DNA from: Scatophagus argus
Lineage: Eukaryota; Chordata; Actinopteri; Scatophagidae
Length of the DNA: 64,000 nt
Reading direction: 5' to 3'
Assembly (NCBI RefSeq): GCF_020382885.2
Contig: NC_058499.1
Coordinates: forward strand, 10,215,872-10,279,871
The translations under genes were made by a program, and so were the position numbers. Shown here in pieces: positions 1 to 64,000 of the stretch. Below the pieces are notes generated by a model that had not been told where the DNA came from, did not search any database, and was given only the letters and a program-made list of their open reading frames with translations. Within the stretch, counting starts at the first letter, position 1. Each line of letters starts with the position of its first letter.

Positions 1-1
1 T

Positions 2-127
2 GCCGGGAGTGGGAAGAAAGACAAATCCACGGACCCCAATAAGAAAGCCTATCTGCAAAGGAAACTGGACTCTAAGCTAAAAGATATGGCATCACAGAGG
101 AAACCAAAAAAAGAGGACAGTAAATGA
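2..127 (+). CDS. C-terminal exon of an unidentified lysine-rich protein (partial)
   Basis: An open frame runs in from the window edge and ends at TGA 125-127, giving 41 residues that begin AGSGKKDKSTD and end KKEDSK. Over a third are Lys or Arg, so this is a basic, probably disordered tail. The exon start lies outside the window. A polyadenylation signal follows 48 bases after the stop, which supports a real terminal exon. I do not recognise the family. The gene converges on the minus-strand TRIM gene, whose stop is only about 175 bases away. It could equally be a chance open frame, but the stop and AATAAA arrangement makes a gene end more likely. Confidence 0.55.
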   Translation, partial: AGSGKKDKSTDPNKKAYLQRKLDSKLKDMASQRKPKKEDSK

Positions 128-174
128 TACCAAATCAGGTTTAGAAATGAACTGAAGACTTGGTCTTGAATATA

Positions 175-180
175 AATAAA
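175..180 (+). terminator. Polyadenylation signal of the first gene
   Basis: AATAAA, 48 bases downstream of the TGA of the terminal exon at 2-127. It implies a very short 3' UTR that ends before the convergent TRIM gene. Confidence 0.5.
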
Positions 181-302
181 CTATCTAAATGTTTTGAAAA
201 TGGTCTCATTTGTCTAGATAAACAGCATGTTGCAACAACTGAGCAGCTTGTAGCACCTGTAACACACACACTCACACAGAGACAAGTGTCTCCTGTATGA
301 GT

Positions 303-3300
303 CTACTCCACATCCACTGTTATTTTCAGAGGACGGATTGTCAGTGGGACAGAGTTTTTCTCCTCTTGATACAAGCCAGGGGAGAAGTAGGGGAAAATCC
401 TCTCTGTAAATCTGTCATTAAAGGTGTGTATCGTTGTCAAGTCGGCAGCATTGATGAAGACCACCTTTCCTTTGTCACAGTCCAGTTTTATGGTAATCTG
501 CTCAGGCTTCTGCTTCAATACAAGTTTGGTGCGAGGGGAGCTCTGAGCCCAGAATGAGTCTCCATTGCACAGGCCAATCACCCAGAAGCCCTCGGTGGGG
601 TTGAGGAAGACAACACTCTTCCTTTTGATCGACTCCCTGGCCACTCCGATGTACCAGTCTTTGCCTTGGCCCACCTCTACAGTCCAGCTGTGCTTTCCAG
701 ATATGAAGCCAGTGGCCCCCAACACACACACGCGGCTTGTGCAGCGTTCGGGGTTGTCGGGTAGGAGCTGCTTGTTGCTGTATCGTACACAGGTCAACTC
801 CTCAGAGAACTTTAGGTTGGACTGGGCCGTGTTTGGATCCAGAGTGATCGGAACTGAAAGTGTCAATAAAGTTTAGAAACATTCAAAAGCACTTCAAAGT
901 AAACTTTAACTTGATCCATTATCTGTTCACCCACCATATTTGACAATGTTGGCCATCTTTTTCCAAATTCCGAACTTTAGTAATCCCAGATGCTTTGCAG
1001 AGTTGATCAGGATGTCTCTGATGCACTCCGGCTCTTGAATGTTACATCTGACCCTGAAACGTGTTGAAACAAAGGAATTAAATAGAATTGCAGCATTGTC
1101 TCATGGAGTCAGTGTTGATTTTAGCAGACAGTGAGTTATGCATACCTTTTCTTTGTCCCCTTGTAGTCCTTAAGTCAGAGAAAGAAAGTGAAGAAACGCA
1201 TCTCATGAACAAAAATGTTGAGTGTACATGCACATCACTTGCAGGTGAAAGACTATTGGAAATCATCATGTATATATTAAAAAAAAGAAGCAACACCTGC
1301 ACATTAATTCCAAAAGACAAAATGATTTAAATGGACAGGGTTTAAATCCCAGCCAGATGTTTGTCAGATAAAAATGTTTGGAAAGGGTCACCCACTCATG
1401 CACCACCAAACAGAGACAGAGTACAAACATAATACAACATTATGCTTAATATTTTTTAGACATGCTTGTCCACCACTTTTATTCTAACAATGCTGATGAT
1501 CCCCTGACATTCAGTATATTCAGTATTTTCATTTATGAACAAATACCCGCAAATGCTTATTAATGCTTCAGCATAAGATGTTTTGGACGTTTTGCTATGC
1601 TTCCAACAATTTGGGGAAGGCTCTTTTCTATTCCAGCATGACTGTGTCCCAGTGCACAAAGCAAAGTCCATAAAGACATGACTGGATGAGTTTGATGTGA
1701 AAGGACTTGACTGGCTCACGCAGAGCCCTGACCTCAACCCCATCAAACACCTTTGGGATGAACAGGAACCGAGATTGCGAGCCAGACCTTTTGGTCCAAC
1801 ATCAGTACCTGACCTCACTATTGCTCTACTGCATGAATGGGCAGAAAGTCCAGACAGAAACACTCCAAAATCTTGTGGAAAGCCTTCATAGAAGAGTGGT
1901 AGCTGTTATAGCTGCAAAGCTGTCTGTGTATTTAGAAAACAATGTCGCTGAAGTCCCTGTTGGTGTAATTGTCAGGTGGCCCAATACTTTTGTCTATATA
2001 GTGTATTAACTTCATATAGTTAATGCATTACCTCTGCTCCTTAGGACTGAATCTTTGACAGTTTTACATTTTGTACAGTTGGTGTATGTATTAGGGTGTG
2101 GTGACCACTTTTAAACATTTTGACCTGAAATGTAATAAATAAATCTGTGGTTTTCATTGTCATTGCATGTGTGACACTGAGGTTTGGAGAAATGTGTAAA
2201 ATGTACCTGTAGAAAAGGTAAGTCCCTCACCGTGAGGGCCTTCTCAATATCACTGATGGTTGAAGAAAGGGTTTCAATCTGGTCCTTGATGTTTTTCAGC
2301 TTCTCCCTCATCACCTGGTTCTTAATTTCTTCTTCTTGTTTGAGCACCTTCAGCCTAGTGTTCTCCTCCTCCCGAAGGAACAGGTGTAGCTTCTCAAATT
2401 CCTCCTTGATTGATTTCTCACAGTGATAAGCTTGGTTCTGCAATGGTGAGGGAGTAGACAGTAGGCAGTAAACAAAAGGAACATACTAGTGTGTCTTTCA
2501 GCATCACACTCTGTCAAAAGTGAATGAACAAGTCACTCAGGTCAAATGATGTAACCGTGACTCGTAAAACATAATTACGAGTTGTGTGCACAACTCATGC
2601 CATATAAGGATACAATGAAAGTACCAACATTTACCTGAATGTAGTTTTGGGTCTCCTCCCAATGTTCTTTAGTCTTGTTCAGCATTCTGAGCTTCTTCCT
2701 CAAGGACTCCAGGACGGCAGAAATTTCTGCCTGAAACATTTACAGAAGAGTCATGAATTAAAAGAATTTCTTGATAATCAGCTCTGCTCAGTTTTAAGTC
2801 ATTGTCAACTGCATTTCTTTAGATTTAACTTTGGAGGTGTGTAATGACGGTCCTCTTCATTACTAATTTTCCTGGCTTTTCCTCTCTTTTTTGTGGTGTT
2901 GGACTGAATGTAGAGGAAGTGAGACGGGAAATGGAAGCATGAAATGTTTTATTGTAGTTGTGGGTATTGAAAATGTTTGGTTTAGTCATATGAGAGGCGC
3001 TTCTCAGCTGAGGTAGAATTGAAGAGACAAGAAAAACTTAGTGGGGCTAATCAAACATGTGGTCTTAGTAGTGTTACTACTTCTACAGTGATGCCTTAAA
3101 TGTGTGGCTTAATTTTACAATATTGTGTGGAAGATCACTCACATGCTGTCTTCTTTCCAGAGTGTTCAGGCAAAAAGAGTCCCTGGGAAAACTGAACACC
3201 ATTTCAAGGTTCTGGGAGATACCATATTGTTAATAGGAAAGGGGGTGACAATGTATTGTATGTTTTCTTCCCAGGTTTCTGTCACGTTATTATACAGTAG

Positions 3301-4418
3301 AATATAAACTGAGAGCATGCCGGCTGTCTGAGACAAATGTAGGGGATATGTATTTTAATTCTGTTTGTGAATTGTTGTAATGTTTGATGTTAGGGGAGGG
3401 GTATATTTCCCTATGTTTGGTAGTGGCTAAGGTCCTAATCAGTGGCAGAGTATAAAAGGCTGCCGGTATTAAGGGGGGTTGGCTGGGGGCTTGTGGGCTT
3501 GCTATCATGCTATCATGCTATCATGCTATCATGCTATCATGCTATCATGCTATCATGCTATCATGCTATCATGCTATCATGCTATCATGCTATCATGCTA
3601 TCATGCTATCAGAACCACATGCTGCCTGGGGGCTGTGGTGTTTGTTCATTGTTCTGCTGTTATGTCTTTGTGTGGGTGAAATAAACACCTGGTTGGTCAG
3701 CACCTAACCTTTGCCTCAAGCCTCTTGTTTTAAGTTCATCCACTACACGGTCCATCCTAACCAGGTGTCAGCCTGGACTGTGGGAAATTGTGATGAAATC
3801 TGCCATTATTTTGATTTGTCTTCTACTGACTGAGAAAACAATTAAAGTAATCATTAGTTGCAGCCCCCCTCTTCACCTTAAACTACAGCCACAGAAGCAG
3901 ACCACGAATCTTTGTTCTCACTGATAACACAATGAATTCTGCGTTTCGTTTGTTGGAATGTATGTGCAGGAAATCCCTTTGTTATTTACCAGTTTCTATT
4001 TTTACTCTACCTTTTTCTGTTGGGCCGCTTCCTCGACTGGGTAGCACTCGTGAACTTTATGATGTTTTGATGTTTGGCAGACGAGGCAGATGGGCTCTTC
4101 GTCGTTCTGGCAAAAAATCTTCAGCTTTTCCTTGTGAATACAACAAACTTCTTGATTCCCGCCGGTCCTTCGCTCCTGATGCTTGTCGGCAGCTATCTTT
4201 AGGGCCAGATTGATAGGAGGCCTCTCGACGACAGACGTGGTGCGACACACAGGACATTCTCGACATCCTCTCCATTCCCAGAACTTCTGTAAACAAACTC
4301 TGCAAATATTGTGGCCACATTTTAGAAGAACAGGAAGACAGTAAATGTCAGAGCATTGAGGACAAAGTAAGTCCTTTTCAGACAGTGAGCTTGTCTCTGC
4401 CATCTGGCTTGAAGTCAT
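303..4418 (-). CDS. TRIM-family E3 ubiquitin ligase (RING, B-box, coiled coil, PRY-SPRY)
   Basis: Six coding exons read on the minus strand: 4011-4418, 2635-2730, 2207-2437, 1146-1168 (23 bp), 935-1053 and 303-853. All have GT-AG borders and the phases agree, giving 475 residues. The 96/231/23/119-bp exon series is typical of class IV TRIM genes. The RING is C3HC4 (C19, C22, C34, H36, C39, C42, C55, C58). A B-box2 lies at about 92-127, a coiled coil at about 137-245 (KEEFEKLHLFLREEEN), and PRY-SPRY at 293-475 (ITLDPNTA, then GKHSWTVEVGQGKDWYIGVA). By family it should transfer ubiquitin through the RING and bind targets through SPRY, often in innate immunity, but the target cannot be read from sequence. 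The start is the ATG at 4418; MAETSS at 4403 is an alternative. TRIM genes expand greatly in fish, so I give no symbol. Its largest intron holds a tandem repeat in a possible LTR, and another holds a Tc1 relic. Confidence 0.92.
1570..2006 (+). mobile_element. Truncated Tc1/mariner transposon, 3' part with dead transposase end
   Basis: The + strand frame contains SPDLNPIKHLWDE followed by LRARPFGPTSVPDL, the C-terminal DDE-region signature of Tc1-like transposases (usual form SPDLNPIE..W). The right end, CCAATACTTTTGTCTATATAGTG, resembles a Tc1-type terminal repeat. The third catalytic acid (E in NPIE) is K here, and the frame changes near 1860, so the element is inactive. No matching left terminus is visible. 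The left boundary is an estimate, based on Tc1-like DNA resuming at about 1570. It lies in a TRIM intron, antisense to the gene. Confidence 0.75.
3282..3772 (+). mobile_element. Possible solo LTR of a retrotransposon
   Basis: The segment starts TGTCACG and ends GTGTCA. It holds a TATA-like box (TATAAAAG, about 3451), then an 8-bp tandem array, then AATAAA at about 3680, in the order expected for U3-R-U5. The inside looks unlike the flanking AT-rich intron. I see no target-site duplication, no primer-binding site and no second LTR. An unrelated promoter-like repeat or low-complexity insertion is possible. Confidence 0.35.
3501..3611 (+). repeat. 8-bp tandem repeat (GCTATCAT)n, about 14 copies
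   Basis: Near-perfect head-to-tail copies of GCTATCAT fill 111 bases with no visible interruptions. Because 8 is not a multiple of 3, every + frame is open and repeats the octapeptide HAIMLSCY. These ORFs are artefacts. The near-perfect identity suggests recent slippage and likely length polymorphism. Confidence 0.97.
3811..3868. repeat. Fragment of dispersed repeat with GCTGCAACTAAT terminus
   Basis: The reverse complement of the right edge begins GCTGCAACTAATGATTA, the same terminus found on a repeat at about 51150-51345. It is a degraded end of that interspersed family. Confidence 0.45.
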
Positions 4419-6666
4419 CCTGTAAAGTGAGACTTCTTCCTGCTCTTCAGGTGTTGCAACCTCATGCGGTAAAATCCTGAATGCTCGACTGAAACCTCTG
4501 TAAATGCTGGCAAACAAGTACAACTGGTTAAATACGCCACATACTGTATGTTAAAAATAAACATGTCATCTTTAACTCACGACAGCAGACAGTTGTTACT
4601 TTCAGGGTTGAAAATAGTGACAAATAATTTAAAAACACTTAAAATTCACTTTCAGTGTTCTTTATTTTCCATGATGAAATATTTCCATATGTGAGTACCA
4701 CAGTCTGACTCAATGCATAAATATATCAACAATGCATTATTTAGTCAGACTGTAAATCATTAAAATCATGGTTATACCAACATGACGTCTAGAAAAACAT
4801 AACAATTCTACAAGTATTTAAATGTTGTGTTATTACTGCATTAATCCTCTGAGGAAGGCAAAGCGTAGAGGCAAAAACAGAGGTAGTTTAAACCATTAAT
4901 GAGTGGCTGTACTGTGAGTAAAAACTTATTTAAACCCCACAACCAAGAATAAAAAGTGTAGATAATATCTACTGTTTTACAAGCGTTTTACATTGACTGT
5001 ACTACAGGTAAACAGACAGAGAATCAACATTATTTTGGCTGCAGGGACCTCAAACGACAACCAGGAGCTCATCAGAAGTGAGGTCACAATGAGAAACATA
5101 AGTGCTTGTGCAGTAAAAGTAAATGTGTTGGTCTCTCCCTCTCGTCTCGTGAAGTCAACCTACTCACATGGTGTATGGAGAGAGAAAATACTTCATATTT
5201 TAAAGCTGCAGTACTGTGTGTGTATTCCTCAAGTCTGACGCTTTTACTATAAAGGGTGAATCGTAATTTATTTTGTCCTGTTCTGACCGCACAATTGAAC
5301 TTCTAAATGCTTTAAAAGAGCACTTCTGTAAATGACAGATATTGTCTTTCTGAAAACAAATTTAGTGGAGGGAACAGGGAGTTTTTTTGTGCCACAATGA
5401 CTTTGATGAATAGGGCTTTTTTTTTCTTTCCAAATCACAATACATATAAAATGATGCAAACAAATACGTAAGGAATATGAATGATAAAATCCATTGAATA
5501 TTAAGAAATACAGTAATAAACAATTCTGAAATAAGTAAATACACAGTTTTCATGGATACACAATCTAATGTAATCCAACTTTGTTGCCTGGCATTGTGAA
5601 TAAAACATGCAACATGTGATAGCTCAGTTTTTTGGGCACCGTCTTAGCAAGTAAATAATCTCCAGCTGACCGCTGAGATTTGACCAGTTAATATTTACAT
5701 ATGACTACAAATATGAAAACACTACATTAAACCAAACTGTATCTCCTCTAAATAATTATTTGACAAGCATGTGATTGGTCAAAGAAGATCCTTTCCCAAT
5801 AGGTTTCCTCCTCATCAGTATTATGTTGATGTCAAACGTAAGAGTAAAACATTCCCAGAAATGGACAGAAAAGGAATTTCTATGAACACAATGTGTGTTG
5901 ATCCTGCTCCTGTAAGGAAAAACAGCTGCATGTACCTGTTTTGTAAAGACATACTAGTTTTTGAATGGTTAAGAGATTTTAGTTCATTTTTAGGTTTAAC
6001 GAAACACTTCAAATAAATCAAACTCTCAAAACAAAATAACATAATAGATCCAGAATAGTATGTACATGAAAACAATAATAAATATACCATGTATGAAATC
6101 AGGTAAATTCAGAAATGGCTCTGCGTTCTGATTTAAAAAAATAAAATAAAATCAGAAAACGGTTGAGTAAAGAACAAGTTGATAAGCGGATTGTGTAAAA
6201 GACAACAGAGACCGTGACTACAATCACTGACATGTCACTGAAGATTATTCCTTCTTGATTTTAATAAACAATTCTAATGCAGAAAATAGCAAATAAATGC
6301 TCTTTGGACGGTCCATGTTCCTCTAGATTTATACTCTGCAACAAACAGCCAGCGTCAGAGACAATGTAGGTTGTTTCTTCTTCAGCTTATATTTAAATGT
6401 AACACCATCAGGTATACCTCCTCGGTCAGCTGTGACTCACAGACTCGTGTCTGTCAATAAGGCGGATGTCTCGACTGTGTCCTCAGAGTGGCGTTATGCG
6501 TCGCTCTGGGTTCAGTTCGGCAATCCTCTGCGCAGAGCTGTGAACTATTACTCCTCAAACATCTTCAGCACATCCCGAGGCTGCCTGCTTCCCTCAGATC
6601 AGTCAGGAGCCTGCGAGGCTTCACACTGTGTCTGCAAATCCAACGCAACCCAACACAGTCTCACAA
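4419..6666. other. Intergenic between TRIM gene and rapsn; no gene seen
   Basis: AT-rich, with no exon carrying both splice sites and a recognisable peptide. On the minus strand it must contain the rapsn 3' UTR (from 6666 downward) and the TRIM 5' end. A possible acceptor at about 4492-4500 (CCAGCATTTACAG on the minus strand) would put the TRIM 5' UTR junction about 75 bases before the start codon. Confidence 0.5.
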
Positions 6667-9600
6667 TCACACAAATCCAGGCTTCATGGAGGACTTGAAA
6701 CATTTAGGACAACCCTTTGTCCCATTTGTCTGCAGACACCTGAAAGGAGAAAAGAGCCGAGTGTCAACAGCTTCATCTGTCTGCCTTTCAACACGTTAAA
6801 ATAAATAATACACATATTACAGTATGAAACCAGATTTGAAAAACCTAAACTGTACTGAACGCTGTGAGTTAATTCTATTTCATTTCTTTAAGAGCGAAGG
6901 TTATGTATGAAGAACATCAAAATGAAAAAAAAATCACACGCAATAGTTTATCTCTCAAAGTGTCAAAAACAATAAAAGGCCATAACACACTGAAGCAGAA
7001 CACCCACTTGAGATGGAAAATGTGGGAACAGGGTAAGGCCTGCAGTTTTTGGTCCCTGTCCCCGATGGACTCTCCACACATGCCGCAGTAGAGCTCCAGC
7101 TCCTCGACACACTGCAGGAACTTCACCACCTGCTCCCTGAGCTCGTCCTGCTGCCCCCGGCTTCGATAAATCCCTTCACACAGGCAGTGCACCTTCAGGG
7201 TACACAGCTGATAGATAAGATAATATGAGGAAGAGACTGTCAGTGTGACACGTAGTGACAGCGACAACAGTTGTGCTTGCACTTCCTTTTTCTCAAGACC
7301 ACAAGTTAATTGCTTTGTTACAGTATCTCATTATAGGAGGTTAATTTATCAAGATAAATTAAAACAAAGGACTGATTTCTTGAGTTTATTGTGAGAAAGC
7401 AACTTTATAAGATTTAGAAGAGTGGACCATGACATAGTGAAAGTGTTTTCCATATGTTGTAAGAATGTTTTCCTGATGATTTAATAAGACGGTATTTACA
7501 TTGTGGCTAATTATTCGAAGGGGAAGGTGGATTCATTGGGGATGTTTCCACTTTTTACAATGACAAACTTGTGGGGAGCAGCTGGTTTGAGTGTTTGCTG
7601 TGTCATGTGTGTAAAGTTTGTAAAGTGATGGATGCACCAACAGTGGTGGATGTTTGAAAGATTTATTAAAGCATAAGACTGAGGATAAGTCTGTGATGTT
7701 GATCAATAATGGCTACTCTTTGATCTGATACTTTCTGATACAACTGTTGACTACACATCCAGACGTGGCTCTCCTGATCTCTGATTAGCCTAAAAGTAAT
7801 AAGATAAAATGACTATCTCACTTTATCGAGATAACAAGATAAACTAGCCTGTTATCACAGAAAACCAAGCTTTGTTATTTCACAGTAATTAACTTGTGAT
7901 CTTGTCATTAATAAAATAGCTACAAATACAACCATTAGTAGCAAATAATGATTATTTTCATTATTGATTACTGTGACTCATCTCATTTAATTTATAAAAT
8001 GTGAAAATGCCATTTTAATTTTCCAAATTTGAAAACAGAACAATCAGACACCCAAAGATATTACTGCACTACAACACTTACCTTGTTTCCTACTCCATCT
8101 GCCAGTTCCTGCGCTCGCTGCAAAGAGTCAAGAGCCTGGAAAATAAACAGCGAGGCTCATAATTCCTACCTAAAACAATATTAAGTCGGTCATATTTTGC
8201 AGGTGAGATTTATATGTGATTATAAGTACCTTGTCAAACTCTTTCTGCACAAGCCAGCACTTTGCGACCCCCAGGTAGACGTGCGTTTGTCCAAGACGAT
8301 TTCCGATCTCAGTCATGATACCCAGTGCAGACTCGTAGCGAGGGAATGCTTTCTGGAAAGGAAATCCCAAGATGAAGCAGTAAGAAAGCACAAAAATACT
8401 TAAAGCAAAGATAAAATCTAAAACCCAACATGTCGGCACAAACGGTGGCAACTTACATCAACGTCACGCCTGCAGCGGTGTATGTCCGCGAAGTTTAGTA
8501 AGCACAGAGCCTGCAGGGGACGGTCGCCATGTTGCAGAGCGATCTTCATAGATTCCTGTTGGAGTGCGAGACAGAGTCTTTTAGAGGAGGGAGGAGTGTG
8601 TCTGACCTCCTCACCTGTGATACCAAAGCTCTGCTGGGAAAGTATGGAAAATCATTTTGGAGCATTTGGAAATGGGATTTTACAGTTGGTACTAGTTAGT
8701 CAGATTTAATATCAGTAAATAAAATCACACTTAATAACAGTATTAAACTACACATTACCACTTGATTTTCTTTATACATTAAGTTTTATTATGGATACAA
8801 ATATTTTAACGGGTGAAAACAAAAATGGACAAGAATCCTGAAACTGACAGCTGTATTTCATTAAAATATGTTTAGAAATGACATTATTTCATTTTGCAGT
8901 TTCAGTATTTTCAGATAAAGCAGACTGAGAGGTGATGCAGAACGTGAGACGTTCACCTTTACGTCCCCTCTTGTACTCTGGTATTCTACGTATGACAAGA
9001 TGTGTAAATTGTTTATCTAAATGCATTTGGCAAATAAATCTGAAGTGCATCCTGCTGTCTTGTTACTATACTTTTACACTCCAAGGCAACGACATCAAGT
9101 TATTTTTCACCCTCGGTACATAATTAGAACACAGTGAAGACTAAAGCCACCCTCTTCATTAACACTTTCAACCAGCGCCTCTGTGAGCATATTTTTGTCG
9201 AGGTCTAAGGCCTGGCACTCCAGGACAACTGGTGCTTGCACCTGTCCACAGGACAACATCTACTGTATCTGCAGTTCTGACACCAGAACGGCCAAAGGCA
9301 TCAGGGGACGAGTATTTTGTGAGGAAACAAAAACTGTGACATTCTCCACAGTGTTGTGTAAGTTTGTCTTTGAGGGATGAATCTCTGAGGACGGGAATCA
9401 TGTGTTGGTTATAAAACAATACCTCACAGCATTCCATGGCGTCTGGCAGACGCTCCAGTTTCCTGTAGGCGACAGACATGTGGTACTGGCTCATGGCTCG
9501 ATACTTGAGGCTCCAGCCCTTGCCGTAGTCGTTGACAAGCTCAGCTGCTTTGCAGGGGAAGAACAGGGCCTTCTCGTAGTCCTGTTGTCAGAGGTTATTG

Positions 9601-11432
9601 AGAAGTTAGACCTCTGATGACCAATTATTGACAACAAATGGCAGCATCTTAATCAAAAATCCTACATTCTCTTTGTAATTCAAACAAAGAATTTATTAGA
9701 AAATAACTGCTTTGTGTGCCTCTCCACGTCTTATTAACGGACATGCTGTATGTTTTCTGTCGTAATATATTGTGACATATAAGTGCATTCTTCAAAAGCT
9801 ATTTCACCGCAATCCCACTGAAACCAATCCTCCCCTGGGAAGCCAAAGGATTACTCTTACAAATCTCTGATGTCAAGGGTACTACAGAACCCCCCCTCCC
9901 CTCTCCAGCCAGCCAACTCACTCAGCCCTTGTTTTACAACACCCAGCACCACATGAACTAACCATTGATGATGTATGCTTGGATGCCCTGCACTATTATC
10001 ATACTCTGCAAATACACTGGCAGCATCAGTATTGTTTGCATGCGCAATCCAATGAACGTTCTGACCAAATTAAACACCTGACAAGTGTGCAATGATCACA
10101 CTACTCACTACTCAGAAATGTCACACTCCTTTTCTCATGCAAAAAGGTGTGCTGGCACAGACTTGGGTGTAGTATTTGCAGTGCAGCACACGCTAAAATG
10201 ATAAAAATCAGGTTACATCTTGATAAGAAGTACCTTAAGCTGGACATAGATGTTTCCCAGACTGCAGCAGACTCTGCACTCCAGCATCTTGTCATCGTTG
10301 TTGTGTGCGTAGCGCAGGGCCTTCTCGTAGCTCTCCAGAGCTTTCTGGAAGACGCTGAGGCCCAGGAAGGCATTGCCCATGCTAAGACACACCTGGCCGT
10401 TGAGCTGCAGGCTGACGGTGGTACCCTGCATGTTTAAGCAGGTCTTACAGTAGGACACCGTTTTGTGGAAGTCGCACAGCTTCTCGTTGCTGCGTGCCAA
10501 GTTCAAGTAGCCCTCTGTCAGGTAGTCTGGGTCCTCCATCTCTCTGGCTGTGTCTATTTGATCTAGAGCATACTGCAAAGAGAGTTTAAGGTGATGGAAA
10601 ACTTGCAGGAAACATTTTAATAACAAGACGGGTGTTATGTCTTAAATTGGAACAGATGCTGGATAACATTGATATGATTCATTTATTGAAAGATATGAGG
10701 CCTCTAGTTTTTAAAAGTCCTCATTAAAGCTGTGTAAAACAGAGTAGGTGCTGCTTGAGTAAGGATGATTATGTCAACAAGACACCCCACACCGATACTC
10801 AGGTTGCAGGGCACTTATTTACTCTGCATCGTGCGGAAGCCACAAATTAACCCATGCTTCTCAAGATCACTGTAAATGGGAACCGAGGAGATGACCTTTG
10901 ACCTCTTTCAGTTCAATTATAACTGTGCAAATGTGGAAATACTGTTGCAGCATGAACAGACCTGATGATATATAAAATTGATGCGATATACAGTGACACA
11001 CACACACACACACACAAAACTGTTGGTTGCATAACACAAAATATGATGGCACAGTATTAAAAACATGGGAAATGTCTTCAATTATCACAACCAAATGACA
11101 ACACAGCTATTTAAAGTTGGAAAATGAAACACATATTTCTCCCAAATTAGATCTTAACAGAAAGCTTACACTCATCATCATCATCATCCTCATCATGATT
11201 ATGTTGTTTGTTTAACTCAGTTGTCCTCCAGGAGGCTTACCTTGAGCATATCTTTATATTTTCCCATTTCTGAGTGAGCCGTGATCAGGCAACCCAACAC
11301 CCGAAACTTTCCTCCAGGATCTGAGGTTTTCTCCAGCACTTTCGTCCAGACATGCAGGGCTTTGTCTGTCTGATTGGACTGATACAACCTCAGGCCCTTC
11401 TCTATCTGCTGCTTGGTTTGGTCCTGGCCCAT
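6667..11432 (-). CDS. rapsn: Rapsyn, 43-kDa acetylcholine-receptor-associated protein of the synapse
   Basis: Eight minus-strand exons: 11241-11432, 10234-10572, 9423-9581, 8457-8555, 8230-8352, 8082-8135, 7008-7207 and 6667-6739. Phases agree and encode 412 residues, the length of human rapsyn. Rapsyn clusters nicotinic acetylcholine receptors under the neuromuscular postsynaptic membrane. The N-terminus MGQDQTKQ carries the myristoylation glycine. TPR repeats follow over about residues 6-320 (for example [12 protein letters not shown]-type and [12 protein letters not shown] helices), then a C-terminal RING-H2 starting C363-G-M-C and ending CPKC near the C-terminus (last residues KPGFV). The RING cysteines are split by the last intron (HLK/CLQ). 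An ATG at 11522 lies in frame 30 codons upstream with no stop between; I chose 11432 because myristoylation requires MG. rapsn is next to kbtbd4, as on human 11p11.2. Confidence 0.97.
7935..8060. repeat. Degraded copy of dispersed TAAT-rich repeat (rapsn intron)
   Basis: Contains AATGATTATTTTCATTATTGATTA, TTTATAAAATGTGAAAATG and CACCCAAAGATATT, phrases shared in the same order with other copies in this window (31185-31280, 51765-52010). It is an old non-autonomous element. Ends are approximate. Confidence 0.5.
10996..11016. repeat. (AC)n microsatellite in rapsn intron 1
   Basis: About ten uninterrupted AC units. Confidence 0.95.
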
Positions 11433-13291
11433 CTCTGGTGCAAGGCGCCTCATAAAAATATTCATTCGTTTAGGCCATGCAATTTCGGTGAGGCAGCAAG
11501 AAAGTAGATCCTCGCCATGCACAGTACAACTCCAAAGATGATCCTCTGAGAGTTGGGAGCCAGAAGGCCTACCAGATCCCGCTCTCTCAGCTCTGGCTAT
11601 GCTGAGATGCAGAGGAAACTGGATCCGCCGAAGTAAAACAGCGACACACCAAGACCATTATCACCAGTCGGGTCGTGGAGGGCCAGAAAAATACCTTCCC
11701 CATTTAACCCTGCAATGATCCCCTCTCACCATCAAGCACTCAAAAACCTGTCCCTCGGATTTCCGTTAAAAAAATGCCAAAGAAACACGTTTCCCGGTGG
11801 AGCGCTAGCAGTGATATCCCAGAATATCTACTCCCTCCACACCCCGACGAAAGGAATTCTCAGCACCCCCCCATGTCCAACCCCCTCCACCTTCCTTCTA
11901 CTGCTGGCGCTACAGCAGATGGCCTTGTCACTCTAAACCATGTGTCCCTTCAGGAATTCTGTCCTGCCCTCAGCAAGCAGCCCCAAGGTCACTACAGCTC
12001 CTAGCGATCTACCTTCACACTAACCCTCACTCACTGACCAAACACTGGACTTCACGTTTTCACATCTCAAACCTCTGGAGCATTAAAAACACATCCACAC
12101 ATGGATCACACCAAGTGGGACTATGAACTGCAATATGGGAGCTATAAACAGCTTTATTGCCTAACATTAAGGGACTGCATTTCAGATGGTGCTCGTAGTG
12201 GCCGTCAGTTCCTATTGGGAGTTCTTATGGAGGAGCATATGTGCCCCCAGAAACCCCCACCCCTCATCTTGGCGTCAGCAACTGATGCTTAGAATAGTTC
12301 ACAAAGTCTGACATGTTACTGGGTTTGGGTTTCAGCTGCACAGCCTCCTGCAACACATCAATGGGATCAAAGTTTTGGACTCCCTGTAGTAGCTTTCTCT
12401 CCTTCAGTTCCCCTTCCCCTCCCCCCAAGGACAAAACAGGCACCTTTACCACCTCGCCATTCACAAGATGCATTACCAAACCAGAGATAAATAGTGTTGG
12501 GAGGAATGTCTTTGCAGAGGCAAAGCTTTCAAGAGCACAACTTCCAGATGCATCATTGTATTATTAAAAGAATGAAAGATCCCAAATTCCCAGTTAATAA
12601 ACACAGTATTAATAGTAGGAGATAGTTAATGCATGAAGGCTGAAAGGCCACAAATATCAAAACAAACTGTGACAGCATGTAGACACAGTGATATATTTAC
12701 CATTTCTATTAAGTTTACCTTGAACATATTACATCAAAAATACAATCTTAAGACAAGAAACTGTGAAAATTTGAAAAGTTAGAAAACATCAGTTGTTACC
12801 ATGTTTATGCACATTTCATTTAAAATCTGACATCTGAGGATATTTAACCTACAACATCATGATACACTTATTCACTTATAATATACTGAAGGATGTTTAT
12901 GTTCAGTAAAGTTTTTACACTGAAGTTGTTCATGCGTGTCAATAAACAAGCAGCGCACAGGAAAACAATGTCGATTAGTGCATCACTGGTTACAGCGTCA
13001 TCACAAACTGTTTGACTTCTCAGCTAAGGGATCCACAATGAAGCGCACTGAAATACAAGCAAGTGACACACACACACACACACAGACACACAAGGCGCTG
13101 AATTGTGTTTACTGGTCTGGTGGTGAAGTCAGAATGGAATGAGTGACACAGAAACCAGCTGAGTAAATACATTGATAGCAGGTCTCCTCACGGGATGTCT
13201 GAACAGTGAAGTCATGGTAAGTTATCCAACAGTCTTCCCTGAATCTCTGTGGCGAGTCTGTGGACCACAGTGTGAACATCCAGAGGACGGT
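11433..13291. other. Intergenic rapsn-kbtbd4; rapsn upstream DNA and kbtbd4 3' flank
   Basis: No gene could be supported. The part at 11530-12500 is more C-rich than its surroundings. It has a + strand frame open at 11774-12004 (MPKKHVSRW...) that extends upstream, interrupted by two stops, to about 11535, and a minus frame at 12264-12479 (contains FDPIDVLQEAVQLKPK). Neither has splice sites or a family I recognise. They may be decayed coding DNA or chance. An AC microsatellite lies at 13066-13090. The 3' UTR of kbtbd4 should lie immediately below 13291. Confidence 0.4.
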
Positions 13292-15587
13292 TCAGGCCAA
13301 AACAAACTGCCAGTTTGTGAGGAGAATTTTTATACCTCTGATAACAGAGACGACAGAAGTGGCCGGGTTGAACTTCAACGTGTTTGCGTCACCTTTTTTA
13401 CACTTGTCCCTGAAGACATATATGCAGCCATTACAGCTGGCCACCTTCCACAGTGAAGGAACGCAGCTCCACACCTCAGGGAAGCGCAGGCGGGTGAAGC
13501 TCTCCAGCAGAGGGTTGTAGCACACCAGAGAATCTCCCTCTGCCACGATGAAGATGACGTCCATGTGGACCGCGGCGTGCATGCAGCCCGCGAATGGCAG
13601 CATGTAAGGTTTGATCTGGCACTTCTGGGAGCCGGTGTCAAAACACTGAATCAGTCGAGACGGCTTGGTAAAAAAGTCCATGTCGTTCTCCTCCCCTCCA
13701 AGTAGGTAGATGGTGCCTCCCAGGTTAACGCCAGCAGCACCGGACACTGCTGTGTCCAACTGGCTGGTCTCTGTCCACATGTTATCCTTGACTGTGTAGT
13801 AGATGACAGCATTAGAGAGCGTGTCCTGCAACGTTTTACCTCCTAGTGAGTAGATAGTGTCCTCAGTAGAGACAGAGACCATGGTATGGTGGAGACGGTC
13901 TCTGGGCAGTGGGGCACAGCGCTCCCAGTCCATGGTGTGCATGTTGCATTTCCACATGCGCCGTGGGATCGACCCCCCCACGACATACAGGTCACCCCCG
14001 TGTTTACAGGCTGCGGTGATCTGATGGCATAAACTGTTCTGGCCACTAACACTGATCGCATCGTCTTCGTCACAGTGAAGGGACACCGCCAGGGAGTGAG
14101 TCCGCGTCTCCTCTTTACCAATCAGGTAAATGTGAACGTTCTCACCAATTTCCTAAAGAAGACACAGCCGACATCAGTAATACAGATAATCACAAAAGAA
14201 ATGAAATAATATAACAATATTTTTCAGCTCCAGACAACAGAATTTCACCTTGAGATTTTCTTGAAGGATACAAGAAAACTCCTCTCTTTCCACTTTGTTG
14301 TGGTTTATCCATGACTCGATGGCCACTGTTGGGTTTTGGGAGCTTGGAACTCCATCTGAACACAAAAAAACAAACAAAGAACCTAATAAGTCACATTAAT
14401 AATATGTGTTTTTTAAACATTATTCGTAAGGCATTATTATCTTTAATGGAATTTTATTATTAGTTAAGAGAGATAAGTTAGAGGAAGTCAGAAAATGATG
14501 GAGTAAACCAGGGACATTGTTGTCATATGATAATTGTTTTGACCAGTCTGCACATTTTGTTAATTACAAATGATTTTCACAAACATACTATTGCTTTTTC
14601 GAGATATTCCACATTTTTCAGTAATGACTGAAAATCAAGGCTGTAGAAACTGTAAACTCAGTTGGAAATATGCAACACTGTCAAAGTGAACATAACTGGT
14701 GTAATCTACTGCGCAATGATAACGTAAGCCTGAGAAAGCTAAATTAAACACAATGTTCACCAGGGCAAAGAGAGCCACAGCACATGCTTTTCACTGCACG
14801 TTGATGGTACTTTTAAATGGCATATAACAATAAACTTGAACTTTGATCCATCTGAAGCAAGTTTTAGATAGACATCATAACAGTGATAGGATACCTTTGA
14901 TGATGTCCAAGAGCAGACAGAGAGGCAGATTAAGAAACTCCTCAGTCTGATGCAGCTGGGCCAGGTGGATTTTGGCACAATGCTTGGCTGCAGTATACAG
15001 CTCCTGGTCACTGTGTCTGTCTGCAAGCCACATTACCTGGAAAAAACAGGTAATCATAAAACTGATACTAAACAATTATGACTAAGTTTCACAGAAAACC
15101 AGGCTTATGGGAGACAGTGAATTACCTGCAGGCAGTTCTTGACTTCTACTGTCCGTGACAGGAAGCGTGAGCATTCCTCAAACAGCGCAGTAAGCTGGTA
15201 CATATCTGCCATCTCATAGGTGTCCTGCAGCTCCTCTACCCTTAGTTTAATCGTGCCATGATATATGTAGTCAATCAGCAGCTGAAAGACAGTGGCGCTG
15301 ACATCTTTCAGCTCAATAGAGCGGTTGTGGGACTCTTTGAGGTTGGAGGTGAACATGGAGCGGAAGAAACTGCTCTGTGCCGAGAGCACCAGCCGATGCA
15401 GGTGAAACTCTTTGCTGTCCACAGTGACGGTGACGTCAGCAAACAGGCCATCCTCCAGACACAAGTCCATGATGCTCTTCACCACCCGGCTGGAGTGGGA
15501 GCGGTCAGTGAAGGTGTATCCCAGGAAGTAGTTCTCCTCTCCCACAGAGCCCCCAACGCTGAGGCCTCCGTCCTCGTTCGACTCCAT
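13292..15587 (-). CDS. kbtbd4: KBTBD4, BTB-BACK-kelch substrate adaptor of CUL3 ubiquitin ligase
   Basis: Four coding exons on the minus strand, 15126-15587, 14895-15036, 14249-14355 and 13292-14152, join in phase to 523 residues (human about 518-534). The BTB domain spans about residues 30-150 (FADVTVTVDSKEFHLHRLVL, SMFTSNLKESHN) and should bind CUL3. BACK follows at about 155-235. Kelch repeats fill 240-523 (DLYVVGGSIPRRM, TIYSLGGKT, TIYLLGGEEND). The SIPRRM loop at 298-303 is where human KBTBD4 takes recurrent medulloblastoma indels. It is intact here. A 5' UTR splice acceptor lies 13 bases before the ATG, pairing with a non-coding exon ending at 16563. The last residues, NWQFVLA, match the family end. 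The neighbours rapsn and fam180b agree with the human order. Confidence 0.97.
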
Positions 15588-16562
15588 CTTTGCTGCTCAC
15601 CTGACAGCAAAGTCACCACCACCATTACAGCATCAGTTTACACTCAACTGCCACTTTGTAAGACACATTTAGGGAAAACAAATGCAGCATACAAACAGTT
15701 CTGCAATAAATGTTGCCTTCATTAAGGTTATGAATGTGCAGATGTTGCTGTTGAAGCTTTTCTAGAGAGGTTTCTGATAAAAATATATAGACCAATAATA
15801 CTTTTTAACACAGATAAGAAACGGTGATGTTAAGGAGTCTTTTCTTTTTCCTTACTTGTGACCATGATATGCACTTAACAGGACATTTTACAGTTGAAAA
15901 TAAACTTGACAGTGTTTTTCTTTAATAGTCAATCGATGCTTTATGTATCTGTACTGTAATTTTTTGCTAATAATCAGCCAATAAACAATAGCAAAATATG
16001 CTAACATCGGCTGATAAATCAGCGTGGCTGATTTATCCCTTTAGCTTTGGTGTTGTCGATTCAGTGTTATAAGACTTATAAGAAACTGTAGTATGTGGTG
16101 CTATTAAATTGCACTGTGTTTTATTGTAAAGTGCATCACCACCTCATTTATTTCAGCTAACGTAAGGAGGGACTATATATTCGACAGTTATCAGTTAAAC
16201 TCATATAATTCAACATTTGAGATGGTTTTAGAGACAGAGTAAAGATCTTTGCACGTTAAGTCCATTTTAGCTTTAACTGAACTCCCATAAGCATGACAAC
16301 AGCTAAAGTACAATCGCAAATTCAGAGTAAGCTACATAAAAATGTTCAAAATTACTGCCTGGCTATGCTGTGTTACGCTAGCTATGTTGTGTTTACGGTC
16401 ATCATCAGATAGCGTTAGCACCCACAGCAGCTAGCTGGCTAATTTTCTCCTAGAGTGAAAATTCAACCGTGGTACCGTGGAAGTAGTGTTGTAAGTGGGA
16501 CAGCAAATGAGTCACAACAGTCGTAACATTTTAAAAAATGTGCAACAAACAAGAGCGGTTAC

Positions 16563-16615
16563 CTTTATTTCCACTACTTTATCATTCAGAAGCAGATGAA
16601 CTCTTCACCGGAAGT
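16563..16615 (-). promoter_or_regulatory. kbtbd4: kbtbd4 first non-coding exon and ETS-type promoter site
   Basis: On the minus strand a strong donor (AAATAAAG/gtaaccgc) ends an exon at 16563, and the matching acceptor precedes 15600. ACCGGAAGT at 16607-16615 is a canonical ETS/GABP site of the type common in housekeeping promoters. The transcription start is not directly visible. Confidence 0.5.
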
Positions 16616-17467
16616 ATATAAACTTTTTCAGCGGTCAGCCCTGAAAAGACTCGCTGGCATCAACTGTTGCTACTGCCCCCGTGTGGTCTAGCGGTGTTAT
16701 TACATTTGCTATTTTGAAAAGACGCCCTCTGAACAACGCCTTATGACACTAATAATACATGTTAATTATACAAATTTCTGTTGAGGGGAGCGATTTAATT
16801 AATTCTTTAGTCATGTTGGGATAAAACAAAGCATCCATACGTGTTCTCTGGACATTTTGAAGCATTAGGACACTCCTGAACAATACTGGTTTTAACTCTA
16901 CCTCCACAATATTTATAGTTATATTATAACCTATAGTTCTCTTATTGTTGTCTCAAAGAAGCCAGCCTAAATAACTTGGATGACATTTACTGACCCGATG
17001 AATACTTGTATTAAATGTTTAATCATATTTAATCTCTAATTATATTTTATTTGGTGAACATGCATTTTTACATCTATTTGCAACATCTTCTCCTTTTATG
17101 AACTGCAAAAATGCTCTAAAGCTTCTTTCTTTATTGGACTTATCTATATTGACTGAGAACAATACTCATAAGTAGTTTCATATTTCAACTACATAACTCA
17201 TGTTAATGCTATGGATGTTTGTTTATTTTTTGTTGTTGATTCTGTGAGCTTCAAATCCTGCCTGCTGTGGATAAAAGGATCCAGGAATAAAATAAAAAAC
17301 TATTGCTGTCTGCTCTGCATTACAGCCAACTGGCTTTTGGTCCTTTTTTCCAAGGTGGAAAAATGCATGGTATTCAGGCTGCGTTGCTTCTTCCTGAAGA
17401 AGGCAAGGGAGTACAGAGGTGAGAAGGATGCAGCGTTTCATCTGTGTGCAAAAAAGTCAAGAGAAAA
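16616..17467. other. Divergent intergenic region between kbtbd4 and fam180b
   Basis: About 850 AT-rich bases with no exon. Upstream DNA of both genes. An 86-codon + frame at 17211-17471 overlaps the fam180b start in another frame and has no supporting splice sites, so I treat it as non-coding. Confidence 0.5.
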
Positions 17468-18227
17468 ATGAAGATACAGCTTGAAATCTGCCTTCGGGTC
17501 ATTTTATGGCTTTGGTTTGAGCAAATGCTGCAAAGTGAGTAGAAACAGAAGATCTTTTAACAGTGATGTGGACACATTTTTAGGTTGTTATATAATGGTA
17601 CTGCATGCACTGTTCGAATACAGTACAACATCAGTTTATCTACAGCGATTATTTCAATTATATCACCGTTAAACTTGACCTTTTTCTACTTTAGATGTGA
17701 CTGCAGACAAAAAACCGACTTCTCAAAAAACTGGCTCATTGGTTTCTGATGCAAACCTGATGTTTGAGGTATTTTTTCACTTTAGAGTTAACACAAGCCT
17801 GCATGCAGATAAATTAAATATCTTGCTATGTTTTAATAACAGCGTAAGCGGTGGATATTTCTTTTTTCTGTCCTGTGTGCAGATCTTACTGGGCGGGGTG
17901 GAGATGGACCAGGACAACAACATTGTTCTGCTCGACAAGGAGCTGGCATCAATGAGGTCCGGGCGGGCTTTCCTGTCTCAGATTAACGACAACATCCCCA
18001 GAAGTCGGAGCTCCATGTTGCAGATGGTGACCACGCTGGAGGTTCAGAGGAGGCCGCTGACTGAGGCTCAGTTTGAGAGTCTTGTCCTGAGCATCGTGTA
18101 CTCTGCCTACCAGGCCCAGCACCAGGACCGAGATGAGGAACGGGAGGCATGGGGTGGAGTGCTCCTCCAGCTGGCAAATGTCACAGTCCATGAACTCCGT
18201 GGAAGTTATCTCTTTAATTATGCATGA
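17468..18227 (+). CDS. fam180b: FAM180-family small secreted-type protein
   Basis: Three exons, 17468-17534, 17695-17768 and 17883-18227, give 161 residues (human FAM180A is 173). The N-terminus is hydrophobic (ICLRVILWLWF) and fits a signal peptide. The family core is clear: LMFEILLGGVE, then DKELASMRSGR (the ELAS motif is shared with human FAM180A and FAM180B), then EAQFESLVLSIVYSAYQAQ and a C-terminal helix ending YLFNYA. The function of the family is unknown. I choose the B paralogue because human FAM180B lies beside NDUFS3/KBTBD4. The start was chosen because the ATG at 17468 opens a signal-like exon ending in a perfect gtgagt donor whose phase matches exon 2. The gene is convergent with ddb2. 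Confidence 0.88.
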
Positions 18228-18266
18228 TGCACATACTGCCATTCTGTGTGAGATACAGCTGTATGC

Positions 18267-18272
18267 AATAAA
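18267..18272 (+). terminator. fam180b: fam180b polyadenylation signal
   Basis: AATAAA 39 bases after the fam180b stop. The ddb2 stop on the other strand is only about 315 bases further on, so the two 3' ends are close. Confidence 0.6.
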
Positions 18273-18586
18273 TCACCTAACTGAAACCTCCCTGTAGGGT
18301 TGATTCATAATAATGCATGGGATCTAAGATTTGTAAAATAAAGACTCAATCATGATGAAACATGATTATGTTTTAATATAGTACAGTAGAAAAACATCTG
18401 TAAGAACATACAAAAGTTTCAGTTTTAAACTGGTTTATAAAGGCAAAATTGAAACATTTTTTTAATGTTCAAACAATCCCTGAAGTTACAGACACAACAA
18501 AAGGTTAAAAAAGGGACTATACATACAGATAGATATATAGATAGATATATATACAGAGATTTTCCAGATCCTCACTGTCATAAAGT

Positions 18587-20427
18587 TTACTTCTTCCTCA
18601 TCTGTGCTTGTTTTAGTTTAGTACACCCTGTCTTGGTTTTGGTCCCTGATTCTTCCAGAGAAGCCAGCTTCTTCTTGAGTTTTGCATCCACAGCAGGACC
18701 TCTCCTGTCGCTGCCGGAGCGCTGCTGACTCCTCCGCTGGCCTCTTAAACCGCCCACTGAGGTGGAGGTTTCCTGTTTGTGGCGACTGCTGATCAGTGAC
18801 TCGTTTCTATCCCAGACGAGCACCGTCACACCTGTGAGTGAGCATGAAGCAACTTCATTGACCTGCGACAGCCATCTGACCTCATCATCATCACAGCCAT
18901 CAGACAACAACATGTCGGTGATTAATGTGCTTCTGGGGAACTCACCCATTCCAGATCCAATCACATCACCCATTGGATTGAATTTGTTGATCTGTAAATA
19001 AATGTTTTTAAGTGTTAATAACTACAGTTTTTGTGCCTTAGTGGTTTTTAAAAAACATACTCACAGATTTGATCCCTGAAGCAGTGGAGTCCTGCAGCTC
19101 ACAAACGAGCTCTGCTGTGTTGGAATCAAAGACGTCGATGGTTCTCTGGTCTCCGGGGCAAACCCGGTCGTCAGGGTAGCGGCCCACCACAATAAGGTCA
19201 TAGACAGGGTGCCATGTGGCCTGTAGAGAAATAGTAACGGTGTTCGGTTGTCACAGACTGAACCAGCATTAATGACGAGTTCCTTCCTCCGCAGTACATC
19301 TCTTCAAATGCAAAAATGATGATTTTAATGTTGATCATGTGTAACAATTTGCTCCCCAGGCTGCTTGATGCTGCCCACTGCTCCTGTGTGTGTTTCACTG
19401 CATGTAATTTGCCGGGTGTTGCATGTGTTTTCAACTAAGGATGGGATAAATGCAGAAGACAAATTCGGTGTGTGTATGTAAAAATATATATACTGTCAAT
19501 AAAGATTCTTCTTCTTCTTCTTCAATGTCTGTGATTTGATCATATGTGCAGTTCAACTATGTTAATTTGTTAATTTGTTAATTTCTAAACAAGTTACAGA
19601 AGAATAAAATAAAATAAAATAGGATAAAAAAAGGATAAAAATAAACAGAAACAAACCTTGATGGGTGTGAGATGCTGAAACTGCCTGTGCGGATGTTGGA
19701 TGATGTGTTGAGGCTTCGACCAATCGGAGGACGAGTAGACTCGGATCTGATCGTACTGATCTGTGGTGAGCAACTTGGAGCAGTCCAGTGGGTTGAAATA
19801 CGCTGTGACAATGAGGAACAAATTAAGAAAACTGAACACACTTGGACTAAATGGACAAAGGAATCACTTCCATCTTATACCAGCAATGACGCATTTAACG
19901 ATGTTGAGGTGCCTTCAAAATCAGCACAAGTCGCACTTAATGAATCTTTTACTGTTACATCACTTATATCGCACGAATGTCACAATGTTTGCAAACTGCA
20001 GAATTTTCTACATTAAAAAAAAAAACACAGCAGCATAGCAGCAACAGAAAATTAATTTTAAGTAAGAAAGTGTTATGTGAGAGTGTTACCCGAGTTGACA
20101 GCTCTCTCGTGAGGCAGCTCATGGAGGAAGCTCTTCTTGTCTTTGATGCTTCTCAGGTCCCAAAGTTTCACCGTGTGGTCAACTGAGGCCGTGGCCAACA
20201 GCCAATCACAACGGGAGTTGAATTCAGCATGGGTCACTTTGGCTTTGTGCAACTTGTCACTGAAAATCTATGACATTAAAAACAAATCCATTCACAATCA
20301 AAATTCACACCTTTTAAATTCACCTCACTGTTTGCTTGTTTGAGAAATGCTCATTCTTTTTAATCGTGAAAACCATTACAGAATCAGAATAACTCAGCTC
20401 TCCGTGCTAGCTTGCATCCTTAGGGGA

Positions 20428-20464
<37 letters not shown>

Positions 20465-22597
20465 TTTGTCCATCCAAACCGAGGAGCAGGACCTGTCCCA
20501 CATTGTCTCCTGTCACAAGCATCTGTCGGCTTACAGACACGTCTACACAGCAGTACCAGTAACTGTAAGACAACACAGAAATTTACTGGATAAAACACAT
20601 GAAATATTGAAAGAGTTTAATTCCAATGTAACAATAAATAAGTGATTGAATAGAGAAAATCTATCATAAATTATCATTTTTTTCTACCCAAATTTTTCTG
20701 ATGATTTTAAAATTTTCACGTGAACTGAATATTGTTATGTTTATGGCCTTTAAAAACACATTGAATCATCTAGGAAGGTTTTTTTTCCCTTAATTCGTAT
20801 ATGTAACTCCAGAGTTAAACTTTAGCTTTTAACATCAACCAGATCGCAGCATCTTTTTGCTGAGCATCAGTCTTCTTTGCAGTTTTCTCACCAAACGTTG
20901 TGGTTCTCGTGGCCACAGTCTTGAGTTCGGGACAGAACAGTGGGTGTTCGACCCTCAAAGCTCTGCAGGGTCAGTGTGCCCTCACCAGAAGCCACATAGA
21001 CTTGGGAAAAGTCCATTGGGCAAAACTTCATCCCTCCAATAAAGTCTCCTGCTCCGTTCTGTGCACAGAAACACAAACGCAGGCCTATCAGCCTATCGCA
21101 GCGCTCGTATCAGCAACACGCTGCCACACAAATGTGGAGCATTAAAGCACTGAGGGCCACCTGGTAAGAAGACTGATGCCAGACTGATCAGGCCTGAAGT
21201 CTACAACCCTTTTCGACTTTAGCTTACAGAAAACAGGGGAACTTAGCCTTACTTCAGTGTGTCTGTGCTGGCAAACACTGTTAGTGTTGTCCCACTGAAA
21301 TCTCGAAGTGCTGTTGTGCCCCCAATAGATGAGGTGAACAGCTGAGTGGGATTTAACTGGTTAAACTTCATGTCTGTAACTGAGTCTCCAGCTCCCATCT
21401 AAGCAGAAAACCAACAACAGTGTCAACAAATGAAATCAAGGAAACTTAGTCTGCAACATTTTGAAATTAATTACAGCCCCTAAATGTAAAGTGTTGCCTA
21501 ATTTCAAAATGAAAATAAAAACAAAACAAAAAACAGACAGACTGCTGGTAAACACCTCATACTTTTGATCATCCAAACATCTGGCGAAACAAACCAGACC
21601 ACCATGCAGGAACTCACCCCTTGAATAAAATTCTTCTTTGCTGGCACCTCAAAGTCCCACAGGTATAAGTCGCCACCCTTGGACCCCACAGCCAGAGTGG
21701 TGGGATGAGTGGGATGCCACTCCAGACTGGTGATCCTGCGGTCGAAGGGGCTGGTGGCACCGTGGAAATGATAGGAGGACAGAGAGCGAACAAAAGGCTC
21801 CTGAAGACACTGGAGGAGACAACAGAACTAACTGCTCACTGACTTCAGGTGGAATCAACATGTACGACATGCAGAGGCGCAGTATACACTCAATGCATCG
21901 CCTGACGGACAACAAATGGCAACCTGATCTGATCTGTGGGAGCCTTTTGACTCCGATCCAACGACAACAGATTGCATATTTCAGCTGCACAAAGATAAAC
22001 TTGAGTTTTCATGAGAGCTTAAGTGTTAATGTTGCGAGTGGGGCGGCAACAGAAACAAATATACATGGTGATATTTCTTACTCATTAGTCTGCAAATTAC
22101 ATTTAAGACAAACTTAAGTTTGACCTGGGCGGCATGGTGGTGCAGTGGTTAGCACTGTTGCCTTAAAGCAAGAGGGTCCCAGGTTCTAATCCCGGTCTGG
22201 GTCCCTGTGCCTGTGTGGGTTTTCTCCGGATACTCCGGCTTCCTCCTGGTCTCTCTGTGCAGCCTATGAGTGAAGGCCAGCGGTCTCACCTGTCTCATCT
22301 GTGTGTGAAGACTTTGGCCCAGAGTGCTCTTGTAAATGTAGTGCAGGATGCTGCCGTACCCACTTTTCTTCTGGACTCCTCCAGACTGGAGTGGAGGCCC
22401 TGCAACACCCAAATCAAATCAACTGTCATGACAAGTACGTTTCATGTACTGAAGCTGTTCGGTCGGGGCTGCGCACCTTGTTGGGATGTTTCTGCATCTT
22501 TTTTGGCTCGTAGTTTCTTGGAGAGAGTTGGAGCTGAGCCTTTCCTCGCTTTACCATTTGGTTCAGATGCGTCTGAATTCGTCGGTTTCCTTTTCAT
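18587..22597 (-). CDS. ddb2: DDB2 (XPE), WD40 UV-damage sensor of the CUL4-DDB1 ligase
   Basis: Minus-strand exons: 22477-22597, 22290-22399, 21618-21809, then 21253-21398 or 20892-21058, then 20463-20562, 20090-20267, 19657-19802, 19065-19220, 18946-18991 and 18587-18831. The product is 479 or 486 residues depending on the alternative exon. DDB2 recognises UV photoproducts in chromatin and recruits DDB1-CUL4. Visible: a basic N-terminus (MKRKPTNS), an H-box-like helix ([16 protein letters not shown]), seven-blade WD40 core, the DDB1-contact WDxR motif WDLR at 259-262, and the lesion-inserting FQH hairpin ([11 protein letters not shown]) at 324-326 (numbering with the 146-bp exon). The C-terminus extends about 65 mostly basic residues past the human end (ILIWSQEEARTRK equivalent VLVWDRNE). 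A 5' UTR junction precedes the ATG (acceptor at 22615; donor of exon 1 at 22708). Head-to-head with kif23. Confidence 0.96.
19371..19521 (+). repeat. Fish interspersed repeat 3' tail ending in AATAAAGA(TTC)n, ddb2 intron
   Basis: Begins CTGCCCACTGCTCCTGTGTG and runs through TGCCGGGTGTTGCATGTG to AATAAAGATTCTTCTTCTTC. A second copy is at 59378-59645. The (TTC)n end is typical of retroposon 3' tails. The family is not named with certainty. Confidence 0.6.
20431..20462. repeat. ddb2: (AC/GT)n microsatellite abutting a ddb2 5' splice site
   Basis: Sixteen AC units on the + strand, so on the ddb2 strand the intron begins directly with (GT)16 after exon end CAAAAG at 20463. Confidence 0.97.
20892..21058 (-). 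other. ddb2: ddb2 alternative exon, second diverged version of the same WD40 segment
   Basis: Acceptor tttctgtgcacag and donor GTTTG/gtgaga bound 167 bases, again phase 0 in and 2 bases over. The peptide starts [20 protein letters not shown] and ends CGHENHNVC after joining. It shares the GAGD..MKF...GT..L..F.G frame with the 146-base exon but is 7 residues longer. Inclusion of both exons would shift the frame of everything downstream. Confidence 0.85.
21253..21398 (-). other. ddb2: ddb2 alternative exon, tetrapod-like version of a WD40 segment
   Basis: Acceptor ttttctgcttag and donor CTGAA/gtaagg bound 146 bases. It enters in phase 0 and leaves 2 bases over. The peptide starts [20 protein letters not shown] and ends VFASTDTLN after joining, matching the human segment (GAGGSITGLKFN...FASSDTIN) almost position by position. 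It is homologous to the next exon at 20892-21058. Confidence 0.85.
22126..22260 (+). mobile_element. tRNA-derived SINE head fragment in ddb2 intron 2
   Basis: Contains a pol III A-box-like TGGTGCAGTGG (22137-22147) and a B-box-like GGTTCTAATCC (22182-22192) at tRNA spacing, followed by GGGTTTTCTCCGGATACTCCGGCTTCCTCC, a phrase common to an abundant teleost SINE. The 3' body is missing, so it is truncated. It ends close to the ddb2 exon donor at 22290. Confidence 0.7.
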
Positions 22598-22615
22598 GTC
22601 TCTCCCCCGCTCTAC

Positions 22616-23399
22616 CTAAAAGAGACGAGGCTTGTGCATTACAACACGGGTGATTTGACTCCACAGACAGTCAGGCTGCATCAATAAAGTTAATACAAAC
22701 TGCTTACCTGTGGTTTTCAGTGTGCAGCGCTGCAGTTTCAGAGCAGGAACTCCAGTGTTTGCATAACGCAGCAGTACAACGTGAGTGGGTATGTTAATGG
22801 CTGCAAATGTGCTTGTTTTATAACGTGTGCGTTACAGGTGGCGGACGGTAGGTGTCAGTGTTCTGCCAACGACTCTCACTGGACGCCATATTTGGCGTTT
22901 AGGCAGGACTACAAACTGATGTCCGATCAGCTTTCAACAGATGAGCTTTATTTTGGAAAACACCCTTAGTTTATAGAGGTCAGATTGATGCTTTAACACA
23001 TAATAATGTGGTTAATTAAATAATTAAAATGGAGTGTAAACAAAAAAAAGCTTTATAATTGTCTTTTAACTGGTATGACTACTAATTACTTACTACTACT
23101 AATATATAAATATATATATATATATATTGGATATATTTAAAGCGATACGATCCTCGTTTTTTGTTCTTTCTCCCCATCTATTTTAATGAGCACGCGTGCT
23201 TTTAACCGTATAAAAATCAAAGTTTTCATTATTATTCTTATTATGTTTTGCATTTTGTAGTTTTACAAACGCATCGAAAAGGAAGACGGAAACACGTGGT
23301 CGGTTGTTGTGAAATCTGATTGGCTGATGCTGACTCATTTTGCGGAGGGAAAGTTCAAAATTGTAGTATCAGAAACGGTCACTGACGTTAGAAGAAGCA
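22616..23399. promoter_or_regulatory. Shared divergent promoter region of ddb2 and kif23
   Basis: ddb2 exon 1 (non-coding) has its donor at 22708 on the minus strand. kif23 starts at 23400 on the plus strand. Near kif23 there is an E-box CACGTG at 23293-23298, an inverted CCAAT box (ATTGG, 23319-23323) and TTCAAA at 23354-23359, which is the cell-cycle CHR element TTTGAA on the other strand. CCAAT followed by CHR about 30 bases later is the arrangement of DREAM/MuvB-controlled G2/M genes, which KIF23 is. A TA-rich tract occupies 23102-23127. Confidence 0.6.
23102..23127. repeat. (AT)n tract between ddb2 and kif23
   Basis: Mostly alternating AT over 26 bases in the divergent intergenic region. 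It may be a length-variable spacer between the two promoters. Confidence 0.85.
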
Positions 23400-31663
<8,264 letters not shown>

Positions 31664-32132
31664 AAGCAGCTGCCTGCTGCTCCGGTGATCACTTCCCTCT
31701 GTGCTCACCTGGCTGTTGTGCAATAGTCTGAACTTTTTAATATTTAGCTCTAGTGATCATATTTAAACATTTTCCATGCTTTTATATATGCAAAAGTGTA
31801 TATACATGGGTCACCAAAGCTACTTTATAAAGTATTTTATATGTTGTATTTGAACTAATAGAAAACAAGTGATATTTGATTTAATCATGGATGGTGGCAA
31901 ATATTTAGTTTCTGTGGCCATGCTGCTGAAAAGAGTCTGTTTGCACATTTTGGGGAATTAAGTCACGTGTTACTTAGCACATGAGTAGACATTGATTTTT
32001 GTCCACTGCATACTGTTTGTGTGTTGATTGATGAATTCTGTTACGCTTCAAGTTTGAATAATCAAGTCTTTTTTTTGAATTTCTCTCTTGATCTGTAACA
32101 TTTGCTTCTCCTGTCTTCACTGTACATTCGGG

Positions 32133-32138
32133 AATAAA
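32133..32138 (+). terminator. kif23: kif23 polyadenylation signal
   Basis: AATAAA about 470 bases after the kif23 stop codon at 31661-31663, followed by a T/GT-rich stretch. It sets the 3' UTR at roughly 31664-32155. Confidence 0.6.
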
Positions 32139-35100
32139 ATTCCTTTGAAGTACCAGTTTTTTGTGTTTATACACTTGAAAGAATACAATGCACGCTTGGG
32201 CTGACGGTGCATCATGCTCCAATCAACTGGCACCAGGATCCTTTCTGAACACCAGGTGGCAGCATAGGACAGTAGTACATTATAAATCTGACACAGGAGG
32301 GTTCATTTGCCCTGCAGGAACACTTGAGAGGCCCGGGATGCCTGACTCAGCTATGGGGAGGCATCTCTCAAACTTTACTACTCTGTCAGCATATTAATAC
32401 AACAGGAAATACTACATGATTGTCACTGAAGACCTGCAGAGATTTTAACCATTGTCTGATAAAGTCTAACATGTCTAACAATCTAACTTTGGTTTGAGGA
32501 TGGTTGGTTGTGCTGCTTAAGAACAGTCAGCCAAACTGTTGATAGACTAATGATGAGGCTGCCTGTTTATTTCAAAATGTTGCCTGAGAGATTTAATTTT
32601 GTGTTAGAACTCCGGCTGATCCTGTGCCAGGAGCATAGCGATATTCTCTGCCATAAAAACAAAGTCTGTTTTCACTTTGCAGAAATGACTTTCCTGTGCT
32701 CATGCTTGATTAGATATTCATTATGTTAAACAAAACACCTTGTATATAAATCCATATTAAATTAGTCTGCCTGGCTGCCTGCGGGTCGAGTCAGCTGAGT
32801 CCCAGGCATTCACTGCTGTGTGGTTGGTCATAACCTTGAAGCTTTTTCATCATAAAAATACTCCTTCACAAGTAAAAGTACTGATTCAGTAAAAGCAAAT
32901 TACCCCCTGTGTTAGATTAGATTACTGGATAATTTTTACTTTTGGGATACATTACTGTGGCAATAACTAGTGGAAATTAGTTGCAATGAGCTTGAACTAC
33001 TCTTTATACTCTTGGGAATAATTTATAACAAAGTATGCCATTTTATATGCAGATCATATTGTTTTCAATATAAAATAGTTAAATTAACTCCTAAGTAGAC
33101 CTGTCAAATAATTGTAGTGGAGTAAAACTTCGAGTGTTTATATCTGAAAAATAAAAAGCAGCCTAAGATGAAAGTTTATGTGGAGTAAATGTGTGTGGTT
33201 ACTTTCCACCAAGTTGTAGCCTTTTTGTGTTTTTTTTTTCTTTTGGCTGTGATAAATAGGCAAAGTCTACTGTAAATTACTGATTGACTAAGAATCTATG
33301 ATCCATTTCAAACTGCTGCCAGCAGACAGAAGAGAGTAAGAAAACCAAAACTGTAGCGAAACCCCAACTTTATAACACGTCAGGGTTCAGTTTCACTGTC
33401 TGTTATCAGCTGAGCATCGCCAGTCTAATGATCAGCTGAAGCTAGTGGTACAGTCATCCAGGCTTTGAGTAGACATTTGAAATCTCATCTACCACCAGTC
33501 TGGCTGGGTTTCAATTGGAAAGCACTGGAGAGTGACTAACATGGAGCCTCTTGGAGAGGGTCAAGAGCGAAGAGCAACCAGTGGCCATTAAATTCACTCC
33601 TGTGAGATATCGAGTGCTTTGCTTTTTGACCAGGCTCTGTTTGATGTTCTGCACCACACTATTATCCCCTGCTCCTCACTGCAAGCCCTCCACAGCCAAG
33701 TGATGTGAGCATTACAAAGATGTTATTATGAAACTCCTGTTGAGCTCCTGATCAACATTACCAGTTTCAGAGAGACACTTGAGGAAAATAATTTAAAACT
33801 GCACTCAAAGGCTGGAATAAGCATCAAACCTGTAAGACTTAAAGACAACACCATTCATCTAACTGTATGGTAAAAATACATCACTCTTTGTTTCGGGGCG
33901 TCAAGCTTAAGATAATGTGTTATGCTTATCAGTGTTATTAAACTTGCTGGAGGGAATTCTGATGTTCTACTTGAATACACACAGTCAATTAAACCATCTC
34001 AGATTTTAAAAGAGCAAGCCTAATTGCAATGTGTTATTGACTCTTTGCTTGAATGGCTCAGATAAAGAGGTCTTAAGCTGCCTTTTGGCACAGGCAAGAT
34101 GAAATCATTTTCACACCAATCCAAGATGCTGATGAGGGACGTTCATAATTCAGCTGTCCAAAATAGCGCTCTGCATTTTGTACCTGTCATATAATCATTT
34201 CCTAAACCTTATGTGATTAAAACTATCATTTCTTCTTTCATACTATTTCACTGGTAGCTCAACAGCCAGCCTTTTCATATCATTTAAATTGATTTTTTTG
34301 GCCCCTTGAGGGCAAAAGACAAATTTTAAGTTGATCTGACAAACAACTGCCTGTTTACACATCCAGCAGACGCTGAGCACATCACTAGTCATTTGGAGTC
34401 AAGTTTGTGTCCCTCTTTTTCAGTGTTAGTCCAATGTTCCATATTTATCCTGAGGGAAAATTTATGGCTTCTTTCTTTAGCTGTTAAATGTTCTAGTACA
34501 CATCAGCTAGTTGCTAACTATGTCTTTCTGCTGTTTGGTGCTGAGCAGACAGTGTTCAGAGATTTGTCTTTAGGCTCAAAACAGCTGAAAGCTACAGCTA
34601 AAAACAATGCGCAGCAGTGAGGGTGAACTAAAACAGCTGCGAGCTTGAAAAAATCTAAACAATGAGCTCTGTAGAGCTATAGGTTCATCACTTTTCACAT
34701 TACACATGACCATTTGATCCATTGTTAGTAAAAAAATATGGATTATAACAGCTTTAAAGCAGCTATTTTGATTCGCTAAATTTGACTTGAGCAGCAGGTT
34801 CATGACCTCTATCCACTTACATGATTAACACGGTGTACTGAATCAGGCTGTGAAAAGTGGGCATGAGTTTAAATAGGTGTGATGAAAGTGTAACCCAATC
34901 CAGTAGCACTCTATACTTGGCTGCACAGGGCATCTGAGAAATGATGGCGGTTTCAGTTGCTCCCAAAGCTGTATCATAACAACTCAGTGGTGGCTGATTT
35001 GAAGGGCATGTCGAAGCAAGTAGCTCAATCACAGCCACAGTTGTCCTTTAAACCAGAACCCATTATAAGATTTTCTTCCTTCTTTTAGCGGCGAGGATAA

Positions 35101-35640
35101 CAATTCCTGACAATGAAAGTCAATTAGTGGGAAACACAAGTAAATACTGCATGAGAGCAGAGCTGTGCAAATCAAGGCTCTGAGCAGAGCTTGTACACTA
35201 CGTCTTCACATGTCAAGGCCGTGGCTGCCTGCCAGCCAAGTGTGTCAGGCCAGAAAGATATGCAAGTGCAGATGAGTGTTGAAAGCCAGTCAATTGTCAT
35301 TCAGCTTATCTCCTAGCCTCTCAAGACTCATCTGACTTCATTATTATTATTTTGCAGGCTCATCTTTGCTGCTTTCCTGCCTCATGCTCCTCTGCCTTAA
35401 TGCAACCTAAAATGCAGTGTGGAGCCATGAGACACCGTGTTCAGCGTTAATAAAAGGTAAAAGCTCCCACGCTCTCTTTTCAGATGCGGCTGTGATGGGT
35501 CAAGGAGTCACAAACCTGCAGACTCCCGGAGGTAAAGTTTGGTTTTTCAGCTGTTTAGAAGCACATTAGATGAGAACTGCTCTGACCCTTAAGCGCATGT
35601 GGTTAGTGGTTCAGAACACCTCATCCCATCTGCTGCCGCC

Positions 35641-35688
35641 TCCTCCTCCTCCTCCTCCTACTCCTCTTCCTCCTCCTACTCCTCCTTA
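35641..35688. repeat. (TCC)n imperfect microsatellite
   Basis: About sixteen TCC/TCT-type triplets with two TAC interruptions; a polypyrimidine tract on the + strand. Confidence 0.95.
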
Positions 35689-38600
35689 TGCTTTGCTTTT
35701 CAGTCTGATATGTCACTTAGCTGCACTTACTTTATGCCACTGATGACATTTTCCAAAGATGACCCAAACAGATGTTAGGTCTGTCACTGTCTATTTTATT
35801 TCCTGACGTTCAAGTTATCATTTCAAGCTAAAGTTGTAATGAGGAATCCATTTGTCCCCGTGGATACACATCAACGCTGAGATAGTTGACCTCTGACAAA
35901 CGCAATTCAAGACATGACTGATTTTTTTAGCGCAAATATTGGAAGCCATTGTTGTGTAGACTCATTATAGCCAAACTCGGATGAATAGTGTTTTCTTCCT
36001 CCCCATCTTTGTTCTTGGCAGCCGACTAAGTGCTTGCAGCTGTCAGTTGAGTGTATTCTCCTTGCCCAGTATATGTGGCTTGGCTGCACTTTTAGCTGGC
36101 TGTGTCCTTACTGTGGTGACAGTATGCCATGAATGATTTCCGATGACTCACTTTCATTGTAACCACAATGTGTCCCTAACAGAAATATCTGACTGCTTTT
36201 TACAAGTGGTTGATCTCATCTAGTTAACGTGGTGGAGTAACCAGGCTTTGCGTGCAGTTGGCTGATTATTTAAGCAGCGCTCCAAGCAGTTTGCTGATGA
36301 AATGACAGGAGAGGAGATGCCAGAAATGACTGTACTGACAATGGCACAGTGCAGGATGATGTATGATGACTAAATGATATTTGGAGGGGTAAAGCTTGAC
36401 TCAACTTCCTCACATCAAACGAATCTTCATCGCTGGAAGTACAAAGAATAAATGAGTGCTAAAAGCACTTCTTATTAACCCATAAACTGAAGTCTGTGAG
36501 TTCTTGTTTGCTACAGAATGAATGAGAGCGGTATTTTAAACAATTGTCCTACCAAAGCTTCCAGGCAAATTACTCACACTGGAGCCTATCTGTGAAAAAT
36601 CATAGCTGGCATTTGGAAGAGGGTGAAATAGCACCACATGATTTTCATATCTGCGGAAAGCTCAGTCAGGTCCCTACACACAAAGTCCCACGCAAAAGCA
36701 AACACAAAAGCCTCTTTGAATACACACATCAGCTGTTTATCTGAAAATAGTCTGCCACACTGCTGCTCTTATCCAGTATCTTGCACATTGCACTTTGTAA
36801 ATGACAGGCAATCAAACATGGCCCCTTAAGGAGAAGTTATTTAATTCATTAGATATGGCTAAGTTGTTAAGGCCATTCATTCTAATAAGGCAAAAAACTT
36901 TTATCACACAAGGCCAGGTATAAAGGTACAGGTAGTAAAAGGCTGAGATCACAGCACCCATGTGCACAAATAAGATTAGAGTGCTGGCAGTTACTGCTGC
37001 TGACAAGGTGAACGGGACAGTTGTTCTAAAAAGCAAAAACACTGGACGACTGTGGGTTCATATGATTCCCTGAATGCTGTTTTCATGGTGCTTTTATCCA
37101 CATGATTAACGGCCATTCAGGTGCTGCATTTGAGCAGTACCTGGGGACCACATCTGCATCTGCCTTACTGGATACTAATCATCCAGTGCGTGCCTAATAA
37201 CGTGATGTGAGAATTCAAACAAGGCTCAACTTCCCCGTGAGGCTGGCTTAAGCAAACACCGGGACAGCTGGCCGAGAAATCATTGTGACTAACGGTCTCA
37301 GTGTGAGACAGGAGCAGGGCTGTGGGTGGTTGTTTTACCATGCTAAGAGGAACAGACTTTGTTTGCCTTTCTATAGCATACAGTGTGACAGTGTGATTCT
37401 GGAAGTGTTGCTTCCGTTTTTGTTTGCTTTGTTTTTCTTGCTACTGTAGTGTGACACCAGGGACAGAAATGTGTTTATGTTGTACATGTTTTCCTCTGGA
37501 GAACGAGATGACCTTGCATTAAAATGCCTTTAGAAGTGCGTGTACCAATCTCAGACTGTTCATAACGTCACTTGGAGGTGCGGCGCTCTTCTCTGTCAAC
37601 TCGGTGTTTTGACTTTATTTGGATTCTGCTCTGGCTCCTCCACTGTGGTAAACATAACGCGCTGTGACCTGTCCTCAGGGCAAATTATCTGATTTGCTCT
37701 TCCCTTGTCTTTTACTCCTAATCGCATCTACCTCAGAGCCAAAAAATGGTTGTGCAGCTGTCATAACTGAAGCACAGCACGGTATGATGGAAGTGCATGT
37801 TTTTGCTATTATCTGTTCTATCTGAGCCAGAACACAACACTAAACCTCCACTGCATCCCTGTTTCTCACAGACCGCTGCATGATCAATACCCACATCAAA
37901 GCTCTGCGGAGATAGCAGGATTCTTTGAAGCATGTTTGTGGAGCTGGATTTGCTGAGCTAACACGGTCCACACAGAACCCCCTTGAATAAGCTTGTTTGG
38001 CTAGCATCCTCTCTGTTTGTAGAAGAACTGAGTGGACTCTAATGGAGAACAGACAAGGCCTCTCCCTTGTCTTTTTCCTCCCTTTGAGCTGCTAAATGCA
38101 TCCACAGTGCCAGTGCTTTTTGCTCATCTGACATACGCTTCATTGCATGCCAGCTCAAATATTTATCTAGTATCAAATTGGCTGTAACACTTTGGAAGCA
38201 GTGAAATGCCAGGAAATATTTCTCATCGAGGACACTAAATAACTTGCATCATGTTTCGCAGTGCCAAGTGCAAATATGCCAGTTAATTACTGACTGAAAC
38301 GAGATGGAGTGCAGACAGCAGCCGTGTTGTTATGTGGTTACCTTGTGTTGGGACTTGAACAGGCAGACAAGAATTTCCAACAGTGATTATTCTGCACTCA
38401 AACACGACCTGTGTGTGTCCCTGGAAAGCTATTAACTATTTACAAAAGTGCTTTCTGACTCCTAAATGGGAAAACAGTGCATTTGGGACTTTGTGTGCTA
38501 AGTGGGTATAGGAGAAGTGGGGGTGGTGGTTCAACCATAGTCAACACAAAAGCACATAACTCCTGACAGCCCATCAGAGAGAGTCAGCAACTGTGTAAAT

Positions 38601-39971
38601 GATGGAGCAGGGACTGTTGAATCACCTCTCTACATGCACATACATCTACACAAGGAGGATATAAATTACAGAATAAAACACATTTGTGATGCTTTTGACT
38701 TTTTAAATTCATATACTGTTGAATCTTTTGGTAAGTAATTACACTACTGGATATATGCTGTGCGAAGGTTTTGACTCTCCAGTCATCTGTGGCTCATTTG
38801 AAAGTTAAATGTGGGAAAATGCTGACATCTTTTTCCTCTTCCCTCCCAACACCAGGGGCACCACTACATTTGCATCCCTGTCTCTCTCTCAATCTCTCTT
38901 TCATTCTCATTTACATTATGGATGGTTCATTTAGCTTACATGACCGAGTGAATACATAACCCAGGGCAATTCAAAATACCACGAGGGCCTGTAGGGATAA
39001 AATGAAACCACATAAGCAGAAAAGATCGCTGCACAGCCATCTGCAGCAGATCTCTATTCAGCTCTTCCCCTTTCATGTGGTTGACAAACACAGCCTGACC
39101 CTGACCCAGAAGGCTAAACTCAACAAGGTATATCAATTAAAACGATGAGTGATTTACATAAACATCATGACGTTTACACGACCATTACAAAACAACATCT
39201 CTGCATAGTGTTTGTCCACCTGTCCTGCTAGCTTTGGATTTCTCTGTGCACAGGACTGTAGAAAGACACTTTCATTTACAGGTTGGAGGATCTAAAACCA
39301 AAAACATAATACAGAATACAGATTAAGAACAGATTAAACCACCGTGTTAATCTGCTCAAATGTTAGTCGCAAACTTGAGCTTGTCTGCCTAACTAGCTTA
39401 CCTAAAGCAGTGACTAAGTATCACTTCCAAAGAAAGCCAGTTCTGAATGCCATCAGAGTTAAGGCCAACATTAACAGCTCTGTCTCACTCTTTAATGGAT
39501 TTGGCCAGTTTACAATTATTTAAATCCAGCCAGTGTTACCAAAGATAACATTAGGTTTGCCAAACTGGTTAGTCCTTCAAAAAGCCTCTTTTATCTTGTA
39601 ACATTAAAACTGGTTAATATACTATCAGAAAATACAAGCGCGTCAGCAAGGAAGCTGATTCTTTCCATTTTATACTTATAAAAATCACTATTGTGTGTCA
39701 TCACAAACAGGAGCCAAGTTGCAAAGTTTGCATGTGCAAACTACAACTTTGCATTGTGGGATTGTCAGCAGTAACATGGATGCCACTTTGGAAATTTTTT
39801 TTAGGCACTCCATAATACCTAAATTCCACAGTCAAAAACTTAAATAAAATGGCATAGGGTAAATATAGTAAAAAGGAAAGGAAGGAAAAGGAAAGCATGA
39901 TTTCAGACAGAGTATGTGAGAGACCAAGTGATTCAGAGTGATTGAGCAGGTTTGCTTATTTGTGTGTTCTC

Positions 39972-39989
39972 TGTGTGTGTGTGTGTGTG
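39972..39989. repeat. (GT)n microsatellite
   Basis: Nine GT units. Confidence 0.9.
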
Positions 39990-40600
39990 CTAGTTTTATT
40001 GTTCAGTAGAGCTGTTAACATTACAGTTGAAACGTGTAACTAAAGATAAGAATTTAATACCTGTGCTCAGATTAAAAAATGTGCTTTGGCACAAGATGGC
40101 ATTCCCTCCAACAAGTTTGATAGCCCTTTGTTTTCGGCGTGGAGTCACAAACGACACAATGGCCCGCAGTGACAAGCCAGTTTTACAACCACAGCTTAAA
40201 TGACAGAAAAACCACATGCACATAAACACAGCTTTGCCCACACGCAACAAGAACGCTGTGTTTGATTTCACAAGAAAACACTTCACAAGTGGCTGTCATT
40301 GTGCATCGGTGATAAAAGCCGCAGAGTGAGAAAACATTTGCGTAGGGGACCAGATTGCGAGCTTCCACCTCTGGACCTTCAGCTCGCTCGGTGACAATCG
40401 TCAGCTGCAGTTCTCCTGCTCTATTTTACATTAGCGCCACAGCTCCAGGCTGGACAGGTCCACAGCTGTTATCTCAATGATGTTCTAATTCTAGTCAAAC
40501 ATTTCTGTGTTTGACTCAATAGAGGCAGTGTTAGTCAGGAGAGTCAATATTAGCAGAGCACACAGAGCAGGACTGGTGTTAGGAGAAAGACAGAGTGTTA

Positions 40601-40632
40601 TGTGTGTGTGGTGGTGTGTGTGTGTGTGTGTG
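40601..40632. repeat. (GT)n microsatellite, interrupted
   Basis: GT units with a GTGG interruption. Confidence 0.9.
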
Positions 40633-42599
40633 AGTGTGACAGGATACATGGTTAAGTGTGTTCTGTTAGTGAACCTTGACCGCCCAGTGCAGTAATAATA
40701 ATAAAGATAAGAAAAAGGAAGAAAGAAAACTCCTGCTTACTTTTGCCTCAGTGGCTTCCGTCTTTGACAAGAGTGACATTTCTTTTACTGCCTGTCTTTT
40801 ATGTGAATGTTATTGTTAGACATCAGAGTTCCTGTGTTCGGCCTCTCTCATTCCTCACTCTGTGCATTAGAGCCCAGACTTGCTGACAGTCCTACATGAA
40901 CAGCTCAACACTTCAGATGGCTTTGCTCTTGAAGGAGGAGCTCTTTTTTCCCCCTTTCTTTCCCCCAAAGTTTATTCCAGGTCAAACAGCTGCCAATATC
41001 AACAGGCTGATTATGATAGTGTCGCTCTCAGATTGCACAACTGCCACATTAAATCTTCCATTCAATAAATGTGATGTGGATGAATAACCTCAAAACAAAG
41101 CCAGTACTGAAGGCCAATAACTGTGATTTCTCAACATAAAACACACAGTGGCATAAAGCATATTTGTGGCTGAATAAAGCCTTAATTACAGAGGGCAGCT
41201 GAATAATGTTTGAGTTTTGCCTCACTTGCAATTATAAAGTAAGAGGAAATTATAAACCCATCAGTTCATAGCACCTTCTGTTTGTTCAGGATCATCCACC
41301 AGCGCAGTTTAATCTACAGGAGATTCTGGAAAACAAACATGAAAATATTGTCCTTCTGCATCTGCCAATCTCAGTATAATGACAGGAATAAAGAAGTGGA
41401 TCAACAATATTGAGCTGATGCTGGTGTGTTGATTATTCCAGTATTTCTTCACAAGGATGTTCTGAGGGCTGTGATAACCAGTTTCCTCAATCAGCTTCTT
41501 ACCAAAGGTCAGTGGTTAACAATCTGTTTGTCTGGGGCCGCAGGGGGTTGCAAATTAAATGTATGAGATCATGATATGATCAACAAGACAGGAAAAAGTT
41601 GAGCCTGTAAAAAAATACTGAACTAGCTTAAACTTAAAAGAGATGACTTTGTCTTTGGTTAACCTGCTCACAAGTTGGATACAAGCACAACATTTGACAA
41701 GGCCGTCTTTTAGGTAATTTCCCCTAACTTTAAGTGTAATTGCTGCTCAGTTAATCATGGATATTTGGTGTTACAGAGACAAACTTAAACCAGCTATTTG
41801 CTATAATACTGGAATAAATGACAACGTGTACTTTGAAATGATCACCCAACTCTGCAGTTCCCCTCAGCTCAACGGTGGTTGAAAGCTGCATTAATTTCAT
41901 TGTGGTTCAGCCACAGCAGGCAGCTAATTTAAGCGAAAAGCTCTAAACACCCGCTGTACACTACCTGCCCGACATCAAGAGAAGTTTACACCTAAATGGC
42001 AAACACAGGGGAGCATTTAGCTGCTAACATGCCATATATTTCACCTTGGATACTGGAGAGCAAAACGAAGCCAAAAGGAGAATTTATATTTGCCAAATGG
42101 ACATTATCACGAATCCAGTTCAACATGTAAATAAGCCACCTTGTTGCAAATACATTTGCCATATCAACTAAAAAAAATAAAATCAGAATCAGGCTGAAAT
42201 ATAAAAAGCTTCATTTTCTAAGAAAGGAAAACCTTTTTACTAGGAATCATGCTGCATAATGTAGATCACAAGCATATAATGACTTAACTTCTTTAGTGAC
42301 TATTTGAATCTGTTATGCGAGCAGCGATTCAGAGGCTTACAATCAGACTACACAGAAAGCTACAGTTCCTCTATATCTGGAAAGGAAAGAGGCAAAATAA
42401 AAACATGAAAACAGTGTGATGGCTGTCACACATTCAGCTGAGCTTTTGCAGCAGCTGTGATGGAGGCAAACAGTCAGTCAGTCATGTTTGACTGAGCCTG
42501 TGGCCTTGTTAGCAGTAATAACTAATGTAAACAAACAGCAGCAGTGTATTTTAAGGTCATCACAAACATCAACCAAAAGCTCCCAGTCAGCACAAAGCA

Positions 42600-43560
42600 G
42601 TGGCTCTGATGTGGCAGCACACCACTCCTATTTAAATCTGCTGACATGAGAAAAAGCAACATTAGCTAATGCACTACTTAAAGACCATAATCGCTCTTTC
42701 CCCTACTGTTAATGAATGCTAATTAGAAGTCTGGAGCAGTTTCTGGCGTGTGCTGGCTGCTCCTCTAATGTGCCGTATTGTTCTTCTCCTTGCTCCAGCT
42801 CAGCACTAATGCTGCTGTGCCAGCTATTAAAGTCAGATAAGCTATCCATCTTTAGCATTGCCAGCCAAAAAGCCATTAATAGCTTAGCCACAAAATTGTT
42901 AATTTCCATGGTTTCCTTTCCTTGTTTGAGTGTTTTCTTGCAGTGTATTAAACGGGCAGATACTCCTCCTCAGCTCCATAATGTTCCCCTGTCAGCCTCA
43001 TCCATTTTCTCACCTACCTTTTACAGCACTGTCACCCCAAAACACTCTGCCAGGCAAACAGGCTGCTATATTTGCAGGTGCCTCCTTACAAAGCCACTAT
43101 TACACTCCATCAGGGGCACTGTCATGGAAGCCTACAGGCGGTGCACAGTGCTCCCTCCATAATAAATGTGTCTGCGACTCTTAAAACTAACAGAGGAGCG
43201 CATTTTGGGAACCCATCTTAAAGTGTGGGCTGTAATAATGTGATCTAATCCATGAAACGACTTGGCTATAATAAGGTTAATCACAACCACACTTTTAACG
43301 AGGATTTGGAGACATATTAGCTGCTATATTGTTCTCATTCCAGATTCCTGTTAATTTTACAACTGATTTTAAGATCTGGCAGATAGCCATTAGCCAATTT
43401 AGGCGATACAAGCCACAGAGGATTTGAAGTGAAAGTGAGGAGTACATGTCGACATTGGGAGTACAACAAAAACAATGCTGTCTTGTGCATGTGGGCCTTT
43501 GCGGCGCACAATTGATAAAAACAACATTAGCAAATTGTAAGTTCAGTGGATGGGTTCTGA
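42600..43560. promoter_or_regulatory. Candidate conserved non-coding block
   Basis: Non-repetitive, with dense homeodomain-type cores (TTAGCTAATGC, AATGCTAATTAG, CCATTAATAGC, GTTAATTTCC) and an exceptionally long stop-free frame at 42716-43162 without coding character. The texture is like vertebrate developmental enhancers. No alignment was possible. Confidence 0.3.
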
Positions 43561-44714
43561 CATCCAGAGCCAGCCTTGAAAAAAAACCAAACTAACATCT
43601 AACATCTTTAGACAGTTTGGATCGCTTTTTAAAATACTTGCTCTAAACCCTGTTGTTTTAGATCACTCAGCACTATATTTAATTTTTTTTTAAATTTTGC
43701 TGTGACTAAAATTTAACACTTTAATTTTGTTTTTGGCCTTTTTTTGTGCACAGTTTTATTACTTTCTAACTTGTATCTGGGAAGCACTCTGAAACTTTGA
43801 CAAGGCTTTATTTAGTAGCTACTCTGAACCATTCAATCATATCATATGAACTTCATTAGCACACCGAGTTTGTCAAGTTCAAATGAACTTCAACAAATGA
43901 TATCCACATGGAAAAGAACTTTATGAGGCCTGGATGATATTCTGAGGTATTCATCCCAAAAAAAAAATTTAATGTGAGCGTATATAAATGTGGCCTAAAA
44001 CAAATGTTACTTAGACCCGTCTTTTTTGACAAAGTACCCTTTACATGTCACTTTTCCTCTAGAGACCTGAGCTTAAACAACTTCCCAGCCACACAGATGT
44101 TCAGCTTTGACACCTATAGACAACCCTGTCTGGACCTCACCCCGACAGAGGCATCTTATTTCATGGATCTGAAACTAGATCCACGAAAGCGCAAAGAAGA
44201 ACAGTGACTGTAACAGCTCCCTCATGATTTTTTTTGTCCACTGAGTATTCAAGAATAAGCCGATACATGAGTGAGTGTAAATTTCACAACCCCAGATATT
44301 TCATCTGTACAGAGATGAAAAGTCTCGCCTCAGACTGAGGAAACCCAGGAAGTGATTAGTTTATAGAGCGTGCATGAGTTATGGTCTTGCGGTTCTGCAG
44401 ACGTGTCCCGTTCTGTGGCAGCGCAACGTGGGAAAAGAGAACTTTTAATGCTGTGTGACTTTATGGCCGTTCATCATGTTTTGTTTGACACGTACAAAAG
44501 TGAGGGTTACCATTTCCCCTTACAGTCTGGCATTACACTCAGAAAGGCTGATGGATTTAACAGACCTTAGCGTTGCTTATGTTTGCTCTGGAGAGGAAAA
44601 TGAGAGTCAATTAACAAAGAAATATGGCTCCTTTCTACATTATGCATGTTTGATATTTATTATATATTTTATGGAATAACACAGAAGCCAATGTCAGCCA
44701 TAAGCTAGTACAGA

Positions 44715-44835
44715 CTAATTATTTTTCTGATTTTTCAGTTAATCATTTGGTCTCATGTTGAAAAAGTCAGAAAGTAGTGAAAAAGTACAGTTTCTCACAG
44801 TGGCAATTTCCTTTTTTGGCACATAAGATTGAAAC
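44715..44835. repeat. Degraded copy of dispersed TAAT-rich repeat
   Basis: Contains ACTAATTATTTTTCTGATTTTTCAGTTAATCATTTGGTCTCATG and a run resembling AGTCAGAAAGTAGTGAAAAAG, similar in order to family copies elsewhere in the window. Confidence 0.4.
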
Positions 44836-46820
44836 AATAAATTGAGCATTAACTTCCTTGCAAATTCACATAGGATAATATAAGGTAATGCACAGCAATG
44901 AATCCATTTGAGATTAGAAAACCATATGTATTAATCTGAAAAGTTGGGAGAGAGTATTACCAGTTTCATTGTTCAACTGTTTCTTTTTTATTAAAATACT
45001 ATTCCTGACTACTCTCTTTGCTCTTCCATTCAGCTTCTTCCCTCACTCACAAACACAACAGGCTGAGTCATCCTAGGTTCAAGTTTTTATAAAAATATAT
45101 GTCTTTGAAGATAGTGTGTTGTTCTCAGAATATGTGAATCAGTTTAGTTAATGTTTTACAACTTACAGGAGCTCTTTTACTTTTGAACAGATTGAAATTA
45201 ATCAAATTGTATTCACTCTCACCAAATCTAATCAAATAGAGGGGAGTCTGTGAGATTTTATGACGTACTGAATCTTTGATGACAGAGACAAATCAAATAG
45301 ATTTTGGATTAAATTACTGCAACTTTGGGAACAATTTTTCAGCCTGGCACCTTTCATTTTGATATACTTATGATTAGAAAGCATTAGGTTCAGAGAAGCA
45401 CTTTCACGGAAATACATGACTTAATTCTTTGTTTTTAGCTTTCCTGGTGGTGTGGTTCTAGGAATGACAGTATCAGTTAGTCACTTCACCACTTTGGTCT
45501 GTTCTGAAAAAATGTGCCATATTGTTCCTCTCCTCAAAACTGCCTTTCTCCCATTCATTTGAGAATGAGTGGTGCGATTAGGCTGCAGCAGTGCGGACCA
45601 CAGGGGATGCCAATAAAAAAAGACCAAAAACTGCTGTGGCCCTGCTGCTTGAAATAGAACCAACTTTTGGAGAAAAGCAACCTGACATCATGTTGAGGTG
45701 ACCATTTGTGTAAGCTGGCAATCAAACCAGCTGGTCAGCAGTACTTGTGATAAACCTGTTATCAATTTTAAGTTGCCCCAGGAATGTCACACAGCTTTAT
45801 AATTGTATAAATCTATCTACAACCCTATTGGTGGTAATTATTCCAATATTAAACTACTCTAGCAGCAGTATGTAGGAGACAGAGTCATCAATAACATAAC
45901 AATTCTACACAAATCATCATACGTCCAAAATTCTTCCACCAAACGAAAGAGGAAACTGCACTAGATTTAAAGAAGAAGCAGCAAAATAGCACCTTGCAAA
46001 CGTCAGAAATGTGCAAAACTAACATTACTTTTTAAACTTTTTAACTGCGGTGGACGTGTTCACACAAATGGTCCATGTAATAACACGCCTTCACGACTGC
46101 CCAACCCTGTGGTGTTTGCCGCAACGCCTGATTTGTTCTGAACATAGCCTCAGACTCTGTGACCTTCTGTCACATCGCTCTCTCCTTTCATCTCCTCAGA
46201 CGTGTCATCATGTTACAGGTCTGACTGTGACTGCAACACAAACAAGTGCAAAGAAGCAAAAGGAAAATTGCATGCACTTATATTTGTTACACATTATCAT
46301 TCAGTCAAATTGATCAACAACAAACAACAACTATACACCCGCTAAACTGTGAAACTTTGCCTCTGCTGATCAGATGAGTGTGCCTTCAGGTTGTTGTATT
46401 CTGTTCTTTTGCTGTTCTGTCTGGATAGTCTTGAGCAAACATGAGTGGTGTTAATAACTCAAACCTGCTGCAATAGTTTCTTCAAGAAAATCTACCAAAT
46501 CTGGATCTGAATTGTTGTGCCAGCCACTTCTTGTCACTCTCCAGCCAAGGGAGATGATTCCACAGAGGAGCATTGGCCTGACACAACAGCACTCAAATTA
46601 TAAACCTGACACTGCAGGTAAAATACCACAGAATACTTGAAGAAGTGTTCGCTCCTCCTCCAAGAGAAACAGTATCTACAGCATCCTGTAATTGTCAGTG
46701 GTTTGCCAGTGATGTGCCTACAGGGCGGGGAGGTGATAGTGTGTGGACTGACAGGTGGTTGAGCGGTTAGCTATGTGTCATACAGCTCTTTCTTCAGTGC
46801 CAGATCAGTGTAGCTGTTGA

Positions 46821-46822
<2 letters not shown>

Positions 46823-46870
<48 letters not shown>
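46823..46870. repeat. (CA)n microsatellite, 24 units
   Basis: 48 uninterrupted bases; likely polymorphic. Confidence 0.98.
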
Positions 46871-46872
<2 letters not shown>

Positions 46873-48399
46873 TCCCTTTCTCTGTCCTCCACTACACTGA
46901 CACAGCCACTAACTAATTTAACACGCTGTGGAATGTGGCTCAACACTAAAACAGGGGGTGAACAGGTCTTAATGAACCACAAACAGCCGCAGGACTCTGG
47001 GGCGCCAGCACCTCATATAACTGACTGTGACTATTATTACTATTATCATCATCATTCCTTCTTTTGCTCTATCATTTCTCAGATAGTTTGGTTGTTGCCA
47101 AAACAACAGCTTGTTATCTGAGGAGTGATCAGCGTGGGCTAGCAGAAGGTTTGCCCCACTGAATTCTCACAACAGGCTTCACATTTGGGTGAAGTGCTAC
47201 AGGTGTGAGCATTCCTTTGCAGGCTGGGGAGTGATGGAAAGATTGTCCTGTGAATGAGGGTATGAAACAGCTGCACCTTTGAGGCTCAAGATTCCTGAGA
47301 TAAGAATTACCTGTGAACCAAAGGTCAGACAAAAAAAAAAAAAAAACCCAACAGTCTCTACTCCATCTACTTTAGCCTTCCATAGTAACTCACAAATAGT
47401 AGACAAACTGTGGTTTGATATGAACTCTGACAAGGATAATCCAAGACCTTGTTACACCTCTTTAAGACATAATTGCTACCTGTCACAGGACAGGAATCTT
47501 CTCTCTTTTACAAGGCCGATAATAGCCAAGAGCACCAATCTTCTTTGTGGTGTAACTCATCAATTGAAAAGGGTGGATAAGTAATGTGGCAGATGAAAGA
47601 TAAGGGGGAAACCGTGTGAGTCAATGCGACCCTGTAGGGGAGTAGCTTGTGGTAAAATTCTTTGTCTTTCCAGGCGGTGCCACACCGTTTTGCCTTGAGC
47701 GTAAAAGGAAGTAGAGGTGCGGCAAGCTTGAGCAAGCTAGGAACCTGGCGAGAGGTGTCCACTGGTGTTTCCACTGCCTCGCCTGCCAAGCAGATGGGAG
47801 GTGGTGTCACGTCCCCACTGTCAGCCGCTCCCCGCCCTGAGTCGCTCCTCTGTTCACCCTTAGAATGACAGTGAGGGCAGGGAGCTCATCGCAGCATTTC
47901 AAAGGTGAGTGATTTATATGGCAGCTGTTCCCCAGTGTGCCATTCTGAATGCCTGTGCTCCATGTTTAACAGCTGACAAACACATTCTTTTTCTGTCACG
48001 GTTGCATTTATGGCCTCACACACAATTCTATTAGTGCAACCTCAACCGTACAAGGGTATAAAAAAGTTTTTATGATGCATTTATCTTAGTCAATCAAGCA
48101 CAGTGACTACAACAGCAGAGCACATGCTGGCATGACAACGCAGGCAGCAGCATGATAACAATGACTTAAAGACCAAACTGGTCCAACAGCTGAACTATCC
48201 TCAAGGACAAAACTTTTATTTGCTGTTTTATTATTGTTTACATTCATCAAACACAAAATCAATCACATCTTTATATGATGCGTGAGTTCCTGAAAATTAG
48301 AGAAGCATCAGAAGTAGTTTGCCTCAGAAGAGTTGTTTGATATTTGAGACCTCTCCATTAACCCACAGCAGCACCCTGGCAGAGTGTAACCTTATTTCA

Positions 48400-48580
48400 C
48401 GCTGGCTCTCAAATAGTGCTGAGAATTTGCGAGGCAGTTAGTGGCCATCATTAATAACAGCCTAGGCTGGGTTGACAGCTGCTGATTGGAATGAAGAGCT
48501 GCTCTACAGCAGACAGCTACAAATTTCCCTGACAGCCAGGTCTCCATTACTGGGTGTCAGCTGCCAAAACAGCAGTAATC
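48400..48580. promoter_or_regulatory. Candidate conserved non-coding block
   Basis: Unique-looking sequence with GTGGCCATCATTAATAAC, CCTAGGCTGGGTTGACAGC and repeated CAGCTG-like E-box cores. No microsatellite or repeat content and no open frame. Confidence 0.25.
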
Positions 48581-50379
48581 AGAGAAGGAGAGAGGAGAGA
48601 AAACACGCTTTCTCGCAACAGACACCTTTCCCTCTGCTGTAATAAAATATAAACACACAAACACATAAGTGCACAAGTGACTTACTCTATTGTTGCAACC
48701 GGTAAATTAGTACAGCCTCACAGAGCTGATATTATGGCTGTAGAATCTTAGTTTTTTAGGGTCACGGTCAAAGCACTTAAAGTTAGGAAAAGCTTGTGGT
48801 CTGTGGTTAAAACACAGAAAAAAGTCGGACCTGACATGTCTAATTTTATAATATTTGACCAAACCACAATTTTTAGTTAGTATCCTTAAGCAAAGTGTTT
48901 CAGTGGGCTGAACCTAACCACATGTGGGACTTATGACAGGATGTGAACTGCAGTCTCCTGTGTCAACTAACCGCCTCACTATGACTTCTGTGCAGTGCAA
49001 AGACTGAGCATTTCCTTTACTGGAAACAACGCCGGTGGACGTAAACCAGCCAATAATTATGTCTCTAAACATATTCGGCAAAACAAACGTGTAGTATATG
49101 AACGTCATTTATATGAGACATGGTTGGAAAATCATATCAATTATTTGTTGTTTTGGAGGACATTCAGGAGACTTAACATTGTTTCCCTGCGTCTTTATTT
49201 TTCCTGTGTAGAACGCCCAGTGAGCACAGACCAGAGATGTTTTGGCCAAAGGCAATGCAGCCAAGGAAAAATATTAATTTCTGGGGAGCATAAATTCAGA
49301 AGAGATTTAATATATGCATGCACAACTATAGCGGGCTGTTGCAGAGTAATGCAGTAATTTAATCAAAATTAAGCATCGCATAATTTTCGCAAGGGTAAAA
49401 TTAGAGATGCTTGGCAACTTCCAAGCTTCAGCGTGTTTTCCACATGAATGGCGGTCAGGCTGAGATGTGCTAAAACATGCATATGGTACACTTATGCATA
49501 CACAATTTCCTAAAGACAAGGACCGTCCGCAGTAATGTTAAGACACGACAACTACATGTAACTGAACTTGTATAAGTGAGGAGGGCAGGCGCAGCATTTT
49601 TTCAGTGGGAGGAGTAAAAGTGAAAGTCTGTGGCCTTGAACAGTTTGATCCCTGTAATGACAGAGGGCTTTGGCATGGGTCAACCTGTCAGCACTGTGCT
49701 TCCACTAAAACCCTGCTGCTCCCCATTGCGAAGCATGTGAACATGGTGATCAGCACACTGTCTTACACGCGCACACATACACACACCTTGGAAAAATGGA
49801 AAAGCAAACACACTTCACTGATGTACAACACTAATTAAATGACATTTTATAAATGGGGTCATTAACTCCTTGTGGATTCTGGAAAAAATATTTGGGATGT
49901 TTTATTTTAGCCAAAGCTCTTGTCAGCCCAAAAAACAGATGTGACGGCACATTAAAATGAATGATCTCTCAAACTTCCTCCTGGTGCAATACTACACGTA
50001 AAACGCTGTATGGACTCTGTGGTTGGAATACAGGACAGATTAGGTATCAGAGCCTCATAGATTACAGTGATACATAAGTAATCAATGAACCCTTATTTAT
50101 TCTAGAAACTCAGCTCCTCATCTTATACCAACTGAACAAACAAACAAGCTCACAATGCACATCAATCCCCTGCATGCTCATACAGTACAGATGAACACGC
50201 ATGCATACAGACTGCAGAGCTTTCACAGGAGGTGGCAGACAACCAAGAATGGGAGGCTTCATTTTATAGCTGCCTCTTCCTTGTCAGCTTTACTCCTGGC
50301 AGCAATAAAACACTCCATAATAAAAGGCACTATCCCAGAGAAGCAGCAGGACTGCAGCTATAGATAATCCACTCAGCTC

Positions 50380-50580
50380 ACACGGCTCGCACAGCGTTTG
50401 CATTTCTGGCCCCGGAATTCATTTTGTAGGTTTATTTCGGCGTTCTTTGGTTTTAAGCATAATGGAAAGCAGCGAGCTATGGCTTAGCTGCTGGATCAAC
50501 ATGAACAAAGCAATATCGTGACCTTAGCTACAAGTGGGAGGGCAAGATAGTTAATTAGCACCTACTACATTATCTAAACA
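50380..50580. promoter_or_regulatory. Candidate conserved non-coding block
   Basis: Unique-looking sequence, from GCGTTTGCATTTCTGG (octamer-like ATTTGCAT variant) through TTGGTTTTAAGCATAATGG to GATAGTTAATTAGCACC. CpG content is higher than in the surroundings. No ORF support. Confidence 0.25.
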
Positions 50581-51149
50581 AGACCTTTAGAGAGAAGATG
50601 TAATTAAACCTCCTGATAAAAACTAATAAGGAAGAAAAACTGGCGGGTAGCAAATTAACATGTGCTTTTTTTGTTTTATGTGGACGCTTGTTATTACAGT
50701 CACTATGGCACATAATAAGAACAAACTTACATCGACTTCTATACAGTTATGTTGGAACAAAAATGAATGAACAATAATATGTCATTCACAGGGAACAAAT
50801 CTAAACATTGTCCATATGTTTCACATAATACTCTCACCGCCTCTAAATCATTTACAGCAATTTATGTCCGTACTTGTAAATCTGCAGTCAAGGTTACTTG
50901 GACTCACAGCACAAGAAAGCATGTGCGATTATGGGCGGTACAATTCACACAATATTTATGACGCAGGATGTCCCATCTGGAGCTGCTTCCTGTCTGCTGC
51001 CCCTGCCACCCCCACCCCACCACCCCCTGAGGACAGGGTGCCTGGAGCTCTAGCAGCACTTCTCTGGGACATCTGCTCCTGTGGGTGTAATGCAATACGG
51101 TCACCCACATCAGAGGAGTTCCAGCTCCAGATATGTTGATAGAATGTGT

Positions 51150-51345
51150 AGGGCAGCAACTATCAACTATGATCAGAGCTGATAATTTCATATACTGCTG
51201 AAACAGTCAGTTGATTAACAATTAGCTGATAAACAATAGAACAATAATCAGCAACTATTTTGTGAATGACTCTTTTGTGAATGGAGAAAGTAATCTAAAG
51301 ACTGACCTAAAAAAGGAAAATAATTAGTTGCAGCCTTGATTTGAT
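51150..51345. repeat. MITE-like element with inverted GC(A/T)GCAACTA termini
   Basis: The left end GGGCAGCAACTATCAACTA and the reverse complement of the right end GGCTGCAACTAATTATTTTC match at their tips. Inside are TTGATTAACAATTAGCTGA and further TAAT-rich phrases. The inverted ends suggest a small non-autonomous DNA transposon. Confidence 0.5.
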
Positions 51346-51764
51346 TCATAAAATATAAAAAAAAAGTGAAAAATGCAGGCAATAATTTCCAAGATCCCAG
51401 GAGATGTCTTAAAATTGCTTGTCTAAGCAACAGTCTAAATCCCAAAAACATTAAAAGGTGCCCAGTGGAGTATTCTTAAAATTACAGCAAATGTTTGCTT
51501 TCACTGTTTTAAAACACATCCTTGAGGTCTAACAAATGCATTGAAACCATTTCCCACTTTATAAAACATCTGCAAAATACTCTTCTCGTCAAAAGTTTGA
51601 AACCTGCATTGTTTATGTCCATGTTTGCTTCTTCTTCCCTGCCTTTGCTGGTGCATTACTGCATTTCTTGGCTCATTATCACCACCTGCAGGTCAGTGGA
51701 ACAGAGTGTGAAGCCACTGGTAAGATTGTTATTGTGTGAGTGCACGAGACAAACAGGGCCACAC

Positions 51765-52010
51765 TATTTTTGTGACAGACTAATCTGCAGTTATTTTCTC
51801 TCCGTTAATTGGCTGATCTATAAAATACCAGAAAACAGTTAAAAATGGATATTGAAGCATCTTCAAATCACTCATTTTATGTGACCAACAGTCCAACACC
51901 CAAACGGAAATATTCACCTTTAAAAAGCTGGGGACAGAGATGTGTGGCATTTTTGCAATTAAAATAAATTAAATGATTAATCAATTATTAAAACTGTTGC
52001 ATATTACTTC
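51765..52010. repeat. Copy of the dispersed TAAT-rich repeat
   Basis: Contains TCTGCAGTTATTTTCTC, TCTATAAAATACCAGAAAAC, CAACAGTCCAACACCCAAA, TTCACCTTTAAAAAGCTGG and ATGATTAATCAATTATT in the family order. It is the longest copy in the window. Confidence 0.6.
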
Positions 52011-52999
52011 TGTAATGATCAACCAATCAAGGAATGGACTGATAGTTACAGTATTGTGTTCATAGCAGCAGAATTGACAGGAGCCATGCGGGATCACTGC
52101 AGCGAAACATCAAGAGACGATGGATTATTTGTATGGTTCTGAGGGTGTGTGTGGAGAACACTGTCAGTAAAAATGCACATTTGTCACCCTATTTACATCC
52201 TAACTTGTGGATTTGGAGGCCTTGTTATCAGATGGTATAGGTAGGTGTGGCCTGAGGGAGCAGACTCTAACAAGGCAGCAGCCCTGATTTAACACGGCGT
52301 GAAACTACTGTTAGTCATAGATCGCAATGACAGCAGCTCTCATTATCACTACCTGGATATGCATGGCATGGTTGTCAGAGCGACGCAGGCACAGGGGACG
52401 GTGGCACATGATCGCCACAAATCAGCCGAGAAACGGGATGTCTGATCGCTCTCACTAAATCTGATAGAAGTATGGAAATTCAGCTCTGACTGTTCGACTT
52501 TACGGATGTTGCAAATGGAAATGCAGATGCCCTATTAAAGGTGCAAATTGAGAACCAGAAATACTAAATTGAGTTTATTTCCCTGTTTCTCTTTTTAGAG
52601 AAAAACAGACAGTAATACCCAAATAGAGAGCATGTGATAGACAATGTCCTTCATTTTGGCACCTTCCACACACTCAAATCAGACCAGCCTCTCATCCTTG
52701 TGTCCTTCTGTCAAGTGATGCTGGGTTGCCAGTCCCCCCCCCATCCCCCTCTACTCTGTGTGCTGAGGGCTCCAGGACTGCAGGTGCACAGTCTGTCTGC
52801 CCACTACAGGTGGGCCCAAGAGAGAAAGCTCACATCTCACCCTCCTCCTGGCTCATTAAAACCTTCAGCTGCACCACCCTCCTCCTCCTCCTCCTTTCTT
52901 CCTCAGCCTCATTCGGCTGCTCACACCACGCTGATCACACCAATCAAGCTTTGATTTACAGTATTTACACCAGCCTCCTGTCCCCATTGTGGCCACAGG

Positions 53000-53245
53000 G
53001 AATCTAAGGAATGCCCCTCCCATTCTTGCCTTCAATGCAGCCAGCATCCTGCTAAATGTGAGCCAATCAGTGGTGGTGGGTGGAGTGCCAAGCCACAGAG
53101 CACTTCTTTCTGTTGGCAGCCTTCCCTGTGGTGGCTCTGATCACAGCACAGTGTTAACAACACGTGACCTGGCCCCACAGCCCACAGTAATTGAGGTTAC
53201 ATCCCAGGCAATACCTTGATGAATAATTAAAAGGCCAGAAACAGA
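53000..53245. promoter_or_regulatory. Candidate conserved non-coding block
   Basis: GC-richer unique sequence with GAGCCAATCAGTGGTGG (CCAAT), AACAACACGTGACC (E-box CACGTG) and TTGATGAATAATTAAAAGG. It could be an enhancer or cryptic promoter. No exon follows. Confidence 0.25.
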
Positions 53246-56200
53246 ACTCAGAGTGACTTAGCCAGCGCCCTGGGGTCTAATAACGTGCTTGGACTGTATT
53301 AGGTAATCTATCCACTGGTGCCAGTTAGTGTCGCACACACACACTCATGTATAAGCGGACAATTGGGCCTAGATAAAGGCAACACAACAGTATCAGTCAT
53401 TGTCAGGGCAGAATTCTGACTATGGCTCTGCAGGAGCAACATGATGAATTATTTCAGGGTGAGTAGTGGGCACTTAGCTTGCCAGCAATGCTAAGCAAAA
53501 TTGAAAATGCAGCAAAAAGGCTCTCTGATATCAGGTAATGTACAAAGATGTGAACAGTGTAATTATGAGACTCTTTAAATCAGATTAAAGACAAATACAG
53601 CCTATACTCCTGGGCAATATTATTGCTCTTCAACAGAAAAACAGAAACATAAAGACATTTGAAATGTGCATGTGTATACAGTTTACTTTGTGTGTGTCAG
53701 TGCTGTGTGTGTGAGAGAGTTTTTGCATGTGTAACAGGAACTAGTTTGTGACCTTGACCACACTGAAACCTGAGTGTGGAAACACTAGCCCCATTTATAA
53801 GTTGCCATTAAGTCTGCAAAGGTGATAAAGATGTACCTCCATACCAGTACCGGCCATTAAAGCTGCTAGCGTCATTCTCAGGGTAACAGAGGTCATTCAC
53901 ACTATGCTAAAATATGACTTGTTTTATGGACTGCAACGCTGAGTATAAGATTAGAAACTTCACATCTAACTGACTCATTTCTGTAGTGACATTTCTAGTG
54001 ATAAGATACAAACAAAGACAGAGCTATGAAAACGGTGTAATCATAAGTAATGGGTGTATACAAATAAATAGAGAGGGAACAAAGAGTATGAAACTGCAAT
54101 TACAGAAACTGCAAACTGCAGAGCTACTGAAGAGGCTGTGAACCAAAACATGACAAATTATGTGTGTCAGGATGCAGTCTCAGGAGCAAGTACAAAATAA
54201 TAAGAGGTGTGCTGGAATACACAAGGGGATACTAATATAAAACCTAAATGACAGATTTGTATAGGGACCACTGCGCAAAGACACTGAACCACACTGCTGT
54301 TTACATGTTCTGCGGGTGCACTATGTTGAAGAGAACAGTGTGGCCCATACCTCTGACAAGCCCCTGTGTGTCACAGCTTCAGCAGTGAGCAGAGGGGAGC
54401 TGCCAGTGCAGAATAATTAAGACCTCTATGGAAGTGACAGGGTCACCAGGAGGTATGCAGCATAGCAAAGCTTCTCTTCTCAGCTGCTTCCTCTGTGAGC
54501 TGTCACGGCCGCTGCGTATTTATAGCAGCATGGCACAGCACTCTCCTCTGCTCTCCCCTCCACCTCCCAGACAGATGTCACCTTCAAGCCACCATCTCTG
54601 GGGCTAAACACAATGCTTTCGCAAGCCTAACAAGCTGCACACACAGGCAATCACCAGAACAACAGGAGTCTGAGGACAACATCAACGTCGCCTCATTCAC
54701 GCTGACTTTGCATGTGGGCAGGGAGCAGTCTGCCTCTCCCATTGGACCAGGCTTCTTTACATAACAGCATAAGCCAGTTAGTCAGCTAGTCAGTTACTGT
54801 TAGTCTGCATCACGAGGGCCCTGAAGCTGGTGACACAATAACATACTCAGTCAGGAAGGAAAAGTTACAGTGTCTTCAGCCAGCACACAACTCCCAAAAC
54901 TTATTCTTAATAATTGAATTCCATGCTGATGCTTTTGGGTACAAGTATGAGACTTTTAATTTGATTCCATCCATAAATAATATCTTTCAGTGCTTTCTAA
55001 TCTTTGTGCATTGTAAACAAGCCAAACATGTCCTCATAGCAAACAATAAAAAGATTTCCAAGCTCATTTAAATTTCAATACAAAAATATATTTAGAGGAT
55101 AAACACAGGAAACAGTGGAACATCCCATGTGTGTTTGTGTTTGTGTGCAGTGTAGCTGACTTTATGTCTGTGCCTCAGATAAGAGACGAATGGGGGGCCT
55201 CTGTAACGTAAGCCTGGCTGACTGAATGTGTTGACATAGCTTTAATTCAGCTTGATACCAGACACCAGTAGTCTGTCTGAGCCTCTGAGCACAGGGGGTG
55301 TTAACCTCTCAGAGATTCTCAAAATACACAAACACCAAGCACCACTGGACAGGAGGGATTAAAATAACTTTTCTGAGTGCCTTGCTCATGTACTGTCGTT
55401 TGCACACTTGCCTTTGGTCAGCAATATAACTTATTTAAACATAGCAAAGCACCAGATTTAGTGATGAATAAACCTTTTGGCTAATGATCTATTAGCATGT
55501 TTTTGCAGATATGATTAGAGTCACATTTAGCCTGGTGCGATCTCTCTGCTCTGTGAATTCAAAAAGCAATAAGGTGCAATTACAACATACAAACACATAA
55601 ACATCTTGTGTGGGTAAGAGATGCAATTTATGATTGTGGCTATGATTTGATCCTTTAACCTTAAACACATTGCTAATGTGTCAGACTATCTGCCCAGTAG
55701 TGTGTTCTCGAGGCTAGGGTGACACAGCCTGAGCCTCCAGATGAAGTGCTGGTTACTCAATATGAGCATGTCTTGCAGGTCATAAGCCTGTCACTGCCAA
55801 AGTGGGTTTCTTTTACTGCCACGGTGGCGATAATCAGCTGATGCTGGCTGTCAGTTGGCATGGCTATGGGACAGACAGGGGACAGACTCAGAGGACACAC
55901 TATCGTCCTGCTGACAAGTATCCCTAACCCCAGCTGCTCTGCTGGCTCCTCTGACATGTGGGAGGAGCAGTGGGGGGGAGTGAGGGGACTGAGGGGGAGG
56001 TGGCAATAGGGCCCTGCTGAGAAGGGGAACAGGAGAGAGTCTTACGAGGGTACAAATTTCAGCACCCTTACATTGCTGTGCTCTCCACCCCTCTCAGCAG
56101 GCAGTTGCCCTTTCCCTTCCCAGCTGTAGTGCTTCACTAAAACCCCAAGAGAGCAGGGTTCCGGCTGGACGACCGGCCTCAGTACCCACAGGCCCCGGGA

Positions 56201-56332
56201 TAAGCCAACAATCAGGTGCTACATTGTTTAAGAGCGTTAGCTCAGATTAGACTGCTATTGTGAAATGTCACAGTACTTTTTCACATGTGCCCTGCCTTTC
56301 ATATATATACTGCATATAAAGGAAAGGCAGGT

Positions 56333-56338
<6 letters not shown>

Positions 56339-56415
<77 letters not shown>
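56339..56415. repeat. Compound (GT)n(GA)n microsatellite
   Basis: About 23 GT units followed by about 15 GA units, 77 bases in all. Confidence 0.97.
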
Positions 56416-57849
56416 TGTGCGTGTGTATAAGTTTAGTATTGAGGTACATGTACTTCACTGGATTATTTCCACTTGATGTTACTTTATACTGTAATTCTGA
56501 ATCCACTTGGGTTTATTGTACAGCTTTAGTTAGTAATTACCAGAGCCTGACAAACACAGATTTTTGAGGCTGATGATAATATCAGTGTTTGTAAATTAAA
56601 AAAAACACAACAACAATATATCTTCTTTTTTCTACATAATGCATAATAAAACAAATATCTTTTACATTTGTTTAGCAAAGAGCAAGATGCATATCTAGTA
56701 GGAAATTTTACAGTTAAAAAAACTTGCCAGCATATAATGCTGCATAGAGGTTGTTCTGCACATGTTTAAGTATATTCTGCTGGCAAGACTACTTTTGGTT
56801 AAATAAATTTTGCATATACGTTTATAAAGGGAAGAAAGGAGTGTCCCTCAAGTCTCCCAATCTGTGCACTCGGGTGGCAGTTTTCATTTGGATTCAGCAA
56901 AATGAGAATGTGTTGGATAATGTTCCCAGCCGTAAATAACTGTGCTGCATCTACAATTTAAATATAGAATTGTGTCCTACTGCTTGGAAAGCTATGCATT
57001 GCTTTTAAAAGTTCAGTCCCATTAATTAGTGTAAACTTAACTGTGGACCTCTTATAGATGTTGCGTATTCACTGCCCGCTGCACAGACATGCTCGAATGA
57101 TCCAGAATCAACACATATGCAGCAGGGTTCATCTGAAGAACCACAGAGCATGACAAGCTGAGGCTGTGAGAGCATGCTATCCCCCGCGGAGGGGTGGTGG
57201 TGGTGGTGGTATGTTTCTGTGTATGGGGTTTGACCCCTTCAGTTTTGATTGGCAGGTAAATAGCTCAACCAGAAGCTTCTTTCCAAGAAATGTGCTTGTG
57301 TCTGTCAGAGCAAAGAGCAGCTGGCAGGAGTAAAGACAGAAGATCAAGTCAGCTTTAAGTGTTAGAATAAGATCCTCACAGCTCTCTCTGCCATTTAACA
57401 GCACACCAGACTATCTCACTTTAGACGATCATTAGCAAACCAAGGACTTGTTATTGCAGTGCAGAAGGAATGCCTGCTTATGAACATAACACACTCCATT
57501 CACTCCAACCTGATTCTCTGATTACACTGATAAACCTGCAGCTTAAAGAAGCCTCTTACTAACACACAATGAGGAATAAAACAAGTTTTCATAAACACAA
57601 GAAATTGCATCATTGATTTCTCAACTCTTAACATTAGCTATGATTCACATAGTGAGGGACTCAAATGTTATTCTGATGGCTCCTTGTGCAGATTCAATGC
57701 CAGTGTTCTGTTGAGCTGCACATAGACACACACATGCACACGTAAACACACACTCACACATTCCCCCAGTCCCCGCCAATTACAAGTGTTGAGGTGTTGA
57801 GTGTTGATGTATGCATATCCTCTCACATGCAGCAGTTAAATTACCAGTG

Positions 57850-58030
57850 AAGAGGCCTGAAGAGTACTGCTCTTAGACTCTCACTGCCTCACTTCCCCAT
57901 CAGAATGAATTAACACTCACGCCACCTCTGATTAAAAGAAATCATTTAAGGAATGTTAAGCATAATTTCTTCATCGTGAATTTGAAATGAGCACTCCCCA
58001 TATTAATACCTCTGCATTACCATCTCAACA
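57850..58030. promoter_or_regulatory. Candidate conserved non-coding block
   Basis: Unique-looking AT-rich sequence with AGAATGAATTAACACTCACG, CTCTGATTAAAAG and CCCCATATTAATACCTC. No repeats or ORF. Confidence 0.25.
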
Positions 58031-59377
58031 AGAAAGAGAGGTAACTTAAGTGTATTCTGTGATGTGTGTGCTTTGTTTTGTTTTGTTTTTTATCTGTCTG
58101 TTCATGGACGCACAGCAAGTAAGTCAAAATATCATATTTCTAATGAAGACCAAAGAGAATTTTCCACAATGATGAAAAGGTAAATTCATTGCTTGAAAAG
58201 GTCCTGAAACCCTGATTGTAGCCTCTTAGTCAGATGATTGCTGGCTGCAGTGCCAGACTACCCCTGAATAAACTCAAATGCCCAAACTTTCTTTTAACCC
58301 TAATCTATCACCTCACTTATCCTGCATGATTAATCTGGAGCCTTAAATAACCAAGGCAGGCTTGATTAATCGAAAGGGGTGAGGTGTTGAGATCAGGCCC
58401 TACAGTGAATGTGCAGAGCCAGCACACGCCTCGCACTTCTGTGGCCACTGCCATCTGTCTCCCAGTGGGACGTGTTCCTCCACAGCGCCTCTCGCGACTG
58501 TGCAACTACATTACTAACACATTTCTGACATATATAACACAGATGTCCTTCTTCTAGGAAGTGCATCAACCTCAAGATTTATAAACTATTTGGAGCAGCC
58601 ATTTGAAACTAAAATAACTCCATAAATGATCATTAAGAAGTAAGAAAATGTTCTTTTCAGCATAATGAGTTGTAAGCTAAAAGGCAAAGTACATGATATG
58701 TAACTTTACCTAAGCCAGCACATGTCATCTGTCCTGCCCAGTGAGAGCTGAGACAGCAGCAGAGAGGTCTGCTAATGGTTCCTCTTGGGCAACAGTCCTG
58801 ATGGCAGACAGACAGGATAGACAGGTGGCACACATTTGACTGTGGTAAATCTCTGCTCTGCTGTCAGAGAGCACGCTTCTCTCCAAGCTGCTGCAGTAAA
58901 TGTGAGCTAATACGATATGCCTTTCACTCTGAAGGTGAGACGAGAAATCGCTCCCTGGAGGAGCTGAGAATGGGTTTGTTCAAAGGAGGAGTCACGTCTT
59001 TGGTGTGTGTCTGTCTGAGTCCATGTGTATGTCAGTCTATATGTGTGTGTAGATTTGTACACTGTATGCACATGCATGTGCACTTTACGAGGATGCAAGT
59101 CCCAGTCAGTCCAGCAGTGACAGAGGCAGGCCCAAGCTGATCCTATCAGAGGTGTTTGCAGTCTCCTGATGATAAATGTGAATGCTGGCTCTCTTGCCAC
59201 TTGCTGTAGCATTTCTGTAGTGTATATCAGTGCTGTAGATCAGTGGTTCCTAACCTTTATTTCTGACTGTGACCTGTTATTATAAAACCATCTTGTGTTT
59301 TTTTCAATTATTAAGAATAAGTTGCATGTCTAAAAGTTGTAAGCAGTTAAATGGCTGATTTTCCCTGACATGGCAAC

Positions 59378-59645
59378 CCACTGCTCCTGTGTATGTGTTC
59401 AACGTAATTTGCTGGGTGTTGCATGTGTGTTCAATGAAGGAAGGGTTAAATTTTCAATTCAATTCAATTCAGTTTATTTATATAACGTCAATTCACAACA
59501 AAAGTTATCTCATGACACTTTCCAATTAGAGCAGGTCTAGACCAAACTCTTTAATTAAATTTTGCAACACAGAGGAAATGCAGAGGAAAAGTTTTGTGTA
59601 TGTAAAAACACACTGCCAATAAAGCTGATTGTCCTTCTTCTTGTT
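59378..59645 (+). repeat. Second copy of the (TTC)-tailed repeat, split by another insertion
   Basis: Its left half (CCCACTGCTCCTGTG...GGGTTAAA, to 59450) and right half (AATGCAGAGG...GCCAATAAAGCTGATTGTCC, from 59577) match the copy at 19371-19521 across the break. Confidence 0.6.
59451..59576 (+). repeat. Repeat nested inside the (TTC)-tailed element
   Basis: Begins with TTCAATTCAATTCAATTCAG and continues TTTATTTATATAACGTCAATTCACAACAAAAG, then GAGCAGGTCTAGACC, phrases of another common teleost interspersed repeat. No clear target-site duplication. Confidence 0.55.
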
Positions 59646-60779
59646 CTTAATTTAAATATTTTTACAGGACTGAAGAGGTAAAGTTATATAATATTCCGTA
59701 AGAAATAATATATTAAAGAAATGTCAATTTCAATTTGATTAAAGTGCCAAAATAAGACTAAAGAAAGACTATAACCAAGTCTGTAGGAATAAAATCACAA
59801 TGGTTTCTATTTTTTGTGACTGTCAACAATACTGTAAGGTAAAATAAAAACAAGGGGGCAATGTCTATGGTTCTGATGCACTTGCATGAGCAAGGAAACA
59901 ACATCCCAGTGAAATTAATATCACAGACAAAACAACCAAGTATAGCTGATCGTGCCTTTAATCAAATTCATCCAATAATTGTGGCTTGTTTCACACCAGA
60001 CATAAACCTCTCTGAATTATTGCAGTGTCACATTGTCCACCCATCTGATAATGACACCACATACTGGCCTAATGATATCATAAACACAGCAGTTTAATGT
60101 GATTATTAATACCAGAAGAACATCTTATTAATTAAATACTAATGAAGTCTGACAGAGATGCTCCTGGGCTGGACAGTGGGACATTATTACTACTGCCTTT
60201 TCACATTTCAAGCTAGTAAACACAAGCTAATATAATATAGTAAACCCCCCACCTCTCTTGCAGTTGATATTTTCATCTTTTCTGCATGATCAGCCATGTA
60301 AGGTAGGCTGACGCAGAGGATTTTTGTTTTGTTTTTCTGTCTTCCTCACAGGTTAGGACAAAGTCAGCTCAATTTTCTGTCTAATTTTTGGTACCCAGGA
60401 GATGAGCTTGAGCAGGTACATATTTATATTTAGATATTTACCATTGATTTATGAGAACCCATGCAAAAGTAATTAAGATACTATTTTTATTCACAAACTG
60501 CTGATGGAAGGTATAGATATTGTACAGAGTCTCTGTAATTTTAATTAGCATACAAACAGAACAGGAATGGTGGTAATACCTTCCCACTTGTGGCAGCAAC
60601 AAAATGTCTATATCAGGAAATGATTGCACACTTATAACGTTGTGCTCTCTCTTGCATAGATATAATAAAATCTAAATATTCCCACTGCTGCCATTACATT
60701 GATAAAGAGTGCTGCAGCTTAACACATTTTTACTGGTCAGTGTCTTATTTTCTACTGCAGGGGGAGGGGAGGAAGTGAG

Positions 60780-61480
60780 GAGAACATTCTGTTAATTGGA
60801 CATCGAGTGAGGCTAACAATAAGCTATGCATAGTGAGGTTTGCCTTGGAGAGCTGGGGTAAGGATTTGGAAGAAGAGGAGTTATAATTGGCCGTAAGATG
60901 AGGAGCTCAAGCCAGCTGCACACGTTCAAACTGTGACATTGGACTCTTATTCCCTTCTCCTCCGTGAAAATGAGCTCAAGATTCAGAGCCTCAGGAGACA
61001 TAATACATGTCACAGCCTACAATAATGGTTAATTTGAAATCATGTAGCACCCCTCTCTCTTGCAGTCTCCCTCATCTCCCCTTTTTTATTTCACTTCCTC
61101 TCTCTCCTTCTCTTTCTCACTCTCTCCCTGAAATAACCCATTCATCCTAAAAATGGTTTTCATCGTGTTTTTGCCTCCACCCCCAGCCCACCCCCATAGG
61201 CCATTAGTCCCATCCCTCCATGCTCTAACGACCAAATGCATTTCCTAGATTTTCTCTATAGCAACCCTTATTATCCTGGAGCTAATGTTTTAAATTCAAT
61301 TGCAACAATCCATATCCAGGCCAATTTACTGTCTCCTTTTCAAAAGCGGCCCTCCCAACACAAGCTTTAGAGTGCACGTCTGTGGAGTGAAGATAAAAGC
61401 GGCTGGCTCACCATATATACAACCACCCAATCCCAAAACAACACTGTGTTTGTTGGTAGTATATTCACACAGCATGTCTT
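60780..61480. promoter_or_regulatory. Candidate conserved non-coding block
   Basis: Non-repetitive apart from a CT-rich tract at about 61055-61130. Contains GTTAATTGGACATCG, CTATTATTATCC-type and GGAGCTAATG cores and CCATTAGTCCC. No ORF of note. Confidence 0.25.
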
Positions 61481-61583
61481 GACAATGCCCAGCCACCTCC
61501 TCCGCATTTATAAAACACAAAAGTAAATGGGCTCAAAACATGAATGCACATCCTGAAGCATATACATTCATAAATGTTCTTGG

Positions 61584-61608
<25 letters not shown>
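61584..61608. repeat. (AC)n microsatellite
   Basis: About 12 units; continues as an interrupted AC tract to 61617. Confidence 0.95.
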
Positions 61609-61615
<7 letters not shown>

Positions 61616-61859
61616 ACTCGCATGACCTGCGCTGCTCTTTCTCCAGCTGTAGGGAAACTGCAGCAGTGGCTATAAATGTTTCACAACATAGTGTATCTGT
61701 GTCTGTGTCTGTTTTTTTTTTTTCAAGGGCATACTGCCAGAAGGAAAGCGTGGGAGGGGTTTGGTGAAGGGTTGGGTGTTCAGACACAGACAATATTTCC
61801 CCCATCTCTTGTGCCTCAATGCTTCACTGCTCACCAGACTCAATCACATGTGCGGTGTG

Positions 61860-62370
61860 CTTTCATGAATTAATAACGGGCACTTTGGAGGCCTGGCAGG
61901 AACATGGTGACCACACGCTGATGGAAGTTTAATGAGCAGCACGGGGACCGTGCCGCCATGGCATTGGCGGGTCTCTCAGTGCAGTAGGCCATGTCCCCGG
62001 CCCTCCCCACAGAGCCACAGTGTTTGGGCTCTCATTACCTAGATAAATATATCTGCCCTCTGGATCAGCCCACAGGCCTTGCTTCTTCCTCTTCCCCCCC
62101 AAGAGATGCTATCACAGCCTTGATTACACTGTCATGCCCTTGGGACAATGGCTGGGCTAGAATCACAAGAACACAAACATCAGTCTCAATTCACTCCTCT
62201 GCTAAATATCAGACTGTAGCACAGGAAGAGCTCAGCCACAGCATGACATAGGTTCAGGATTGTCCAGGCAGAGATTACTAGGAGCTGTGACTGGGCTAAG
62301 GTTCAGTGGTGTTTCCAATAGGCAATTATCTCAATCGGATCAAATTTGGATTCAGGCAGTAGCACAGGGT
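61860..62370. promoter_or_regulatory. Candidate conserved non-coding block
   Basis: Unique, GC-balanced sequence with TGAATTAATAACGGGC, GCCGCCATGGCATTGGCGGG, TTGATTACACTGTC and CAGGCAATTATCTCAATC. It shows the alternating GC-rich and TAAT motifs common in developmental enhancers. Confidence 0.3.
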
Positions 62371-63399
62371 AATTACGGAGGTCAGTAGCTAAGAGTGTAA
62401 CCCCCTCCTTGCTCCTTTTTCCCAATGTCTATTTCCCTCTCCTTCCTCCTTGCTATCCAGGCTCTATGGGGACTGCCCACTGATGAGTCTCTGAGATGCA
62501 ACACACTCATTGATTGAAGACCCGCCACAGGCATTGATTTGAAATAGCCGAGGTACCAAGGCGCATAGCACCCCGCCTGTCTTAATGACCAGATCAAATG
62601 CATCACACCTACTCAACTGGCCTGGTCCAATACTGACTACATTCCAACTACAATCACACAACTAATTCCATTTTAGAGTCTTGAATTCATTCTTTGCTCA
62701 GTCTTTACTTTAATCCCTAGGAATTTGATCATTGCTATTCATGATTAATGAAATGTACGACTGCTACAAGCAAACAGCAAAAACGGCAAAAACAGGAGTT
62801 GAATATAAGTCCACACTGACACAGGGAGGAACATGCAAACTCCACAAAGGTTCAGGTTCAAACCCAGAAGGTGACAGTGCAAAGCCTTCACCAAACGAGT
62901 TCACCTAAGGGTGATTAAGCATATCACAACAGCTAAATCTCTCCGTAATTTGCAATATACCAGAGTTTTTAAATCTCGTATCTCAGGCAAATTTGGATTA
63001 GTAGTGAAGCATTTTAGTAAAAACTGGTTCACCAGAGCAGAAGGTGGTGATGGAGTAAGCTACAGATGTGGGTCACAGGTTACAGCAAATACCATGGCAG
63101 GGCCTATGGTGTCATAAACACATTGCCAGTGTTTATGTTATTACTGTCACTGCCAGAGGAAAGAGGCAAAAGTTCCACTCTGCAGATTTAACACAGACTG
63201 GACCTATTGTTCATCGGTTCTTTTCACACTTAAAATACATTATGCTGACAGTATTACAGACTTAGTAACACTCTGAATGCAGAACCTTTACTTGTATTGG
63301 GTATTTGTCCATGGTGGTATAGCTACTTTTACTTATGTAAAGCACCTTAATACATCTTCCCCCACGGTTCAAAACAGGACATGCACAATGCACATTAAT

Positions 63400-63990
63400 A
63401 TATCATAGTGGTCTGTTGGTGCAATTTGTATTCAAAGAGTAACTGATGGCTTTGGAGGCAGATGTAATATGCACTTGTAATGAAATGGAAAGGCCTCCTT
63501 GAATTCCCCGGTGTGGAGGGGTCTCTTCGTTTTCTTGCCTCTTGCACCTCTTGCTCTCATGTTTATATAACAGTATAGTCTCAATCATTCCCTCCAGCTG
63601 GTTGAAGGTTACCAGGGGCAAGAGGGCTAACAAATGGGCTCTGCGCACCATCTGAGAGCTAGCAGGCTGAAGGCTGGATAATGGCCTGTCATAATGGACA
63701 ATATAGGCAGAACCCTCCTGAGACCAGGAAACCAAAGAACAAGTAGGCTGAATTATTCATGGTTACCATGGCGGCCCGCACAGCTGCATTACATTAGGCT
63801 CTTCATTAGCTGTGCCGTATTCTACAAAAAGCTTGAAACTAAAATATGACCAATATTTCCCATTGAGGGAAGACATTATCATAAGCTCTCTAGGGGTTTT
63901 ATTCCTGCTTAAATGTGCCTGAGTGCTGACCTTCCTCACCACAGTAATAATGTGGTGGGGATTAAAATGTGATTCCATCCACGACAAGTG
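63400..63990. promoter_or_regulatory. Candidate conserved non-coding block
   Basis: Unique sequence packed with paired motifs: GATGTAATATGCAC, CCGGTGTGGAGGGG, CATGGTTACCATGGCGGCC (palindromic centre), GCATTACATTAGGC and CAGTAATAATGTGGTGG. This is the most enhancer-like stretch in the window by eye. It runs to the window edge. Confidence 0.35.
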
Positions 63991-64000
63991 CTTCTCATGC

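Follow-up and report, generated by a model that had tools for sequence, protein, structure and literature searches.

The ddb2 gene of the fish Scatophagus argus carries two homologous, phase-matched versions of one coding exon, here called A and B, the second of which shows signs of protein constraint; the layout of the gene gives good support to such a pair, which could sensibly be used only one exon at a time. We somewhat favour the view that these are tandemly duplicated, diverged and mutually exclusive exons for a single stretch of the DDB2 propeller, and that a protein built with exon B would have altered lesion sensing. The analysis centred on a 64-kb window (the whole stretch of DNA that was analysed), which is part of the 570.7-Mb genome that was searched. 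The features of the gene within this window are as follows:

18587..22597, minus strand: ddb2 coding region from the ATG (at 22597) to the stop (ending at 18587), with ten coding exons per isoform
21618..21809, minus strand: constant upstream exon, which ends in FIQG and encodes the residues that align with human R112 and K132
21603..21608, minus strand: TGCATG, whose first letter is base 10 of the intron that precedes exon A
21253..21398, minus strand: exon A, the canonical version, 146 bases, corresponding to human residues 153-201; it begins in phase 0 and ends 2 bases into a codon
21059..21252, minus strand: the 194-nt intron that separates the two exons; its branch-site-like motifs lie 30 and 52 nt before the acceptor
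20892..21058, minus strand: exon B, the diverged homologous version, 167 bases, with the phases of exon A and 7 additional residues immediately preceding human positions 200/201
20463..20562, minus strand: constant downstream exon, which starts with YWYCCVDVS, has the residue aligned to W203 and is followed by a (GT)n donor

Exons A and B are alternatives for the fourth coding exon, and with either of them the coding sequence stays open from the ATG at 22597 to the stop, over 1440 bases in the A form (479 residues) or 1461 bases in the B form (486 residues). The gene encodes a DDB2 orthologue: a 321-residue part of the A form resembles DDB2 along the propeller and has DDB2 as its top match (zebrafish DDB2, 4a08/3ei1, E=2e-163; human DDB2, E=1.5e-128), and the lesion probe F-Q-H, the backbone-contact residues and W203 are as in human in both isoforms. 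DNA and protein searches of the 570.7-Mb genome showed no second ddb2 copy. Only one of the seven genome matches to the DDB2 protein lay outside ddb2, and this weak match (E=0.0098; locus L008, genome G000, contig C15:1486506-1487135) falls in a WD40 open frame of 380 residues that reads like WDR89, a putative name.

The surroundings of the gene were also inspected. Head to head with ddb2, at about 23660-24100 on the plus strand, lie segments that include a 40-residue piece at 23967-24086. By eye, these segments resemble the start of kif23 (MKLP1), a tentative name; the putatively kif23-like 40-residue piece matched no solved structure at E<=0.001. In the region upstream of ddb2 (22598-23440) we found neither TTAYGTAA nor TTTSGCGC, and a single TTAYGCAA is present at 22766 on the minus strand. 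PMC7891740 describes both D-box and E2F sites for every fish ddb2 promoter it examined.

The ancestry of exon B was examined at the protein and DNA levels. Its peptide matched nine PDB sequences up to E=10, eight of them DDB2 at 6.5e-5 to 1.1e-3 (human DDB2 at 6.5e-5) and the ninth a cell-wall surface protein at E=0.82; in its own genome it matched itself and exon A alone (with a cut-off of E<=10, two candidates were scored and both are these). At the DNA level, the A-B stretch matched itself alone. These matches, with exon A as the sole other one in the genome, speak against exon B having been copied from a different WD40 gene. The local alignment of A with B scored 82, against a maximum of 53 in 5,000 shuffles, and when 1,234 open, phase-matched AG..GT segments of 119-191 bases in the window were scanned, only A, B and their sub-segments exceeded 38, a score reached by ddb2's own upstream exon and by an unrelated plus-strand segment at 59891. 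In BLASTP, A and B were identical at 27 of 64 residues, although the E-value is inflated because 9 of these identities come from the shared downstream part. The upstream exon, used as a query for stray fish DNA in prokaryote and viral collections, yielded no confirmed relative among 41 candidate stretches in one search and 44 in the other.

Over positions 2-45, exon A is identical to human DDB2 at 25/44 and to zebrafish DDB2 at 28/44 (23-28/44 for A, human and zebrafish among themselves), whereas exon B is identical to A at 18/44, to human at 19/44 and to zebrafish at 18/44. The first-pass annotation had described the 146-base version as the one resembling human and the 167-base version as diverged with seven inserted residues, and these comparisons bear out both descriptions: a 328-residue part of isoform B aligns throughout to DDB2 structures (500 bits, vs 546 for the 321-residue A part), with one 7-residue insertion relative to zebrafish DDB2. 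Human, zebrafish and A agree at 19 invariant residues, of which exon B keeps 11 and has lost 8. Since B stands at the same distance from A, human and zebrafish, and farther from them than they are from one another, either the duplication would be old, possibly older than the split of fish and tetrapods, or B would be fast-evolving. On the strength of its PDB and genome matches, exon B is a real copy of a DDB2 exon.

We scored splice sites with a simple splice matrix, by sequence alone. Exon A is bordered by the acceptor ..ctgcttag/ATGGGA and the donor ACTGAA/gtaagg, exon B by the acceptor ..ctgtgcacag/AACGGA and the donor CGTTTG/gtgaga. The B sites scored 6.9 (acceptor) and 7.2 (donor), within the ranges of the seven other ddb2 exons scored (acceptors 6.3-11.5, donors 4.7-10.9), and on the minus strand of the window sites scoring at least as high make up 4.9% of all AG and 2.0% of all GT. 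Exon A scored 5.9 and 7.4; its acceptor is the weakest of nine and the B sites are ordinary, so exon A is not obviously favoured.

The frame relations of the pair leave two productive forms. Coordinates, lengths (146 and 167 bases), borders and phases (0 in, 2 bases out) were all as first annotated, and so was the behaviour of the frame: either exon joins in frame to the FIQG and YWYCCVDVS flanks, giving the open proteins of 479 and 486 residues, and joint use shifts the frame of the remainder, with a stop at codon 200 that lies within B read out of frame. Skipping both exons also shifts the frame when the usual splice sites are used. The exon that follows the pair has its donor inside a (GT)n run (20430-20463), and a site shifted by 2 bases, at 20461, would restore the frame of the form with neither exon. 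Adjacent, homologous and internal, with matching phases, usable sites and in-frame joins to common flanks, A and B are organised as a mutually exclusive pair whose joint inclusion would be barred by the frame break and stop.

We next placed the pair on published lesion contacts. In the UV-DDB-nucleosome structure 9J8W, as PMC12606344 describes it, G154, A155, G156, I200, N201 and W203 touch the cyclobutane dimer, and I200/N201 recognise both of its methyl groups; in the complexes with a 6-4 photoproduct or an abasic site, I200/N201 are positioned away from the lesion. Human DDB2 residues 153-201 correspond to the exon pair, with GAG among the first residues, 200/201 as the last and W203 just past the junction. 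Exon B keeps GAG, and W203 is encoded in the next exon, common to both isoforms; at 200/201 B has V/C, with the seven residues inserted directly before, in an alignment where gap placement inside the loop is ambiguous. Eleven other contacts (R112, K132, K244, Q308, R332, F334, Q335, H336, Y356, R370 and I394; Y413, outside the aligned part, was left out of the mapping) fall in shared exons and are identical to human in both isoforms, and none of the mapped backbone or opposite-strand contacts lies within the exon pair. Positions 200/201 already vary among canonical forms (I/N in human, W/D in zebrafish, L/N in the A form of Scatophagus argus), as does position 155 (P in zebrafish DDB2), which means that these positions tolerate change.

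From these published contacts we infer that the exon swap centres on the lesion-contact loop and not on the DNA backbone contacts. The first-pass annotation had left open whether DDB1, histone or lesion contacts would differ; because the published dimer contacts map to the two ends of the exon, it is the lesion part of that suggestion that gains support. Exon B would replace the loop bearing 200/201 with a longer polar loop (13 residues, not shown), and keep the GAG and W203 of the lesion pocket; the remaining mapped DNA contacts would stay in exons common to both isoforms, the mode of DDB1 binding presumably being kept. In classical WD repeats a GH precedes the next strand, and the B loop shows such a GH. 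As a damage sensor, isoform B would thus differ in how it discriminates lesions (dimer vs 6-4 photoproduct or abasic site) or in its affinity, and the published contacts would be consistent with two damage sensors of different lesion preference. We hold only tentatively that the mutually exclusive pair switches the lesion-contact loop so as to provide two UV-DDB sensors with different damage preferences, possibly regulated by tissue, light or stage; one might, for example, be tuned to cyclobutane dimers via 200/201 and the other, with its polar GHENHN loop, to other lesions or contexts.

The N-terminal and other propeller exons are common to both forms and the lesion-contact loop is replaced, an arrangement that would also suit a regulatory or dominant-negative isoform B, one that loads on DDB1-CUL4, binds lesions poorly, and damps repair or redirects ubiquitination. 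Dominant-negative splice variants of human DDB2, reportedly described by Inoki and colleagues, count in the same direction. Nevertheless, the listed contacts GAG, W203, K244 and F-Q-H are all kept and the protein constraint on B suggests more than lost binding, and we consider such an inhibitor unlikely.

The constraint on B was assessed from its divergence from A. By NG86, the pair has a dN of 0.53 and a saturated dS of 2.73, and the resulting dN/dS of about 0.2 suggests an old or fast-evolving, protein-constrained copy, although the ratio of one saturated pair is blind to present-day constraint on B. Under neutral drift to the same DNA divergence, the observed protein score was reached in none of 5,000 runs from A and none of 5,000 from B, and a plain identity of at least 18/44 was attained in 13 of 5,000 runs from A. 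When 0, 10, 20, 25 or 30 synonymous changes preceded the drift, the score was reached in 0, 0, 10, 45 and 181 of 1,500 runs, respectively, such that a neutral B attains it 12% of the time after 30 prior changes. Differences between A and B by codon position (17/17/26 over 42 codons) are weak evidence alone, and GC3 is uninformative (0.53 in B, 0.44 in A, 0.58 in the other exons with A included). Altogether, the protein likeness of A and B exceeds neutral drift in most settings tried. On these comparisons B has likely been under constraint for much of its history, and constraint at present is not proven.

The same figures bear on whether exon B is never used, being an old duplicate whose function was lost recently. 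The loss of 8 of the 19 invariant residues would fit such a fate, as would the 12% of drift runs that reach the score after 30 synonymous changes and the 7% chance, by shuffling, of an open 55-codon frame, which is not negligible. However, the open frame of B, both of its splice borders and its phase are all intact, and the likeness goes beyond drift expectation in the other settings tried; we regard a dead duplicate as quite improbable.

The architecture of the gene, the logic of its frames and the constraint on the second exon at the protein level all speak for the mutually exclusive splicing proposed in the first-pass annotation, which is thereby partly supported and stays a prediction from the gene. 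The spliceosome would pick either A or B, and wrong ddb2 products would be removed via premature-stop decay. Two other means of enforcement gained no support: a steric block, through a short intron or a distal branch point, is at odds with the 194-nt A-B intron, whose branch-site-like motifs sit 30 and 52 nt away from its acceptor, and docking-type pairing of introns failed in all three intron pairs, none of which beat shuffles (93, 63 and 47 of 100 single-base shuffles were at least as strong). With both of these unsupported, frame incongruity, together with decay of the wrong products, is the likely enforcer of exclusion in this gene. PMC7969005 and PMC5740500 present frame incongruity with nonsense-mediated decay as a recognised enforcing route for mutually exclusive exons. 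Separately, within the window sequence, the hexamer upstream of exon A may offer a lead to an RBFOX-type switch, although one hexamer could be chance; we take TGCATG to be an RBFOX-type motif. That exon B is mainly a poison exon, through which the codon-200 stop of the A+B frame lowers ddb2 output by nonsense-mediated decay, would be helped by an A-B intron long enough for splicing and with ordinary sites, but it is very improbable given that a pure poison exon needs no conserved frame and B has a DDB2-like frame in phase with both neighbours.

Tandem-duplicated, mutually exclusive exons are known in vertebrates from alpha-tropomyosin. Similarly, the OGDH 4a/4b pair (PMC7969005) and the U2AF1 3/Ab pair are neighbouring homologous exons used singly and resemble ddb2 A/B in architecture. 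The gene and its function are different, ddb2 encoding a DNA-damage sensor, and whereas OGDH has branch points close to the 5' splice site and a short intron (PMC7969005), ddb2 has a 194-nt intron with branch-site-like motifs near the acceptor. Relative to canonical DDB2 (human 9J8W, zebrafish 3EI1), the A form aligns over the 321 residues tested and has the same mapped contacts outside the exon, whereas the B form is 7 residues longer and differs in sequence at the lesion-contact loop, a place where the solved human and zebrafish sequences are A-like. The human DDB2 splice variants D1-D4 truncate or delete and are not known to swap a homologous exon; splicing changes the DDB2 product in these variants, as proposed for ddb2 A/B.

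Two alternative homologous ddb2 exons are not described among the open-access literature matches listed, as judged from titles and abstract openings. A term search of the main text of the cavefish and zebrafish ddb2 paper (PMC7891740) found neither 'splic' nor 'isoform', and in excerpts of PMC9858704 mutually exclusive exons are named merely as an event class. PMC7891740 reports that in zebrafish and a cavefish both light and UV induce ddb2, and PMC7493909 places DDB2 among the positively selected genes in marine medaka. As an idea, a comparison that mixes A-type and B-type exon models could yield the selection signal of marine medaka DDB2.

In chromatin, DDB2 acts as an early reader of UV damage. 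If true, a natural exon swap centred on its lesion-touching loop would offer a ready-made experiment on how dimers are recognised and lesions chosen, and it would mean that, in fish, alternative splicing tunes damage recognition itself.
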